Shown here: one piece after another, positions 1 to 64,000 of the stretch
How positions within the stretch are numbered: position 1 is the stretch's first letter
Layout of the letters: each line of letters begins with the position of its first letter
Source of the DNA: Pseudoduganella albidiflava
GTDB taxonomy: Bacteria > Pseudomonadota > Gammaproteobacteria > Burkholderiales > Burkholderiaceae_D
Direction of reading: 5' to 3'
DNA length: 64,000 bases
Assembly (NCBI RefSeq): GCF_004322755.1
Contig: NZ_CP036401.1
Span: 1,302,001 to 1,366,000 of the forward strand
Program-made: the position numbers and the translations under genes
The notes under the pieces: model-generated
What the model saw: only the letters and a program-made list of their open reading frames with translations
Databases searched by the model: none
Told to the model about the DNA's origin: nothing

Positions 1-1059
1 CTGGTCATGCGCGCCATCGCCAACGGCAAGCACGTGGTCACCGCCAACAAGGCGCTGCTGGCCGTGCACGGCAACGAAATCTTCAAGGCGGCCCAGGAAA
101 AGGGCGTGATGGTGGCGTTCGAGGCGGCCGTCGCCGGCGGCATCCCCATCATCAAGGCGCTGCGCGAAGGCTTGACGGCCAACCGCGTGCAATGGCTGGC
201 CGGCATCATCAACGGCACCACGAACTTCATCCTGTCCGAGATGCGCGACAAGGGCCTGGACTTCGACACGGTGTTGAAGGAAGCGCAGGCGCTGGGCTAC
301 GCCGAAGCGGATCCCACCTTCGACATCGAAGGCGTGGACGCGGCGCACAAGGCTACCATCCTGTCGGCGATCGCGTTCGGCATCCCGGTGCAGTTCGCCA
401 AGGCGCACGTGGAAGGCATCACCAAGCTGGAAGCCATCGACATCCGCTACGCCGAGGAGCTGGGCTACCGCATCAAGCTGCTGGGCATCGCCAAGCGCAC
501 CCGCGTCGACGGGGCGGACGGCATCGAACTGCGCGTGCACCCCACGCTGATCCCGGCCAAGCGCCTGATCGCCAACGTGGAAGGCGCGATGAACGCCGTG
601 CTGGTGCAGGGCGACGCGATCGGCGCCACGCTGTACTACGGCAAGGGCGCCGGCGCCGAGCCGACCGCGTCGGCCGTGATCGCCGACCTGGTCGACATCA
701 CCCGCCTGGCCACCGCCGACCCGGAACACCGCGTGCCGCACCTGGCCTTCCAGCCGGACGAACTGGCCGATATCGCCATCCTGCCGATGGCCGAGATCAC
801 CACCAGCTACTACCTGCGCATGCGCGTGGCCGACCAGCCGGGCGTGCTGGCCGACCTGACCCGCATCCTGGCCGACAGCGGCATCTCGATCGACGCGATG
901 ATGCAGAAGGAGCCGGGTGAAGGCGAAGTCCAGGCCGACATCATCATGCTGACGCACCAGACGCAGGAAAAGAAAGTCCTGGCCGCCATCGCCCGCATGG
1001 AAGGCTTGCCGACCGTGCTGGGCAGCGTGACCAAGATCCGCCTCGAGAACCTGGCCTGA
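1..1059 (+). CDS. hom: Homoserine dehydrogenase, 5' end cut by the window edge
   Basis: The NAD(P)-dependent enzyme reduces aspartate semialdehyde to homoserine on the route to threonine, methionine and isoleucine. The reading frame is open from base 1, so roughly the first 80 residues (most of the nucleotide-binding fold) lie outside the window; family members are usually near 435 residues and 352 are present here. Visible are the catalytic-domain segment with AGGIPIIKALREG and GIINGTTNFI, the ADPTFDIEGVDAAHK stretch, and a C-terminal ACT regulatory domain beginning near YYLRMRVADQPGVLADL, which in this family mediates threonine feedback control. A good intrinsic terminator follows at once, so it probably ends its transcription unit. 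Confidence 0.95.
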   Translation: MVMRAIANGKHVVTANKALLAVHGNEIFKAAQEKGVMVAFEAAVAGGIPIIKALREGLTANRVQWLAGIINGTTNFILSEMRDKGLDFDTVLKEAQALGYAEADPTFDIEGVDAAHKATILSAIAFGIPVQFAKAHVEGITKLEAIDIRYAEELGYRIKLLGIAKRTRVDGADGIELRVHPTLIPAKRLIANVEGAMNAVLVQGDAIGATLYYGKGAGAEPTASAVIADLVDITRLATADPEHRVPHLAFQPDELADIAILPMAEITTSYYLRMRVADQPGVLADLTRILADSGISIDAMMQKEPGEGEVQADIIMLTHQTQEKKVLAAIARMEGLPTVLGSVTKIRLENLA

Positions 1060-1080
1060 TCCGGCTTCTCTTCCAGTAAA

Positions 1081-1106
1081 AAACGGCCTGCGGGCCGTTT
1101 TTTTTT
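1081..1106 (+). terminator. Intrinsic terminator after hom
   Basis: A perfect 8-bp stem AAACGGCC / GGCCGTTT with a 4-nt loop is followed by a run of T, 22 nt after the hom stop codon. This is the classic Rho-independent shape. Confidence 0.88.
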
Positions 1107-1122
1107 ACTCTTGCCTTGGCGG

Positions 1123-1167
1123 AACATTTCCAAAAATCGGGGTCTGACCCCGGTTTTTGGAAATGTT
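1123..1167. repeat. Long intergenic inverted repeat with GGGGTCTGACCCC core
   Basis: Left arm AACATTTCCAAAAA pairs with right arm TTTTTGGAAATGTT, flanking an inner palindrome CGGGGTCTGACCCCG. The core recurs in diverged form at 23550-23576, 31270-31286 and 37363-37389, so this belongs to a dispersed family of palindromic intergenic elements. Its role is unknown; it is not needed as the hom terminator, which is upstream of it. Confidence 0.7.
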
Positions 1168-1319
1168 TGGTAGAGGCAAAAAAAAGCGGGCGACACTTGC
1201 GTGCGCCCGCTGGAAGGGGAGGTACTTCTGCTACTCTCAGATGCTACTTACTACCGGTACTACTACTCCATACAAGCCCCTGCTCCGGGGCCGAAAAATC
1301 GGTGATGCTCTCCTGGTGA

Positions 1320-1637
1320 TTACTTGGATGCGACGGTCAGTTCGCTCTTCACTTCCTTGACGCCTTCGACGGCCGAAGCAGCCTGGATGGCCTTGGTGCC
1401 TTCGTCGGTGCTCGGCACGGAGCCGGTCAGCGTCACTACGCCCTGGTTGGCGGAAACACCGATCTGTTTCTGGTCAGCCAGCGCAGCCTTGACTTTCGAG
1501 GTCAGCGCAGAGTCGCCGGCAGCAGCGGCGGCTCCTGCCATGGCGGCATCCTGTTGCGGCTCGGCGGCAAAGGCGGCGGAACCGAAAGACAGGGAAGCGG
1601 CAGCCAGCAGGGAGGCGATCAGTTTGGTGTTCGTCAT
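1320..1637 (-). CDS. Secreted BON-domain protein (OsmY/DolP-like), candidate GlrR target
   Basis: A 105-residue protein with an N-terminal signal peptide (MTNTKLIASLLAAASLSFG, likely cleaved after SAAFA) and one BON domain over about residues 45-105 with the typical GVVTLTGSV and VEGVKEVKSEL segments. BON domains bind phospholipid surfaces, and the periplasmic OsmY/DolP proteins help the envelope resist stress. I chose the ATG at 1637 because GGAGATTCATACC places a ribosome site just before it; an ATG 15 nt upstream lies on top of that site. The gene has its own sigma-54-type control region (1692-1819) and lies just downstream of glrR on the same strand. A lone BON domain with signal peptide is common in this bacterial group. 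Confidence 0.9.
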   Translation of the reverse strand: MTNTKLIASLLAAASLSFGSAAFAAEPQQDAAMAGAAAAAGDSALTSKVKAALADQKQIGVSANQGVVTLTGSVPSTDEGTKAIQAASAVEGVKEVKSELTVASK

Positions 1638-1691
1638 GGTATGAATCTCCATCGTAGTTTAAGGAACGCCGTGTGACGTTGCGCTACTACT

Positions 1692-1707
1692 TGCAAGCGC
1701 CGTGCCA
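1692..1707 (-). promoter_or_regulatory. Sigma-54 (-24/-12) promoter of the BON gene
   Basis: Read on the minus strand the bases are TGGCACGGCGCTTGCA, an exact match to the RpoN consensus TGGCACG-N4-TTGCW, with a C before it as the extended consensus prefers. Transcription should start near 1681, leaving a leader of about 45 nt before the ATG at 1637. The adjacent gene, glrR, encodes a sigma-54 activator. Confidence 0.85.
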
Positions 1708-1726
1708 GCTCAAAAAAATCGAGCAG

Positions 1727-1739
1727 AATCAAGGGCTTG
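1727..1739 (+). promoter_or_regulatory. IHF-type site between activator site and sigma-54 promoter
   Basis: AATCAAGGGCTTG matches the IHF consensus WATCAANNNNTTR at every fixed position. It lies between the TGTC-N10-GACA site and the -24/-12 promoter, where an IHF-induced bend would bring the activator to the polymerase. IHF motifs are degenerate, so binding is inference. Confidence 0.55.
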
Positions 1740-1801
1740 GAGATTCAGGCAAGGTTATCTTGCCGACAAGAATTACAATTCGAGACAATTCGGGGCCGTT
1801 T

Positions 1802-1819
1802 TGTCGTGAAACGGCGACA
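1802..1819. promoter_or_regulatory. Candidate GlrR upstream activating site TGTC-N10-GACA
   Basis: TGTC, ten bases, then GACA: the dyad reported for GlrR upstream of glmY and rpoE in Enterobacteriaceae. It lies about 95 bp upstream of the -24 element, a normal enhancer distance for sigma-54 activators. Further GACA half-sites occur at 1765 and 1784 without a matching TGTC partner. Confidence 0.6.
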
Positions 1820-1861
1820 GGGCCCCGGTACAGCTAAGCCAACTATTTGATTCTTATGGGA

Positions 1862-3240
<1,379 letters not shown>

Positions 3241-3241
<1 letters not shown>

Positions 3242-3873
3242 CAGCGTGCTCCCGGTGTCGAGGCGCCGTTCGCGCCGTTGGCCGGGCGTACCGGCAAGCC
3301 CCGCTCGATTGCCTTCAACGCCTCGACCGTGTCGCTCAGCTGCTCGGTCTTGCGGGTGGTTTCCTTCAGCTGGGTGGACAGGCGGTCGGCCTGGTCGTAC
3401 AGCCGGCGCGCTTCCGCGCAGTGGCTCGACAGCAGTTGCGCGAACGCGCGCACCCCCTGCGTGCCGGATTCGTTCGACGCCGCCACGCCATCGAACAATC
3501 CCTGGGCGCGCGCCAGGTCGCCGCCGCCCCGCGTCAGCATCAGGATCATGCCGGTCTGCAGCGTCACCTTCGGCGTGCGCTGCTGCTGCAGCAGCCCGGA
3601 CAGCTCCTTCAGCAACTCGCCCTGGGTCATCTTGCGCAGCGACTGGTGGTACACCAGCAGCGGCATCACCTCGTCGGGCAGCGCCACCGGTTCCACCTTG
3701 ATCGGCAGCGGCGCCACGGCCAGCGGGGCGCCGTAGTGCGTCTGCGTCAGCACGCCGTGCTGCGTGCCGCAGGCCGACAGCAGCAGTACCAGGGACAACA
3801 GGGACAGCAGCGGCAGCAGCCGCGATGGCGGCAACGGCGCCGCCGCGCGAAATGGACTTGGATCAGTTTTCAT
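3241..3873 (-). CDS. qseG: QseG-like outer-membrane lipoprotein of the GlrK/GlrR system
   Basis: A 210-residue protein with a hydrophobic N-terminal signal ending in lipobox LLSAC (Cys35). The mature part carries a predicted helical segment near residues 160-200 (LKETTRKTEQLSDTVEALKAIE) and a low-complexity tail. Sequence similarity to enterobacterial QseG is not obvious by eye; the call rests on its place between the sensor kinase and the sigma-54 regulator, its size and its lipobox. QseG in E. coli helps control GlrK. It overlaps the kinase gene by 11 nt and the regulator gene by 1 nt. Confidence 0.75.
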
Positions 3874-5290
3874 AAGGCAGTTCGAGACGGAAGTGGGCCC
3901 CGGGCGAGGAGGGCAGGAGTTGCAGGGTGCCGCCGTGCGCGATCACGTATTCGCGCACGATCGACAGGCCGATGCCATTGCCGCGCCGTGCGCCCGGCGG
4001 CTGGCGTTCGCCCTGGTAGAAGGGTTCGAACACGCGCTGCCGGTCGGCCGGCGCCACGCCCGGGCCCTGGTCGATGCAGTCCAGCCGCAGCATGCCGTTT
4101 TCCCGGGCCACGATGAAGCGCACCGTGCCGCCTTCCGGCGAGAACCGCACGGCGTTCGACAGCAGGTTGCTGGCCACGATCACCAGCTTGGCGGCATCCA
4201 CCGCGATATCCGGTGCGCCGCCCTCGACCATCACGAGCAGGCTGCGCGCCTGCCATTGCAGGCACTGGCTGTCGACCACCCGGCGCACCAGCGCCGCCAT
4301 GTCGACCGGCTCGCGCAGCAGGTGCTGGGCGTCGAAACTGGCGGCATTGTAACGCAGCAAGTCCTCGATCTGGTTTTGCAGCGATGCCGTATTCTGCCGC
4401 AGGATGTGGGTGATTTCACGCTGTTTCGGCGCCAGCGGACCGGCCACTTCATCTTCCAGCAGGGCCACGCCCTCGACCATCGCCGCCAGCGGCGTCTTCA
4501 GTTCGTGCGAGATATGGCGCAGGAAGCGTGCCTTGTCCGCTTCCAGGTCGGCCAGCCGCTGGCGCAGCCAGTCGAGGTGGCGGCCCATGCGGCGCAGGTC
4601 GTCCGGGCCGGCCACGTCGATCGGCGTGTCATAGCGGTTGCCGCCCAGCTGCCCGATCGCGCTTTCGATCTGCCGCAGCGGGCGCGCCAGCCACAGGCCG
4701 AACGCGATGGACAGCACGGCGGCCAGCGCGATCGACAGTGCCAGCTGGCCGCGCAGCACGTTGCGGCGGGTCTCCAGTTCTTCGGTGATCGCGGCATTGC
4801 GGCGGTCCACCTCGGCCTGGGCCAGGTGCGCCAGTTCGCTGTTGATCGCCGGCAGTTGCGCCAGCGCGGCATCGAGCCGCAATTGCGCCGCGCCGCGGTG
4901 GGTGGTCGGCATGCCCAGCGCGGCGCGCGCCGCCTCGCCATTGCGGCGCCAGTCGGCGAACGCGGACGGCGCTTCACCGGGCAGCTCGGCGGCGATCGCA
5001 TCGAGCGCCGCCAGCGCATCGCGCCAGGCTTCGCGGAACCGGTCGAGGAAGGCCACATCGTCCAGCACCAGGTACTGGCGCGCGCTGCGTTCCATCGCCA
5101 CGCTGCGTTCGGCCACGCGCTGCGCATTGGCTGTCAGGGCGATGGCGTCGTTGCCTGTTTCGCGGCTATGCTCGGCAAGCTGGTTCAGGGTCAGCAGCGC
5201 GAGCACCGACGTGGCGCTCAGCAGCGCCGCAATCAGCAGGAAGGCGATCAGCGACAGCAGTCGGAACGATAGCTTTGGCAAGGGCGGCAC
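3863..5290 (-). CDS. glrK: Sensor histidine kinase GlrK (QseE)
   Basis: A 475-residue membrane kinase. Transmembrane segments lie near residues 10-32 and 183-202 with a helical periplasmic region between them. A HAMP segment follows (about 203-255), then HisKA with the H-box FLRHISHELKTPLAAM (phospho-accepting His262) and an ATPase domain with N-box ASNLLSNAVRF, G1 DQGPGV and G2 GNGIGLS. It should phosphorylate GlrR. The start at 5290 is GTG with no convincing ribosome site; no better Met is near, so the start is uncertain. The gene is divergent from the aryl-polyene operon across a 450-nt gap. Confidence 0.92.
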   Translation of the reverse strand: MPPLPKLSFRLLSLIAFLLIAALLSATSVLALLTLNQLAEHSRETGNDAIALTANAQRVAERSVAMERSARQYLVLDDVAFLDRFREAWRDALAALDAIAAELPGEAPSAFADWRRNGEAARAALGMPTTHRGAAQLRLDAALAQLPAINSELAHLAQAEVDRRNAAITEELETRRNVLRGQLALSIALAAVLSIAFGLWLARPLRQIESAIGQLGGNRYDTPIDVAGPDDLRRMGRHLDWLRQRLADLEADKARFLRHISHELKTPLAAMVEGVALLEDEVAGPLAPKQREITHILRQNTASLQNQIEDLLRYNAASFDAQHLLREPVDMAALVRRVVDSQCLQWQARSLLVMVEGGAPDIAVDAAKLVIVASNLLSNAVRFSPEGGTVRFIVARENGMLRLDCIDQGPGVAPADRQRVFEPFYQGERQPPGARRGNGIGLSIVREYVIAHGGTLQLLPSSPGAHFRLELPYEN

Positions 5291-5741
5291 TCGCGGAGAA
5301 TGTTAACCAAGTAATAATAGTTGAATTCACTGCCGAGCTGTTGCTTTATTGCTCAGGTGACAGTGTTTGCAATTCCGCCGAGCAATTATAACCAGCTCTT
5401 CCGATATTAATAATCTGGCATGGTTGCAAGGCGCGGGGGCGAATCATAGCGTGACAATTGGTGAGAATCCACGCGAATCCACGCATTTACGGCCCGTTGT
5501 TACAAAAAAAGGCAGGGTTGGTGACAATTCGCTGACTTTTAAGTGCCCGGGCATTGTTAAACTCCCGCTTCTCTGGTTCATCCAAGCAACAGTCCGGTGC
5601 GGATGACCCAAACGCAACGCTCAACGGCCGATAGTTTTGTTATTTGCTGCAGGGCTCGCTTATAATTTCCGCTTAACTCCTGCCACAGAATAACTCGCAG
5701 TGGCGCACGAAAGAGTTTCACCACCGCGACGGGGATAGTCA
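5291..5741. other. Divergent intergenic region between glrK and the aryl-polyene operon
   Basis: This 451-nt gap is more A/T-rich than its flanks and holds the promoters for both directions. A sigma-70-type promoter facing the polyene operon is at 5637-5666. GTGACAATT occurs twice, at 5451 and 5521, exactly 70 bp apart, with a third GTGACA at 5357. I find no TGTC-N10-GACA dyad and no -24/-12 promoter here. A 79-codon frame inside it shows no gene-like features. Confidence 0.6.
5637..5666 (+). promoter_or_regulatory. Sigma-70-type promoter of the aryl-polyene operon
   Basis: TTGTTA and a perfect TATAAT are separated by 18 nt, about 75 nt upstream of the first cluster gene. This is the best housekeeping promoter in the gap and could drive the whole 18-kb operon. 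Confidence 0.6.
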
Positions 5742-6485
5742 ATGTACAGGGCAGGGGTCAGTTTTTCCATTCTCGGGCATGCCGCCTGGGCGCCTGGCCT
5801 GGCCGCAGCGGAAGAATGGGTAGCCTGGGCCGCGGCGCCTGCGCCGGCACCGATCGCCCATGCGGGCGAGCCGGGCGTGCGCGCCATGCCGCCGATGTTG
5901 CGGCGCCGCCTTGGCCAGCTGGGCAAGATGGCGCTCGATGTCGCCTACACGGCGCTGGGCGAGCGTACCGGCGTTCCCACCGTGTTCTGTTCGCGCCACG
6001 GCGAAACGGCGCGGGCGATCGCATTGCTGGATGACCTGGCGCGCGGCGTGCCGCTGTCGCCGACGGCGTTCGGCATGTCGGTCCACAATGCCAATGCCGG
6101 CCTGTTTTCGATCGCGCGGAGCGACCAGGCCAACCACATCGCGCTCGCGGCCGGCAGCGGCACGCTGGAGCACGCGGTGATCGAGGCTTGCGGCCTGCTG
6201 GCCGATGGCGAACCGGCGGTGCTGCTGGTGGCCGCCGATTGCCCGCTGCCCGAGGCGTTCGCGCCGTTCGCCGACCGCGCCGAACAGCCGCATGCCTTCG
6301 CATGGCTGATGGCGGCCGATGGCGGCACGGAGCGCCTGTCGCTGCAATGGGCCGCCAGCGATGCCGCGGAAGACCATGGCGGCCTGCCCGGCACGCTCGA
6401 CGTGCTGCGCTTCTACGCCGCCGGGGCGCCGCAGCTGGAGCGGGTCGCCGGCCGGCGGCGCTGGCGCTGGAGCCGCGGTGATTGA
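5742..6485 (+). CDS. Aryl-polyene chain-length factor (ketosynthase-like, no catalytic Cys)
   Basis: A 247-residue truncated thiolase-fold protein of the beta-ketoacyl-synthase chain-length-factor family. It carries FCSRHGETARAIALLDDL and the SVHNANAGLFSI / NHIALAAGSGTLEHAVIEA region where a true ketosynthase would have its nucleophile Cys; here there is none. In studied aryl-polyene systems the equivalent (ApeC) pairs with a ketosynthase (ApeO) and helps set polyene length. It is the first gene of the operon, about 75 nt after a TATAAT promoter; GGGGA precedes the ATG. It overlaps the next gene by 8 nt. Confidence 0.85.
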   Translation: MYRAGVSFSILGHAAWAPGLAAAEEWVAWAAAPAPAPIAHAGEPGVRAMPPMLRRRLGQLGKMALDVAYTALGERTGVPTVFCSRHGETARAIALLDDLARGVPLSPTAFGMSVHNANAGLFSIARSDQANHIALAAGSGTLEHAVIEACGLLADGEPAVLLVAADCPLPEAFAPFADRAEQPHAFAWLMAADGGTERLSLQWAASDAAEDHGGLPGTLDVLRFYAAGAPQLERVAGRRRWRWSRGD

Positions 6486-7278
6486 AGGCCTGGGGCGGGC
6501 CTGGCGCGTAGGCGCCACCGGCCTGTCCTTCGCATTGTTCGGCGTGGGCGGCCTGCTGCTGCGGCTGGTGGTATTCCCGCTGCTGTACCTGCTGGTCTGG
6601 CGGCGCGAGCGGCGCGTCACGGCGGCGCGCGCCATCATCCGCCTGGCATTCCGGGCCTACGTGGACGTGATGCGCGCGCTGGGCGTGCTGCGCTATGAAG
6701 TGCGCGGGCTGGAAAAGCTGGAGCGGCGCGGTCTGCTGATCCTGGCGAACCACCCGACACTGATCGACACGGTGTTCCTGATGGCGTTCGTGCGCAATGC
6801 GGATTGCATCGTCAAGGGCGCATTGTGGAACAACCCGTTTACACGGGGGCCGGTACGCGCCGCGGGCTACATCAGCAATGATGGTGGCCAGAGCGGCGGC
6901 ACCAGCGGCGGCGACGGCGATGGCCTGGTGAAGGCCTGCATCGCTTCGCTGGAGCGCGGCAACAACCTGATCGTGTTCCCGGAAGGGACGCGCACCCCTG
7001 CGAATGGCGTCATCAGCATGAAGCGGGGCGCCGCCAACGTGGCGGTGCGCGGCGCGCGCGCCATCACGCCGGTGGTGATCCGCTGCGATCCGCCCACGCT
7101 GGGCAAGGGCGAAAAATGGTGGCGGGTACCGCCGCGCCGCGTGCGCTTCTCGCTGGAAGTGCAGGACGACGTGGCGGTGGAACCCTTCATCCACGACAGC
7201 AGCGACGTAATGGCGGCGCGCCGGCTGACGGAATTTTTACAGAACTATTTTACGGGGAAGTACCAAGGCCATGCTTGA
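6478..7278 (+). CDS. Lysophospholipid-type acyltransferase (PlsC family) of the polyene cluster
   Basis: A 266-residue membrane-associated acyltransferase with hydrophobic N-terminus (LSFALFGVGGLLLRLVVFPL), the HX4D catalytic motif in LANHPTLIDT, and the acceptor motif FPEGTRTP. Such enzymes attach the finished polyene carboxylate to a lipid or glycerol backbone in aryl-polyene and flexirubin systems; the exact acceptor is not known here. I place the start at GTG 6478 (VIEGLGRAWRVG), which overlaps the preceding stop by 8 nt; the longer in-frame extension upstream is simply the shadow of the preceding gene. Confidence 0.85.
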   Translation: MIEGLGRAWRVGATGLSFALFGVGGLLLRLVVFPLLYLLVWRRERRVTAARAIIRLAFRAYVDVMRALGVLRYEVRGLEKLERRGLLILANHPTLIDTVFLMAFVRNADCIVKGALWNNPFTRGPVRAAGYISNDGGQSGGTSGGDGDGLVKACIASLERGNNLIVFPEGTRTPANGVISMKRGAANVAVRGARAITPVVIRCDPPTLGKGEKWWRVPPRRVRFSLEVQDDVAVEPFIHDSSDVMAARRLTEFLQNYFTGKYQGHA

Positions 7279-7525
7279 ACAAGAAGTGAAAGAACTGATC
7301 ATCGACGTACTCCAGCTGGAGGATATCAGCCCGAAGGACATCGACACGGACGCGCCGCTGTTCGTCGACGGCCTGGGCCTCGATTCGATCGATGCGCTCG
7401 AACTGGGCGTGGCCCTGCAGAAGAAATACGGCATTTCGCTCTCGGCAGACTCGGAAGATACACGCCGCCATTTCGCCTCCGTGCGGGCCCTGGCGGCGAT
7501 GATCGAAACCAATCGCAAGCAATGA
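7271..7525 (+). CDS. Acyl carrier protein 1 of the polyene cluster
   Basis: An 84-residue acidic acyl carrier protein. The phosphopantetheine attachment Ser39 lies in GLGLDSIDALE, the standard DS(I/L) site. It overlaps the acyltransferase gene by 8 nt. It corresponds in position to one of the paired carrier proteins (ApeE/ApeF) on which the aryl starter is loaded and elongated. The phosphopantetheinyl transferase at 22895 presumably activates it. Confidence 0.92.
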   Translation: MLEQEVKELIIDVLQLEDISPKDIDTDAPLFVDGLGLDSIDALELGVALQKKYGISLSADSEDTRRHFASVRALAAMIETNRKQ

Positions 7526-7534
7526 GGAGTGCAC

Positions 7535-7804
7535 ATGATTGACCTGACCACCATGAGCGGCGAACAGCTGCAGAGCTGGGTGATCGACCTGCTGGCCGAG
7601 ATGTTCGAGCTGGACAAGGCATCGCTGACCGCCGACTCGAACCTGTACGAAGACCTGGACATCGACAGCATCGACGCCGTCGACCTGGCCGTGAAGCTGA
7701 AGCAGCTGACGGGCAAGCGCCTGCAGCCGGAAGTGTTCAAGACGATCCGCACGATCGGCGACGTGGTCGACGCGCTGGCCGGCATGACGGAGCCGGTGGC
7801 CTGA
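7535..7804 (+). CDS. Acyl carrier protein 2 of the polyene cluster
   Basis: An 89-residue carrier protein with Ser45 in EDLDIDSIDAVDLAVKLK. I chose ATG 7535 because AGGAG lies five bases before it; a GTG six bases upstream would overlap that ribosome site. The two carriers are tandem (9 nt apart) but clearly different in sequence, which suggests separate roles, for example starter loading versus extension, as proposed for the two ACPs of other aryl-polyene systems. Confidence 0.92.
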   Translation: MIDLTTMSGEQLQSWVIDLLAEMFELDKASLTADSNLYEDLDIDSIDAVDLAVKLKQLTGKRLQPEVFKTIRTIGDVVDALAGMTEPVA

Positions 7805-7808
7805 GCGG

Positions 7809-8354
7809 ATGCTGAGCAATGTCGTGGCCGTGGCCCTCACGGTGCTGTATCCGCTGGCCATCTGGCTGGGCCATGGCCGGTTCGAGCCGCGCTGGCTCGC
7901 GCTGCTGCTGTTGCTGGCGGCCGCCGCGCGCCTGCCGGCATTGAAGATCTCGGCACCGGCGCGCTGGTCGGTGGCCGGCGCCCTGGTGCTGGTCGGCTGC
8001 GCGGTATGGAGCAACCTGCTGCTGCCGCTGAAACTGTACCCGGTGCTGGTCAACCTGGCGCTGCTGGGCGCGTTCGGCGCCAGCCTCGCCACGCCCGTCT
8101 CCGCGATCGAGCGGATGGCCCGGCTGTCGGGGGGAGACTTTCCGCCTGTCGCCAGCGCCTACATGCGCACCGTCACGCAAGTGTGGTGCGGCTTCTTTGT
8201 TTTCAATGGTGCCATGGCGCTGGGCACGGCACTGTGGGCCAGCGACGCGGTCTGGTCGCTGTATACGGGCCTGGTTTCCTACATCCTGATGGGGGTGCTG
8301 TTCGGCGGGGAATTCCTCGTGCGGATGCGCTTCAAGCGGCTGCATCATGTCTGA
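7809..8354 (+). CDS. Polytopic inner-membrane protein of the polyene cluster
   Basis: A 181-residue very hydrophobic protein with about five or six predicted membrane segments, including NVVAVALTVLYPLAIWLG, ALLLLLAAAARLPAL, VAGALVLVGCAVWSNLLL and LVSYILMGVLFGGEFLV, ending in the basic tail RMRFKRLHHV. Proteins of this type are conserved in aryl-polyene clusters without a known biochemical role. It overlaps the next gene by 8 nt. Function inferred only from context, perhaps assembling the biosynthetic or lipidating enzymes at the membrane. Confidence 0.8.
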   Translation: MLSNVVAVALTVLYPLAIWLGHGRFEPRWLALLLLLAAAARLPALKISAPARWSVAGALVLVGCAVWSNLLLPLKLYPVLVNLALLGAFGASLATPVSAIERMARLSGGDFPPVASAYMRTVTQVWCGFFVFNGAMALGTALWASDAVWSLYTGLVSYILMGVLFGGEFLVRMRFKRLHHV

Positions 8355-10146
8355 CTCACTGACCACGCTGGCCGTGCGGCTCGCCGCACGGCCGCCTTCC
8401 ATTCCCGTTGGCGTGCGCGCCGGCGCCGCTGTCGGCACGGCCGCCTTCCTGGCGCGCGCGCAGGCGTGGCGCGCCCTGCTGGGCGGGCATCCCGGCAGCC
8501 GCTTCGCGCTGTATCTCGACGACAGCATCGAATTCGCCGCAGCGCTGCTGGGCGCCTGGCACGCCGGCAAGACCGTCTGGCTGGCCGCCGATACCCTGGA
8601 CGCCACCTGCGCCAACCTGCGCGAACACGTGCACGGCTTCCTCGGCGAATTCCCGGCCGCGTGCGCGCCGCTGGTGCCCGCCGTGGATTCCACTGTGGAT
8701 GCCACGCTGGAAGGCAACGCCGCGCCATGGCTGGAACTCGATCCCGAAGCCGACGCGCTCGTCGTGTTCACCTCGGGCAGTACCGGCGCGGCGCAGGCCA
8801 TTCCCAAGAAGCTGCGCCAGATGGCCAGCGAAGTCGCCACCCTGGAGACGCTGTTCGGCGCCCCTGCCGGCGACGCCGCGGTGATCGCCACCGTGTCGCA
8901 CCAGCACATCTACGGCCTGCTGTTCAAGGTGCTCTGGGCATTGAACACCGGCCGGGCGATCCACGCCGCCAGCATCGCCTTCCCGGAGGCGCTGGCGCCG
9001 GCATTGGCCGCGCAACGCTGCGTGCTGGTCGCCAGCCCGGCGCACCTGAAACGCCTGCCGGCGCACCTGGACTGGCAGGGCGCGCGGCGCCACGTGGCCG
9101 CGGTGTTCTCGTCCGGCGGCCCGCTGCCGGCCGACACGGCGCACGCCTGCGGCAGCCTGCTGGGCTGCGTGCCGGTCGAAGTCTTCGGCAGTTCGGAAAC
9201 GGGCGGCATCGCATGGCGCCAGCGCGCCGCCATGCCGGCCATCGGCGACGATGGCTGGACGCCGTTCCCCACCGTGGCCTGGCGCCTGCGCGAGAACTTC
9301 CTGGAAGTGCGCTCGCCGCACCTGCCCGACGACGCCTGGCTGCCGCTGGCGGACCATGCCCAGGAACTGGGCAACGACGGCAACCGGCGCTTCCAGCTGC
9401 TGGGCCGCGGCGACCGCATCGCCAAGATCGAGGAAAAGCGCATCTCGCTCGACGCCATCGAGGCGGCGCTGCTGGCCTGCGGCCTGGCGGCGGAAGCACG
9501 CGTGGCGCTGTGCGAACCGGATGCCGGCCATCGGCAGGTGCTGGCTGCCTTCGTGGTGCCGACACCGGCCGGGCGCAGCCTGCTCGAGCAGGAAGGCAAG
9601 CTGGCGCTGAACGCCCGCCTGCGCGCCGTGCTGGCGGGCGTGGTGGACGCGGTCGCGCTGCCGCGCCGCTGGCGCTATCTCGACGCCTTGCCCGTCAACG
9701 CCCAGGGCAAGACCACCGTGGCCGCGCTGCTCGCGCTGCTGAATGTGGGGCCTGCCGATCCGCTGCCGGCACCGGCCGCCGCGCCACGGCTGCCGCAGGT
9801 CCGCGAGCTGGCGCGCGATGGCGATGGCCGCCGCGTGCTGCTGGAAATCGTCGCGCCCGCCAACCTGGTGTACTTCGACGGCCACTTCACGCAGGCGCCG
9901 ATCCTGCCCGGCGTGGCGCAGGTGGAATGGGCGATCCGCTATGGCCGCGAGCATTTTTCGCTGCCGCCCGTGTTTCGCGCCATGCACGCGCTGAAGTTCC
10001 AGCATGTGATCCAGCCCGGCCAGCCGGTGGAGCTGGAACTGCTGCACGACCCGGCCAAGGGCCAGCTGGCGTTCGCCTTCCGCTCGCCGTCCGGCCAGCA
10101 TGCCAGCGGCCGTATCCTGTTCCGCCCGGAGGCCGCGCATGGCTGA
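8347..10146 (+). CDS. Acyl-ACP synthetase fused to a 3-hydroxyacyl-ACP dehydratase
   Basis: A 599-residue two-domain protein. Residues 1 to about 470 form an adenylating enzyme with P-loop VFTSGSTG (about 140-147), a YGLLFKVLW segment, EVFGSSETGGIAWRQ, and the C-terminal lysine motif LPVNAQGKTT. Residues about 480-599 form a hot-dog dehydratase with LVYFDGHFTQAPILPGVAQ, the FabZ/FabA-like HF-P-PILPG motif. In other species these are two genes (counterparts of ApeH, which loads the aryl acid on ACP, and ApeI, one half of the dehydratase). The frame is continuous across the junction, so the fusion is real. It overlaps both neighbours by 8 nt. Confidence 0.88.
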   Translation: MSDSLTTLAVRLAARPPSIPVGVRAGAAVGTAAFLARAQAWRALLGGHPGSRFALYLDDSIEFAAALLGAWHAGKTVWLAADTLDATCANLREHVHGFLGEFPAACAPLVPAVDSTVDATLEGNAAPWLELDPEADALVVFTSGSTGAAQAIPKKLRQMASEVATLETLFGAPAGDAAVIATVSHQHIYGLLFKVLWALNTGRAIHAASIAFPEALAPALAAQRCVLVASPAHLKRLPAHLDWQGARRHVAAVFSSGGPLPADTAHACGSLLGCVPVEVFGSSETGGIAWRQRAAMPAIGDDGWTPFPTVAWRLRENFLEVRSPHLPDDAWLPLADHAQELGNDGNRRFQLLGRGDRIAKIEEKRISLDAIEAALLACGLAAEARVALCEPDAGHRQVLAAFVVPTPAGRSLLEQEGKLALNARLRAVLAGVVDAVALPRRWRYLDALPVNAQGKTTVAALLALLNVGPADPLPAPAAAPRLPQVRELARDGDGRRVLLEIVAPANLVYFDGHFTQAPILPGVAQVEWAIRYGREHFSLPPVFRAMHALKFQHVIQPGQPVELELLHDPAKGQLAFAFRSPSGQHASGRILFRPEAAHG

Positions 10147-10894
10147 CGCCCTGTTCAATCCTTGCGTGGTGGTGCCGGTCTATAACCATGAAGGCGCCAT
10201 CGGCGCCGTCACGGCGCGGCTGCTGGCGCATGGGCTGCACTGCGTGCTGGTCGACGATGGCAGCACGGCCGCCTGCGCGCGCGTGCTGGACGGGATCGCC
10301 GCCGCCGAACCGCGCCGCGTCACGCTGGTGCGCCTGGCCGAGAATGGCGGCAAGGGCGCCGCCGTGATGGCCGGTATCGCCCGCGCCACGCAGCTGGGCT
10401 ACAGCCACGTGCTGCAGATCGATGCCGACGGCCAGCACGATACCAACGACGTGCCGCGCTTCCTGGAGCTGGGCCGGGCGCGGCCCGGCGCGGTGATCTG
10501 CGGCTGCCCGGTCTACGACGCGTCGGTGCCCAAGGCGCGGCTGTACGGCCGCTACGCCACCCATGTCTGGGTGTGGATCAACACGCTCTCGTTCGACATC
10601 CGCGATTCGATGTGCGGCTTCCGCGTCTACCCGGTGGCGGCGATCAATGCGCTGGCGGCGCGCAGGCAGCTGGGGCGCCGCATGAATTTCGATACCGACG
10701 TGCTGGTGCGGCTGTACTGGCGCGGCGTGGACATCGTCAACCTGCCCACGCGCGTGCGCTACCCGGAAGATGGCGTATCGCATTTCCTGGTCTGGCGCGA
10801 CAACGTGCTGATCTCGGCCATGCACACGGCGCTGTTCTTCGGCATGCTGCCGCGCATTCCGCTGCTGCTGGCCCGCAAGTGGAGGCGCCGGTGA
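10139..10894 (+). CDS. Family 2 glycosyltransferase of the polyene cluster
   Basis: A 251-residue GT-A fold glycosyltransferase of the dolichyl-phosphate-mannose-synthase-like group. It shows CVVVPVYNHEGAIG at the N-terminus, VLVDDGSTA, the metal-binding LQIDADGQHD and the acceptor region SMCGFRVYP. It has no long membrane domain. Aryl-polyene clusters commonly carry such a gene next to an LpxL-type acyltransferase, sometimes as one fused protein; here they are separate but coupled by a GTGA overlap. It probably glycosylates the lipid anchor or the polyene. Start ATG 10139 overlaps the preceding stop. Confidence 0.88.
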   Translation: MADALFNPCVVVPVYNHEGAIGAVTARLLAHGLHCVLVDDGSTAACARVLDGIAAAEPRRVTLVRLAENGGKGAAVMAGIARATQLGYSHVLQIDADGQHDTNDVPRFLELGRARPGAVICGCPVYDASVPKARLYGRYATHVWVWINTLSFDIRDSMCGFRVYPVAAINALAARRQLGRRMNFDTDVLVRLYWRGVDIVNLPTRVRYPEDGVSHFLVWRDNVLISAMHTALFFGMLPRIPLLLARKWRRR

Positions 10895-11928
10895 GCAGCG
10901 CAAGGACCACCGCGAAGGCAGCCGCGAAGACGACGGCCGCGGACGACAGCCGCCGCCACTGGGCCTCGATCGACGAGGTCAGCTTCGTCGCCGGCATGCG
11001 CTTCCTGTTCTGGATCTGCCGAATGTTCGGCCGCTGGCCGTTCCGCGTGGCGCTGTACCCGGTGCTGGCATGGTACCTGCTCACGCAGGGCCGCGCACGG
11101 CGCGCCTCGCGCGACTACCTGCGCCGCGTGCGCGCCCACACGGGCAAGCCGGTCGCCGGCGTGCTGGCGCACTTCGCCTGCTTCGGCGAAAACCTGCTCG
11201 ACAAGCTGCTGCTGTGGGGCGGCCTGTACCGGCTCGACGGCGTGCAGTTCCATGGCGCCGACGTGATCGAGGAGGCTATCGCCCGGCGCACCGGCGGCGT
11301 GCTGGTCTGCTCGCACCTGGGCAATGTGGAGCTTACGCGCCTGCTGTCGCGCCAGCGCGACGACATCAAGTCCACCGTGCTGGTGCACACCAAGCACGCC
11401 CAGGCCTTCAACCGGCTGATGGGCAAGCTCAATCCGGAAAGCCAGACCAACCTGCTGCAGGTGACGGAAATGACGCCCGCCACGGCCATGATGCTGTCGG
11501 AACGCATCGGCCGCGGCGAGTTCGTCGTCATCGCCGGCGACCGCGTTCCCGTCACCGGAAACGAACACGTCGCCACCGCCGACTTCATGGGCGAACCGGC
11601 GCCGTTCCCGGTCGGGCCCTACCTGCTGGCCGGCATCCTGCAATGCCCGGTGTACCTGCTGTTCACCGTGCGCGTCAACGGCGTGACCGAAGTGCATATC
11701 GAGCGCTTCCGGGATGGCGTGCGGCTGCCGCGCAAGGGGCGCACCGAGGCGCTGGCCGCGATGGCGCAGGGCTACGCAGCCCGGCTGGAACACCATGCCG
11801 CGCGCGCGCCGCTGCAGTGGTTCAATTTTTACGACTTCTGGCACCTGCCGGATGCTGGTCCCGGCCAGCACGATACCCAGAAGCGCACCCAGGAAGAACT
11901 TCAGGAAAACCACGATGCAACTCGCTGA
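10891..11928 (+). CDS. LpxL/HtrB-type lipid acyltransferase of the polyene cluster
   Basis: A 345-residue protein of the lauroyl/myristoyl acyltransferase family: MRFLFWICRMFGRWPFRVALYPVL membrane anchor region, the catalytic HLGN box in VLVCSHLGNVELTRLL, and the IAGDRVPV segment. In aryl-polyene systems this type of enzyme is thought to build the lipid anchor. Start is GTG 10891 with GGAGG nine bases upstream; it overlaps the glycosyltransferase stop by 4 nt. The first 25 residues are Ala/Thr-rich and unlike the family, so a slightly later start is possible. Confidence 0.85.
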   Translation: MSSARTTAKAAAKTTAADDSRRHWASIDEVSFVAGMRFLFWICRMFGRWPFRVALYPVLAWYLLTQGRARRASRDYLRRVRAHTGKPVAGVLAHFACFGENLLDKLLLWGGLYRLDGVQFHGADVIEEAIARRTGGVLVCSHLGNVELTRLLSRQRDDIKSTVLVHTKHAQAFNRLMGKLNPESQTNLLQVTEMTPATAMMLSERIGRGEFVVIAGDRVPVTGNEHVATADFMGEPAPFPVGPYLLAGILQCPVYLLFTVRVNGVTEVHIERFRDGVRLPRKGRTEALAAMAQGYAARLEHHAARAPLQWFNFYDFWHLPDAGPGQHDTQKRTQEELQENHDATR

Positions 11929-13477
11929 ACACTTTGCCGTGCTGCACGCCGCGCCACGCACCGTCCGCTTCGACCGCGACCGGCTGACCATCGAAGACAT
12001 CGTCGATATCGCCCAGGGCCGCGCCAACGCCGAGCTGTCGCCCGACCCGGCATTCCGTGCCGCCATCGCGCGCGGCGCCGACTTCCTCGACCGCCTGCTG
12101 CGCGAGGACGGCAACGTGTATGGCGTGACGACCGGCTACGGCGATTCGTGCACGGTGGCCGTGCCGCCCGAACTGGTGGCCGAACTGCCGCATCACCTGT
12201 ACACCTACCACGGCTGCGGCCTGGGCGAGTTCTTCGACCCGGCGCAGACGCGGGCGATCCTGGCCGCGCGCCTGGCATCGCTGGCCAAGGGCTACAGCGG
12301 CGTCTCGGTCGAGCTGCTGCTGCAGATCACCCGGCTGCTCGATGCCGGGCTGCTGCCGCAGATTCCGTCCGAAGGGTCGGTGGGCGCCTCCGGCGACCTC
12401 ACGCCGCTGTCGTACCTGGCCGCCGTGATGTGCGGCGAGCGCGAAGTGTGGCGCAACGGGCAGGTGGTCTGCGCGGCGGTGGCGCTGCGCGAAGCCGGCA
12501 TCACGCCGCTGCGCCTGCGCCCGAAGGAAGGCCTGGCCATCATGAACGGCACCGCCGTGATGACGGCGCTGGCCTGCCTGGCCTACGACCGCGCTGACTA
12601 CCTGGTCAAGCTGGCCACGCGCATCACGGCGCTGGCTTCGTACACGCTCGATGGCAACGCCCACCACTTCGACGAAGTGCTGTTCGCCGTCAAGCCGCAT
12701 CCCGGCATGGGCCGCGTGGCCGCCATGCTGCGCGAAGACTTGCCCACCACCGTGTGGGAACGCAACGGCAAGCGCCTGCAGGACCGCTATTCGATCCGCT
12801 GCGCGCCGCACGTGATCGGCGTGCTGGCCGATGCGATGCCGCTATTCCGCAGCAATATCGAAAATGAACTGAACAGCGCCAACGACAACCCGCTGATCGA
12901 TGGCGACAACGAGCGCGTGCTGCACGGCGGCCATTTCTATGGCGGTCACATCGCCTTCGCGATGGATGGCATGAAGAACGCGGTGGCCAACGTGGCCGAT
13001 CTGCTGGACCGCCAGATGGCGCTGCTGGTCGATGCGCGCTACAACAACGGCCTGCCGGCCAACCTGTCCGGCAGCACGGGGCCGCGCGCCGCCATCAACC
13101 ATGGCCTGAAGGCGCTGCAGATCAGCGCCTCGGCCTGGACGGCCGAGGCCTTGAAGCTGACCATGCCGGCCTCGGTGTTCTCGCGTTCGACCGAATGCCA
13201 CAACCAGGACAAGGTCAGCATGGGTACCATCGCCGCGCGCGACTGCCTGCGCGTGCTGGAACTGACCGAGCAAGTCGTGGCGGCCCTGCTGATCACGGTG
13301 CGGCAGGGCGCCTGGCTGCGTGGCCGCGCCAGTCCGGAACTGGCGCTGCAGCCGCACCTCGCCGCGATGGTCGAGGCGCTGGACATCGCGCCGATCGACG
13401 AAGACCGCCGCCTGGACAGCGACCTGCATTCGCTGCTGGCCAGCATCCGCGCCAAGGCATGGGAGCTGTATGCGTAA
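11915..13477 (+). CDS. Aromatic amino-acid ammonia-lyase (HAL/PAL/TAL family)
   Basis: A 520-residue lyase. The self-forming MIO cofactor triad is Ala158-Ser159-Gly160 in GSVGASGDLTPLSY. Other family marks are YGVTTGYGD (about 69-77), NGTAVMTAL, the NSANDNPLID motif and SRSTECHNQDKVSMGT. The position that sets substrate choice lies in HHLYTYHGCGLGEF (about 93-106); by eye I cannot decide between Phe, Tyr and His. In a polyene cluster the natural reading is that it makes cinnamate or 4-coumarate as the aryl starter for the acyl-ACP synthetase, as in flexirubin-type clusters. Start ATG 11915 lies inside the preceding gene (14-nt overlap). A hut-pathway role is unlikely because no other hut gene is present. 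Confidence 0.88.
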   Translation: MQLAEHFAVLHAAPRTVRFDRDRLTIEDIVDIAQGRANAELSPDPAFRAAIARGADFLDRLLREDGNVYGVTTGYGDSCTVAVPPELVAELPHHLYTYHGCGLGEFFDPAQTRAILAARLASLAKGYSGVSVELLLQITRLLDAGLLPQIPSEGSVGASGDLTPLSYLAAVMCGEREVWRNGQVVCAAVALREAGITPLRLRPKEGLAIMNGTAVMTALACLAYDRADYLVKLATRITALASYTLDGNAHHFDEVLFAVKPHPGMGRVAAMLREDLPTTVWERNGKRLQDRYSIRCAPHVIGVLADAMPLFRSNIENELNSANDNPLIDGDNERVLHGGHFYGGHIAFAMDGMKNAVANVADLLDRQMALLVDARYNNGLPANLSGSTGPRAAINHGLKALQISASAWTAEALKLTMPASVFSRSTECHNQDKVSMGTIAARDCLRVLELTEQVVAALLITVRQGAWLRGRASPELALQPHLAAMVEALDIAPIDEDRRLDSDLHSLLASIRAKAWELYA

Positions 13478-13907
13478 CGGTGCACGAAAACTCGCGGAAA
13501 GCCGCTGGTTCGCCGAGGTCGACATGGAAGTCCAGTTCTTCGACCTGGACCCGATGGAGATCGTCTGGCACGGCAACTACGTGAAGTATCTCGAAGTGGT
13601 GCGCTGCGCGCTGCTCGACAAGATCGGCTACAACTACCCGCAGATGAAGCAGTCCGGCTATGCGTGGCCGGTGGTCGACATGCACCTGCGCTATGTGGCG
13701 CCGGCCACCTTCGGCCAGAAGATCCGGCTGCGTGCCGACATCGTCGAGTGGGAAAACTGCCTGAAGATCGATTACCTGATCACGGATGCGCAATCGGGCA
13801 AGCGCCTGAACCGCGCCACCACCACGATGGTGGCGGTGAACATGGCCACGCAGGAAATGTGCTACGTGTCGCCGCCCGTGCTGATGGAGAAACTGGGGAT
13901 CGCATGA
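13470..13907 (+). CDS. 4HBT-type acyl thioesterase of the polyene cluster
   Basis: A 145-residue hot-dog thioesterase. The motif FFDLDPMEIVWHGNYVKYLE near residues 23-42 holds the catalytic Asp (Asp27) of 4-hydroxybenzoyl-CoA-type thioesterases. It likely releases or proof-reads acyl-ACP intermediates and corresponds to ApeK of characterised systems. Start ATG 13470 follows a GGAG and overlaps the lyase stop by 8 nt; it ends in an ATGA overlap with the LolA-like gene. Confidence 0.88.
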   Translation: MRNGARKLAESRWFAEVDMEVQFFDLDPMEIVWHGNYVKYLEVVRCALLDKIGYNYPQMKQSGYAWPVVDMHLRYVAPATFGQKIRLRADIVEWENCLKIDYLITDAQSGKRLNRATTTMVAVNMATQEMCYVSPPVLMEKLGIA

Positions 13908-14539
13908 AAAAACCGATGTTGACTTACTTGCTGCCGCTGGCGCTGGCCTTGCCCGTCCTGGTCGCCGCCGCCGCGAATCCAGCCACGAATTCGGCCGTGC
14001 CGGTGGCGAAGATCCAGGCCATGCTGGCCAAGCCGAAGGTGATGTGCGGCCGCTTCGACCAGAGCAAGACGCTGGCCGGCATGAAGAAGCCGCTGGCCGC
14101 CAATGGCCGCTTCTGCGTGGTGCAGGAAAAGGGCGTGCTGTGGCGCACGCTGCAGCCGTTCCCGAACACGCTGCGCCTGACCAAGGGCGAGATCGTCCAC
14201 TACCAGGGCGAACGCGTGGCGATGCGGCTCGACGCGAAGACCGAACCGACGGTGCGCATGATCAACCAGGTGCTGTTCTCGCTGCTGGCCGGCGACCTGG
14301 CGCAGCTCGAACAACTGTTCAAGGTAGACGGCACGGTGGGCGCGGACAGCTGGAAGGTCACGCTGGAAGCGCGTGAACCGGCCCTGGCCAAGGCGATCGG
14401 CACCATCCGGCTCGATGGCGGCGCCTACGTGAACAACATCGTCATCAGCGAAGCGTCGGGCGACCGTACCAGCATCGTGTTCTCGAAGATCGAATCCGGC
14501 GACAAGGCAATGACCGCCGACGAGGCGGCGCTGTTCTGA
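13904..14539 (+). CDS. LolA-like periplasmic carrier protein of the polyene cluster
   Basis: A 211-residue protein with signal peptide MKKPMLTYLLPLALALPVLVAAA and a LolA/LolB-type body (MCGRFDQSKTLAGMKKPLAANGRF; WRTLQPFPNTLRL). LolA proteins ferry lipoproteins across the periplasm; the versions in aryl-polyene clusters are thought to carry the lipidated polyene towards the outer membrane. It shares ATGA with the thioesterase gene and one base with the exporter gene, so it is coupled to both. Confidence 0.85.
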   Translation: MKKPMLTYLLPLALALPVLVAAAANPATNSAVPVAKIQAMLAKPKVMCGRFDQSKTLAGMKKPLAANGRFCVVQEKGVLWRTLQPFPNTLRLTKGEIVHYQGERVAMRLDAKTEPTVRMINQVLFSLLAGDLAQLEQLFKVDGTVGADSWKVTLEAREPALAKAIGTIRLDGGAYVNNIVISEASGDRTSIVFSKIESGDKAMTADEAALF

Positions 14540-16920
14540 TGATGGCCAGGGGACGCACGCTCGCGCTGGTGTGGCTGGTGGCCGTGGCCCTGCTGCTGGG
14601 CCATAACGGCTACCTGTGGCTGGTCAAGCGCATCGTGCCGGACACCGACATCATGGCGCTGCTGCCCGTGCAGGAACGCGACCCGATCCTGCAGCGCTCG
14701 TTCGCGCACATGGTCGACGCGGCCCAGCAGCGGGTGATCGTGCTGGTCGGCGCCGCCGAATGGGACGATGCGAAGCGCGCCGCCGACGCGTATGCCGCCG
14801 TGCTGGCGAAGCATCCCGACCTGTTCGAAGCGGCCAATGCCGGCGCGAACGTGCAGGCCGAATGGCTGTCGCTGTTCCAGCGGCACCGGCTGGTGCTGAT
14901 GTCGCCGGCGCAGCAGGAACAGCTGCAAAAGGAAGGCGCCGCGTTCTGGACCCAGCAGGCGCTGGCGAAGCTGTACGCGCCGTTCGGCGGCCCCAAGCTG
15001 GGCGCCTGGCAGGACGATCCCTTCGGCCTGTTCTCCGGCTGGGTGCAGGAACGGGCGCAGGAAACGCCGGTGCGTCCGCGCGACGGCCACCTGTTCGTCA
15101 GCGGCGGGGGCGCCGATTACGTGCTGCTGCCGCTGACCTTGAAAGTGCCGGCCCTGTCGATGACCGCGCAGGACCGTGTGCTGCCGCTGCTGGAGCAGGC
15201 CGTCGCCGCGGCGCGCCAGGCCACGCCGCGGGCGCAGGTGATCCAGGCCGGCGTGATCCTGCATGCCGCCAATGCCAGTGCCCAGGCCAGCCGCGAGATG
15301 CACACCATCGGCGCCGGTTCGGTGGCCGGCATCGTGCTGCTGATGTGGCTGAGCTTCCGCACCCTGAAGCCGATCGTGCTGATCCTGCTGTCGATCGGCG
15401 TCGGCGTGCTGGGCGCGCTATCAGTGTGCTGGCTGCTGTTCGGCCAGATCCACCTGATGACGCTCGTGTTCGGGGCCAGCCTGGTCGGCGTGGCGCAGGA
15501 CTACGGCATCTACTTCCTGTGCAACCGGCTCTCGGCCGGTGAATCGCTGGATTCGCGCGCGCTGCTGAAGAAATTGCTGCCGGGCCTGGCGCTGACGCTG
15601 CTGGCCGCCGTCATCGGCTACATGGGCCTGGCGCTGACGCCGTTCCCGGGCCTGCGGCAGATGGCCGTGTTTTCCGCACTGGGCCTGGTATTCGCGTGGC
15701 TGACGGTGGTGTTCTGGTTCCCCCAGCTGATCGGGCCGCGCAGCCTGAAGAGCGGCGCCCTGGTGCATGCCTATGGCGCGGCACTGGCGCGCTGGCCGCT
15801 GCTGCGCGCCAATGCCGGCACGTGGATCGCCGCGGCGGTGTTCGGTGTGGCGGCCGCCTTCGGCATCGCGAAGCTGGGCGCCAACGACGATATCCGCCTG
15901 CTGCAGAATCCGCCGAAGCACCTGGTCGATGACCAGATCAAGCTGGGCAAGCTGCTCGACGCGGCCACGCCCGTGCAGTTCTTCCTGGTGCGCGGCGCGT
16001 CGGCTGAAACGGTCTTGCAGCGCGAAGAAGCGCTGAAGCTGCGGCTCGACCGGCTGATCGCCGCCGGCCACCTGTCGGGCTACCAGGCCATCTCGAACTG
16101 GGTGCCGTCGGCACGCACGCAGGCCGAGCGCCGCGCGCTGGTGGACCTGAAGCTGCTGGGACCGGAGGGGCCGCTGGCCGCCGTCGCGCGGCAGGCCGGC
16201 GAGGATGCCGGATGGGTGAAAGCTACCGCCGACGCCTTGCGCGCGGCCGGCACGCCGCTCGATGTCGATGCCTTCATGAATGCGCCGGCCAGCGAGCCGT
16301 GGCGCCACCTGTGGCTCGGCAAGGAAGAGGGAGAATACGCCAGCATCGTCGCGCTACGCGGCCTGTCGATGGCCAGCGTGCCGCGCGTGCGCCCGCTGGC
16401 CGACGGCCTGGCCGGCGTGCAGTGGGTCGACAAGGTGGAAGAGATCTCGTCCGTGCTGGGGCGCTATCGCGTCAACATGGGCTTCGTCGTGCTGGGCGCG
16501 TACTGCGTGGTGTTCGTGCTGCTGCTGCCGCGCTACCGGGGCCGGGCATGGCGCGTGATCGCGCCGACCGCGCTGGCCAGCGTGGCCACGCTGGCCATCC
16601 TCGGCTATGCCGGCCAGAACCTGCAGCTGTTCCACGTGCTGGCGCTGATGCTGCTGCTGGGCGTGGGCGTCGACTACGGCATCTTCATGCAAGAACACCC
16701 GGACAGGAAAGACACCACGCCATGGCTGGCCGTGGGTCTCGCCGCCGCCAACACGCTGCTGGCGTTCGGCCTGCTCGGCCTGTCGAACACCCCGGCGCTG
16801 CAGGCGTTCGGACTGACGATGCTGCTGGGTACCCTGCTGGTATGGCTGGCGGTTCCCTGTTTCGGTGTAGTGACCTTCAACAAAGAGAAAGCAAATGCAG
16901 AAGCAATTGGAATCAGCTGA
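14539..16920 (+). CDS. MMPL-type RND exporter of the polyene cluster
   Basis: A 793-residue polytopic transporter with the duplicated RND/MMPL plan: one membrane segment near the N-terminus (TLALVWLVAVALLLGHNGYL), a periplasmic loop, a block of membrane segments around residues 250-400 with GASLVGVAQDYGIYF, a second loop, and a second block with MLLLGVGVDYGIFMQEH. The two V-DYG motifs in matching positions of each half fit proton-driven transport. It presumably moves the finished lipid-linked polyene out of the inner membrane. Its 3' end overlaps the FAD-enzyme gene by 26 nt. Confidence 0.9.
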   Translation: MMARGRTLALVWLVAVALLLGHNGYLWLVKRIVPDTDIMALLPVQERDPILQRSFAHMVDAAQQRVIVLVGAAEWDDAKRAADAYAAVLAKHPDLFEAANAGANVQAEWLSLFQRHRLVLMSPAQQEQLQKEGAAFWTQQALAKLYAPFGGPKLGAWQDDPFGLFSGWVQERAQETPVRPRDGHLFVSGGGADYVLLPLTLKVPALSMTAQDRVLPLLEQAVAAARQATPRAQVIQAGVILHAANASAQASREMHTIGAGSVAGIVLLMWLSFRTLKPIVLILLSIGVGVLGALSVCWLLFGQIHLMTLVFGASLVGVAQDYGIYFLCNRLSAGESLDSRALLKKLLPGLALTLLAAVIGYMGLALTPFPGLRQMAVFSALGLVFAWLTVVFWFPQLIGPRSLKSGALVHAYGAALARWPLLRANAGTWIAAAVFGVAAAFGIAKLGANDDIRLLQNPPKHLVDDQIKLGKLLDAATPVQFFLVRGASAETVLQREEALKLRLDRLIAAGHLSGYQAISNWVPSARTQAERRALVDLKLLGPEGPLAAVARQAGEDAGWVKATADALRAAGTPLDVDAFMNAPASEPWRHLWLGKEEGEYASIVALRGLSMASVPRVRPLADGLAGVQWVDKVEEISSVLGRYRVNMGFVVLGAYCVVFVLLLPRYRGRAWRVIAPTALASVATLAILGYAGQNLQLFHVLALMLLLGVGVDYGIFMQEHPDRKDTTPWLAVGLAAANTLLAFGLLGLSNTPALQAFGLTMLLGTLLVWLAVPCFGVVTFNKEKANAEAIGIS

Positions 16921-18142
16921 CATCCTGATCGTCGGAGCCGGCCCCGCCGGATCAGTGGCCGCGGCGCTGCTGCGCAAGCAGGGCCGCCAGGTGCTCGTCA
17001 TCGAGCGCGAACAGTTTCCCCGTTTTTCGATCGGCGAGAGCCTGCTGCCGCAGAGCATGCAGTACCTGGAAGAAGCGGGCATGCTGCGCGCCGTCGTCGA
17101 GGCGGGCTTCCAGTACAAGAACGGTGCCGCCTTCATGAAGAACGGCGTGTACACGGACTTCGATTTCCGCGACAAGCATTCGGAAGGCTGGGGCACCACG
17201 TACCAGGTGCAGCGCGCCGACTTCGACCACCTGCTGGCAAAGGAAGCCGCGAAGCAGGGCGCCGAGATCCGCTTCCGCCATGAAGTGCTGAATATCGAGC
17301 TGGGCCAGCCGGGCGGCCGCTCGCTCGTCACGGTGAAGGACCTCGACGGCGCGCAGTACCAGGTCGATGCCGGCTTCATCCTCGATGCCAGCGGTTTCGG
17401 CCGCATCCTGCCGCGGCTCCTGAAGCTGGAAACGCCATCGAACTTCCCGGTGCGCGGCGCGATCTTCACGCACGTCAAGGATGGCATCGGCCCGGACGCC
17501 GGGTTCGACCGCAACAAGATCCGCGTCACGGTGCACCCGAAGCACACCAATGTGTGGTTCTGGACCATCCCGTTCGCCGGCGGCCGCTGCTCGCTGGGCG
17601 TGGTGGCGGAAACCTCGTACCTGGAGCAGTACCAGGGCTCGCCGACCGAGCGGCTGCAGATGATCGTGGCCGAGGAACCGTCGCTGGCGGGCCTGCTGAA
17701 GGATGCCGCGTGGGATACCCCGGCGCGCCAGATCACCGGCTATTCCGCGAACGTCGACAGGCTGTGGGGCGAGGGCTATGCGCTGCTGGGCAATGCCGGC
17801 GAATTCCTCGACCCGGTGTTCTCGTCCGGCGTGACGATCGCGGTGCGCTCGGCCAGCCTGGCCGCCGCCGCGCTGAAGCGGCAGTTCGCCGGCGAAACGG
17901 TGGACTGGCAGGCCGACTACGGCGCGCCGCTGCGCAAGGGTGTCGACACCTTCCGCGCGTTCGTCGAATCGTGGTACGAGGGCGGCTTCCAGACCATCAT
18001 CTTCCATGAACGCCAGCAGCCGGAGATCCGCCGCATGATCTCGGCCATCCTGGCCGGCTACGCGTGGGACCAGTCGAACCCGTACGTGAAGGAAACCGCG
18101 CGCCGCCTGGCGGCGCTGGAGGCCGCGTGCAAACTGGGCTGA
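16895..18142 (+). CDS. FAD-dependent oxidoreductase / flavin halogenase-like enzyme
   Basis: A 415-residue flavoprotein of the tryptophan-halogenase/geranylgeranyl-reductase group. It has the Rossmann motif DILIVGAGPAGSVAAALL (9-26), SIGESLLP, a KNG at residues 75-77, WFWTIP at 221-226, which matches the WxWxIP part of the halogenase signature (the leading Gly is Val), and GNAGEFLDPVFSSGV near 290. Related genes are frequent in aryl-polyene and flexirubin clusters; some such pigments carry halogens (xanthomonadins are brominated). Whether this one halogenates, hydroxylates or desaturates cannot be settled by reading. Start ATG 16895 lies 26 nt inside the exporter gene. Confidence 0.85.
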   Translation: MQKQLESADILIVGAGPAGSVAAALLRKQGRQVLVIEREQFPRFSIGESLLPQSMQYLEEAGMLRAVVEAGFQYKNGAAFMKNGVYTDFDFRDKHSEGWGTTYQVQRADFDHLLAKEAAKQGAEIRFRHEVLNIELGQPGGRSLVTVKDLDGAQYQVDAGFILDASGFGRILPRLLKLETPSNFPVRGAIFTHVKDGIGPDAGFDRNKIRVTVHPKHTNVWFWTIPFAGGRCSLGVVAETSYLEQYQGSPTERLQMIVAEEPSLAGLLKDAAWDTPARQITGYSANVDRLWGEGYALLGNAGEFLDPVFSSGVTIAVRSASLAAAALKRQFAGETVDWQADYGAPLRKGVDTFRAFVESWYEGGFQTIIFHERQQPEIRRMISAILAGYAWDQSNPYVKETARRLAALEAACKLG

Positions 18143-18717
18143 AAGCGCGCCTGAGGGTGTGGTCGAATCAGCGGCCGAACCGGCGGCTGATTCCAGCGCT
18201 CCTGCTGGCCGCCGCGCTGGCCGGCTGCGCGTCGTCCCCGCCGGTGCCGGCCCGGCTCGGGCTGAAGCTGCACCCGGCCGCGCTGGGCCAGTCGATCAGC
18301 GTGCAGCAGCACCTGAAGGTGGAACGCGCCGGCCGCATCGACGACATGGACGTGGCGCTGCAGGTCGAGCCGGACGCGATCGACATGGTCGGCCTGGCGT
18401 TCGGCCAGCGCGTGCTGACCGTGCACTACGACGGCAAGGAAGTGAAGGAATGGCGGCACGTTATGCTGCCGCGCCAGGTGCGCGCGGACGACGTGCTGGA
18501 AGACATGCAGTTGACCCTGTGGCCGGTGGAAGCGGTGGCGCGGGCGCTGCCGCCCGGCTGGCGCATCGCCGAGGATGGATTGCGCCGGACGCTGTACCTG
18601 AACGACGAGCCCATCATGCGTATCGCCTACAGCGGCAGCCCGCGCTGGAGCGGCACGGTGGTGCTGGACAACCTGCGGTATAAATACCGGCTGACGATCC
18701 AGTTCGCCGCCGAGTAA
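18127..18717 (+). CDS. DUF3261 outer-membrane lipoprotein of the polyene cluster
   Basis: A 196-residue lipoprotein with signal segment RRLIPALLLAAALAGC and lipobox LAGC. The body (SISVQQHLKVERAGRIDDMDVALQ, LTVHYDGKEV, LWPVEAVARALPPGW) matches the DUF3261 type that accompanies aryl-polyene clusters. I chose GTG 18127 because GGAGG lies five bases upstream; it overlaps the FAD-enzyme stop by 16 nt. Likely an outer-membrane partner in receiving or anchoring the polyene lipid; no biochemical role is known to me. Confidence 0.8.
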   Translation: MQTGLKARLRVWSNQRPNRRLIPALLLAAALAGCASSPPVPARLGLKLHPAALGQSISVQQHLKVERAGRIDDMDVALQVEPDAIDMVGLAFGQRVLTVHYDGKEVKEWRHVMLPRQVRADDVLEDMQLTLWPVEAVARALPPGWRIAEDGLRRTLYLNDEPIMRIAYSGSPRWSGTVVLDNLRYKYRLTIQFAAE

Positions 18718-18740
18718 AGAGTTTTGATATCGAGTTGTCA

Positions 18741-20402
18741 ATGAGTGCAATGAACGTCTACCTGAACGAGTGCGGCATCGTGTGCGCGCTGGGCACCGGC
18801 CTCGCAGAGGTGCGGGCGAACCTGTTCGCCGGCACGCCCGGCACGCTGCCCGCCACCGAATGCTCGCCGGGCCGCGAGCTGCCGCTGGGCCAGGTGCGCG
18901 CGGCGCTGCCGTCGGTCGCGCACCTGCCGCCGGCGCAGCGCAGCCGCAACAACGCGCTGGCGCTGGCCGCGCTGGCGCAGATCCGGCCGGCCGTGGACGC
19001 GGCCGTGGCGCGCTTCGGCGCCGATCGCGTGGGCGTCATCATCGGCACCAGCACGTCCGGCATCGCCGAAACGGAAAAGGCGCTGATGCACCGTGCCGCG
19101 CATGGCGAGCTGGCGCCCGGTTTCCATTACGGGCAGCAGGAAATGGGCTCGCCGGCGGCACTGCTGGCCGACGAGCTGGGCATCGCCGGGCCGGCATACG
19201 TGCATTCGAGCGCCTGCTCGTCCAGCGCCAAGGCGATGGCCAGCGCCGCGCGGCTGATCCGCATGGGCCTGTGCGACGCGGTGCTGACGGGCGGCGTCGA
19301 TTCGCTGTGCACCTTCACGGTGGCCGGCTTTTCCGCGCTGGAATCGGTCAGCGCGGCGCGCTGCAACCCGATGAGCGCCAACCGCGACGGCATCAATATC
19401 GGCGAAGGCGCCGCGCTGTTCCTGCTGACTCGCGAGCCGGCGGCGGTGACGCTGGCCGGGTGGGGCGAATCGTCCGACGGGCATCACATGTCGGCGCCCG
19501 ATCCGGCCGGCGGCGGCGCGCGGATCGCCATGCTCGACGCGCTGCGGCGCGCCGGCCTGCAACCGGCCGACATCGACTACATCAACATGCACGGCACCGC
19601 CACGCAGCAGAACGATGCGATGGAATCGAAGGTGATCGCCGGGCTGTTCGGCTGCGAAGTACCGGCCAGTTCGACCAAGCCGTTCACCGGCCACACGCTG
19701 GGCGCGGCGGCGGCGATCGAGGCGGCGCTGTGCTGGCTGGCGCTGCAGCCGGACAACGACCGCGGCGCGCTGCCGCCCCACCTGTGGGATGGCGTACCGG
19801 ATGCGGCGCTGCCGGCCCTGAACCTGGTGCCGGTGGGCGCCACGCTGGGCCGGCCAGTGCGCCATGTGATGAGCAATTCCTTCGCGTTCGGCGGTTCGAA
19901 CGCGGTACTGGTGCTGGGGCGCGCGGCGCCGCTTGCGCAGGATGCGGCGACCCTTCCACCGGTCGCTGACATCCTTCCGCATTCCGGCCAGATGGTGCTG
20001 CTCGACCGTGTCGTCAGCGTCGGTGACGACGACCTGTGCGCCGAGGTGGTGATCCGGCCGGACAGCATGTTCTGCGACGGCACGGCCGTCGGCGCCTGGG
20101 TCGGCATCGAGTACATGGCGCAGGCCATCGCGGCGCATGCCGGCTGGCTGGCGCGGCGCCGCGGCGACGCCGTCAAGGTGGGCTTCCTGCTGGGGTCGCG
20201 CAAGTATGAGGCGGGCGTTCCCGCGTTCGACGTGGGCAGCGTGCTGCATGTGCACGCGCACCGCGCGCTGCAGGGCGACAACGGCCTGGGCGCGTTCGAA
20301 TGCAGGATCGACGCAGGGGGGAATACCGTGGCCACGGCTACCGTGACGGTGTTCCAGCCCGACAATGTCAATGAGTTTCTTTCAGGTGGAACAGCGGTAT
20401 GA
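18741..20402 (+). CDS. Beta-ketoacyl-ACP synthase fused to a dehydratase domain
   Basis: A 553-residue fusion. Residues 1 to about 400 are a complete ketosynthase with nucleophile Cys159 in VHSSACSSSAKAM, His in NMHGTATQQND, and KPFTGHTLGAAAAIE. Residues about 410-553 are a FabA-like hot-dog domain (ADILPHSGQMVLLDRVVSV, WVGIEYMAQAIAAHAGW). In characterised aryl-polyene systems ketosynthase ApeO and dehydratase ApeP are separate adjacent genes; here one reading frame covers both. ATG 18741 has GAG six bases before it; a TTG two codons upstream is less likely. A 4-nt overlap couples it to the reductase. Confidence 0.88.
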   Translation: MSAMNVYLNECGIVCALGTGLAEVRANLFAGTPGTLPATECSPGRELPLGQVRAALPSVAHLPPAQRSRNNALALAALAQIRPAVDAAVARFGADRVGVIIGTSTSGIAETEKALMHRAAHGELAPGFHYGQQEMGSPAALLADELGIAGPAYVHSSACSSSAKAMASAARLIRMGLCDAVLTGGVDSLCTFTVAGFSALESVSAARCNPMSANRDGINIGEGAALFLLTREPAAVTLAGWGESSDGHHMSAPDPAGGGARIAMLDALRRAGLQPADIDYINMHGTATQQNDAMESKVIAGLFGCEVPASSTKPFTGHTLGAAAAIEAALCWLALQPDNDRGALPPHLWDGVPDAALPALNLVPVGATLGRPVRHVMSNSFAFGGSNAVLVLGRAAPLAQDAATLPPVADILPHSGQMVLLDRVVSVGDDDLCAEVVIRPDSMFCDGTAVGAWVGIEYMAQAIAAHAGWLARRRGDAVKVGFLLGSRKYEAGVPAFDVGSVLHVHAHRALQGDNGLGAFECRIDAGGNTVATATVTVFQPDNVNEFLSGGTAV

Positions 20403-21184
20403 GTACGGATCAACTTAACAATGCGCCCATGGGCAAGCCCGCGGCCACGCCGCCCAGTGTGCTGGTGACGGGTTCGTCGCGCGGCATCGGCAAGGCGATT
20501 GCGCTGCGCCTGGCGCGCGACGGCTACGACGTGGTGCTGCATTGCCGCAGCGGGCGCGACGAAGCCGAGGCGGTGGCCGCGCAGATCGCCGCCATGAACC
20601 CGGGGTCGCGCAACCCGGCGCGAGTGCTGCAGTTCGACGTGAGCGACCGCGCCGCTACCGCCGCGGCGCTGGAGGCGGACATCGCCGAACACGGCTGCTA
20701 CTACGGCGTGGTCGCCAACGCCGGCATCGCGCGCGACAACGCCTTCCCGGCGATGTCCGGCGAAGACTGGGATCTCGTGCTGCGCACGAACCTGGACGGC
20801 TTCTACAACGTGCTGAACCCGCTGGTGATGCCGCTGGTGCAGCGCCGCAAGCCGGGCCGCATCGTCACCCTGGCTTCCGTGTCCGGCCTGGTCGGCAACC
20901 GCGGGCAAGTCAACTACAGCGCCGCCAAGGCCGGCATCATCGGCGCCACCAAGGCGCTGGCGCTGGAACTGGCCAAGCGCGCGATCACGGTGAACTGCGT
21001 GGCGCCCGGCCTGATCGATACCGACATGACGAGCGAGGTGCCGATGGAGGAAGCCTTGAAGATGATCCCGGCGCGCCGTGTCGGCAGGCCGGAAGAGGTG
21101 GCCGCCGCCGTCAGCTTCCTGATGAGCGAGGATGCCGGCTACATCACCCGGCAAGTCATTTCCGTCAACGGTGGCCTGGCATGA
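20399..21184 (+). CDS. 3-oxoacyl-ACP reductase (FabG-like) of the polyene cluster
   Basis: A 261-residue short-chain dehydrogenase: cofactor motif VTGSSRGIGKAIA, NAG in VVANAGIARDNAF, catalytic Ser in LASVSGLVG and the YSAAK Tyr/Lys pair. It reduces the keto group in each extension round; the position between the two ketosynthases matches ApeQ. The N-terminus has about 20 extra residues before the fold. It overlaps neighbours on both sides by ATGA-type 4-nt overlaps. Confidence 0.92.
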   Translation: MSTDQLNNAPMGKPAATPPSVLVTGSSRGIGKAIALRLARDGYDVVLHCRSGRDEAEAVAAQIAAMNPGSRNPARVLQFDVSDRAATAAALEADIAEHGCYYGVVANAGIARDNAFPAMSGEDWDLVLRTNLDGFYNVLNPLVMPLVQRRKPGRIVTLASVSGLVGNRGQVNYSAAKAGIIGATKALALELAKRAITVNCVAPGLIDTDMTSEVPMEEALKMIPARRVGRPEEVAAAVSFLMSEDAGYITRQVISVNGGLA

Positions 21185-22407
21185 GCCGCCGCGTCGTCGT
21201 CACCGGCATGGCCGGCATCAGCCCGATCGGCAACGACTGGGCCAGCGTGCGCCAGCGGCTGGGCGAGTACCGCAACGCCATCGTGCGGATGGAACAGTGG
21301 GCCAGCTATGAAGGCCTGAACACGAACCTGGGCGCGCCGGCCGCGCCGTTCGAGCTCACCGCGCGCTACAACCGCAAGACCACGCGCAGCATGGGCCGCG
21401 TGGCGCTGATGGCCACACGCGCCAGCGAACTGGCGCTGCTCGACGCCGGCCTGCTCGACCATCCGCTGCTGACCTCGGGCCGGATGGGCGTGTCCTTCGG
21501 TTCCTCGGCCGGCACGCCCAGTGCCATCGGCGACTTCGGCCGCATGATGGAAGACCGCACCACGAAAGGCATCAACGCCACCACCTACATCAAGATGATG
21601 GCGCACACCGCGCCGGTCAACATCGGCGTGTTCTTCGGCATGACCGGGCGGGTGTACACCACGTCGTCGGCCTGCACCTCCGGCAGCCAGGGCATCGGCT
21701 ACGCGTATGAAGCGATCCGGAGCGGCGCGCAGACGGCCATGCTGGCCGGCGGCGCCGAGGAACTCGACGCCACCGAGGCGGCCGTGTTCGACACGCTGTT
21801 CGCCACCAGCACGCGCAACGATGCGCCGCACACCTCGCCCCGGCCGTTCGATGCGCAGCGCGACGGCCTGGTGATCGGCGAAGGCGCCGGCGCGCTGGTG
21901 CTGGAGGAACGCGAGCATGCGCTGGCGCGCGGCGCCACGATCCACGCCGAGCTGGTGGGCTTCGGCACCAACAGCGACGGCGTGCACGTGACGCAGCCCA
22001 ACGCGGCGACGATGAAGACGGCGATGCTGCTGGCGCTCGAGGATGCCGGCCTGGAGCCGTCCGCGATCGGCTATATCAACGCGCACGGCACCGGCACCGC
22101 CCAGGGCGACGTGGCCGAATCGCAGGCCACGCAACAGGTGTTCGGCGGCGGCGTGCCGATCAGTTCCCTGAAGAGCTACATGGGCCACACGCTGGGCGCC
22201 TGCGGTGCGCTGGAAGCCTGGATCAGCATCGAGATGATGCGCGAGGGCTGGTTCGCGCCGACCATCAACCTCGACGGCGTCGATCCGCAATGCGCGGCAC
22301 TCGACTACATCGTCGGCGAGGGCCGCGCGCTGCGGTGCGATTACGTAATGTCGAACAATTTCGCGTTCGGCGGCATCAATACGTCGCTGATCTTCAAGCG
22401 CCCCTGA
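21181..22407 (+). CDS. Second beta-ketoacyl-ACP synthase of the polyene cluster
   Basis: A 408-residue ketosynthase with all catalytic residues: Cys165 in TTSSACTSGSQGIG, His302 in INAHGTGTAQGD, Lys331 and His336 in LKSYMGHTLGACG. By position it is the ApeR counterpart, which in other species can act early in chain elongation. ATG 21181 shares ATGA with the reductase gene; the frame is open much further upstream only because of GC bias. It is the last core enzyme of the overlapping block; a 40-nt gap follows. Confidence 0.92.
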   Translation: MSRRVVVTGMAGISPIGNDWASVRQRLGEYRNAIVRMEQWASYEGLNTNLGAPAAPFELTARYNRKTTRSMGRVALMATRASELALLDAGLLDHPLLTSGRMGVSFGSSAGTPSAIGDFGRMMEDRTTKGINATTYIKMMAHTAPVNIGVFFGMTGRVYTTSSACTSGSQGIGYAYEAIRSGAQTAMLAGGAEELDATEAAVFDTLFATSTRNDAPHTSPRPFDAQRDGLVIGEGAGALVLEEREHALARGATIHAELVGFGTNSDGVHVTQPNAATMKTAMLLALEDAGLEPSAIGYINAHGTGTAQGDVAESQATQQVFGGGVPISSLKSYMGHTLGACGALEAWISIEMMREGWFAPTINLDGVDPQCAALDYIVGEGRALRCDYVMSNNFAFGGINTSLIFKRP

Positions 22408-22447
22408 AAACAATTCAAAGTTCACTCACCACAACAAAGGAAGAAAA

Positions 22448-22894
22448 ATGAAAAAAGCAATGTTGACGATGGTCCTGGCGGCAAGCGCCGTCGCCGCCTC
22501 CCTGCCGGCCACCGCGGCCGATCGCGCGATGATGGTGCCGATCGAGAACGCGTTGAACAGCAACGATGCGAAGGGCCGCCTGGGCGACACGGTGAAGTTC
22601 TACTTCGGCGACCAGAAGACCCCGAAAGTGGCCTCGAAGATCACTTCCGACAGCACCAGCCAGAAGACCAACAGCGTGGGCAAGTCGCCCGAGGAAGCCT
22701 GCCACTGGGCCTTCCTGTCGGCGATGCTGGCACTGAAGAAGAAGGCCGACTCGGTGGGCGCCGATGCGGTGGTCAACATCGTCAGCAACTACAAGCACAA
22801 GGAAATGTCGAGCCAGACGGAGTTCGAATGCCATGACGGCAATATCGTCAGCGGCGTGGCGCTGAAGGGCGATTTCGTCAAGCTGGCCAAGTAA
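22448..22894 (+). CDS. Small secreted protein at the end of the polyene operon
   Basis: A 148-residue protein with signal peptide MKKAMLTMVLAASAVAASLPATA. The mature part has two Cys (EEACHWAF, EFECHDG) that may form a disulfide and a segment KKADSVGADAVVNIVS that recalls the GADAVV core of YbjQ/UPF0145 proteins; similar proteins are sometimes mislabelled excinuclease subunits. AAAGGAAG precedes the ATG. Its recurrent place in aryl-polyene clusters suggests an envelope role, but I know of no assigned function. Confidence 0.75.
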   Translation: MKKAMLTMVLAASAVAASLPATAADRAMMVPIENALNSNDAKGRLGDTVKFYFGDQKTPKVASKITSDSTSQKTNSVGKSPEEACHWAFLSAMLALKKKADSVGADAVVNIVSNYKHKEMSSQTEFECHDGNIVSGVALKGDFVKLAK

Positions 22895-23491
22895 GTGACG
22901 GCGGCCGCGCACGTGTGGCTGGCCCGTTGCGACGGGCTGGACGAAGCGCGGCTGCACGAATACGGGCGCTGGCTGGGCGCTGGCGAGCGGGAACGCGGCT
23001 TCGTGCGCGAAGCGCGCCGCCGCCAGTTCATCGCCGCGCGGGCGCTGCTGCGGATCGCCATCGGCACGCTGCTCGGTGTGCCACCCGAATCGGTGGAACT
23101 GGGCGGCGCGCCGGGGCGGGCACCGTGGCTGGTCGCGCCGGCGGTGCCGCTGCCGGGTTTGTCGGTGTCGCACAGCGGGCCCTGGGTCGGCTGTGCGGTC
23201 AGCTTCGCTACGGCGCTCGGGCTGGATATTGAAATGAAGGATGCCGCGCGCGATATCGGCGCGCTGGCCGAACAGGCGTTCGACGCGGCCACCTGCGCGC
23301 GGCTTGCCGCGCTGCCCGAGGGGGCGCGGGTCGATGCGTTTTATGCCGCGTGGAGTACGCAGGAAGCGCGGATCAAGCTAAGCGTGGAAGCGGGCGGCAC
23401 ATATGCGTTGCCGCACGATGCATTGTCGGTGGTGGTGTGCAGCGCCGTGCCGCTGGCGGATGTGCCCCGGTTGCAAATCGTGGACTTGTGA
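22895..23491 (+). CDS. Sfp-type 4'-phosphopantetheinyl transferase
   Basis: A 198-residue transferase. It shows the SVSHSG strand, the magnesium motif LGLDIEMKD and AWSTQEARIKLS, which corresponds to the usual W-x-x-KEA-x-K signature with Gln for the first Lys. It likely converts the two cluster carrier proteins to their holo form. Translation starts at GTG 22895 directly after the preceding stop codon. It is the last gene of the operon; palindromic repeats follow. Confidence 0.88.
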   Translation: MTAAAHVWLARCDGLDEARLHEYGRWLGAGERERGFVREARRRQFIAARALLRIAIGTLLGVPPESVELGGAPGRAPWLVAPAVPLPGLSVSHSGPWVGCAVSFATALGLDIEMKDAARDIGALAEQAFDAATCARLAALPEGARVDAFYAAWSTQEARIKLSVEAGGTYALPHDALSVVVCSAVPLADVPRLQIVDL

Positions 23492-23500
23492 GGTCGCTGG

Positions 23501-23694
23501 TGTCGGACACTTATGCCGCTTAGTTAAGCAAACCCCAAGTGCAAAGTCCGGGGTCAGACCCGGCGGGTCTGACCCCCGCCCTTCGCTGTTGGGGTGAATG
23601 CATGCGCTCTCAATGTGTCGGGTAACACTTAACTTAACGGCAGCAGTGTCTGACACCGTTCTCTGGAAACCGCCCAGAAAATAGTGTCAGACAC
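23501..23694. repeat. Cluster of TGTC(T/A/G)GACA-type palindromes after the polyene operon
   Basis: Between convergent genes lie TGTCGGACAC (23501), GTGTCTGACAC (23646) and GTGTCAGACAC (23684), with the 27-bp element 23550-23576 between them. The second and third are reverse complements of each other. TGTCGGACACC also occurs in the intergenic stretch at 49315. The spacing and flanks differ, so this is a dispersed repeat family rather than a tandem array. No gene is visible from 23492 to 23707. Confidence 0.65.
23550..23576. repeat. 27-bp perfect palindromic intergenic repeat
   Basis: Arms GGGGTCAGACCC and GGGTCTGACCCC flank the spacer GGC. The same structure with one compensated base pair is at 37363-37389. 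Confidence 0.75.
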
Positions 23695-23707
23695 CAGCGG
23701 TAGGAGG

Positions 23708-24631
23708 CTACTGCCACAGCCAGTTCCACAACCCCGGCAGCCGCGGATGTTCGGCGGCGCTGTTCACGGTACTGGCCAGCGCGGCCCGCTCCAGCGCGTC
23801 GTGGTCGTCGTAGAACGGCTTGCCGGCGACGGGCATGTCGAGTTCGCGCGCCACGTCGACGAGGATGCGCAGGTAGACCTCGAGGTTGCGCGCCGTGTAG
23901 GTATTCACGTCGTGGAAGGTGACGATGACCGGCGTGTGGCCATCGACCACCTGCATGGTGCCGGCGGCCCAGCGCGCGCGGGTGTCGGCCAGCATCCTGA
24001 GCATGTTGGAGCGCTTGTGCCAGCTGAAGTTGACGCCCCAGATCTTGCCGTCGTTGGCGTTCAGGTCCGTCAGCAGCATGCGCAGGCCATGGCGGTGGTA
24101 GCCCTCCAGCGTGGCGGCGTCGTAGGCCCAGAACGGCGGGCGTACCAGGCGCGGCGCGTTGCCGGTGAGCTCGCGCAAGTCGTCCACGCCGCGGCGCAGC
24201 GACTCGTCGAGTTCCGCCGCGGCCATGAAGCGGTGGTTCGAGTGCAGGGCGGTGGCCGAATGCAGTGCCACGACATGGCCGGCGGCGTGCTCGCGCCGGA
24301 TCAGTGCGCGGCCGGTCTCGGTGCCGCCGCCGTGCCAGTGGCGGGTTTGCGTGAAGAAGACGGCCTTGATGCCGTCCTGCACGGCGTTATGGTCCAGGGT
24401 GTCGAGCACCCGTGCGGTGGAATTGTCGCCGCGCGAACCGCTCGGACCGTCGTCGAAGCTGAGCAGGAAACGGATAGGTGCCGGCGCGGCCAGCGCCGAC
24501 GGTATGGGGGCCGGCGCAGAAGGTGTAGAAACCCGCGCCGACGGGATAGGTGCCGGCGCAGGCTCCTCGCCCGCATGTGCCAGGTGCGCGGCGGCGGCAA
24601 GGATGAAACAGAAGAGTGGTCGGATCGGCAC
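23708..24631 (-). CDS. Exported polysaccharide deacetylase family protein
   Basis: A 307-residue NodB-fold deacetylase with signal peptide MPIRPLFCFILAAAAHLAHA. A low-complexity linker repeats APAPIPSA. The catalytic Asp motif is LLSFDDGPSG, a His cluster follows in VALHSATALHSNHRF, and VRPPFWAYD gives the Arg-Pro-Pro-Phe motif. Such enzymes remove acetyl groups from cell-wall or exopolysaccharide amino sugars. It is convergent with the polyene operon and divergent from the methyltransferase gene 81 nt away. Unrelated to the polyene pathway as far as sequence shows. Confidence 0.85.
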   Translation of the reverse strand: MPIRPLFCFILAAAAHLAHAGEEPAPAPIPSARVSTPSAPAPIPSALAAPAPIRFLLSFDDGPSGSRGDNSTARVLDTLDHNAVQDGIKAVFFTQTRHWHGGGTETGRALIRREHAAGHVVALHSATALHSNHRFMAAAELDESLRRGVDDLRELTGNAPRLVRPPFWAYDAATLEGYHRHGLRMLLTDLNANDGKIWGVNFSWHKRSNMLRMLADTRARWAAGTMQVVDGHTPVIVTFHDVNTYTARNLEVYLRILVDVARELDMPVAGKPFYDDHDALERAALASTVNSAAEHPRLPGLWNWLWQ

Positions 24632-24712
24632 GTTGGTGGCTTCACATAAAAACGGGCTGCATTATAGATTGGTCAGCGCGGGCCCGCCCGCATCAAATTT
24701 GAGGAAAATTGT

Positions 24713-25444
24713 ATGGATGTTCAGCCACCGAAAATGCAGCCGGCCCCGTTGCCCACCGACCCGCACGTGCCGGAAACGGAGTTCGGCAAGTGGTTCCTGC
24801 GCACCGAGACGTGGACCGTGCACGTACTGGAGCGCGCGCTGGAGGACCTCGGCCGCCTGATGCCGGCCGGCCGCACGCGCTTCGATGTGGTTGCCGACGT
24901 CGGCTGCGGCTATGGCCGCTCGCTGCCGAAGCTGCACGCGCGCTTCGCGCCGAAGCGGCTGATCGGCATGGACATCGACCCCGAGATGATCGAGGCATCC
25001 GGCATGGAAGTGGCGGTGCATGGCATCCCGGCCGAATTCATCTGCTGTTCCAGTTCGAACATCGCCATGCCCGATGCGTCGGTGGACCTGCTGTTCTGCC
25101 ACCAGACCTTCCACCACCTGATCGACCAGGAACGGGCGATCGCCGAGTTCTTCCGCGTGCTCAAGCCGGGCGGCGTGCTGCTGTTCGCGGAATCGACGCG
25201 CCGCTATATCCATTCATGGATCATCCGGCTGCTGTTCCGCCATCCGATGGACGTGCAGAAGACCGCGCCGGAATACCTGGCGATGGTGCGCGGCGCCGGC
25301 TTCGATGTGCCGGACAGCGCCGTGTCGTATCCGTTCCTGTGGTGGAGCCGCGAGGACCTGGGCTTGCTGGAGCGCGTGTTCCGCATCAAGCCGCGCGCCG
25401 TGCGGGAGGAAACGCTGATCAACCTGGTGGCGCGCAAGCCGTGA
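24713..25444 (+). CDS. Class I SAM-dependent methyltransferase (type 11), possibly polyene-tailoring
   Basis: A 243-residue methyltransferase. SAM motif I is VVADVGCGYGRS (about residues 60-71), followed by IGMDIDPEMIE and LKPGGVLLFAE. It has no DNA-methylase DPPY motif. GAGGAAAA precedes the ATG. Aryl-polyene head groups are often methylated, and clusters usually carry a methyltransferase; none lies within the main operon here, so this gene 1.2 kb downstream is the nearest candidate. Alternative: an unrelated small-molecule methyltransferase. Confidence 0.8.
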   Translation: MDVQPPKMQPAPLPTDPHVPETEFGKWFLRTETWTVHVLERALEDLGRLMPAGRTRFDVVADVGCGYGRSLPKLHARFAPKRLIGMDIDPEMIEASGMEVAVHGIPAEFICCSSSNIAMPDASVDLLFCHQTFHHLIDQERAIAEFFRVLKPGGVLLFAESTRRYIHSWIIRLLFRHPMDVQKTAPEYLAMVRGAGFDVPDSAVSYPFLWWSREDLGLLERVFRIKPRAVREETLINLVARKP

Positions 25445-25462
25445 TCGTGCAAGCCGTGATTC

Positions 25463-25492
25463 ATGCCGGCCGCGCCACCGCGCGGCCGGCAT
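25463..25492. terminator. Bidirectional hairpin between convergent genes
   Basis: A perfect 13-bp stem ATGCCGGCCGCGC / GCGCGGCCGGCAT with loop CACC lies between the methyltransferase stop (25444) and the TonB-like stop (25498). There is no clear T run, but position and stem strength fit a shared terminator. Confidence 0.65.
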
Positions 25493-25497
25493 CCCCT

Positions 25498-26145
25498 TCA
25501 GTCTTCCAGGCTCCACACGTAGTCCATCCGCGTCCACGACTGCTGGGGGACGCCATCCACCGTGCCGGGCTGGAAGCGGCACAGCGACAGCCCCGCCTGG
25601 GCGGCGCGATCCAGGTCGCGCACGCCGCTTGATTTCTCCACCCTCGATTCGGCCACCCGGCCATCCGTACCGACCAGCAGTGCCAGCGTGACGGTGCCGG
25701 TGTCGCCGTTGCGCAGCGCGCTGCGCGGATACTCGGGCCGCGTGCAGGCTTTCGCATCGACCACCGCCGCCACCCGAACGGGCGCCCTGGGTGCGGGCTC
25801 CGCCGGCTGCTGCGCCACCGTGCCTGTCGACGCGGTGGCCGGCGGCGCCGGATCGCTGGCCGGGCGCGTCGCCATCGGCACCTGGTCCGCGGGCTGGAAT
25901 ACATCGTTCGGCAGGTCCGGCACGGCGATCGTGGTGGTCGGCGGCTGCACCGGATCGGGCATGGGTACTGGCGGCGGGGGTGGCGGCGGCGGCGTCTGGT
26001 CCACCGGGATCAGGTCGACGACGCCGGGCGGCGTACGGCCCACCAGCACGGTGGAATTCTGCAGGGCGACAAACCCGGCAAGCACGTGCAGCAGCACGAC
26101 GACGGCGATACCGGTGGGGTTCCTGCGTTGACTGACGAAGTTCAT
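25498..26145 (-). CDS. TonB-family energy transducer protein
   Basis: A 215-residue protein: short cytoplasmic N-terminus, one membrane helix (GIAVVVLLHVLAGFVAL), a proline-rich periplasmic spacer including an eight-Pro run, and a C-terminal TonB domain (YPRSALRNGDTGTVTLALLV, DLDRAAQAGLSLCRFQPG). It would pass inner-membrane energy to outer-membrane receptors. No exbB/exbD or receptor genes are nearby, so its partner is unknown. Two Cys in the domain (ACTRPEYP and LCRFQPG) may form a disulfide. Confidence 0.85.
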   Translation of the reverse strand: MNFVSQRRNPTGIAVVVLLHVLAGFVALQNSTVLVGRTPPGVVDLIPVDQTPPPPPPPPVPMPDPVQPPTTTIAVPDLPNDVFQPADQVPMATRPASDPAPPATASTGTVAQQPAEPAPRAPVRVAAVVDAKACTRPEYPRSALRNGDTGTVTLALLVGTDGRVAESRVEKSSGVRDLDRAAQAGLSLCRFQPGTVDGVPQQSWTRMDYVWSLED

Positions 26146-26298
26146 GCCATTCTCCTTGCCATGGTTGGTAGAGGTTTTTTGCTACGTGTTGGAAGTATAC
26201 TATTCCATGTCATAGCAAAAATGGAAGGGGTTAGCGAGTAATCGTGTGGAATGATATGCTTCTGTCCGTGAGAAGTTCATATTGCGTGGAGGTGGAAA

Positions 26299-26952
26299 GT
26301 GAAGCAGGCAAAGGAAGCGCGCATCCGCGTGATGCTGGCGGATGACCATCCGATCGTGATGACCGGATTCGCGATGTCGCTGGCGGGGCCGGACATCGAC
26401 GTGGTGGGCCAGGCGAGGAGCCCGGACGAGGTGCTCGAGCAGCATGCAAGCCTGCAGCCGGATGTGCTGGTGCTGGACATCCGCTTCGGCGAGGCATTGA
26501 CGGGACTGGATGTGGCGCGCGCCATCCTCGGGCGCCAGCCGGAGGCGCGCATCGTGTTCCTGACGCAGTTCGACCAGGACAGCCTGATCAAGGAGTGCTA
26601 CCGGATCGGCGCGCGCGCCTTCATCACCAAGGATTGCGACCCCGGGGAACTGGCCACGGCGGTGCGCCGCGCGCATGCGGGCGCGCTGTACTTCATGCCC
26701 CGCATCGCCGAGCGGCTCGCCAGCCTGTCGGTACAGGGCGACATGTCGCCGCAATCGGTGCTCGACGAGCGCGCGCTGGAAATCTTCACGCTGATGGCGG
26801 AAGGCCTGACCAATGCGGAAATCGCCGACCGGCTGTCGGTATCGTCGAAGACGATCAGCAACGCCAGCCAGGCGATCAAGGACAAGCTGGGTGTGAACCG
26901 CGCCGCCGACATCACGCGCCTGGCCGTGCGCTACGGCCTGCTGCAAGCCTGA
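26299..26952 (+). CDS. NarL/LuxR-family response regulator
   Basis: A 217-residue regulator: receiver domain with VMLADDHPIV, phospho-acceptor Asp60 in VLVLDIRF and Lys in FITKDCD; then a C-terminal LuxR-type helix-turn-helix (ALEIFTLMAEGLTNAEIADRLSVSS, VSSKTISNASQAIKDKLGV). Start is GTG 26299 after GGAGG. It overlaps the histidine-kinase gene by one base (TGATG), so the two form one system. Its target is unknown; the divergent TonB-like gene 153 nt away is the nearest candidate. Confidence 0.9.
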   Translation: MKQAKEARIRVMLADDHPIVMTGFAMSLAGPDIDVVGQARSPDEVLEQHASLQPDVLVLDIRFGEALTGLDVARAILGRQPEARIVFLTQFDQDSLIKECYRIGARAFITKDCDPGELATAVRRAHAGALYFMPRIAERLASLSVQGDMSPQSVLDERALEIFTLMAEGLTNAEIADRLSVSSKTISNASQAIKDKLGVNRAADITRLAVRYGLLQA

Positions 26953-28265
26953 TGCTGGCCTTCCTGCGCCGGCACTGGCGCCTCGGCTGGAACCTGCGCA
27001 CGCGGCTGCTGGCGATCACGCTGGCGCCGCTGGTGGCGCTGTGCCTGTCGCTGCTGTGGTTCAGCTACCAGTCGCGCCAGGACGAAGTGCGCGCCGAGCT
27101 GGCCGAGCGGGGCACGCTGCTGGCGCGGGTGCTGGCCGACAGCAGCGAGTACGCCGTGATCTCGGGCCAGTACGATGAACTGCGGCGCAGCGTGCGCGGC
27201 GTGCTGCAAACGGACACCGCCATCCGCGAAGTCGCCCTGTTCGATGCGCGGCGGCGTGAACTGGTGCGGCTGCGCGGCCGCGCCACGGGGGCGCCGGAAG
27301 GCCGCTACTACGAGGCGGCCGTCCTGAAGCGGCTGGTGTGGCTGAACATGCGGGCACCGGATGGCCGCGTGGTGTTCGGCGCCGCCAACGGTGCGCCGCG
27401 TCCCGCGTTTGAAACGGTCGGCTACGTGCAGGTGCGGATGACGCCGGACGCGATGCTGGCCCGCCAGGCGGCGCGCTTCCGCCTCGAACTGCTGGCCGCC
27501 GCGCTCGGCCTGGTGCTGTGCGGCGCGCTGGCCTGGCGCCTGTCGGAAGGTTTCGATACGTCGCTGCAGGCTTCCATGCAGGCGCTGCGCGACGCGGATG
27601 CCGAGAAGCGCCGGCTGCTGCGGCGGCTGAACACGGCGGTGGAACATGAGCGCCAGAGCATCGCGCTGGAAATCCATGACGAACTGAATGCCTCGCTGAT
27701 CGCCGTGCGCCTGGAATCGCAGCGCATTGCGTCGCTCGCGGGGCAGGCCGCACCGGCGGAGGTGGCGCAGGAGATCGCGCGCCGCGCCACCTCCGTGACG
27801 CAGCTGGCGCTGGGGCTGTACAACAATGGCAGGGCGCTGGTGCGGCGGCTGCGGCCCGAAGTGCTCGACATGCTGGGCCTGCGCGGAGCCGTCGAGGAAA
27901 TGGTGCGCCAGGTCGGCGACAGCCAGCCGGACTGCCGCTTCGATTGCCGCATCGAAGGCGACATGGCGGGCGTGGAGCCGGAGCTGGCAATTTCCGCCTA
28001 CCGCATCATCCAGGAAGCGCTGTCGAACATCGTCAAGCATGCGGGGGCGCGCCATGCAAGTGTCGCGCTGGCGCGGCATGGCGACGCGCTGGACATCGAG
28101 GTGCGCGACGATGGCGTGGGCCTGCCGGGGGTGCGCACCGACGGCATCGGCATCGCCGGCATGCGCGAGCGCGTGCACGCGGTGAGCGGCAGCTTCGCGA
28201 TCGGCAGCGGCGGCGAAGACGGCGGCGGCGGCACCCGCATTGCGATCCGCCTGCCACTCGGCTAG
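26952..28265 (+). CDS. NarX/UhpB-type sensor histidine kinase
   Basis: A 437-residue membrane kinase. A membrane helix near residues 15-35 (LLAITLAPLVALCLSLLWF) and another near 178-198 (LLAAALGLVLCGALAWRL) enclose a periplasmic sensor domain. The HisKA_3-type box is HERQSIALEIHDELNASL; the ATPase domain has SAYRIIQEALSNIVKHAGA and EVRDDGVGLPG. This domain plan pairs with LuxR-type regulators, as encoded immediately upstream. The ligand is not evident. Confidence 0.9.
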   Translation: MLAFLRRHWRLGWNLRTRLLAITLAPLVALCLSLLWFSYQSRQDEVRAELAERGTLLARVLADSSEYAVISGQYDELRRSVRGVLQTDTAIREVALFDARRRELVRLRGRATGAPEGRYYEAAVLKRLVWLNMRAPDGRVVFGAANGAPRPAFETVGYVQVRMTPDAMLARQAARFRLELLAAALGLVLCGALAWRLSEGFDTSLQASMQALRDADAEKRRLLRRLNTAVEHERQSIALEIHDELNASLIAVRLESQRIASLAGQAAPAEVAQEIARRATSVTQLALGLYNNGRALVRRLRPEVLDMLGLRGAVEEMVRQVGDSQPDCRFDCRIEGDMAGVEPELAISAYRIIQEALSNIVKHAGARHASVALARHGDALDIEVRDDGVGLPGVRTDGIGIAGMRERVHAVSGSFAIGSGGEDGGGGTRIAIRLPLG

Positions 28266-28356
28266 CCAGGCCCGGGCGCCGGCGTGTTCGCTGGCGTGTT
28301 GTTGTACAGGGCGATGTGCGGTATGTTGTCGGTTCGATCGATTCCCCTGCCTGCCC

Positions 28357-30270
28357 ATGAGCCAGACCACCCCCGCTGCCACGCAGCATGCCAGTCAGTT
28401 CGCGCTGCTCGGCCAACGCCGCTTCGCGCCATTCTTCTGGACCCAGTTCCTCGGCGCCTTCAACGACAACCTGTTCAAGACGGCGCTGATCGTCGTGCTC
28501 ACGTTCGACGCCGCCAGTTGGACGACCCTGTCGCCATCGATGGTGACGAACCTGATCCCCGGCCTGTTCATCCTGCCCTACGTGCTGTTCTCGGCCACTT
28601 CCGGCCAGATCGCCGAGAAGTTCGAGAAGTCGCGGCTGGTGCGCTTCGTCAAGTGGGCCGAGATCGTCATCATGGGCGTCGCCGCGCTGGGATGGATGAC
28701 GCACAGCCTGTGGCTGCTGGTGCTGGCGGTGTTCGCGATGGGCACGCACTCCACGCTGTTCGGCCCCGTCAAGTATTCGTACATGCCGCAACAGCTGAAA
28801 CCCGAGGAACTCACCGGCGGCAACGGCATGGTGGAAATGGGTACCTTCGTCGGCATCCTGCTCGGGCAGGTGTTCGGCGATGTGCTGGTGATGCATGCCG
28901 GCCTGGGCATCCCCGTGGTGGCCGCCGGCACAGTCGGCTTCGCGGTCCTGGGCCTGCTGGCCAGCTACCGGATTCCCGTCACGCCGGCACCGGCGCCGGA
29001 CCTGCACATTAACTGGAACCCGTTCGCGGAAACCGTGCGCAACCTGAAGTACTCGGCCGGCAACCGCACCGTGTTCCTGTCGATGCTGGGCAACTCGTGG
29101 TTCTGGTTCTACGGCGCGATGGTGCTGGCGCAGTTCCCGGTGTACGCGATGACGTACCTGAAGGGCGATCACAGCGTGTTCGTGCTGCTGCTCACGGTCT
29201 TCTCGCTGGGGATCGGCGCCGGCTCGCTGCTGTGCGAGAAGCTGTCCGGGCGCAAGGTGGAAATCGGCCTGGTGCCGTTCGGCTCGATCGGGCTGTCGCT
29301 GTTCGGCATCGACCTGTATTTCGCCAGCCAGGGCTATGCCGCGCCCGCGGCGCCGGTCGACGCGATCGCCATGCTGGCGCAGCCGGGCAGCTGGCGCATC
29401 GTGTTCGACGTGGTGATGATCGGCGTGTTCGGCGGCTTCTTCATCGTGCCGCTGTTCGCGCTGATCCAGCTGCGCTGCGATCCGAAGCACCTGTCGCGCA
29501 CGATCGCCGGCATGAACATCCTGAACGCGCTGTTCATGGTGGCCGCGGCCGGCGTGGCGATCCTGCTGCTGGGGCAGGGCCTGACGATCCCGGAACTGTT
29601 CCTGGCCACCGCCATCATGAACGGCATCGTGGCCGTCTACATCTTCTCGCTGGTGCCGGAGTTCCTGATGCGCTTCCTGGCCTGGCTGCTGATCCACACG
29701 GTGCACAAGGTGAAGGTGATCGAGCCTGGCCGCATTCCCGAGGAGGGCGCCGCGGTACTGGTCTGCAACCATGTCAGCTATGTGGATGCGGTCGTGATCA
29801 TGGCGGCCAGCCCGCGGCCGATCCGCTTCGTGATGGACCACCGTATCTTCAAGACCCCGATCCTGGGCTGGATCTTCCGCACCGGGAAGGCGATCCCCAT
29901 CGCGCCCGCCAAGGAAGACCCGTGGCTGCTGGAGAAATCCTACGTGGACATCGCCCGCGCGCTGCACGAGGGGGAACTGGTGTGCATCTTCCCCGAAGGG
30001 CGCCTGACGACGACCGGCGAGATCAACGAATTCAAGGGTGGCATCGCCAAGATCATCGAGCGTTCGCAGGTGCCGGTGATCCCGATGGCGCTGCGCGGGC
30101 TGTGGGGCCACCTGCTGTCGCGCAGCCAGGACAATGTGTTCGAGCGCGCCTTCCGCAAGGGCCTGCGTTCGCGCCTGGCGCTGGCGGTGGGCGTGCCGGT
30201 GGAGCCACATGCGGCCACGCCGGAGCGGCTGCAGGAGGAAGTGCTGGCGCTGCGCGGCGACTGGAAGTAG
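28357..30270 (+). CDS. MFS transporter fused to a PlsC acyltransferase (Aas/LplT-like without ligase)
   Basis: A 637-residue fusion. Residues 1 to about 430 form a major-facilitator domain of the lysophospholipid-transporter type (FLGAFNDNLFKTALIV; SATSGQIAEKFEKSRLVRF). Residues about 445-637 are a PlsC-type acyltransferase with HX4D in VCNHVSYVDAV and the FPEGRLTTTG motif. In E. coli, LplT and the acyltransferase-ligase Aas recycle lysophospholipids; here transporter and acyltransferase are one protein and the AMP-ligase domain is absent. The start ATG 28357 begins MSQTTPAAT with no strong ribosome site. Confidence 0.88.
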   Translation: MSQTTPAATQHASQFALLGQRRFAPFFWTQFLGAFNDNLFKTALIVVLTFDAASWTTLSPSMVTNLIPGLFILPYVLFSATSGQIAEKFEKSRLVRFVKWAEIVIMGVAALGWMTHSLWLLVLAVFAMGTHSTLFGPVKYSYMPQQLKPEELTGGNGMVEMGTFVGILLGQVFGDVLVMHAGLGIPVVAAGTVGFAVLGLLASYRIPVTPAPAPDLHINWNPFAETVRNLKYSAGNRTVFLSMLGNSWFWFYGAMVLAQFPVYAMTYLKGDHSVFVLLLTVFSLGIGAGSLLCEKLSGRKVEIGLVPFGSIGLSLFGIDLYFASQGYAAPAAPVDAIAMLAQPGSWRIVFDVVMIGVFGGFFIVPLFALIQLRCDPKHLSRTIAGMNILNALFMVAAAGVAILLLGQGLTIPELFLATAIMNGIVAVYIFSLVPEFLMRFLAWLLIHTVHKVKVIEPGRIPEEGAAVLVCNHVSYVDAVVIMAASPRPIRFVMDHRIFKTPILGWIFRTGKAIPIAPAKEDPWLLEKSYVDIARALHEGELVCIFPEGRLTTTGEINEFKGGIAKIIERSQVPVIPMALRGLWGHLLSRSQDNVFERAFRKGLRSRLALAVGVPVEPHAATPERLQEEVLALRGDWK

Positions 30271-30313
30271 GGAGTCAGCAAGGGATCAGGCAGGGGCGCC
30301 GGGGGCGCCCGTA

Positions 30314-30343
30314 CAACTCGTTACAAATAGATCACACGAGTTG
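30314..30343. repeat. Inverted repeat before the lipoprotein gene
   Basis: Arms CAACTCGT and ACGAGTTG are separated by 14 A/T-rich bases, 57 nt upstream of the start codon at 30400. It could be an operator or an mRNA leader hairpin. A GC-rich hairpin GGGCGCC / GGGCGCC just before it may end the preceding gene. Confidence 0.4.
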
Positions 30344-30399
30344 CTTATTCCTTTCTAAAATGTTGCCTCCGTTCCCCTGCACAGAAAAGAGATCACGCA

Positions 30400-31173
30400 A
30401 TGACCCGTACCTGGAAAGCCGCTTTGTCGGTAGCGACCCTGGCCCTGCTGGCCGCCTGCGGCGGTGACGACGACGATCCCGCGGGCACGTCCACCGGCGG
30501 CACCACGCCCACCGCCCGCGCGGTGCTGGTGACGCAGGACTTCAAGGTGGAAACCGGCGGCTGGACCGGCGAATCGAGCGACTACACCACCGAGACCGCG
30601 CCGGCCAATGTCGTCTTCGAACTGCGCGACATCAGCCAGTACGGCGCCGCCTACAAGGACACCAAGGCTTACTTCATCAGCGGCACCAACCGCAGCGACG
30701 ACCTGCTGCTGTACGTGAAGAAGCAGATCACCGGCCTGGCGGTGAATACCGAGTACACGTTCACGGTCCCGTCGATGAACCTGCTCAGTAACGCGCACTC
30801 CGGCTGCATGGGTGTCGGCGGCGCGCCGGGCGAATCGGTTTGGGTGATCGCGGCGGCTTCGCCGACCGAACCGAAACCGGTGACCACCAACGGCGACACC
30901 CGCCTGAACATCGACCACGGCAACCAGGCCGCGCCGGGCGCCGCCTCGATGATGCTGGGGAACATCGCCAACGGCCTGCCTTGTGACGGCAAGCAGACCT
31001 ACGCATCGAAACTGGTCACCAACAACACCGGCATCCGGGTGAAGACCGATGGCGAAGGCAAGGTCTGGGTGCTGCTCGGCATCGACTCCGGCTTCGAAGC
31101 GACCACCGGCATCTACCTGCAGAACGTCACGATGACGTTCGTGCCCTACGTGCCGCCGACCACGACGACCTGA
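30400..31173 (+). CDS. Lipoprotein of unknown function
   Basis: A 257-residue protein with lipobox LLAAC (Cys20) followed by an acidic GGDDDDD linker typical of surface or outer-membrane lipoproteins. The body is rich in Thr, Gly and beta-strand pattern (VETGGWTGESSDYT, NTEYTFTVPSMNLL, GIYLQNVTMTFVPYV) and may be a carbohydrate-binding-like beta-sandwich; two Cys (HSGCMGV, LPCDGKQ) could pair. I do not recognise the family. A clear terminator follows, so the gene appears monocistronic. Confidence 0.8.
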   Translation: MTRTWKAALSVATLALLAACGGDDDDPAGTSTGGTTPTARAVLVTQDFKVETGGWTGESSDYTTETAPANVVFELRDISQYGAAYKDTKAYFISGTNRSDDLLLYVKKQITGLAVNTEYTFTVPSMNLLSNAHSGCMGVGGAPGESVWVIAAASPTEPKPVTTNGDTRLNIDHGNQAAPGAASMMLGNIANGLPCDGKQTYASKLVTNNTGIRVKTDGEGKVWVLLGIDSGFEATTGIYLQNVTMTFVPYVPPTTTT

Positions 31174-31191
31174 TCCGGCCGTCTCTCCGAA

Positions 31192-31226
31192 AAGCCTCCC
31201 CGCCACCGGCCGGGAGGCTTTTTTTC
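31192..31226 (+). terminator. Intrinsic terminator after the lipoprotein gene
   Basis: Stem AAGCCTCCC / GGGAGGCTT with an 11-nt loop and a run of seven T. Confidence 0.88.
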
Positions 31227-31236
31227 GCCGTTACTG

Positions 31237-31420
31237 CTGAGCTGGTCTCAAAACAACACCGGGCAACACCGGGGACAGTCCCCGATTTTTGGCAAAATTC
31301 TCAGCCGCGGCGTTCGGCGGTATTAGCGCATCTTCGGCCGCATTCGCCGAAGATGCCGGAAAGCATCAACTGTTGAGTTGGTTGCAAAACAACACCAGTC
31401 ACTGTCCCGATTTCTGGCAA
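31237..31420. repeat. Pair of diverged direct repeats upstream of the efflux operon
   Basis: The segments 31237-31295 and 31373-31420 share TGAG(C/T)TGGT, CAAAACAACACC, then a GTCCC-GATTT(T/C)TGGCAA end; the second has lost part of the middle. The first contains CCGGGGACAGTCCCCG, a relative of the palindromic family seen at 1137. The rest of 31174-31543 holds a hairpin, a -35-like TTGACT at 31439 and the 18-bp palindrome at 31489. Confidence 0.6.
31328..31356. repeat. Perfect 11-bp stem hairpin between the two direct repeats
   Basis: GCATCTTCGGC and GCCGAAGATGC are separated by 7 nt. There is no T run, so it does not look like a terminator. Confidence 0.6.
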
Positions 31421-31488
31421 CGCTTGTTAGCGCTCCCTTTGACTCATGACTCTAAAGTCAGTTAATGCGTAGGATCCTAATTTGTATT

Positions 31489-31506
31489 AGAATGATCGTT
31501 CATTCT
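31489..31506. promoter_or_regulatory. 18-bp palindrome, candidate TetR operator of the efflux operon
   Basis: AGAATGATCGTTCATTCT is a perfect dyad (7-bp arms, TCGT centre) 37 nt before the first efflux gene. TAGAAT at 31488-31493 overlaps it and could be a -10 element. RND pumps of this type are often repressed by a TetR protein, and a TetR gene lies at 38239, one gene beyond the operon. Confidence 0.6.
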
Positions 31507-31543
31507 ACCGAGCACCCCCTCAAAATCAGAAGGTTCAGTCTTT

Positions 31544-32740
31544 ATGAACAACTCGCTCTCCCGCCCGCCGCTGCGTTCGGCCGGCATCCTTTTCCTCGCA
31601 TGCGCGGCGGCGCTGACCGCCGGCTGCGACTCCGACAAGCAGCAACAGGCCGGCGCGCCGGGCGGCAAGATGCCGCCGCCGCAGGTGTCCGTCTACACCG
31701 TCAAGGCCGAAGCGCTGCCGGTCATTACCGAACTGCCGGGCCGCACGTCCGCCTACCAGATCGCCGAAGTCCGCCCGCAGGTGGCCGGCATCGTGCAGAA
31801 GCGCCTGTTTACCGAAGGCGCCGACGTGAAGGCCGGCACCCAGCTGTACCAGATCGATCCGGCCACCTACCAGGCCACGTTCAGCGCCGCCAAGGCCGCG
31901 CTGGCACGCGCCGAGGCGAACCTGCTGACGGCCGGCCCGAAAGTGAAGCGCTACAAGGAGCTGGTGGAGATCGAAGGCGTGAGCCGCCAGGACTACGATG
32001 ACGCGGTGGCCGCCGAGGCGCAGGCACGCGCCGACGTGGAATCGGCGAAGGCGCAACTGCAAACGGCCCGCATCAATGTCGAATACACCAGGGTGCATGC
32101 GCCGATCTCGGGCCGCATCGGCCGTTCGAACGTGACTCCGGGCGCGCTGGTGACGGCCGGCCAGGAAACCGCGCTGACCACCGTGCAGCAGCTGGACCCG
32201 ATCTATGTCGACGTCACGCAATCGTCCGAAGACCTGCTGCGCCTGAAGAAATCGCTGGAAGGCGGCGGCGTGAAGAAGGCCGAGGGCAAGGTCACGCTGA
32301 AGCTGGCCGACGGTTCCACCTATGCGCAGGCGGGCAAGCTGCAGTTCGCCGACGTGGCGGTCGATCCGGGTACCGGCAACGTCACGCTGCGCGCGCTGTT
32401 CCCGAATCCGAAGCATGACCTGCTGCCCGGCATGTTCGTGCGCGCCATCGTCGAGAACGGCGTGAACGAGCAGGCCATCGCGGTGCCGCAGCAGGGCGTG
32501 ACGCGCAACCAGAAAGGCGAAGCCACCACGCTGGTGCTGAACCAGCAGGGCATCGTGGAGCAGCGCGTGATCGCCACCACCGGCACGCTGGGCGACAAGT
32601 GGCTGGTGAAATCCGGCCTGGCCGCCGGCGATCGCGTGATCGTCGAAGGCATCCAGAAGGTGAAGCCGGGCGCGCCCGCCGTCGTGGCACCGGCCGCGGC
32701 AAACACCGCCGCCGCCAAGCCGGCCGCCGCGGCCCACTAA
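31544..32740 (+). CDS. RND efflux periplasmic adaptor (MexA/AcrA family) lipoprotein
   Basis: A 398-residue membrane-fusion protein. The signal ends in lipobox LTAGC followed by DSDKQQQ. The lipoyl/hairpin part shows GRTSAYQIAEVRPQVAGIV, LFTEGADVKAG and the long helical hairpin around residues 100-165; then VHAPISGRIGRSNVTPGALV and the beta-barrel/membrane-proximal domains. It bridges pump and outer-membrane channel. AGAAGG precedes the ATG. First gene of a three-gene operon with 15-nt and 12-nt gaps. Confidence 0.93.
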   Translation: MNNSLSRPPLRSAGILFLACAAALTAGCDSDKQQQAGAPGGKMPPPQVSVYTVKAEALPVITELPGRTSAYQIAEVRPQVAGIVQKRLFTEGADVKAGTQLYQIDPATYQATFSAAKAALARAEANLLTAGPKVKRYKELVEIEGVSRQDYDDAVAAEAQARADVESAKAQLQTARINVEYTRVHAPISGRIGRSNVTPGALVTAGQETALTTVQQLDPIYVDVTQSSEDLLRLKKSLEGGGVKKAEGKVTLKLADGSTYAQAGKLQFADVAVDPGTGNVTLRALFPNPKHDLLPGMFVRAIVENGVNEQAIAVPQQGVTRNQKGEATTLVLNQQGIVEQRVIATTGTLGDKWLVKSGLAAGDRVIVEGIQKVKPGAPAVVAPAAANTAAAKPAAAAH

Positions 32741-32755
32741 GCAGGAGTCCATTTC

Positions 32756-35700
32756 ATGGCAAGATTTTTCATCGATCGTCCCATCTTCGCGTGGGTGATC
32801 GCCATCGTCATCATGCTCGCGGGCGGCCTCGCGATCTGGAGCCTGCCGATCGCGCAGTATCCGAGCATCGCGCCGCCTTCGATTTCCATCTCCGGCTCGT
32901 ACCCGGGCGCCTCCGCGAAGACCGTGGAAGACGCGGTCACCCAGGTCATCGAGCAGAAGATGAAGGGTATCGACGGCCTGCGCTACATGAGCTCTTCGTC
33001 GGACTCCACCGGCGGCATCAGCATCACGCTGACGTTCAAGAGCGGCACCAATCCGGACATCGCGCAGGTGCAGGTGCAGAACAAGCTGCAGCTGGCCACG
33101 CCGCTGCTGCCCACCGCCGTCACGCAGCAAGGCCTGGTGGTGTCGAAAGCCACCAAGAACTTCCTGCTGGTGCTGGGCTTCGTGTCCGAGGACAACAGCA
33201 TGAATCAGGCCGACCTGGGCGACTACGTGGCGGCCAATGTGCTCGACCCGCTGTCGCGCGTGGAGGGCGTGGGCGACGTCACGCTGTTTGGTTCCCAGTA
33301 TGCGATGCGCATCTGGCTCGATCCGACCAAGCTGACCAGCTATCAACTGACGCCGGCCGACGTGATCACCGCCGTGCAGGCGCAGAATGCCGAGGTTTCC
33401 GCCGGTGAGCTGGGCGGCGCGCCCGCCGTGCCGGGCCAGCAGCTGAACGCCACCGTGACGGCGCAAAGCCGCCTGCAGACGGCCGAGCAGTTCGGCGCGA
33501 TCCTGCTGAAGACGCAGGAAAACGGCGCCACCGTGCACCTGCGCGACGTGGCGAAAATGGAACTGGGCCGCGAAAACTACGCCACCGTGGCGCGCTTCAA
33601 CGGCAAGCCGGCCACCGGTATCGCCCTGAAGCTGGCCACCGGCGCCAACGCGCTGGACACCGCCGAAGCCGTGAAGGCCAAGGTCGAGGAAATGAGCAAG
33701 CTGTTCCCGAAAGGCATGAAGGCCGTCGTGGCGTTCGATACCACGCCGTTCGTCGAGCTGTCGATCGAGGAAGTGGTCAAGACGCTGATCGAGGCGATCG
33801 TGCTGGTGTTCCTCGTGATGTACCTGTTCCTGCAGAACTTCCGCGCCACGCTGATCCCGACGATGGCGGTGCCGGTGGTGCTGCTGGGTACCTTCGCCGT
33901 GCTGTCCGCGCTGGGCTATTCGATCAACACGCTGACCATGTTCGCGATGGTGCTCGCCATCGGCCTGCTGGTCGACGATGCGATCGTGGTGGTGGAAAAC
34001 GTCGAACGCGTGATGACGGAAGAAGGCCTGTCGCCGAAGGAAGCGACCAAGAAGTCGATGGGCCAGATCTCCGGCGCGCTGGTCGGTATCGCGATGGTGC
34101 TGTCCGCCGTGTTCGTGCCGATGGCGTTCTTCGGCGGCTCCACCGGCGTGATCTACCGCCAGTTCTCGATCACGATCGTGTCGGCCATGGTGCTGTCCGT
34201 GCTGGTGGCGATGGTCTTCACGCCGGCGCTGTGCGCCACGTTCCTCAAGCCGGTCGAGAAGGGCCATCACCTGACCAACCGCGGTTTCTTCGGCTGGTTC
34301 AACCGCACGTTCGAGAAGAGCACCGATAAATACCAGGGCGTGGTGGCCGGCATGATCCGCCGCCGCGCGCCGTCGATGATCATCTACGCCGTGCTGCTGG
34401 CCGTGCTGGCCGTGGTGTTCATGCGCCTGCCGACCTCGTTCCTGCCGGAAGAGGACCAGGGCGTGCTGTTCACGCAGATCCAGCTGCCGACCGGCGCCAC
34501 GCAGGAACGCACGCTGAAGACGATCGAGAAGGTCGAGGACTACTTCATGAACCAGGAAAAGGCCAACGTCGCTTCCGTGTTCGCGGTGGCCGGCTTCTCG
34601 TTCGGCGGCAATGGCCAGAACACCGGTATCGCGTTCGTGCGGATGAAGGACTGGTCCGAGCGTTCGGGCGATGAAAACAAGGTCAGCGCGATTGCCGGCC
34701 GCGCCATGGGCGCGCTGATGCAGCTGCGCGATTCGATGGTGTTCTCGTTCGCGCCGCCCGCGGTGATCGAACTGGGTAACGCCTCCGGCTTCGACCTGCA
34801 GCTGCAGGACGTGGGTGGCGTGGGCCACACCGCGCTGATGGCGGCGCGTAACCAGCTGCTCGGCATGGCCGCGCAGAACAAGGCTCTGGTGGGCGTGCGC
34901 CCGAACGGCCAGGAAGATACGCCGCAGTACAAGGTGACGATCGACCAGCAGAAGGCGACGGCGCTGGGCCTGGCCGTGGCGGACGTGAACCGCGTGCTGT
35001 CGGTGGGCTGGGGTTCGTCGTACGTGAACGACTTCGTCGACCGCGGCCGCGTGAAGAAGGTGTTCATGCAGGGCCAGCCGGATTCGCGCATGGTGCCGGA
35101 AGACCTGGGCAAGTGGTTCGTGCGGAACAACGCCGGCGAGATGGTGCCGTTCTCGGCCTTCGCCACCGGCGAGTGGATCTACGCATCGCCGCGCCTGGAA
35201 CGCTACAACGGCCTGTCGTCCGTGAACATCCAGGGCAGCCCGGCGCCGGGCGTGAGCTCCGGCGCGGCCATGGCCGAAGTGGAAAAGATGATCGCGCAAC
35301 TGCCGCCGGGCATCGGCTACGAGTGGACCGGCCTGTCGGTGGAAGAACGCGAATCCGGTTCGCAGACGCCGCTGCTGTACACGATCTCGATCCTCATCGT
35401 GTTCCTGTGCCTGGCCGCGCTGTATGAAAGCTGGTCGGTGCCGTTCTCGGTGCTGCTGGTGATCCCGCTGGGCATCATCGGTACCGTGATCGCCACGTGG
35501 GGCTTCCACCTGGCGAACGACGTGTACTTCCAGGTGGGCCTGCTGACCGTGGTCGGCCTGGCGGCGAAAAACGCGATCCTGATCGTGGAATTCGCCAAGG
35601 AACTGCAGGAAGGCGGCATGGACGTGCGCCAGGCCACGCTGGAAGCGGTGAAGCTGCGCCTGCGCCCGATCCTGATGACGTCGATCGCCTTCGGCCTGGG

Positions 35701-35896
35701 CGTGCTGCCGCTGGCCCTGGCGAGCGGTGCCGGCTCCGGCAGCCAGAACGCGATCGGCGTGGGCGTGCTGGGCGGGATGCTGTCGGCCACGTTCCTCGGC
35801 ATCTTCTTCGTGCCGGTGTTCTTCGTGATGGTGCGCAGCATGTTCGCGTCGAAAGCAGCGAAGAACGCGCAACCCGCCGCCGGCACTACTGTTTAA
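32756..35896 (+). CDS. RND multidrug efflux pump (MexB/AcrB, HAE1 family)
   Basis: A 1046-residue inner-membrane transporter, full length for the family (about 1030-1050). It starts [21 protein letters not shown], has [20 protein letters not shown], the proton-relay Asp pair in [16 protein letters not shown], and the second-half counterparts [17 protein letters not shown]. Drug range cannot be read from sequence alone. The minus strand opposite this operon also carries a very long open frame, which is a codon-bias shadow. Confidence 0.95.
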
Positions 35897-35908
35897 GGAA
35901 GTAGAGAA

Positions 35909-37318
35909 ATGACCAAGACTCTGATTACCCTGGCCGTGACGGCGCTGCTGGCCGGTTGCAGCCTGGCGCCGACGTACGAGCGCCCCGCGGCACCGGTGAC
36001 GCCGGCGTGGCCGCAGGGCGATGCATACCAGCCGACGGCAGCCGCCGCGGATGCCAAGGGCGCGTACGAAGTGCAATGGCGGGAGTTCATCGCCGACGAA
36101 CAGCTGGAAAAGCTGGTCGAACTGGCGCTGGCCAATAACCGCGACCTGCGCGTGTCGATCCTCAATATCGAAGCCGCGCGCGCGCAGTACGGCGTGCAGC
36201 GCGCCGACCGCGTGCCGAACGTGAACGCCAGCGTGGGCCAGACGGCCCAGCGCGTGCCGGCCAACTCGTCGGCGACCGGTGAAGCCTATATCTCGCGCCA
36301 GTATTCGGCGGGGCTGGGCATCCCGTCCTTCGAGCTGGATTTCTTCGGCCGGGTGAAGAACCTGTCCGAAGCGGCGCTGCAGCAATACCTGGGCACCGAA
36401 GAGGCGCGCCGTTCGCAGCAGATCAGCCTGGTGGCCGAAGTGGCCAATGCCTGGCTGACCCTGGCGGCGGACCTGGAGCGCCTGCGCCTGGCGCAGGACA
36501 CGCTGAAGAGCCAGCAGATCAGCTATGAGCTCAGCAAGCGCCGCTTCGAAGCGGGCGCCACCTCGGGCCTGGACATGTATGAAGCGCAGACCAGCGTGGA
36601 AACGGCGCGCAGCGACGTGGCCGTCTACACCGCCCAGGTGGCGGCGGACCAGAACGCGCTGGCACTGCTGGCCGGCGCCCCGGTGCCTGCCGAGCTGCTG
36701 CCGCAAGGCGCGCTGCAATCGGTGACGCAGCTGGCGGAACTGCCGGAAGGCGTGCCTTCCGAAGTGCTGCAGCGCCGCCCGGACGTGCTGGCCGCCGAAC
36801 GCACGCTGCAGGCCAACAACGCCAATATCGGCGTGGCCCGCGCCGCGTTCTTCCCCAGCATTTCGCTGACGGCATCGGCCGGTGCGGCCAGTGGCGACCT
36901 GTCGAACCTGTTCAAGGCGGGCGCCGGCACGTGGTCGTTCATCCCGCAACTGACCCTGCCGATCTTCGCCGGCGGCCGCAACCAGGCCAACCTGGACCTG
37001 GCCAGGGCCAACCGGGATATCGCGCTGGCGCAGTACGAAAAGGCGATCCAGTCGGCCTTCCGCGAAGTGTCCGATGCGCTGGCCCAGCGCGGCACGATCG
37101 ATGAGCGCGTGGCGTCGCAAGCCGCGCTGGTGGAAGCTTCCGGCAAGAGCTACCGGATCCACGAGCAGCGTTACCAGAAGGGGGCGGAATCGTACCTGAA
37201 CGCCCTGGTCTCGCAGCGCAACCTGTACGCGGCCCAGCAGACGTATATCAGCGCGCGGCTGGCGAAGGCGTCGAACCAAGTTACTCTTTACAAAGTACTT
37301 GGTGGTGGCTGGCAATAA
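35909..37318 (+). CDS. RND outer-membrane channel (OprM/AdeK/NodT family)
   Basis: A 469-residue TolC-like lipoprotein with lipobox LLAGC followed by SLAPTYERPAAP, as in OprM. The two internal repeats are visible: ALANNRDLRVSILNIEAARAQYG and LRLAQDTLKSQQISYELSKRRFEAG in the first half; LQRRPDVLAAERTLQANNANIGVARAAFFP and YEKAIQSAFREVSDAL in the second. It completes the tripartite pump. AAGGAAGTAGAGAA precedes the start. Confidence 0.94.
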   Translation: MTKTLITLAVTALLAGCSLAPTYERPAAPVTPAWPQGDAYQPTAAAADAKGAYEVQWREFIADEQLEKLVELALANNRDLRVSILNIEAARAQYGVQRADRVPNVNASVGQTAQRVPANSSATGEAYISRQYSAGLGIPSFELDFFGRVKNLSEAALQQYLGTEEARRSQQISLVAEVANAWLTLAADLERLRLAQDTLKSQQISYELSKRRFEAGATSGLDMYEAQTSVETARSDVAVYTAQVAADQNALALLAGAPVPAELLPQGALQSVTQLAELPEGVPSEVLQRRPDVLAAERTLQANNANIGVARAAFFPSISLTASAGAASGDLSNLFKAGAGTWSFIPQLTLPIFAGGRNQANLDLARANRDIALAQYEKAIQSAFREVSDALAQRGTIDERVASQAALVEASGKSYRIHEQRYQKGAESYLNALVSQRNLYAAQQTYISARLAKASNQVTLYKVLGGGWQ

Positions 37319-37362
37319 CGCCAGCGAGCCGTTGACGGCAACTGACCCAACGGCATGAACCA

Positions 37363-37389
37363 GGGGTCCGACCCGGCGGGTCGGACCCC
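37363..37389. repeat. 27-bp perfect palindromic intergenic repeat
   Basis: Arms GGGGTCCGACCC and GGGTCGGACCCC with spacer GGC. It differs from the copy at 23550 by one base in each arm, and the two changes restore pairing. It lies 44 nt past the efflux operon and may help end transcription, though no T run follows. Confidence 0.75.
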
Positions 37390-37461
37390 GGACCAGGATC
37401 CGGGTTGTAATGATGAGCAGCCGCTACGCGCCGCAAAGGCTGGGCCGCGGCTGAACAGCCG

Positions 37462-37956
37462 TCAGGTCAGCAACGCCGGCATCCACTCCATGCAGAGATA
37501 CAGGCCGTTGGCCCCGTTGAGCGTGAAGCCGCAGCGCTGGAACAGGCGCTGGGCACGGGTGCCGGGCAGGACGTCCAGCCGCACGGGCACGCGCATGCGC
37601 ACGCCTTGCGCCTGCAGGCTGCGCAGCAATCCCAGGCCGATGCCGCGGCTGCGGCACTCCGGCAGCAGGCTGAGGTCGAGGATGCGGATCTCGTCGGAGC
37701 CGTAGTTGACGTGCAGCGCGCCGATCGGCCGCTCGCGCTCGACGATGATGGCCACGTCGGCATACGGATAGTACGCATGCAGCTGCGTTTGCCGGGCGCG
37801 GAATTGCAGGGCCATCAGCAGGGCCTCCGTGGGGGCGTCGCAAGCCCCCATCCGCTGGTCGGCGGTGCGGGTGCTGGCGAACAGCACTTCCATGAAAACC
37901 TGGTCGGCGGCTTCCGCCGGCCGCATTTCGATCGTGCGTGAGGTCCTGGTTGACAT
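37462..37956 (-). CDS. GNAT-family N-acetyltransferase
   Basis: A 164-residue acetyltransferase. The acetyl-CoA binding motif is LPECRSRGIGLGLLRSL, with the typical later segment GTRAQRLFQRCGFTLNG. I prefer ATG 37956 (MSTRTSRTIEMRPAEA) because AAGGA lies five bases upstream; an ATG two codons earlier overlaps that site. Substrate unknown. It lies between the efflux operon and the TetR gene but on the opposite strand, so it is not part of that operon. Confidence 0.85.
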   Translation of the reverse strand: MSTRTSRTIEMRPAEAADQVFMEVLFASTRTADQRMGACDAPTEALLMALQFRARQTQLHAYYPYADVAIIVERERPIGALHVNYGSDEIRILDLSLLPECRSRGIGLGLLRSLQAQGVRMRVPVRLDVLPGTRAQRLFQRCGFTLNGANGLYLCMEWMPALLT

Positions 37957-38110
37957 GGTCATCCTTGCGCAAGTGGCGGTCGTAGAAAATGATAGCATCC
38001 GTGCCGGTGCACGGGCGATCCGTTTGACAAACCTGGGCTGCCAGCCATAGGCCGGTCGCTCGACAACTGATCATGGCATAAAAGCGCGGCTTTCCGCGCC
38101 AGGCGTTGTT

Positions 38111-38150
38111 GCAAATACCCCGGGATAAGTAACTATCCCGGGGCATTTGC
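38111..38150. repeat. Long near-perfect hairpin upstream of the TetR gene
   Basis: Arms of 17 nt starting GCAAATACCCCGGGATA, separated by AGTAAC, pair with one G-T position. No T tail. It sits between divergent genes (GNAT and TetR) and could be an operator or a transcript boundary. Confidence 0.6.
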
Positions 38151-38238
38151 GCCTAGCCTGGCACGAAAATCCATCACTTTTATTTGCCACGCCGTTGTCG
38201 AGCGACCCGCCTTATCGCCAGCGCCCATGAAAGGCAGT

Positions 38239-38850
38239 ATGAGCACTACCGAAAAACGTCATCACGATCCCGAGAAGGCGCGCCACCGGCGCCGCCAGGT
38301 CCTGGACGCGGCCGCCGCATGCTTCGGCCGCAGCGGCTTCCATGGCGCCAGCATGGCCGAGATCTCGAAGGCCGCCGGCATGAGCGCCGGCCACATCTAT
38401 AACTACTTTGACAGCAAGGACGCGATCATTGCCGCGTTCGTCGAGGAAAACGTCGAACGCGTGTCGGCATTGATGCGCGGTTTCGAGCTGAAGGAAGACC
38501 CGCTGCAGGCGCTGCTCGATGAAGTGCCGCGCAGCGTGCGCGACGACCTCGACCCGCAGACGTGGATCTTGCCGCTGGAAATCACGGCCGAAGCATCGCG
38601 CAATCCGAAGATCGCCGCCGTGGCGCGCGACGCGGACCGCCGCACGCGCGAACTGTTCCGCGTGATCCTGAAGGTGGGGCGCCAGCGCCATGGCCTGTCC
38701 GTGGAAGACGCCGTGCTCGACGGGCGGATGAACGCTATCATTGCCATGTTCCAGGGCTTGCCCGTGCGTGCCGTGCACAACCCGGACATGGACCCGGACG
38801 TGCTGACCGAATCGTTCCGGCTGGCGCTGCGGGCCCTGCTGTTTACCTGA
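38239..38850 (+). CDS. TetR/AcrR-family repressor
   Basis: A 203-residue regulator with N-terminal TetR helix-turn-helix (RRQVLDAAAACFGRSGFHGA, MAEISKAAGMSAGHIYNYFDSK) and a variable ligand domain. ATG 38239 has AAGG four bases upstream; a Met four codons earlier lacks a ribosome site. It lies about 0.9 kb beyond the RND operon and is the obvious candidate to bind the palindrome at 31489, but no copy of that palindrome lies in front of its own gene. Confidence 0.9.
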   Translation: MSTTEKRHHDPEKARHRRRQVLDAAAACFGRSGFHGASMAEISKAAGMSAGHIYNYFDSKDAIIAAFVEENVERVSALMRGFELKEDPLQALLDEVPRSVRDDLDPQTWILPLEITAEASRNPKIAAVARDADRRTRELFRVILKVGRQRHGLSVEDAVLDGRMNAIIAMFQGLPVRAVHNPDMDPDVLTESFRLALRALLFT

Positions 38851-38870
38851 CATCCCATCACGAAAGCACC

Positions 38871-39578
38871 ATGACCGACTACGTTTTCCCCCCGCACCCG
38901 GCGGCAGCGCTGGCCATCGACGGCAGCGATGCCCGTTTCCCCGTTCGCCGTGTCTACTGCGTGGGCCGCAACTACGCCGGCCACGCCCGCGAAATGGGTT
39001 CGGACCCGAGCCGCGAACCGCCATTCTTCTTCAGCAAGCCGGGCGACGCGCACGCCGTGGTGGCGGTGGCGCCGGGCACCACGGCCGAGCTGCCGTTCCC
39101 GCCGCGGACGGACAATTTCCACTATGAGTGCGAACTGGTGGTGGCGATCGGCAAGGGCGGCGCCGATATCGCCGTGGAAGACGCGGCGGCGCACATCTTC
39201 GGCTACGCGGTCGGCTTCGACATGACGCGCCGCGACCTGCAAGGCAAGATGAAGGATGCCGGCCGGCCCTGGGAAATCGGCAAGGCCTTCGACTTCTCCG
39301 CACCGGTCGGCACGCTGCACCCGGCTGCCACGGTGACGGGCATCGAAGCCGCCGCGATCAGCCTGCAGGTCGATGGCGTCACCAGGCAATCCGGCCATGT
39401 CGACGAGATGATCTGGTCGATCCCCGAGACGATCGCCAACCTCTCCACCTATTTCACCCTGCAGCCGGGCGACCTGATTTTCACGGGCACGCCGGAAGGC
39501 GTGGGCGCCGTGCAGCGTGGCCAGACCCTGGTCGGCCACGTGGATGGCCTGAGCGACATCGCCGTCCGCTTCGTTTAA
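38871..39578 (+). CDS. Fumarylacetoacetate hydrolase-family protein
   Basis: A 235-residue FAH-fold enzyme: YCVGRNYAGHAREMG, PFFFSKPGDAHA, the metal-binding Glu pair in HYECELVVAIG, the Asp in FDMTRRDLQGKMK and the GDLIFTGTPEGVGAV signature. Short FAH proteins act as acylpyruvases, oxaloacetate decarboxylases or isomerases of aromatic degradation; the exact substrate cannot be told. It follows the TetR gene by 20 nt and may be co-transcribed with it. Confidence 0.88.
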   Translation: MTDYVFPPHPAAALAIDGSDARFPVRRVYCVGRNYAGHAREMGSDPSREPPFFFSKPGDAHAVVAVAPGTTAELPFPPRTDNFHYECELVVAIGKGGADIAVEDAAAHIFGYAVGFDMTRRDLQGKMKDAGRPWEIGKAFDFSAPVGTLHPAATVTGIEAAAISLQVDGVTRQSGHVDEMIWSIPETIANLSTYFTLQPGDLIFTGTPEGVGAVQRGQTLVGHVDGLSDIAVRFV

Positions 39579-39604
39579 GGCTCATTCGTCGCTGACAGGT
39601 TAGG

Positions 39605-40438
39605 TCACAGGCGCACCGCGATGGCCAGCAGGCCCTCGAGCGCGCCGGATGCCAGCCCGACATCCAGCGGCGTCGGCACCTCCGGCTCGCGCGGATTGAT
39701 CCGCACGAGCCGCCCGCCGCGTCGTATCACCTCCTGGCTGAAGTGCCGCACCGAGGGAATCGCCGTGCCGGCGCCCAATTCGATGACGACCGGCCGCTCG
39801 ACCTTCTCCAGCCAGCGCGCCAGCCGCGCCGCCTGCCGCTCGCTGCGCTGCTCGATCCAGCCCCAATCGCCGAACATCAGGATATTCGGGCGCGCCATGC
39901 CGCCACAATGCGGGCAGCGGGGCGCCTCGCTCGTCAGTTCGCAGGCTCTTTCGTTGACATCGGGCGCGAAATCGCGCGCTTCCCAGATCGCGTCGCCGCA
40001 CGGTTCCAGGCACTGCAGGTGGTGGATCGAGCCGTGGCATTCGTAGATCCTGTCCGCGTCGAAGCCGGCTTTCTGGAACTGGCCGTCGACATTGCTGGTG
40101 AAGACCTGATAACCGTGCGGCATGCGCCCGGCCCAGCTTTTCAGCAGCTGGAACCCCTCGTGCGGGGCCGTGTCGCGGTAGAGGTTCAAACGGTGGCCAT
40201 AGAAGCCCCAGGCCAGTGAGAGATTTTCCTTGAACGTGGCGGGCGAGGCGGCTGTCGTGAAAGCAATGCCGGCCGCGCCGAGGGCAGGGTAGGCGCGCCA
40301 GAAGCCTTCGTTGCCGCGGAAGTCGGGCAAGCCGGAATCGACGCCCATGCCGGCGCCGGCGGCCACGACGAGTGCGTCCGCCTGGCGGATCAAGCCGGCG
40401 GCGCGGTCGAGCTGAGTGGAAGAGAGTGAAGTCGTCAT
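39605..40438 (-). CDS. Sir2-family NAD-dependent protein deacylase
   Basis: A 277-residue sirtuin. The NAD pocket shows VVAAGAGMGVDSGLPDFRG, TSNVDGQFQ and the catalytic His in YECHGSIHHLQC. A structural zinc site is formed by C-x3-C (QCLEPC) and C-x2-C (RCPHC). The residue after GAG is Met-Gly rather than the more usual Ile-Ser, seen in one bacterial subfamily. Substrates unknown. Convergent with the FAH-family gene (26-nt gap). Confidence 0.9.
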   Translation of the reverse strand: MTTSLSSTQLDRAAGLIRQADALVVAAGAGMGVDSGLPDFRGNEGFWRAYPALGAAGIAFTTAASPATFKENLSLAWGFYGHRLNLYRDTAPHEGFQLLKSWAGRMPHGYQVFTSNVDGQFQKAGFDADRIYECHGSIHHLQCLEPCGDAIWEARDFAPDVNERACELTSEAPRCPHCGGMARPNILMFGDWGWIEQRSERQAARLARWLEKVERPVVIELGAGTAIPSVRHFSQEVIRRGGRLVRINPREPEVPTPLDVGLASGALEGLLAIAVRL

Positions 40439-40520
40439 TGCCGGATTCTAGCGCTGTCCCGGCCTTTCGCGCACGGCGCATCGGTGCCGTTCGGCAAGAC
40501 TTCTTGGATGCAAATTGGCA

Positions 40521-40550
40521 TGGCAAAAACTCAAACCCCTCTGCTATAAT
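40521..40550 (+). promoter_or_regulatory. Promoter of tRNA-Pro with extended -10
   Basis: TGCTATAAT (an extended -10) ends 12 nt before the tRNA; a weak -35 TGGCAA lies 18 nt upstream. The following GC-rich stretch CCGGGCTC is a discriminator of the type found at stringently controlled stable-RNA promoters. Confidence 0.65.
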
Positions 40551-40562
40551 CCGGGCTCTCGT

Positions 40563-40639
<77 letters not shown>

Positions 40640-40653
40640 GAAGAATTAACGAT

Positions 40654-40684
40654 AAGGGCCACTCTTTGAGTGGCCCTTGTTGTT
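40654..40684 (+). terminator. Terminator after tRNA-Pro
   Basis: A perfect stem AAGGGCCACT / AGTGGCCCTT with a 5-nt loop, followed by GTTGTTT. The rest of 40685-40905 shows no gene. Confidence 0.75.
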
Positions 40685-40905
40685 TCTGGCTGTCTTCCGC
40701 TACTTCCCATGTGTGGCGACGCGTCCCCTCGTGCCTGATTTGTCCTCACCTCACACCATCAGCTTTCGCCCTGTGCCGTAGCCGCAGAAACAGCGCATTC
40801 CCACCAGTCCAGTCGATCTTCAGCTGTTGTGCTCATGATATTATTTTCGTTCTGATAAATCCCATGCCTCAGCATTGACCGGCCGCGGCCGCTCACTCAC
40901 CAGGC

Positions 40906-42276
40906 GTGACGACCGAGGAGTCAGGCTTGTTACTGGATAATAAAGAGCAAGTGCACTTCTGGCGGGAGCTGGAGCGGGCCGAGCAATGGCTGAGTACGAA
41001 CGCCGGCGCTGCCGCCGGCCGCGTCTACGACACCATGGGGCGGCCCGGCGAACGCACCTTCGTCAGCTACGGCAACCAGGTGCTTGCGGGTGTAGCCCGG
41101 GTCGAAAGGGTGCGACAAGCCCTCGAGCAATCCGGGCCCATGGCAAAACGGCTCGTGGTGGAACAGCTGTCCGGTATAGATCTTTCCGATGTGTGGGAAA
41201 TCCTGATCGCCGCCTGCAAGGAAATCGCCCTCTACTACGGCGGCTCCGTGGTCGCCGGTGCCGTCGTCGGCGGCGCTGTCGGCAGTCTTGCGTTAGGCGT
41301 TGGCGCCGTGCCGGGTGCCATCGCCGGTACCGCGGCTGGTTCGCAGGTCGGTATCTGGGTGCTGACTTTGCTGGGCCTGAAAGAGCTGGCCGTAGGGCTC
41401 TGTTCAATGTTCCCAGCCGCAATGGAGCATTACCAGCGAGGCTTCCGTGAAGCCTGGGGCGCCGTGCCCGACAAGCGGCGCGACATCGGGAACAGTGCCG
41501 CTCTGCCGACTGGCAATGTTTCTGCCGGCGCGTGGCACATGGCCCAAGGCCATGTCCTTATGGTGACGGCCATCCTGACGGCACTGGTGGCTTATCTCAC
41601 GGTGGGCCGAGGGAATATTGCCGTGCTGGTGCAGAAGCTCCGGCAGAGCCGGGCGCTGGGGGAGCGGTTTGCACGGTGGGTAAGCGCGAACGAGAGGAAG
41701 CTGCTTGCTCATCCGCAGTTGCAGGCGCGGCCGAATAATTCGGTTCCCATGGCGATGGGGGAACCCGTGCCAGGCGGTGGGCGAGGGGCATCTTCCAATA
41801 CGAAAAGCAGCAATGTTGAGGTTGTTGAGGTTATCAACGGTCCACAAATGATTGCGGCTCGAGATGCGGTGAATCTTGGCGAGTTCAAACGCCTGAATAT
41901 GATTGATCCTGCTGTTGGGCGGATACGGCCGGGGGAGGCTGGCGCGGCAGCTGAACTCCAGAATTACATGAAAGGGAATTTGGAAAGAGCATTGCCAGGT
42001 ACTCCAGGTGATTTTATCTTTACGTCTGGCCCAAATGCCGGGAAAACTGTCGACTTCATGCTTACTCCGGATAGCATGGCTCAAGCAGGAAAGATAAATA
42101 ATTTTTTCGCGAAAAATACTGCTAGATTCTCTGAGCAACTCAGCTTGCACCTGAACAAAGCGGATATTGTACCATTAGATATGAGGTTCTTGACGCCTCA
42201 TAACCAGAGTTTATTAATGGATATTATAAGTAAACAACCACCCGAGTTGCAGTCGAAAATAATTATTTTGAGGTGA
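40906..42276 (+). CDS. Polymorphic toxin with glycine-rich N-terminal region and variable C-terminal tip
   Basis: A 456-residue protein. The first part is helical; residues about 100-165 form a Gly/Ala-rich hydrophobic glycine-zipper segment (GGSVVAGAVVGGAVGSLALG), and another membrane-like helix lies near 210-230. This resembles the N-terminal part of effectors often labelled DUF6861. Residues 246-284 are duplicated at 42712. After about residue 286 the composition turns A/T-rich and the sequence becomes a separate tip: ELQNYMKGNLERA, GDFIFTSG, GKTVDFML, which could be a PD-(D/E)XK-like nuclease (inference). The start may instead be TTG 40927, which has GAGGAG six bases upstream. A candidate immunity gene follows after 4 nt. 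Confidence 0.75.
   Translation: MTTEESGLLLDNKEQVHFWRELERAEQWLSTNAGAAAGRVYDTMGRPGERTFVSYGNQVLAGVARVERVRQALEQSGPMAKRLVVEQLSGIDLSDVWEILIAACKEIALYYGGSVVAGAVVGGAVGSLALGVGAVPGAIAGTAAGSQVGIWVLTLLGLKELAVGLCSMFPAAMEHYQRGFREAWGAVPDKRRDIGNSAALPTGNVSAGAWHMAQGHVLMVTAILTALVAYLTVGRGNIAVLVQKLRQSRALGERFARWVSANERKLLAHPQLQARPNNSVPMAMGEPVPGGGRGASSNTKSSNVEVVEVINGPQMIAARDAVNLGEFKRLNMIDPAVGRIRPGEAGAAAELQNYMKGNLERALPGTPGDFIFTSGPNAGKTVDFMLTPDSMAQAGKINNFFAKNTARFSEQLSLHLNKADIVPLDMRFLTPHNQSLLMDIISKQPPELQSKIIILR
41641..41758 (+). repeat. 118-bp direct repeat, copy 1 (inside the toxin gene)
   Basis: This segment encodes RQSRALGERFARWVSANERK and the following LLAHPQLQARPNNSVPMAM. It recurs 1071 bp downstream at 42712-42829 with about nine substitutions and no gaps. 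It marks the junction between the shared body and the exchangeable tip. Confidence 0.9.
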
Positions 42277-42280
42277 AAAA

Positions 42281-42604
42281 ATGGCTGGTGCAATTTTGGT
42301 GACGGAGAAAAATGGTGTGTCGTTGAGTTCGATAGATTTCGATTACATCATTGAAAAAATTCGACCGAATTTTAACGACTCGGAAAAAGACGTTCGAGAA
42401 GAGATCTATAGCCCTGTCGATGATGGAGGAATGTCATTCATTTCTCTCGTAGAGCAATGTGCTGAGAGATTCAATGCATTCGTTCGTGCAGCATCAATAG
42501 CCTACGAAAATGAAATAAAGGAACAGCCATTTTCGGCCCGCAGAAATTCTTGGGATGAGTTACTAACAGCGCTCCGCTCTGATCCGCGATATGGAAAGTC
42601 GTAG
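42281..42604 (+). CDS. Candidate immunity protein for the adjacent toxin
   Basis: A 107-residue acidic cytoplasmic protein without signal peptide (SLSSIDFDYIIEKIRPNFND; WDELLTALRSDPRYG). I do not recognise a family. It follows the toxin gene by 4 nt on the same strand, has the same low-GC composition, and is the size of typical immunity proteins. The assignment rests on position only. Confidence 0.65.
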   Translation: MAGAILVTEKNGVSLSSIDFDYIIEKIRPNFNDSEKDVREEIYSPVDDGGMSFISLVEQCAERFNAFVRAASIAYENEIKEQPFSARRNSWDELLTALRSDPRYGKS

Positions 42605-42711
42605 CGAGAATGAGTGTTGAATGAACGAACCATTAGGCTCCTGAAGGATGGATATGTCTAACAGAATATCTATCCCATTGTTAAAGATGTCGTTTTCATA
42701 TATCCAAGCGC

Positions 42712-43059
42712 CGGCAGAGCCGGGCGCTGGGGGAGAAGTTTGCACGGTGGGTAAGCGCGAGCGAAGGGCGGCTGCTTGCACATCCGCAGTTGCAGGCGCG
42801 GTCGAATAATTCGGTTCCCATGGCGATGGAGTCGTTGCTGCCTGATAGCGGACGCAGTGCATCGCCCGCACGGACAGGTGCGAAAGTTGATGCCATTGGA
42901 GCAAATAGTCAGACTGTCGATCTTCTTCGAAGAACAGGTAATGTCGGCGAGTTTTCTGAACTGAAGGCGCCGATGAAAATGCGCTACGTCACACAAGCAG
43001 CCGAAGAAGGCGGGGTAGGCCTGAACAATAGATCTGGCCGACTGGATGGTTTCAAATGA
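42712..43059 (+). pseudogene. Orphan toxin-tip cassette with 118-bp homology to the main toxin gene
   Basis: The frame is open from 42685 and has no good start codon. Bases 42712-42829 repeat the toxin gene (RQSRALGEKFARW and on to NNSVPMAM), then diverge into a different tip of about 76 residues (SLLPDSGRSASPARTG, RTGNVGEFSELKAP, EEGGVGLNNRSGRLDGFK). This is the layout of orphan or displaced toxin modules seen in CDI and Rhs loci: a silent tip that can replace the active one by recombination in the shared segment. The tip is short, so it may also be truncated. Confidence 0.75.
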
Positions 43060-43343
43060 AAATCAATAATTCTACATATATGGATTGGTTAAAAGCTTTG
43101 CCTGCTGATGATGAAACTTTTCGTGAGTGTGCATGCCCGGCATGTGGCTCGCTTGGGCTTGCGTACCAATACTTTGGTTTTCGTGATAGCAATTTTGGGT
43201 GGAAATTAATCTGGTGTGAAGTTTGCAAACATGGGATCAACATTTCTCGAACAAGAATCCCTGAGAGCGCACATACCCTCGTTGAGGAAAGTGAACAGGC
43301 GGAGTTCAATAGACAGCACTCTGAAATTCGACTGATTTCCTAA
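43056..43343 (+). CDS. Cys-rich small protein, candidate immunity gene of the orphan cassette
   Basis: A 95-residue protein with two CxxC pairs (ECACPACGS and WCEVCKHG) forming a likely zinc ribbon. Its ATG overlaps the orphan-tip stop by 4 nt (ATGA), and its composition is low-GC like its neighbours. Coupling to a displaced toxin tip suggests an immunity protein, but a zinc ribbon alone does not prove it. Confidence 0.6.
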   Translation: MKINNSTYMDWLKALPADDETFRECACPACGSLGLAYQYFGFRDSNFGWKLIWCEVCKHGINISRTRIPESAHTLVEESEQAEFNRQHSEIRLIS

Positions 43344-43771
43344 CCGAACCTCATAAGGCTATTGGGGCAAATAACGCAGGCCGGACTGCGACCCATACTG
43401 GCAATGTTTATGCGGCCGATTTTGTTGGGGCCGTCGCCTTTGCGGCGTTTGCACTGCCGGCACCTGGGATTTGGCTGGATAACAAGGATACGTTCTCCAA
43501 TGCGTTAGCCGACGGCTTCATCTTGATCGAGGGTCAAGAGGAGCATGATCGATGCTGGGTATCGATCAGTCGTGGCGCTGCGGACGTGACCGGCGATGAG
43601 GAGTGCTCGCTTCTTGCTGATGTGAAAAATCGGGGGAGCTGGCTCTTTGCGGGGGGGCGTACGCGTTTTGCAAGGCATGGGGCCGCGTTGTGTTCAACGA
43701 TGCCGGTGAACTGGATGGGCAAGAGCGCTATTCTGCCGAGTCGCTCAAGGAAGCAATACATAGGCTAGCCT
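43344..43771 (+). pseudogene. Decayed coding stretch after the orphan cassette
   Basis: Directly after the preceding stop one frame stays open to 43768 but has no start of its own until a TTG at 43523, and reads NNAGRTATHTGNVYAADFVG then ALPAPGIWLDNKDTFSNALA. A second frame gives a plausible C-terminus (VVFNDAGELDGQERYSAE then SLKEAIHRLA, stop at 43771) but is blocked upstream by TGA. Together they look like a gene broken by a frameshift, perhaps part of a further toxin or immunity module. From 43772 to 43897 I see nothing. Confidence 0.45.
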
Positions 43772-43897
43772 GAACCCATCGCTTCACCAGCTTGGATATA
43801 CCTACGAGACAAGCGCCAAGTGCGGCTCGTCACTTATGCACGACCAGGTGCCTTCCATGCAAGGCGTCCATCAGGGAGGATTCCCTGGATTCCGCTG

Positions 43898-45658
43898 TCA
43901 AACATCAGCCGAACCATGCGCGTCAATGGACGATGCCGTCTCGCCAAATCTCCTGTCACGCAGCCCCGGCTCCCAAGGGCGCAAGCCCTGATCCTTGCTC
44001 AGCTTGATCCGATGAATCTTCATCGCGTCGATGACATCCGCCGTCCCGGGTGAAGCAACCAGCAGCGGCAGCGTCTGCGCCGCTTCGATGAAGAATCGCT
44101 GGCGCGGCTCCTCGCCCCGGTCGATGAACGCAGACGCCCACCACTCGGTGATCCAGTCGCTGGCGCGCTCCAGTGCTGCCTGTGTCACCAGCCGGTTGGA
44201 CTTCTGGATATTGATGTGGCGTGCGGACGGCATCAGGTTCCACGCATCCCCGCAAGGCCAGGCCGCGAATGGGAAGCAATGGTCGATATCGTACTCGTCG
44301 CGCAGCCTGGCGCCGGTCCACACGCAATACACCGGCTTGCCATCCGCGCGGATACGGTCGACCGCCGCCCTGGCGAGGCCGGTATCGCGAATAGGGTCGG
44401 CCCATGTGAGCAGCCGGTGCGCGAGCATGCGCACGTCCGGCACCTGGCCAGCGGAATAGGCTTCGATCAGCCTGACCCATTCCGATATCAGCACCGGCTC
44501 GATCCACACGTTGTAATGCGTCAGCGCCTGCCAGATGTCGAGCGGCACACGGAAGTCGCCGAAGCTCCACAGGAAAGCGTCGTCGATGCGCTGTTGCGGC
44601 GGCGTGGAGGCCTGCCGGCGCCGGACGATCTCGAAGATCGGCTTGTCGCTGGATGGCCAGCGCAGGTACCTGCCCGGCATGTCCCGTATCACCTGCGAGA
44701 TCTCCGACAGGCTGCGCTGCAGGTGCCTCGCGGTATCGCCCGTGAACATGGAACCGACGGCCAGTTCGACGGGAGCGATCTGCCTGAGCGCATGGAAGTT
44801 ATCGGTGACGAAACCAGGCCCGGTTCCCAGGCGTGACGCCGGCATCTGCGGCAACTGGTGTTCGATCAGCGGCTTGTACATGCGCAGCCAGAACAGGGAG
44901 ACGAGTCCCAGCGGTACGACCACCGATTCGGTTTCGTGGCGCGCCAGGCCCGCCGCCGTGTCGGCAATGCGGGCGATGACGCGCAGCAGCGCGATCTTGT
45001 AGGTGGACGACTTCTCGTCGACCAGGATCAGATGCCGCAGCAGGGGCAAGGCGCCAAGGCCATCGTCGGGTAGTCCCAGCACGACGCTGGTCCACGAGAC
45101 ATCGGCGCGTCCCAGTTTGTCGGGGCTATCGCTGGTGCGTACGATACGCAGCCCGAATTGCCGGGCGAGCAAGGACAGCTCCTGCAGTGACACCTCATGC
45201 ATTGCCCGTTCGGCGTCCGGGGTGCCGAGGCGAAGGCTGACGGCGATGCGGCCGTTGGGGGCCAGCAGCGTTGCCAGCTTGCGCAGAGAGCGCTGGCGGT
45301 CCGCCGGGTGGATGTGCATCCAGACAGCCGACAGCAGGATGAGATCGAACCTCAGGCCGAGACGGGGAACTTTGGCGAGGTCCGGCAGGCTGTCGGACAG
45401 CCAGCGGATCCGGTCGGACGGGTGAAGCCGGCGCGCCTGGGCAAGCATCGCCTCGGACGGATCGACGGCAACGACTTCGTAGCCGTTTGCCGCGAACCAG
45501 GCGGCATCGCGGCCGGAGCCGGCGCCGACATCGAGCACCATCCCGCCGGGCGGCGGAAGCAGGTCCAGCAAGCCGGCATGCACCTCGTTGAAATCCAGGG
45601 ATTCGTACTGGCCGGCCAGCCGGGCCGCGTGTTGTTCGTAGAAGGGGATCGACGTCAT
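43898..45658 (-). CDS. SAM-methyltransferase fused to an HNH nuclease domain
   Basis: A 586-residue fusion. Residues about 1-145 are a class I, small-molecule-type methyltransferase: FYEQHAARLAGQYESLDF, motif I VLDVGAGSGRDAAWF (41-55), VAVDPSEAML, LLAPNGRIAVSLRLG; no DPPY. Residues about 150-420 are an all-helical region I do not recognise (RHLILVDEKSSTYKIALLR). Residues about 440-490 are an HNH nuclease: CVWTG, Asp459-His460 in YDIDHCFPF, WNLMPS (Asn474) and INIQKSN (Asn483). I chose ATG 45658, where the methyltransferase homology starts; an in-frame ATG at 45724 is possible. The frame stays open 450 nt further upstream only as a shadow of the nitroreductase gene. It may be a defence or nucleic-acid-processing protein; function unknown. 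Confidence 0.82.
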   Translation of the reverse strand: MTSIPFYEQHAARLAGQYESLDFNEVHAGLLDLLPPPGGMVLDVGAGSGRDAAWFAANGYEVVAVDPSEAMLAQARRLHPSDRIRWLSDSLPDLAKVPRLGLRFDLILLSAVWMHIHPADRQRSLRKLATLLAPNGRIAVSLRLGTPDAERAMHEVSLQELSLLARQFGLRIVRTSDSPDKLGRADVSWTSVVLGLPDDGLGALPLLRHLILVDEKSSTYKIALLRVIARIADTAAGLARHETESVVVPLGLVSLFWLRMYKPLIEHQLPQMPASRLGTGPGFVTDNFHALRQIAPVELAVGSMFTGDTARHLQRSLSEISQVIRDMPGRYLRWPSSDKPIFEIVRRRQASTPPQQRIDDAFLWSFGDFRVPLDIWQALTHYNVWIEPVLISEWVRLIEAYSAGQVPDVRMLAHRLLTWADPIRDTGLARAAVDRIRADGKPVYCVWTGARLRDEYDIDHCFPFAAWPCGDAWNLMPSARHINIQKSNRLVTQAALERASDWITEWWASAFIDRGEEPRQRFFIEAAQTLPLLVASPGTADVIDAMKIHRIKLSKDQGLRPWEPGLRDRRFGETASSIDAHGSADV

Positions 45659-45732
45659 CGACTGCTGGTCATGTTCGGTAGCGACAAACGATTGTAGTCC
45701 GTGCGGCGCTACCGTGGGGGCCATCCTGCCGA

Positions 45733-46350
45733 TCACGCCAGCTCCAGCACCTCCTCCAGCGGCCGCCGTGGCTTCTGCGGCCAGTTCTCCGGCAGCGCAT
45801 ACCCCACCGCGACCAGCACCACGGGGATCTCGCCGGCCGCCAGCCCGAACTCGCGGGCGACGGCATCCGCATCGAAGCCGATCATCGGCGCCGAACCAAG
45901 CCCCATTGCCTGGGCCGCATGGATCAGCGTCGCGGCACCGAGCGTCGCGGAGCGGATCGCCTCGTCGCGCTGGCGTTGCGGCTGGTCGTTGTAGAGGCTC
46001 CGCGCGGCGCCTTCCCAGCCGGGCACCATCGCGGCGGGCATGATGCCGGCATCGACGACTGGCTTCAGGCGGCCTGCCAGCACGCGCTCGTCGGCCAGCT
46101 GGCCGCACACGATGAACGTCACGGCGGCATCGGTGATCTTGCCCTGGTCCCAGGCGACCTTGCGCAGCCGCGCCTTGGAGGCGGGTTCGTGGACGGCGAT
46201 GAATCGCCAGTTCTGCAGGTTGAACGAGGTCGGCGCCCGGGTGGCGAAGTGCACCAGTTCGCCGATCTGCGTAACGGCGATATCGCGCGCCGGATCGAAC
46301 AGGTTGGTGGTGCGGCGCTCCGCGATCGCCTGGAGGGTAGGGTGGGTCAT
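45733..46350 (-). CDS. Nitroreductase-family flavoprotein (malonic semialdehyde reductase-like)
   Basis: A 205-residue FMN-dependent nitroreductase-fold enzyme: RRTTNLFDPARDI, RAPTSFNLQNWRFIAV (FMN contacts) and LGAATLIHAAQAMGLGSAPMIGF. Such enzymes reduce nitro groups, quinones or short aldehydes with NAD(P)H. It follows the SDR gene by 30 nt on the same strand and is likely co-transcribed with it; the methyltransferase-HNH gene lies 74 nt further on. Confidence 0.88.
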   Translation of the reverse strand: MTHPTLQAIAERRTTNLFDPARDIAVTQIGELVHFATRAPTSFNLQNWRFIAVHEPASKARLRKVAWDQGKITDAAVTFIVCGQLADERVLAGRLKPVVDAGIMPAAMVPGWEGAARSLYNDQPQRQRDEAIRSATLGAATLIHAAQAMGLGSAPMIGFDADAVAREFGLAAGEIPVVLVAVGYALPENWPQKPRRPLEEVLELA

Positions 46351-46380
46351 GGTGGTCCTTGGTGGAGTAAATGGGAGAGA

Positions 46381-47169
46381 TCAGACGAGGTAGTCGACGA
46401 CGCCGCCGTCGACCCGCAGCGCGGCGCCCGTGGTGGCGGATGCCTGCTCCGAGCTGACGTAGACGATCATGTTGGCCACTTCAACGACCGTGGCGGCCCG
46501 GCGCAGGATCGACGAGCCGCGGTGCTGCGCCACGAAGTCGGCCGCCACCTTTTCCAGGCTGTCGCCGGTGCGCTGCACGTCGGCCTGCAGCATGTCCGCC
46601 ACGCCGTCCGAGAGAGTAGGGCCGGGCAGCACGGCATTGACGGTGACGCCGGTGCCGGCCAGCCGCTTGGCCAGGCCGCGCGACACGGCCAGCTGGGCCG
46701 TCTTGGTGAAGCCGTAGTGGATCATGTCCGCCGGGATGTTCAGCGCCGATTCGGAGGAGATGAACACGATGCGCCCCCAGCCGCGTGTGCTCATGCCCGG
46801 CGCGTAAGCCTTCGCCAGGCGCACGCCGGACATCACGTTGGTCTGGAAGAAGCGCTCCCATTCGCTGTCGGGCAAGTCGAAAAAGTCCTGCAGGCCGAAG
46901 ATGCCGACGTTGTTGACGAGGACGTCGACGTCCGGATACGCCGCGATCAATTGCGCGCAGCCCGCCGCCGTGGCGAGGTCGCCCGCGAAGCCCGAAACCG
47001 TTCCTTGCGGCCCACCCAGCCGTTCCAGCGCGCCGTCGACGCTCTTCTGGCTGCGGCCATTGACGATCACGTGCGCGCCCGCCGCAACGAAGGCCCTGGC
47101 GGTGGCGAAGCCGATGCCGGCGGTGGAACCGGTCACCAGCACGGTGCGCCCTGCGAAATCGATATGCAT
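46381..47169 (-). CDS. Short-chain dehydrogenase/reductase
   Basis: A 262-residue SDR: cofactor motif VLVTGSTAGIGFATA, NNVG in VLVNNVGIFG, catalytic Ser in FISSESAL and YGFTK. GGAGGATTCGAC precedes the ATG. It is divergent from a LysR gene across 157 nt that hold three 13-bp direct repeats. Substrate unknown; co-occurrence with a nitroreductase and LysR regulator suggests a quinone or electrophile response (inference). Confidence 0.9.
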   Translation of the reverse strand: MHIDFAGRTVLVTGSTAGIGFATARAFVAAGAHVIVNGRSQKSVDGALERLGGPQGTVSGFAGDLATAAGCAQLIAAYPDVDVLVNNVGIFGLQDFFDLPDSEWERFFQTNVMSGVRLAKAYAPGMSTRGWGRIVFISSESALNIPADMIHYGFTKTAQLAVSRGLAKRLAGTGVTVNAVLPGPTLSDGVADMLQADVQRTGDSLEKVAADFVAQHRGSSILRRAATVVEVANMIVYVSSEQASATTGAALRVDGGVVDYLV

Positions 47170-47184
47170 GTCGAATCCTCCTGG

Positions 47185-47224
47185 ATTGAATGAACTGATT
47201 GAATGAACTGAGTTGAATGAACAG
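47185..47224. repeat. Three tandem 13-bp repeats before the SDR gene
   Basis: ATTGAATGAACTG occurs at 47185 and 47198 exactly, then GTTGAATGAACAG at 47212 with one extra base between. It lies in the leader of the SDR gene and within the SDR/LysR control region. Confidence 0.75.
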
Positions 47225-47326
47225 AAACTGAATCAACAGAACGGAAAAGCTGCGACCACTATATCGATGCACCGATGGCGCGATAATGGGGGCTGTTTCC
47301 AAATGACTTTTCGAGGAATTCGAAAG

Positions 47327-48214
47327 ATGGACCGTATCGATGCACTGCGCCTGTTCGTCGACGTCGTGGAGGCCGGCAGCTTTTCGGCCGTGGCGCGGCA
47401 GCGCACGATCGCGACATCCACCGTGACGCTGGCGGTCCGCCAGCTCGAACAGGAGACGGCTGCCCGGCTGATGGTCCGTTCGACGCGGCGCCTGGTGCTC
47501 ACCAGGGAGGGCGAGATGTTGCTGGCCGATGCCCGCCGTATCGTGGCGGAGTGGGATGGGGCGCTGAGCGGATTGCGCCAGGATGGCCCGCTGGCGGGGC
47601 CGATCCGCGTGGCGGCGACGAACGATTTCGGCCGTATCCAGCTGCGCCCCCTGCTGGATGGCTTCCAGCAGCGCCACCCCGGCATCCACATCACGCTGCT
47701 GCTGAGCGACAGCACCATCGACGTGGTCGACGAGCGGATCGATCTCGCACTGCGTTCCGGGCCGCTGCCCGATTCCAGCCTGCGCGCGCGGCGGCTGTTG
47801 CGCGGCAAGCGGCTGGTCTGTGCGGCACCCGGCTATTGGACGAAGGCGGGCAGGCCTGCCCGTCCGGAACAACTGGCGGGCCACAATTGCCTGGTCCTGG
47901 CGCGGCCCGGCGCACCGCTCGCGGCCTGGGCATTCCAGGACGGCGCGCGGCAGTTCAGCGTCAAGGTGGCCGGCGACCGGCAAGCCAGCAATGGCGACGT
48001 GATACGGGAATGGGCCCTGGCCGGGCTGGGTGTCGCGTTCAAGAACGCGTGGGATGTGCGCCACGACCTGGTGGCGGGAAGGCTGGAAACGGCGCTCGAC
48101 GACTTCGCCGCGGACCGGATCGACCTGTATGCGGTGCAGCCCGGCGGGCTGCCGTCACGGCGCGTGGCGGCGCTCGTGGAGTTCCTGGATGAAGCGTTGA
48201 ACGATCCGGGGTGA
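47327..48214 (+). CDS. LysR-family transcriptional regulator
   Basis: A 295-residue regulator with N-terminal winged helix (ALRLFVDVVEAGSFSAVARQ, ATSTVTLAVRQLEQETAARL) and a periplasmic-binding-like effector domain (GPIRVAATNDFGRIQLRPLL, ALRSGPLPDSSL). ATG 47327 has GAGGA nine bases upstream; an open frame extends 114 nt further but lacks a ribosome site. It is of the CrgA/AaeR-like group and divergent from the SDR-nitroreductase pair it probably controls. Confidence 0.9.
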   Translation: MDRIDALRLFVDVVEAGSFSAVARQRTIATSTVTLAVRQLEQETAARLMVRSTRRLVLTREGEMLLADARRIVAEWDGALSGLRQDGPLAGPIRVAATNDFGRIQLRPLLDGFQQRHPGIHITLLLSDSTIDVVDERIDLALRSGPLPDSSLRARRLLRGKRLVCAAPGYWTKAGRPARPEQLAGHNCLVLARPGAPLAAWAFQDGARQFSVKVAGDRQASNGDVIREWALAGLGVAFKNAWDVRHDLVAGRLETALDDFAADRIDLYAVQPGGLPSRRVAALVEFLDEALNDPG

Positions 48215-48229
48215 GCGGATCGCCCGTCA

Positions 48230-48514
48230 TCAGGTCTTGCTGGCGCCCGGATCGGCGGCCAGGCCCCTGGCCAGCACTTCCGCCACGGTCACATTCAAAT
48301 CCTGACCCGTCTCGGCGGCCAGCGCCTGCAACTGCTTCACCAATTCGCTGTTGAGCTTCACGGCGAACGGCACCAGCCCCAGTGCCTGGTCGCGCTTGCG
48401 CTGTTCGCGTTTGTCGACGGCGGGTGGTACGGCATTGCCGAATGCGGCGCCTGGTGCCGCAACCTTGCCCATCAGTTTCTTGGCGTCGAATTTCGCCAGA
48501 TCGGTTTTCTTCAC
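48230..48514 (-). CDS. Small protein with ribbon-helix-helix-like C-terminus
   Basis: A 94-residue protein starting VKKTDLAKFDAKKLMGKV at GTG 48514, with GAGGA seven bases upstream. The C-terminal half (VPFAVKLNSELVKQLQALAA, DLNVTVAEVLARGLAAD) has the strand-helix-helix pattern of Arc/MetJ-like DNA-binding proteins; the N-terminal half is basic. No partner toxin gene is adjacent. The stop lies 15 nt from the convergent LysR gene. Confidence 0.7.
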   Translation of the reverse strand: MKKTDLAKFDAKKLMGKVAAPGAAFGNAVPPAVDKREQRKRDQALGLVPFAVKLNSELVKQLQALAAETGQDLNVTVAEVLARGLAADPGASKT

Positions 48515-48667
48515 GTTGCCATCCTCGTTGTCATCCCTTAAAGGGCTGCATTCTACGCGCTGGCAGCCGCCGCCGGCGGGCAATGAATGCGCGGCAGGGC
48601 CGACCAGCGATTCCGCCGGTCAGCCCATCAGCCAGTCAGGCCGTCAGCGCATCAGCCGCCCAGCCGG

Positions 48668-49180
48668 TCAGTGCGGCAGCGGCAGGCCGATCTCGTCCTT
48701 GCGTGCCCGGATCGCCTCGCCCAGTTCAGCCATGTCGAGCTTGGCCTTTTTCGCTTTCGGGAACATTTCCTTTTCCTCTTCCTCGACGTGGTGCTCGATC
48801 TGCTCGGACAGCACTTTCACCTTGGCGTCGTAGAGGTCGTCACCCGGCTCCATCGACAGCAGCTGTTCGATCAGGTCTTTCGCGCACGCGTGTTCGACGG
48901 TGGCTTCGTCCACCATGTCCTCGTCGCCGAGGGCCTTGCGGACGGCCGAGTAGAATATCTCTTCTTCCGCCAGCGTGTGCTTGGTCAGCTCCAGGCAGAT
49001 CTCGCGCACGAGTTTTTTCTTCGATGCGACGGCGCGGTCGCTCAAGCCTTCGTACTGCTCGAACATGGCCTTGACCTTGTCGTGATCGGCTTTCAGCAGT
49101 TCGATCGCATTGGGGGCGGCGCTGGCCAGCAGGGTGTTTTTCTTGCTGGCGGCTGGCGTGGTCTTGATGGTATTCGGCAT
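48668..49180 (-). CDS. Hemerythrin HHE-domain protein
   Basis: A 170-residue cytoplasmic protein of the hemerythrin cation-binding type: first ligand set in LLKADHDKVKAMFEQY, second in LTKHTLAEEEIFY, third in EQIEHHVEEEEKEMFP. These di-iron or metal-binding bundles serve in oxygen, NO or metal stress. Start ATG 49180 follows GAGGAGATCAAC; the open frame upstream is not needed. Monocistronic by layout. Confidence 0.9.
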   Translation of the reverse strand: MPNTIKTTPAASKKNTLLASAAPNAIELLKADHDKVKAMFEQYEGLSDRAVASKKKLVREICLELTKHTLAEEEIFYSAVRKALGDEDMVDEATVEHACAKDLIEQLLSMEPGDDLYDAKVKVLSEQIEHHVEEEEKEMFPKAKKAKLDMAELGEAIRARKDEIGLPLPH

Positions 49181-49380
49181 GTTGATCTCCTCGTTGGATA
49201 CCGTGGACATCACGGCGTCATCGTTGAGGAAATCATAGGCCACGGGCTGGCCGGCGCGGGTAGGCCGCACAGCTCAACCGTTGTAGGAGGCACGCCTCCG
49301 CCATGGACGGGTATTGTCGGACACCGCCGGCGGATCGCCTCGCGCCGCCCGGCCACGCCCGGGAACGCGAGCCGAAGACT

Positions 49381-50676
49381 TCACGCTGCTTGCCGGTCCT
49401 CTTTCATGACCAGCGCGATCACGGCGCCCAGTGCGCACAGCCCCATCACGTAGTAGGCCGGCGCCAGCGGATGGTTCTTCAGCAGCAGCGTCACCATGAC
49501 GGGCGTGAGCCCGCCAAAGACGGCGTAGGACAGGTTATAGGAAAACGAGATGCCGGAAAACCGCACCGCCGGGGGGAATGCCCGCACCATCACGCCGGGC
49601 ACCACGCCGACCACGCCGACCGAGAAGCCCAGCACGGCATACAGGGGCAGCAGCAGGTCGGGGCGGGCCGTCAGCGTGGTGTAGAACAGCCACGTGCAGG
49701 CGCCGAACAGCAGGGCACCGCCCAGCAGCACGGGCCGCGCGCCGAACCGGTCGGCCAGCAGGCCGGCGGCGATGCAGCCGAACGCCAGGCACAGCGTGGC
49801 AGCGGTGTTGGCCTGCAGTGCGGTGGGCGCGTCGAAGCCGTGGATTTTCTGCAGCAGCGCGGGCGTCATCAGGATCACCACGACGATGCCGGCCGACAGC
49901 ACCCACGTCAGCAGCATCGACAGCACGACAGCGCGCCGGTGCCCGCGCAGCACCGCCTTCAGCGGCAGTTCGGCGGCCAGCGCCTTGCGCTGCTGCAGTT
50001 CGGTGAAGACCGGCGTTTCATGCAGCCAGCGGCGCAGAACCATCGCACCCAGGCCGAAGATGCCACCCAGCAGGAACGGGATGCGCCACGCGAAGGCTTC
50101 CACTTCGCCCGGCGTGAAGAAGTGGTGGATGCCGCGTGCCATCAGGGAGCCGAGCAGGATGCCGAACGTGAGGCCGGCGGTCAGCGTGCCGCACGCGTAG
50201 CCGATGCGCCGCGCCGGCACATGCTCGGACACGAACACCCAGGCGCCAGGGACTTCGCCACCCACCGCCGCGCCCTGCAGCACACGGAACAGCAACAGCA
50301 GCAGCGGGGCGGCCAGGCCCACGCTGGCATAGGTTGGCAGCAGGCCGATCATCAGCGTGGGCACGGCCATCAGCACGATCGACAGGTTGAACATCTTCTT
50401 GCGGCCCAGCAGGTCGCCGAAGTGGGCCATCACCATGCCGCCCAGCGGGCGCACCACGTAGCCCGCGGCGAAGATGCCGAAGGTCTGGAACAGGCGCAGC
50501 CAGTCCGGCATCGAGGGCGGGAAGAACAGCGCGCCGATGGTGGTGGCGAAGAACACGAAGATGATGAAATCGTAGAACTCCAGCGCGCCGCCGAGGGCCG
50601 CCAGCGACAGCGTCTTGTAGTCCTGGCCGGTCAGCGGGCGGGCAGCGGAGGGGTGGTGGAAGTCGGTGGTCGCCAT
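49381..50676 (-). CDS. MFS transporter of the metabolite:H+ symporter (ProP/ShiA-like) family
   Basis: A 431-residue 12-helix transporter. Family marks are ALGGALEFYDFIIFVFF in helix 1, RPLGGMVMAHFGDLLGRKK in the helix 2-3 loop, RVLQGAAVGGEVPGAWVFVSEH and WRIPFLLGGIFGLGAMVLRR. Relatives take up proline/betaine, shikimate, citrate or other organic acids. No catabolic genes adjoin it, so the substrate is open. Confidence 0.9.
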   Translation of the reverse strand: MATTDFHHPSAARPLTGQDYKTLSLAALGGALEFYDFIIFVFFATTIGALFFPPSMPDWLRLFQTFGIFAAGYVVRPLGGMVMAHFGDLLGRKKMFNLSIVLMAVPTLMIGLLPTYASVGLAAPLLLLLFRVLQGAAVGGEVPGAWVFVSEHVPARRIGYACGTLTAGLTFGILLGSLMARGIHHFFTPGEVEAFAWRIPFLLGGIFGLGAMVLRRWLHETPVFTELQQRKALAAELPLKAVLRGHRRAVVLSMLLTWVLSAGIVVVILMTPALLQKIHGFDAPTALQANTAATLCLAFGCIAAGLLADRFGARPVLLGGALLFGACTWLFYTTLTARPDLLLPLYAVLGFSVGVVGVVPGVMVRAFPPAVRFSGISFSYNLSYAVFGGLTPVMVTLLLKNHPLAPAYYVMGLCALGAVIALVMKEDRQAA

Positions 50677-50867
50677 GGTCTTTTCAATATCGATGGAAGC
50701 GGCAGCTTAGCGGCAGGCCGATGGCCAGGCAATAAGAATTACGGAAATGAATAATCGGCGGGCTCACTGGAATCCGGGACCGGCCAGGTGCGCACGGCAC
50801 GGCCCGGCGCTTGCACTTTCGACCCGTTCAGCTAAAGTGCCGGGGTACCGACACCGCAGGAGAGACC

Positions 50868-51236
50868 ATGAAGCGATCCCTCGTCGTTGCCCACGTGCTG
50901 GCGCTGGCCATGGGCGCTGCCGCGTCCGCGTTCGCCCACCACGGCTGGAGCGAATACAACGCCGACAAGCCCCTCACGCTGACCGGCACCATCGCCGAGA
51001 GCGGCTATTCCCAGCCGCATGGCTACGTGGCGCTGAAGGCCGCAGACAAGACCTGGCATGTGGTGCTGGCGCCGCCATCGCGGATGGAAAGCCGCGGCTT
51101 GCCGAAGCAGTCGCTGGCCAGCGGCGCGCAAGCCACCGTCTATGGCTACCCGCACCGCAGCAAGGATGGCGAGCTGCGCGCCGAACGCATCACGCTGGCT
51201 GTCGACAGCAAGGAAAAGACGGTCGAGCTGCGCTGA
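50868..51236 (+). CDS. Small exported DUF6152-type protein
   Basis: A 122-residue protein with signal peptide MKRSLVVAHVLALAMGAAASAFA, then HHGWSEYNADKPLTLTGTIAES and a short beta-barrel-like body (GYVALKAADKTWHVVLAPPSR, GAQATVYGYPHRSKDGELRAE). This is the DUF6152 pattern, found next to small membrane proteins such as the one that follows with a one-base overlap. AGGAGAGACC precedes the ATG. The His pair after the cleavage site could bind metal; function unknown. Confidence 0.85.
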   Translation: MKRSLVVAHVLALAMGAAASAFAHHGWSEYNADKPLTLTGTIAESGYSQPHGYVALKAADKTWHVVLAPPSRMESRGLPKQSLASGAQATVYGYPHRSKDGELRAERITLAVDSKEKTVELR

Positions 51237-51727
51237 TGGCCGGCGCGCTGGCGCAAGCGGCGGAGTGGCTGGCCGCCACGCCCTTGGCGGTGGCGATGCG
51301 CGATGGCGTGTGGCTGTATCCGGCCGTCGAGACGGTGCACATCGTCGGCTTCGCGATCCTGGTGGGCGCGGTGGCCATGTTCGACTTGCGCGTGCTCGGC
51401 TGTGCACGCCGCCTGCCGGTGGATGCGCTGGGCGCGCACCTGCTGCCATGGGCGGCGGGCAGCCTGCTGCTGATCGTGCCGGCCGGGCTGCTGCTGTTCG
51501 CCAGCGGGCCGGCCGAGTTCCTCGGCAACCCTACCTTCGGCGTGAAGCTGGCGCTGATTGCGCTGGCCGGGGTGAACGCGCTGGCATTCCACGCCGGCGT
51601 GTACCGTGGCGTGGGCGCGTGGAACGTGGGCACGCCAGCGCCGCTCGGCGCGCGGGCGCATGCGCTGCTGTCGCTGCTGCTGTGGATCGGCGTGATCGCC
51701 TGCGGCCGCCTGCTGGCCTATACCTGA
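51236..51727 (+). CDS. Small polytopic membrane protein (DUF6644-like)
   Basis: A 163-residue protein with about four membrane helices: VETVHIVGFAILVGAVAMFDLRV, LPWAAGSLLLIVPAGLLLFA, FGVKLALIALAGVNALAFHAGV and HALLSLLLWIGVIACGRLLA. It is coupled by TGATG to the exported protein upstream, so the pair likely works together at the inner membrane. Function unknown. Its last 10 nt overlap the convergent gene. Confidence 0.8.
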   Translation: MAGALAQAAEWLAATPLAVAMRDGVWLYPAVETVHIVGFAILVGAVAMFDLRVLGCARRLPVDALGAHLLPWAAGSLLLIVPAGLLLFASGPAEFLGNPTFGVKLALIALAGVNALAFHAGVYRGVGAWNVGTPAPLGARAHALLSLLLWIGVIACGRLLAYT

Positions 51728-51963
51728 GGGTTACCCTGCCCGGAACCGGCCAGCTTCTTGTCGAGGTATTCGCGGGCGATGCGGGCCGCGCCCGCCTCGG
51801 CATCGGCCCGGCTGGCAAAGCGCTGCTCGGCGGTGAAGCGGTCGCTCCACGTATCCACGTGGCCCTTGATGATGATCGTGCAGTGCCATTGGTGATCGTG
51901 CACGGCGGCCGTATCTTCGTACTCTTCGGTGCGGATCGTGTATCCCTGGTAGTCGAATTCCAT
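51718..51963 (-). CDS. Small conserved cytoplasmic protein
   Basis: An 81-residue protein (MEFDYQGYTIRTEEYEDTAA, WHCTIIIKGHVDTWSDRF, RADAEAGAARIAREYLDKKL). The strand-strand-helix pattern with a closing AAR-AREYLD helix recalls small DUF2188-type proteins, but I cannot name it with certainty. ATG 51963 has GAGGAAAAGG upstream and is preferred over a start 45 nt earlier. Confidence 0.7.
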   Translation of the reverse strand: MEFDYQGYTIRTEEYEDTAAVHDHQWHCTIIIKGHVDTWSDRFTAEQRFASRADAEAGAARIAREYLDKKLAGSGQGNPQV

Positions 51964-52075
51964 CGCCTTTTCCTCAGCCGGTTGCCTGTGAAGTGGCCAA
52001 TGTAGCATCGCGCGCCGCCTTGCGCCGCCCGCTTATACTGCTGGATTCAACGCGGAAAAGAAACGGGGAGAACAC

Positions 52076-52813
52076 ATGAAGATCGCGGCAATCTCGGATA
52101 TCCACGGCAATCTCGGCGCGCTGGAGGCGGTACTGGCCGATATCGAACGGCGCGGCGCGACCGTGACGGTGAACCTGGGCGACATCCTGTCCGGCCCGCT
52201 GCAACCGCGCGAGACGGCCGAGCGCCTGATGGCGCTGGACATGCCGACCATCGCCGGCAACCACGAACGCCAGGTGCTGATGCATGTACCGGAAAAGATG
52301 GGCGCGTCGGACCGCTATGCCCACGAGCAGATCACCGAAGTGCAGCGTGCCTGGATCCATTCGCTGCCGGCCACGCTCAGGCTGACGGACGATGTGCTGC
52401 TGGTGCATGGCACGCCGTCGTCCGACCTGGTGTACTGGACAGAGACCGTCACCGAATCGGGCCAGCGGCCCGCCACGCACGACGAAGTGCTGGAGCGGGC
52501 CGGCGATGCGCGCGCCTCGCTGATCCTGTGCGGCCACACGCACGTGCCGCGCGGCGTGCGGCTCGACGACGGACGCCTGGTCGTCAACCCCGGCAGCGTG
52601 GGCCTGCAGGCCTACGACCATGACCAGCCATTCCCGCACCAATCCGAAAACCTGACACCGCACGCGCGCTACGCACTCATCGAGCGCACCGCGGCCGGCT
52701 GGATGGTCGAGCACATCGCCGTGCCGTACGACAGCGAATTCGCGGCGCTGCTGGCCGAGGGCAATGGCCGGCCCGACTGGGCGCATGCGTTGCGGACCGG
52801 GCGGATGCCGTAG
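52076..52813 (+). CDS. Calcineurin-like metallophosphoesterase (YfcE/MJ0936 type)
   Basis: A 245-residue phosphoesterase with the full metal set: ISDIHGNLGALEAVL (Asp, His), NLGDILSGPL, IAGNHERQV and CGHTHVPRGV, then VVNPGSVGLQ. It hydrolyses phosphoesters, in vitro often with Mn or Ni; the physiological substrate is unknown. AACGGGGAGAACAC precedes the ATG. The gap to the next gene (243 nt) is A/T-rich and shows only likely promoter sequence. Confidence 0.9.
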   Translation: MKIAAISDIHGNLGALEAVLADIERRGATVTVNLGDILSGPLQPRETAERLMALDMPTIAGNHERQVLMHVPEKMGASDRYAHEQITEVQRAWIHSLPATLRLTDDVLLVHGTPSSDLVYWTETVTESGQRPATHDEVLERAGDARASLILCGHTHVPRGVRLDDGRLVVNPGSVGLQAYDHDQPFPHQSENLTPHARYALIERTAAGWMVEHIAVPYDSEFAALLAEGNGRPDWAHALRTGRMP

Positions 52814-53056
52814 GTCGCCAGTCCGGCGCCATGGTTGGCAACATGACGCTGGAATGGGAAGAAGACCATCAGCGCATCAGGATCAGGGAAGTTCCCGGGC
52901 AATGAATGAAGGCCCTTGTTGTAATTTGTTCATTCGCAAATGAAAGTTGCATTTTTCTCTACACTTTCCATGCGCCTTGGCTAGAATCGCTGCGACTTCG
53001 TCGCTCATCTTCCGGATGATTCGCGAGCTCTTCCCTCAACGCACATGGAGATATGA

Positions 53057-53830
53057 ATGCGATTCCTTCTGCAATACGCCGCATGCGCGGCCGTGGCGCT
53101 GGCCGCCGCCGTGCCCGCGCAAGCCGCCTCGGTCCTTCAATCGAGCACTGCTTTCAGCAACGTCCAGCTCGATGTCCGCGACCTGACGCCGGATGATGGC
53201 GTGCAGGCGAATTACGCCATCTTGCCCACGTCCTACACTTCCCTCACTTCCCTTGCCACGGATGGCCAGATGCCGCACCAGGACGGAACTGCCGTCGGGC
53301 TGGGCCAGGCGGGCAGCGCATCGCTGACCGTGGGGCAGGCCTCGACCTGGGTCCGTACCGATGGCACGCTGGGCAGCCTGGAAACGTTCGCTTCCTTCCC
53401 CGGGCCAACGGAAGGCGGTCATCTCTACAGCACTGGCAACCAGTACTTCCGCGTGATGCTGGATGCCCATAGCGAGCTGTGGCTGACGGGGGACTATGCA
53501 ATCTCCGTCGAGCGCCAGGGCGACGAGCTCGGCACGCAAAGCGGCGGTGCTTCGATATGGGCCCAGCTGTTCGCCGATGGCAAGTTCGTCGACGAGCAAG
53601 CGTCCTTGACGGTACTGCAAGGGGAAGCTGGCGGCCAGCGCTCCGGGCACTTCAACCTTGGTTTCGCCAATGACAGCGATGTGGCGACCACGGTGTATCT
53701 GTCCATGAATTCGAGCACTTCCATTTTCGGCAATCCGCCGCTGCCGCCGGTTCCCGAGCCGCAGACCTATGCGATGTTCGGCGCCGGCCTGCTGTTGCTG
53801 GCTGCACGGCGCAAATTCGCGCGCAAGTAA
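53057..53830 (+). CDS. PEP-CTERM sorting-signal protein
   Basis: A 257-residue exported protein: signal peptide ending near VALAAAVPAQA, a Ser/Thr/Gly-rich body, and a C-terminal PEP-CTERM tripartite signal (VPEPQTYAMFGAGLLLLAARRK). Such proteins are cut and anchored by exosortase and occur in exopolysaccharide-forming Gram-negative bacteria. No exosortase gene is in the window. GGAGATATGA precedes the start. Confidence 0.9.
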   Translation: MRFLLQYAACAAVALAAAVPAQAASVLQSSTAFSNVQLDVRDLTPDDGVQANYAILPTSYTSLTSLATDGQMPHQDGTAVGLGQAGSASLTVGQASTWVRTDGTLGSLETFASFPGPTEGGHLYSTGNQYFRVMLDAHSELWLTGDYAISVERQGDELGTQSGGASIWAQLFADGKFVDEQASLTVLQGEAGGQRSGHFNLGFANDSDVATTVYLSMNSSTSIFGNPPLPPVPEPQTYAMFGAGLLLLAARRKFARK

Positions 53831-53880
53831 GGCACTACACAGAGGCAATGCCGGGCTAGCGCCGGCCGATGGCCGGCGCC

Positions 53881-53981
53881 AGCCCAGCACTTCTGCGGAA
53901 ACCTCCAGCCACGCCCGCGCAGGAGTTGAAAATGCGGCGCTAGCCCAGCACTTCTGCGGAAACCTCCAGCCACGCCCGCGC
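53881..53981. repeat. 40-bp exact direct repeat duplicating the 3' end of the LysR gene
   Basis: Bases 53881-53920 and 53942-53981 are identical, 61 bp apart. The second copy is the last coding part of the LysR gene (AARAWLEVSAEVLG-stop); the first copy lies beyond its stop and is non-coding. Confidence 0.9.
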
Positions 53982-54818
53982 CGCGTGCGACAGATATCTG
54001 CCGCTGCGCACGTGCGCAACCTGCCACGGCAGTTCCGGTTCGACGATGCGCACGGCCTGCAGCGATGCGTCGGCCAGCCGCTCGATGAACGGTTCCGGCA
54101 GCAGCGCCACGCCGATGCCGGCCGATGCCATTTCCACCAGCCAGTCCCACTGGCCGCTTTGCGCCGCGACCACCGGCTCGAACCCGGCTTGCGCGAAGGC
54201 GCGGCGCAGCGCGCGGGTCAGCGCGAAGTCGTCGGTCAGCAGCACCAGCGGCAAGTCCTTCAGGGCGGACAGCTTCAGCGTGCGCCGCTGGCGCTGGAAG
54301 GTGCCGCCGGCCGCCAGCGCCCACATCGGGTAGCTGGCCACCGGCAGCGTCTCCACCGCCAGGCCCGGATCGGCAGGCAGCACGGTCATGCCGAGTTCCA
54401 GCTCGCCGCCCGCCACCAGCCGCTCGACGTTCTGGCCGGTCTCTTCGCGCAGCACGAGCGCGATGTCCGGATGGCGTTCGCGGAACGCCTTCAGCACTGG
54501 CGTGAACAGCACGTTGATCATCGGCGGAATGCCGACCGTGAGGGTGCCCCGGCGCACGGCCTGCACGTCGCGCACCTCGGCGGCCAGCGTGCGCATCGTC
54601 GCCAGCATTTCCTCGCCACGCTGGAACACCACGCGGCCGGTATCGGTCAGGCCGAGGCGGCGGCCATCGCGGACGAACAGCGGGGTGCCCAGTTCTTCCT
54701 CCAGCTGGTGCACCATCTTGCTGATGGTCGACTGCGTCACGTGCAGCAGCTCGGCCGCCTGGGTAAAGCTGGACAGGCGGGCGGTTTCAACGAAGTAGCG
54801 CAGCGATCGGATGTCCAT
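53940..54818 (-). CDS. LysR-family regulator, divergent from the CoA-transferase gene
   Basis: A 292-residue LysR protein: winged helix with SLRYFVETARLSSFTQAAELL and VTQSTISKMVHQLEEELGTPL, effector domain with GTLTVGIPPMINVLFTPVLK and ASAGIGVALLPEPFIERL. It resembles CynR/CbbR-type or aromatic-acid regulators. A dyad AATAT-N5-ATATT at 54868 lies in the control region shared with the CoA-transferase gene, which it probably regulates. Its 3' end is partly duplicated downstream. Confidence 0.9.
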   Translation of the reverse strand: MDIRSLRYFVETARLSSFTQAAELLHVTQSTISKMVHQLEEELGTPLFVRDGRRLGLTDTGRVVFQRGEEMLATMRTLAAEVRDVQAVRRGTLTVGIPPMINVLFTPVLKAFRERHPDIALVLREETGQNVERLVAGGELELGMTVLPADPGLAVETLPVASYPMWALAAGGTFQRQRRTLKLSALKDLPLVLLTDDFALTRALRRAFAQAGFEPVVAAQSGQWDWLVEMASAGIGVALLPEPFIERLADASLQAVRIVEPELPWQVAHVRSGRYLSHAARAWLEVSAEVLG

Positions 54819-54867
54819 GGGTGGCGGGGCGCCGCGGGCGGCATGAATTTTTCGAATGGAATCGGTG

Positions 54868-54882
54868 AATATAAGTCATATT
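54868..54882. promoter_or_regulatory. Dyad AATAT-N5-ATATT between divergent LysR and CoA-transferase genes
   Basis: A 15-bp inverted repeat in the 121-nt control region, with the size and A/T content of a LysR recognition half. Assignment by position only. Confidence 0.4.
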
Positions 54883-54939
54883 ATCCATGAATGGCACTCC
54901 TATACTCCACTGACCGAACCAAGAATAGTGGAGGACACC

Positions 54940-56445
54940 ATGGTGGAACATAATGTGGCGGAACGCATCCGGCATCCAGGGCTGCTGGCCCGCATCCAGA
55001 GCGCGGAACAGGCCGCGCGCCTGTTCGAGCCGGGCATGACGGTAGGCATGAGCGGCTTCACGAAAGCCGGCGATGCGAAGGCGCTGCCACGCGCGCTCGT
55101 CGAACGGGCCCGCGAGCAGCCGCTGGGCCTCACGCTGATCACCGGCGCCTCGCTGGGCAACGACAGCGACGGCATGATGGCCAACGCCGGCGTGATCCGC
55201 CGCCGCCTGCCGTTCCAGGCCGATGCGTCGATGCGCCGCAAGATCAACACGGGCGAAGTCATGTTCATCGACCAGCACCTGTCGGAGACCGCCGAACAGC
55301 TGCGCAGCGGCGCGCTGCCGCGCATCGACATCGCCGTCATCGAAGCCTGCGCGATCCGCGAGGATGGCGCGATCGTGCCGACCATGGCGGTGGGGAACAG
55401 TGCCAGCTTCGTGCAGGCCGCCAGGCACGTGATCGTCGAGCTGAACCTGGCGGCGCCCGCGGCGCTGGAGGGCCTGCACGATATCTACGTGCCGCGCCCG
55501 CGCCCCGCGCGCGAGCCGATTCCGCTGACGCATCCGGGCCAGCGCATCGGTAGCGGCGCCATCATGCTGGACCCGGAGCGCATCGCCGCGATCGTCGTCA
55601 CGGACCACGTGGACAGCCCGTCGTCCGTGCTGCCGCCGGATGAAGGCACCGATGCGATTGCACGCCACGTGATCGCCTTCCTGGAGGGCGAGGTTGCGGC
55701 CGGCCGCATGGGCCCGGAACTGCTGCCGCTCCAGGCGGGCATCGGCACCATCGCCAATGCGGTGCTGCATGGCCTGGCGCAATCGTCGTTCCGCAACCTG
55801 GCGATGTATTCCGAAGTGCTGCAGGACAGCGCCATCGCGCTGCTCGAATCGGGCCAGCTGGCGCTCGCGTCGGCCTCGTCGATCACGCTGTCGGCACCGA
55901 TGCACGAGCGCTTCCTGGCCAACCTGGAGCGCTACCGCGACCGCATCGTGCTGCGCCCGCAGGAAATCAGCAACCATCCGGAAATCGTGCGGCGGCTCGG
56001 CATCATCGGCCTGAACACGGCGCTGGAATTCGACATCTACGGCAATGTGAACTCCACCCACGTGGGCGGCACCAGCATGATGAACGGCATCGGCGGTTCC
56101 GGCGATTTCGCCCGCAACGGCGAGCTGGCGATCTTCGTCAGCAAGTCCGAGGCGAAGGATGGCGCCATTTCCAGCGTGGTGCCGATGGTGGCGCACGTGG
56201 ACCATACGGAACACGACGTGGACGTGCTGGTGACGGAGTGGGGCCTCGCCGACCTGCGCGGGCTGGCGCCCCGCGAACGCGCGCCACTGATCATCGAGCG
56301 CTGCGCCCATCCGGATTACCGCGACCAGCTGCGCGACTATTACGAGCGCGCGCTGCTGCGGGGCGGACACACCCCGCATGTGCTGGAGGAGGCGCTGTCG
56401 TGGCACGAGCGGTACCGGACGGCCAGGCATATGCGCGCGGCCTGA
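54940..56445 (+). CDS. Acetyl-CoA hydrolase / succinyl-CoA:acetate CoA-transferase family
   Basis: A 501-residue class I CoA-transferase. The catalytic Glu is most likely Glu292 in MYSEVLQDSA, by comparison with AarC/Cat1 (YTEV-QD); other marks are GMTVGMSGFTKAG at the N-terminus and EFDIYGNVNSTHVGGT. These enzymes move CoA between succinate, acetate or propionate or hydrolyse acetyl-CoA. ATG 54940 follows GGAGG; the frame extends 84 nt upstream without a ribosome site. The divergent LysR gene is the likely regulator. Confidence 0.9.
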   Translation: MVEHNVAERIRHPGLLARIQSAEQAARLFEPGMTVGMSGFTKAGDAKALPRALVERAREQPLGLTLITGASLGNDSDGMMANAGVIRRRLPFQADASMRRKINTGEVMFIDQHLSETAEQLRSGALPRIDIAVIEACAIREDGAIVPTMAVGNSASFVQAARHVIVELNLAAPAALEGLHDIYVPRPRPAREPIPLTHPGQRIGSGAIMLDPERIAAIVVTDHVDSPSSVLPPDEGTDAIARHVIAFLEGEVAAGRMGPELLPLQAGIGTIANAVLHGLAQSSFRNLAMYSEVLQDSAIALLESGQLALASASSITLSAPMHERFLANLERYRDRIVLRPQEISNHPEIVRRLGIIGLNTALEFDIYGNVNSTHVGGTSMMNGIGGSGDFARNGELAIFVSKSEAKDGAISSVVPMVAHVDHTEHDVDVLVTEWGLADLRGLAPRERAPLIIERCAHPDYRDQLRDYYERALLRGGHTPHVLEEALSWHERYRTARHMRAA

Positions 56446-56662
56446 CGCGGGGCGGGGCAATCATCGGATACCGGCTGGTAAGCGGCAGTTCGCGACTGGC
56501 GGTTTTCAAGTGACTGTGGGCATTTGCCACACCGCTTGCCCGCCAATCGTGCACTGCTCCCGACCGGGTTACCCTGTGGCATGATGCGATTCACTCTCGC
56601 GACCGTACCAGGACGGCCGCCCCGCACCCGCCGCGTGTCGCGGTATTTCGACAGGATTGAAC

Positions 56663-59600
56663 ATGCCCAGCACCTTCGACTTCACTGCCAACGTCATTGC
56701 CGATACCGATCCCAATGCCGGGCCCGGGATAACGACTGCAACCCAGACCGTCGACGGCCACACATTGCGGCTGGTCGGGGATTCCGGTGGCTGGGTGGTG
56801 ATGAGCGAGAACGATTTCCTGGGCGGCGATCTGCAGCGCCTGCACGGCCAGGCGCTGTTCAAGGAATTCAACGATATCGCAACCAAACTCAGGCTATCGC
56901 TGGACGGTAACAAGCTGTTCGATCTCACGTCGCTGAACCTGGTGGATATCGTCGCGAATTCGGGCGGGCAATTCCGGTTCACGACAGCCAAGGGCGTGGT
57001 CGACAGCGGACCGCTGGACAGCGAATGGTCGGTGTCGTTTTTCTCCAATTCTCCGATCCTTGCCGGAATCGCGTGGGTCGACATCACCATGGTCGACCCG
57101 GCACATCAGTTCATTCCCGCCATCGATGACATCGTCCTCAGCAATATTACCTCGCCGAACGTGGCGCCGGCCTTCGTGGGCGCGGGCACCACGATGTCGG
57201 CCGTGCAGAATGGCGGCGCTGTCAACCTGGCCGGGCTGCTGCACGCCAGCGACACGGACAGTGGCCAGACGCTGACATGGTCACAGAGCGCCGGCCCGGC
57301 CCACGGCACCCTGTCGATCAGCGGTGCCACCGCCGCGTCGGGCAGTACCGACATCACCCCCGGCGGTACGCTTGGCTACACCCCTGCGGCCGGCTACGCG
57401 GGCACCGACAGCTTTACCGTCCAGGTCTCGGACGGTATCGCGACGTCGAGCCGCACCATCACCGTCAGCGTGGCGCCGCTGCCGCCCGGCGCGCCGGACC
57501 TGGCGTCCGCCAGCGATACCGGCGCCAGTGCCAGCGACAACGTGACCGCGGCGAACTCGATGACGTTCTCCGGTACCAGCGCGCCGGGCGATATCGCCAG
57601 CACGGTGCGCGTGTTCATCGACGTCAACGACAATGGCGCCTATAACGCGGGCGAAGCCACTGGTACCGCCACCGTCAGCAACGGTGCGTGGACGGTGGCG
57701 GGCGTCGATACGAGCGGCCTCGGGACCGGCAGCTACAACGTGCGCGCCGTGGTGACGTCGGCCACGGGCGGCTTGAGCAGCGGCGCCGGCAGTGCGCTGG
57801 CGATCACGGTGGATCGCACGCCGCCCGCCATGACGTTCAGTGGCGTGACGCTGTCCGCCGACACCGGCGTGCCGGGCGACGCGGTCACGAACACGGCGGC
57901 GCAGACGATTACGGCCACGCTCACCTCGGCACTGGCGGCCACCGACACCGTGCGCGGCTCACTCGACAATGGCGCCACGTGGACGACGCTGACGGGCATG
58001 GTCAGCGGCACCACGCTGGCGTGGACCGGCGCCACGCTGGTGGCCAGCGGCGGGATCCGGCTGCAGGTGCTCGACGAGCATGGCAACGCCGGCACCACCA
58101 CGTCGCAGGCCTATGCGCTCGACGTGACGCCACCGGCGCAGACGGTGGCGCTGGCCGCGCTGTCGGCCGACAGCGGCGCCGGCGGCGACTTCGTCACGAA
58201 TACGGCGGCGCAGACGCTGTCCGGCACTCTGTCGGGCAACACGGCCGCCGGCGACGTCGTCGAGGTATCGCTGAACAACGGCGCCAGCTGGACGATGGCC
58301 AGCCACGCCGCCGGCACCAGCACCTGGTCCCTTCCCGCGCAAATCCTGGCCGCCAGCGGCATCCTGCAGGTGCGCGTAACCGACGCGGCGGGCAATCCCG
58401 GCACGGCGTACACCCATGCCTACCTGGTCGACAGCGCGGCGCCGACGGCGACAACGCCGGCCAGCAGCAGCCTCGTGGCGCCCACCGGCAGTGCTTGGAC
58501 CGTCACGGTCACGTATGCCGACACGGGCGGCGCGGGCATCGATACCGCGACGATCGGCACCGGCAACATTGGCGTCACCGGTCCGCAGGGCGGCGCGCTG
58601 GCGGTCACGGGGTTCGCCGTGAACGGCAACCAGGTGACCTACACGGTGGCGGCGCCCGGCGGAGGCTGGGGCCCGGAAGATGCCGGCGCCTACACGGTCG
58701 CCATCCATGGCGGTGTCGCCGATGTGGCGGGCAACGCCGTTGCCGCGAACGCGTCGGCGGAGACTGTCGACGTTGTCTTCAGCACCGCGCCGGCGGTCAG
58801 CCAGCTGGCACTGTCGGCCGATACGGGCACCAGCAACAGCGACTTCATCACGCACATCGCCAGCCAGACCGTCACCGCCACGCTCGGCATTGGGCTGGCG
58901 GCCGGCGACAGGCTCTGGGGATCACTGGACAACGGCCAGACCTGGGCCGATATCACGCACACCGTCAGCGGTACCGGCGTGCAGTGGAGCGGCGTGACGC
59001 TGGCAGGCAGCAATACGCTGGTCGTCCGGGCTACCGACAGTAACGGCCAGCCCGGCACCGCCGCCAGCCATGCCTATACGCTGGACACGGCCGCGCCGGC
59101 GCAAGGGTTCGACGATGTCGCGCTTTCGGCGGACACGGGGGCCAGCGGGACGGATTTCGTCACCGCCACGGCGCTGCAGAATATCGGCGGGGTATTGAAC
59201 GGCGCGGCGGGGCAGGGCGAGTTCGTCGAAGTCTCCCTGGACAACGGCGCCAGCTGGGCACCCGCCACCACGAGCGGCAGCACCTGGTCGCTGCATGGCA
59301 TTACGCTGCCGGCCAGCGGCACGCTGCAGGTGCGCGTGGCGGACGTCGCCGGCAACCACGGCAGCCCGGCGGTGCGCGCCTACCTGGTCGATACCCTGGC
59401 GCCGACCGCCGCCATGCCGGCCACCACCGACCTGGCCGGGCCGACGGGCGGCACGTTCGAGTTTACCGTCACGTATGCCGACACCGGCGGTGCGGGGCTG
59501 GACACGGCAACCCTTGGCACCGGTAACGTGGCCGTGGCGGGGCCCCACGGCAATCCGGTGACCGTGACCGCGTTCAGCGTCGACGGCAATGCCGTCACGT

Positions 59601-62600
59601 ACACGGCGCAGGCCCCGGGCGGCAGCTGGGATGCGGGCGACGCGGGCGCGTACACGGTTGCCGTCAATGGCGCGTCGGTGCGCGACATGGCCGGCAACAC
59701 GGTGGCGGCCGATCCCGCCGCGGGCACGATCACCGTGGGATACCGTACCCCGCCCGCGGCAAGCGTGCTGCGGCTGGGCAGCGACACGGGTATCAGCGAT
59801 ACCGATTTCATCACCAGCGTGGCGGCGCAGACGATCCACGCCACACTGGACAAGGCATTGGCGGCCAGCGATACGGCATGGGGTTCACTGGACAATGGCC
59901 AGTCATGGACGAATATCACGGCCAAGGTCAGCGGCACGGCCGTGGCATGGGATGGCGTGTCGCTGGCCGGCGCCGGGACCGTGGTGGTGAAGGTGACCGA
60001 CGGCGTCGGTCAGGACGGTGCGGCCGCCAGCCATGCCTACGTACTCGATACCGCCGCGCCGGCACGCACGGTGGCCACCGTGGCGCTGTCCGCCGACACG
60101 GGCGCCAGCAGCACCGATTTCATCACGCAAACGGCCGGGCAGGACTTGTCGGGAACGCTCGACGGCGCGCTGGCCGATGGCGAGTTCGTCGAGGTGTCGC
60201 TCGACGACGGCGCGACCTGGGCGGTGGCGTCCGCCAGCGGAACCGGCTGGACCCTGCAGGGCGCCACGCTGGCGGCCATGGGGGTGCTGCAGGTGCGCGT
60301 CAGCGACACGGCGGGCAACCACGCGGCGCCTTGGACGCAGGCGTACGTCGTCGATACGGCCGCGCCGGTGGCGGCGCCGCCCGTGCGCGCCGACCTGGAT
60401 GCGAGCGGTGCCAGCTTCACGTTTACCGTCGCCTATGCCGATGCGGGCGGTGCGGGCCTGGATCCGGCGACCTTCGGGACCGGCAATGTCGCCGTCACGG
60501 GAGCGGCCGGAGCGCTCGCCGTGTCCGGTTACAGCGTGGCCGGCGGCACGGTCACGTACACGGTCGATGCACCCGGCGGCAGCTGGGACACCAATGAACT
60601 GGGCGACTATACGATCGGCATCGCCGCCAACAGCGTGCGCGATCTCGCCGGGAACGCCGTCGCTGCCAACCCGGCCGCGCACATGTTCCACGTCGGCACG
60701 ACGCTGCGGGCCACGCTCGCCATTGCCGATACCGCGTTGACGGCGGGCGAGACGACCACGATGACCGTCACGTTCACCCGCGCGGTTCAGGACCTGGACG
60801 TGGCCGATTTCACCGTGCCGAACGGTTCGCTGGCGGCACTGGCCACGGCGGATGGCGGATTGACCTGGACCGCCACGCTGACGCCCGACGGCGATGCCTG
60901 GGCGAATGCGAACGTGGTGACATTGAACCTGGCGCTGGTGCACGGCCCCGATGGCATTGCCGGTACCGGCACCGCCGAGTCGAACGCCTATGCGGTGCGG
61001 ACGGGCTCCGAACCCGGCGGCGAAGTGCCACCTCCTCCTCCTCCGCCCGGCGCAGTGGACGGAGTCCCCGTCACCGTCACGCAGCAGGAAGACCCGGCGA
61101 CGGGCCTGGTCAACAACGTCGTTACCGTACCGACCGTGACGGCGACACGCAATGAGGATCCGGGCACGCCGAACGCCGCGCTGGCCGACATACCGCTCAC
61201 CGCGTCGCGCGGCGGCAGCGGCTCGGCGCTGACGGTCAGCCTGCCGGTCGGCGCGGGCCTGGACGTGAGCGGCGCCGCCAGCCTGCTGACCGGGGACGAT
61301 GCGCTGCGCGACCTGATTCACCGCATCGAGCAAAAGACTGCCGCCGGGAGCGGCGTGCGCGAGGAGATGACCGCGGAAGGCACGGCGTTCCTCGAAGGAC
61401 TGCTCGGCGATGTGCTGCTGCAGACCGCCACGGTGACGCCGACGGCGCTGGACGACGGCACGGCGCGGACGATCCTGATCGGCGGCTCGACCGTGCCGGG
61501 CACGCCGGCCGACGCCGCCGCGCGGGGAATCGTCATCGATGCCCGCCAGCTGCCGGACAGTGTCACGCTGCAGCTCGACGACGTGCACTTCGCCGCCGTC
61601 GTCGGCGCCGCCACGCTGCGCGGCGGCGCGGGCCAGAACATCGTCATCGGCGACAGTGCCGGCCAGGACATCTTCCTCGGCGAGGAGGACGACCAGTTGC
61701 TGGGCGGTGGCGGCGACGACGTGCTGGGCAGCGCGGGCGGCAACGACCTGCTGTCCGGCGGCGATGGTAACGACGCGGCGGCGGGCGGGACCGGCAACGA
61801 CAGTGTTGCCGGTGGCAGCGGCGACGACGTGCTGCAGGGCGGCCGCAGCGACCGGGGCGCCTGGACCTTCACGCTTGCGGCGAACGGCACCGTCACGGCG
61901 ATACACCAGACGCGGATGTTCGCGGCCACGGCCAGCGAAACACTGGCAGCGGCGGAGCTGGACGCCGATGCCGGCGCGCTGGCGTTCCTTGCCACGCCAG
62001 CCGAGCGGCTGCTCGACATTGCGCTGCTGTACCAGGGCGCGTTCGGCCGCGCCGCGGATCTCGAGGGCCTGAATTTCCATGCTGTCCACGCGGGCAGCGC
62101 GATCCAGGTGGCGCAGTCGTTCACCGTATCGGAAGAATGGGCTGGTTCGGTGCTGAACGTCGCCGGTGACACCGACTATGTCGAAGCGCTGTACCGCCAG
62201 GTACTGGGGCGGGCCGCCGATGCGGAAGGCATGGCGTTCTGGACCGGGGCCATGGCGGGCACGCATGGCGCGGCCGCTTCGCGCGCCGAGGTGCTGCTGG
62301 GCTTCACGGGTAGCGCGGAGCACCGCGGGCAGCATGCAGGGAGCATCGTCCTCGGTACCGCCGACGTGGCAGCCGAACAAGGGTGGATCGGCGGCAGCGG
62401 TGACGACCGGCTCGAGGCGGGCGCGGGCAATGACTGGCTGGCTGGTGGCGACGGCAGCGATACCGCGGTGTTCGCTGGCGCGCTCGCCGATTACGGCATG
62501 CTCGTCACCGGGGGCGGCAAGGCGGTGCTGACGTCCACGGCGCACGGCGCCGACACCATCTCCGGCATCGAGTGGGGAGAGTTCGCGGATGGCGGGCTGG

Positions 62601-62956
62601 ATCTGTCGTTCGCGCAGGATCCGCATGCCGTGACGGCGGGACTGCTGTACCAGGCCGTGCTGGACCGGGCCGCCGACCTGCCCGGCATCGCCTGGTGGTC
62701 CGCGCACGGCGGAACGGCCAGCCAGATGGCAGCCGGGTTCGTGGACTCGGCCGAGTTCCAGGCCAGCTACGGCGCGCTGGACGACAGGGCATTCGTGGAT
62801 GCGCTGTATGCCAATTCGGCACTGGGCGATGGAATGGCCGGCGGGGCCGCGGCATGGGTGGATTACTTGCGCGAACACACACGCGCCGAGCTGGTCGGCG
62901 CGTGGATCGGCCATGAAGCCGTGGTCGCTGCGCATTTGACAACAGCCGGCCTGTAA
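56663..62956 (+). CDS. Giant repetitive RTX/DUF4214 surface protein
   Basis: A 2097-residue protein with no classical signal peptide, consistent with type I secretion. Residues about 1-165 are an unassigned beta-rich domain; about 165-270 a cadherin-like domain (GTLGYTPAAGYAGTDSFTVQ). Residues about 390-1345 hold three tandem super-repeats of roughly 320 residues, each with two Ig-like units (LSADTG; GSLDNG-TW; VEVSLDNGASW) and a third unit (TVTYADTGGAGLDTAT). A Pro run (VPPPPPPPGAV) follows, then RTX nonapeptides near 1655-1730 (GGGGDDVLG, GGDGNDAAAG) and DUF4214 segments (YRQVLGRAADAEGMAFW). ATG 56663 has AGGA six bases upstream. Likely an adhesin or matrix protein; transporter genes are not in the window. 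Confidence 0.88.
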   Translation: MPSTFDFTANVIADTDPNAGPGITTATQTVDGHTLRLVGDSGGWVVMSENDFLGGDLQRLHGQALFKEFNDIATKLRLSLDGNKLFDLTSLNLVDIVANSGGQFRFTTAKGVVDSGPLDSEWSVSFFSNSPILAGIAWVDITMVDPAHQFIPAIDDIVLSNITSPNVAPAFVGAGTTMSAVQNGGAVNLAGLLHASDTDSGQTLTWSQSAGPAHGTLSISGATAASGSTDITPGGTLGYTPAAGYAGTDSFTVQVSDGIATSSRTITVSVAPLPPGAPDLASASDTGASASDNVTAANSMTFSGTSAPGDIASTVRVFIDVNDNGAYNAGEATGTATVSNGAWTVAGVDTSGLGTGSYNVRAVVTSATGGLSSGAGSALAITVDRTPPAMTFSGVTLSADTGVPGDAVTNTAAQTITATLTSALAATDTVRGSLDNGATWTTLTGMVSGTTLAWTGATLVASGGIRLQVLDEHGNAGTTTSQAYALDVTPPAQTVALAALSADSGAGGDFVTNTAAQTLSGTLSGNTAAGDVVEVSLNNGASWTMASHAAGTSTWSLPAQILAASGILQVRVTDAAGNPGTAYTHAYLVDSAAPTATTPASSSLVAPTGSAWTVTVTYADTGGAGIDTATIGTGNIGVTGPQGGALAVTGFAVNGNQVTYTVAAPGGGWGPEDAGAYTVAIHGGVADVAGNAVAANASAETVDVVFSTAPAVSQLALSADTGTSNSDFITHIASQTVTATLGIGLAAGDRLWGSLDNGQTWADITHTVSGTGVQWSGVTLAGSNTLVVRATDSNGQPGTAASHAYTLDTAAPAQGFDDVALSADTGASGTDFVTATALQNIGGVLNGAAGQGEFVEVSLDNGASWAPATTSGSTWSLHGITLPASGTLQVRVADVAGNHGSPAVRAYLVDTLAPTAAMPATTDLAGPTGGTFEFTVTYADTGGAGLDTATLGTGNVAVAGPHGNPVTVTAFSVDGNAVTYTAQAPGGSWDAGDAGAYTVAVNGASVRDMAGNTVAADPAAGTITVGYRTPPAASVLRLGSDTGISDTDFITSVAAQTIHATLDKALAASDTAWGSLDNGQSWTNITAKVSGTAVAWDGVSLAGAGTVVVKVTDGVGQDGAAASHAYVLDTAAPARTVATVALSADTGASSTDFITQTAGQDLSGTLDGALADGEFVEVSLDDGATWAVASASGTGWTLQGATLAAMGVLQVRVSDTAGNHAAPWTQAYVVDTAAPVAAPPVRADLDASGASFTFTVAYADAGGAGLDPATFGTGNVAVTGAAGALAVSGYSVAGGTVTYTVDAPGGSWDTNELGDYTIGIAANSVRDLAGNAVAANPAAHMFHVGTTLRATLAIADTALTAGETTTMTVTFTRAVQDLDVADFTVPNGSLAALATADGGLTWTATLTPDGDAWANANVVTLNLALVHGPDGIAGTGTAESNAYAVRTGSEPGGEVPPPPPPPGAVDGVPVTVTQQEDPATGLVNNVVTVPTVTATRNEDPGTPNAALADIPLTASRGGSGSALTVSLPVGAGLDVSGAASLLTGDDALRDLIHRIEQKTAAGSGVREEMTAEGTAFLEGLLGDVLLQTATVTPTALDDGTARTILIGGSTVPGTPADAAARGIVIDARQLPDSVTLQLDDVHFAAVVGAATLRGGAGQNIVIGDSAGQDIFLGEEDDQLLGGGGDDVLGSAGGNDLLSGGDGNDAAAGGTGNDSVAGGSGDDVLQGGRSDRGAWTFTLAANGTVTAIHQTRMFAATASETLAAAELDADAGALAFLATPAERLLDIALLYQGAFGRAADLEGLNFHAVHAGSAIQVAQSFTVSEEWAGSVLNVAGDTDYVEALYRQVLGRAADAEGMAFWTGAMAGTHGAAASRAEVLLGFTGSAEHRGQHAGSIVLGTADVAAEQGWIGGSGDDRLEAGAGNDWLAGGDGSDTAVFAGALADYGMLVTGGGKAVLTSTAHGADTISGIEWGEFADGGLDLSFAQDPHAVTAGLLYQAVLDRAADLPGIAWWSAHGGTASQMAAGFVDSAEFQASYGALDDRAFVDALYANSALGDGMAGGAAAWVDYLREHTRAELVGAWIGHEAVVAAHLTTAGL

Positions 62957-63077
62957 ATGGGATAGGCGGCAGCTCTGCCATTGGTAATAGCTATTGTGTC
63001 GATTTAATCAATTAGCTTTGCCAATGTCTGGTGTGGACGTAAAATTTCCTCACGTTCACACCACTGAGGAGCCAAGC

Positions 63078-64000
63078 ATGAGCCAGCCGCCAATCACCAC
63101 CGCATCCGGCATTCCCGTTGCCGACAACCAGAATTCGGCCAGCGCCGGCGCCCGTGGTCCGTTGCTGCTGCAGGACTTCCACCTGATCGAGAAGCTGCAG
63201 CACTTCAACCGTGAGCGCATTCCGGAGCGCGTGGTGCACGCCAAGGGTTCCGGCGCCTACGGCAAATTCACTGTCACGCACGACATCTCGCAGTTCTCGA
63301 AAGCGAAGCTGTTCTCGGCGATCGGCAAGGAAACCGAAACGTTCCTGCGCTTTTCCACCGTGGGCGGTGAAAAGGGCAGTGCCGATACCGAGCGCGATCC
63401 GCGCGGTTTCGCGGTGCGCTTCTACACCGAGGAAGGCAACTGGGACCTGGTGGGCAACAACACGCCCGTGTTCTTCCTGAAGGACGGCATCAAGTTCCCG
63501 GACTTCATCCACACGCAGAAGCGCGATCCGCAAACCAACCTGAAGTCGGCCACGATGATGTTCGACTTCTGGAGCAAGGCGCCGGAAAGCCTGCACCAGG
63601 TGACCACGCTGTTCTCCAGCCGCGGCACGCCGGACGGCTACCGCCACATGCATGGCTTCGGCAGCCACACGTACAGCCTGATCAACGATGCCGGCGAGCG
63701 TGTCTACGTGAAGTGGCACTTCCTGACGCAGCAGGGCATCAAGAACCTGAGCGCCGCCGATGCCACGCGCCTGGCCGGCGAAGACCCGGACTACGCGCAG
63801 CGCGACCTGTTCAACGCGATCGCCCGCGGCGACTTCCCGCGCTGGACCGTGTCGATCCAGGTGGCCACCGAAGCCGAGCTGGCGGCATGGGAACAGCGCA
63901 CCGGCTGGAATCCGTTCGACCTGACGAAAGTATGGCCGCATGGCGACTTCCCGCTGCAGCAAGTGGGCGTGCTGGAACTGAACCGCAACCCGGTCAACTA
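63078..64000 (+). CDS. Monofunctional heme catalase, 3' end cut by the window edge
   Basis: The first 307 residues of a clade 3-type catalase of about 480. Visible are [30 protein letters not shown] (catalytic His in VVHAKG), [24 protein letters not shown], the catalytic Asn in [12 protein letters not shown] and [14 protein letters not shown]. The heme-ligand Tyr lies beyond the edge. ATG 63078 has GAGGAG ten bases upstream. It decomposes hydrogen peroxide. The 121-nt upstream gap is A/T-rich; an OxyR box could not be confirmed. Confidence 0.93.

Follow-up and report, generated by a model that had tools for sequence, protein, structure and literature searches.

A sigma-54 control region after glrR points to a BON-domain protein gene as a probable GlrR target in Pseudoduganella albidiflava and its relatives

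The GlrKR (QseEF) system has so far been studied in enterobacteria through GlmY, rpoE and virulence, and the question raised by the present locus is which gene such a system might control in a betaproteobacterium. In earlier work, QseF and IHF bind three UASs (TGT-N12-ACA) and activate the sigma-54 promoter of glmY beside qseEGF (PMC6075780), the UAS consensus of glmY-type sites is given as TGTCN10GACA and glmY is described as co-transcribed with the qseEGF operon in Proteus (PMC8745638), QseF and sigma-54 activate rpoE in E. coli (PMC6075780), and QseG activates QseE (PMC6075780, PMC12691602). Other work places qseEGF in Betaproteobacteria (PMC12691602, PMC8895600), and a sigma-54 survey treats QseF-like activators as a class and ties sigma-54 to the bacterial exterior (PMC3162934). 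The regulator, the promoter type and the presence of qseEGF in Betaproteobacteria are already known, and no GlrKR/QseEF output for Betaproteobacteria was found described in the open literature searched.

The window, by which we mean the whole 64-kb stretch of DNA analysed, comes from a genome of 7.44 Mb in a single contig. Its minus strand carries, in the order of transcription, a glrK-like, a qseG-like and a glrR-like gene followed by a BON gene. The glrK (qseE)-like gene (3863..5290, minus strand) encodes a sensor kinase of 475 aa with the Pfam domains HAMP, HisKA and HATPase_c, which matches the kinase of an enterobacterium (L022) at ~33%. The qseG-like gene (3241..3873, minus strand) encodes a putative lipoprotein of 210 aa with a lipobox, LLLSAC, recognized by eye; the protein has no match in Pfam or NCBIfam, matches the protein encoded upstream of glrR in Duganella at 64%, and has a weak match to the enterobacterial QseG protein (36% over 59 aa, E 0.004). 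The third gene (1862..3241, minus strand) encodes a sigma-54 response regulator of 459 aa (Pfam Response_reg and Sigma54_activat), in which a receiver, a sigma-54 AAA+ domain and an HTH with the recognition helix NRTEFY are all present according to Pfam and alignment. This helix, in the longer form NRTEFY[RK]LL, is that of the enterobacterial GlrR (L022), and NRTEFY was found in 141 of the 152 GlrR loci collected in this work. The best NCBIfam match of the regulator is GlrR, at the top of 109 families, with 603.8 bits, which falls short of the curated cut-off of that equivalog (763 bits); we therefore call it GlrR-like on the basis of the best match, the helix and the gene order, and not of the cut-off. 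The GlrR proteins of the nearest named relatives match it at 86% (Duganella) and 77% (Janthinobacterium). The order glrK-qseG-glrR is present in the window by open reading frames, Pfam and protein comparison, and the host genome has one rpoN gene.

The BON gene lies on the same strand as glrR, 224 bp downstream. It is listed as an open reading frame of 110 aa (1320..1652, minus strand), but its start is more likely the ATG at 1637 (105 aa), which has a GGAG ahead of it by eye. The protein has one BON domain (Pfam PF04972, 61.2 bits against a gathering cut-off of 27) and, by eye, a Sec-type signal peptide, so it looks secreted. Its best NCBIfam match is OsmY, with 47.4 bits, far under the cut-off of 174, and it is not assigned to that family. 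Like the window protein, OsmY and DolP of E. coli are envelope proteins with BON domains; they carry two such domains each, in contrast to one here, and are regulated by RpoS and sigma-E. By analogy with them, a chaperone or lipid-binding role may be considered for the window protein. The BON transcript probably ends at an intrinsic terminator at 1178..1211 on the minus strand, where the fold of 1150-1330 has a GC stem followed by 8 U; the z-score of that whole folded stretch is only -1.33, and the hairpin was not picked up by a consensus terminator scan. The distance from the BON stop to this terminator (1319-1212, minus strand) would give a 3' UTR of ~110 bases, which is long for a small mRNA. 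An Rfam search of positions 1-7000 returned a single match, to a microRNA family, with a score that falls well short of the gathering threshold.

What could drive this gene is suggested by the DNA that separates it from glrR, where the coding strand reads, in order, UAS1, IHF-like site a, UAS2, IHF-like site b and a -24/-12 promoter. UAS1, the distal GlrR-type site (TGTCGCTGAAGAGCGACA, 1869..1886, minus strand), matches TGTC-N10-GACA exactly within the last codons of glrR, and IHF-like site a (AATCAAATAGTTG, 1840..1852, minus strand) follows 16 bp after it. UAS2, the proximal GlrR-type site (TGTCGCCGTTTCACGACA, 1802..1819, minus strand; TGTCGTGAAACGGCGACA on the plus strand), is likewise an exact match and starts 67 bp from the start of UAS1. 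IHF-like site b (AATCAA-N4-TTG; AATCAAGGGCTTG, 1727..1739, plus strand) stands 32 bp upstream of the -24 element of the sigma-54 promoter (TGGCACGGCGCTTGCA, 1692..1707, minus strand), which has the exact consensus, a predicted transcription start at ~1681, and a distance of 94 bp from UAS2 that is in phase with the relatives. The window has, in order, the UASs of the form TGTC-N10-GACA, the IHF site and the -24/-12 promoter of the glmY-type arrangement. The sequence-only reading had described a control region of three elements here, and all three hold, the promoter and the proximal UAS as exact matches and the IHF-consensus site by eye and by script, but its picture was incomplete, as the second UAS and the second IHF-like site had been missed.

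We consider it highly probable that the BON gene is switched on by GlrR acting together with sigma-54 and IHF, with GlrK and QseG in the sensing role. A disturbance of the envelope would act through the lipoprotein QseG on the sensor GlrK and lead to phosphorylation of GlrR; GlrR-P would then occupy UAS1 and UAS2, directly downstream of and partly inside glrR, while IHF would bend the DNA at two places and let GlrR contact sigma-54 RNA polymerase at -24/-12, and the polymerase would produce a short mRNA for a secreted protein with a single BON domain. Binding, activation, the envelope signal and a protective role of the BON protein are steps that we infer. That the BON gene is a target of GlrR had been proposed before, and the proposal is supported, as far as sequences can support it, by conservation, helical phase, IHF offsets and the NRTEFY[RK]LL helix.

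Within the host genome the arrangement is rare. The promoter is the sole match to TGGCACG-N4-TTGCA with at most one mismatch in the window, and among the 10 exact -24/-12 elements of the genome only this one has an exact UAS at 36-127 bp. An exact UAS followed at 36-127 bp by TGGCAY-N6-TGC occurs at one place in the genome, the window locus, and the same is true of a tandem UAS pair. The backwards control gave two UAS-promoter hits at 36-65 bp, none at 66-96 or 97-127 bp, and one hit for the tandem pair; because this control also hits the genome, the count alone is no proof, and the weight rests on conservation in relatives. TGTC-N10-GACA by itself occurs six times in the window against 0.79 expected, and a genome scan for single UASs was dropped as evidence, as the true pattern gave 119 sites and its backwards version 85.

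The sequence-only reading had staked its proposal on conservation of the motifs in relatives, and they are conserved. Among 116 genomes of the family, GlrR (called at E <= 1e-150) is present in 20, and the BON gene follows glrR in all 20. Both UASs are exact, at the glrR locus and once per genome in 15 of these 20 genomes; the UASs of the remaining five, all from genus g24, are degenerate. When a chain was defined as UAS, UAS and promoter in order, with at most one mismatch in each UAS, at most two in the promoter and UAS starts 55-95 bp apart, it was kept in 17 of the 20, with degenerate elements only in the other three (L096, L097 and L100). The tandem UAS pair occurs in 3 of the 96 family genomes that lack GlrR, and the backwards control in 2 of 116. 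At E <= 1e-12, the BON protein was recovered in 12 of the 116 genomes, all of them GlrR-bearing and always at the GlrR locus, and no close BON relative independent of GlrR was found among the 116 at this threshold, at which the BON protein of 8 of the 20 GlrR-bearing genomes is too divergent to be recovered and an equally divergent BON protein elsewhere would be missed as well.

These counts bear on whether the promoter might be real but served by another NtrC-family protein, with the true targets of GlrR elsewhere. The genome probably encodes more sigma-54 activators (184 first-look GlrR candidates, 14 scored), and its 10 exact -24/-12 elements would leave room for them; against this, the UAS has the form known for enterobacterial GlrR (TGTCN10GACA), 15 of the 20 GlrR-bearing family genomes have it at glrR, and it stays after glrR when the next gene changes, so that we regard another activator as quite improbable and retain GlrR. 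A UAS-plus-promoter was found in the 20 genomes at 17, 2 and 5 places for distances of 66-96, 36-65 and 97-127 bp, respectively, with 14, 1 and 1 of them at the glrR locus; off the locus there are 3, 1 and 4 places (8 in total) against 2, 2 and 4 in the backwards controls. The search for further GlrR targets off the locus thus yielded no more hits than the controls, so that no further target is proposed, and by the strict UAS-plus-promoter pattern the circuit is local. In one genome, a second exact UAS and promoter with a gap of 85 was seen (L258, G096:C13:62879-62996), where the nearest ORF, 242 bp downstream, resembles a Crp-type regulator by eye.

Conservation extends well beyond the family. 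GlrR (called at E <= 1e-140) was found in 118 of 300 genomes of the order, representing 61 of 140 genera. Together the family and order samples gave 143 loci from 136 genomes, which with nine named loci make 152, and about 900-960 bp after glrR were searched for the chain. It is present at 82 of the 152 loci and, for the two samples, in 75 of the 136 GlrR-bearing genomes, 42 of 65 genera and 22 of 37 families; the other 61 genomes are without it in the 960 bp searched. Among the 70 chain-less loci, some have one UAS and a promoter, some have the pair without a promoter, and two (L006 and L008) have the cassette upstream of glrK; in L175 and L184 the two UASs are separated by 96-97 bp, which is outside the chain limits, and a promoter follows 63 bp further on. 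Where no chain lies downstream, one upstream of glrK was clear within the thresholds only in L006 and L008 and weaker in L179, the 1.5-kb flanks of L119-L146 being too short for this check. The UAS pair and promoter of L006 and L008 (gaps 74 and 73) lie on the opposite strand to glrK, ahead of a bactofilin gene, for which the identification rests on Pfam in L006 and on similarity in L008.

The spacing of the elements is regular. In the searched range of 55-95 bp, the starts of the two UASs are separated by 63-70 or 77 bp, and the gaps between UAS2 and the promoter fall at 42, 52-54, 61-66, 73-76, 83-87, 93-96, 105-108 and 117-118 bp, that is, in clusters that step by ~10.5 bp, or one helical turn. 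With one locus per genus and gap, and the nine named loci left out here and in the IHF statistics, phasing at 10.5 bp is strong (R 0.73, n 43, Rayleigh p ~1.5e-10), as it is with one per family and gap (n 38, p ~2e-9), although these p values are optimistic because the genera are related. A second sample of 370 genomes of the class was picked by the UAS pair alone, which is present in 26 of them against 1 in the backwards control (the window's own). With the window set aside, a promoter lies at 20-140 bp in 16 of 25 loci, at gaps of 62-63, 73-76, 86 and 104, and these share the same phase within 0.4 bp (R 0.81-0.82, n 16, p ~2e-5; several of the 16 are same-genus pairs). The other nine have no promoter match at 20-140 bp, and one more locus matches at 177 bp. 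Outside the order, L013 (gap 96) and L016 (73) fit the phase, and the enterobacterial L022 (89) falls between clusters. Helical phasing, like the anatomy of the region, its conservation and its co-occurrence with GlrR, is an observed property of these genomes, and it suggests that the face which GlrR presents to the polymerase matters. The series of helical turns offers a natural experiment on the orientation towards sigma-54 polymerase that is required of IHF and of an activator bound to its enhancer.

It is hardly credible, given these data, that the tandem dyads arose by chance, or as palindromes imposed by coding, in GC-rich DNA. Such an origin could appeal to the 119 TGTC-N10-GACA sites against 85 backwards ones in the host genome, to the pair in 3 of 96 GlrR-less genomes and to five palindromic pairs in one genome, G645, but the chain appears in none of 760 shuffles and in none of the 251 other real stretches compared, and the phasing repeats out of sample. 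The five pairs of G645, which belongs to the class sample, look unrelated.

The IHF-like sites keep their places as well. In 53 intervals, one per genus and gap, the IHF consensus is exact between UAS1 and UAS2 in 16 and has at most one mismatch in 40 (shuffles, 0.2% and 5.9%), and between UAS2 and the promoter it is exact in 16 and within one mismatch in 35 (shuffles, 0.5% and 8.4%). Exact sites after UAS1 have an offset of 15-16 bp in 12 of 17 cases; those before the -24 element stand at -31 to -33 in 15 of 16, the exception being -21 in L085, which has the shortest gap. From these mostly fixed offsets and the phased gaps, it seems that the interval from UAS2 to the proximal IHF site is the part that changes in length, and that it does so by whole turns.

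In the window's family, UAS1 either sits within the end of glrR or straddles it. In 10 family loci it is wholly inside the gene, and in every one of these the CGA that it contains is read in frame as Arg, a codon used for 8 of the 366 Arg codons elsewhere in those glrR genes (18 of 376 in all). The GlrR tails of these genomes are similar (VAxERQ) and would thus seem to be a by-product of the enhancer. The BON gene might instead be the last gene of a glrK-qseG-glrR operon, expressed by read-through, with the motifs as leftovers; the common strand, the 224 bp after glrR and a scan that listed no terminator on that strand between glrR and BON would all suit this. Yet the elements are kept over many genera, with a spacing quantised by helical turns that would be lost in leftovers, and UAS1 keeps a rare codon in glrR. 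We find this explanation very improbable as the whole account, although read-through may add to BON expression, and we continue with activation of the BON gene by GlrR.

Does the same regulator always drive a BON gene? Within the family a BON gene comes after glrR in 20 of 20 genomes with GlrR, but other lineages appear to have other outputs. Labelled by similarity except where curated families were tested, the 82 chain loci are followed by a BON gene in 43 (8 of these with EF-hand motifs too), OpgH-like proteins in 9, OpgG-like proteins in 5, glycine-zipper-type proteins in 4, small membrane proteins in 4, an EF-hand protein without BON in 4 (L145 doubtful), a candidate small RNA in 4 and no named output in 9. 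Curated families were tested for OpgH in L139, OpgG in L007 and L141, the glycine zipper in L149 and EF-hand in L212, that is, for 1 of 9 OpgH, 2 of 5 OpgG, 1 of 4 glycine-zipper and 1 of 2 bactofilin labels; BON was tested in six loci counting the window, with L155 at 26.8 against the cut-off of 27. Most of the named outputs are envelope-related. The small protein common to L191 and L228 has no evident signal peptide, which argues against an output that is always envelope. In family f21, all five loci (L183, L201, L216, L222 and L224, the last but one with a weaker promoter and outside the 82) have no gene close after the cassette. A short transcript is suggested there 220-354 bp after glrR by its conserved 3' end, where GAGTGCGCCTTG precedes a GC hairpin and a run of 7 or more T; judged from these features it is likely a small RNA, and Rfam gave no match for it at E <= 1.

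On a quick GlrR tree of 45 rows, made without bootstraps and with 11 of 41 inner branches weak, the ten output classes cannot be explained by fewer than 13 changes, or 8 with BON/EF and OpgG/OpgH merged; ten chain loci whose output was not confidently named are absent from it (L134, L145, L150, L161, L163, L178, L186, L191, L200 and L228). We lean slightly towards the idea that the GlrR cassette is a portable output socket, tied to its regulator and rigid in helical phase, for which whichever gene lies behind it becomes the output. If so, the BON, EF-hand, OPG synthesis, glycine-zipper, bactofilin and small RNA genes would be alternatives for the same socket, with enterobacterial GlmY as a further plug of this kind and not as the ancestral output. 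Outputs swapped on one fixed switch would make a testable case of regulatory rewiring.

Set beside the glmY promoter of Enterobacteriaceae, the window shares UASs, IHF and a sigma-54 promoter beside glrK-qseG-glrR, but it has two UASs in place of three, and a BON protein encoded downstream of glrR is its probable output, from a promoter that does not feed the operon, in place of a small RNA upstream of it; in the enterobacterial L022 the glmY-type sites lie upstream of glrK. The rpoE promoter of E. coli (PMC6075780) resembles the window in sigma-54, QseF and envelope function, whereas its output is a sigma factor gene and not a secreted envelope protein beside the regulator. The passages of the sigma-54 survey that were examined (PMC3162934) do not name BON, OpgG or GlrR and describe neither the cassette nor any of its outputs. 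The open literature searched contained no paper joining QseF to the BON domain or to opgGH, and none joining BON domain-containing proteins to RpoN or GlrR to Betaproteobacteria. It also made no mention of BON as a target, of the wiring downstream of glrR or of outputs being exchanged. The BON gene is a concrete and conserved candidate target, and its envelope class hints at the purpose of the system. In the class sample, the cassette stands before small secreted proteins that look EF-hand-like by eye in six loci (L279, L280, L282, L284, L288 and L289), and in four others (L268, L270, L277 and L278) a larger protein follows it, taken by eye for a glucan enzyme.
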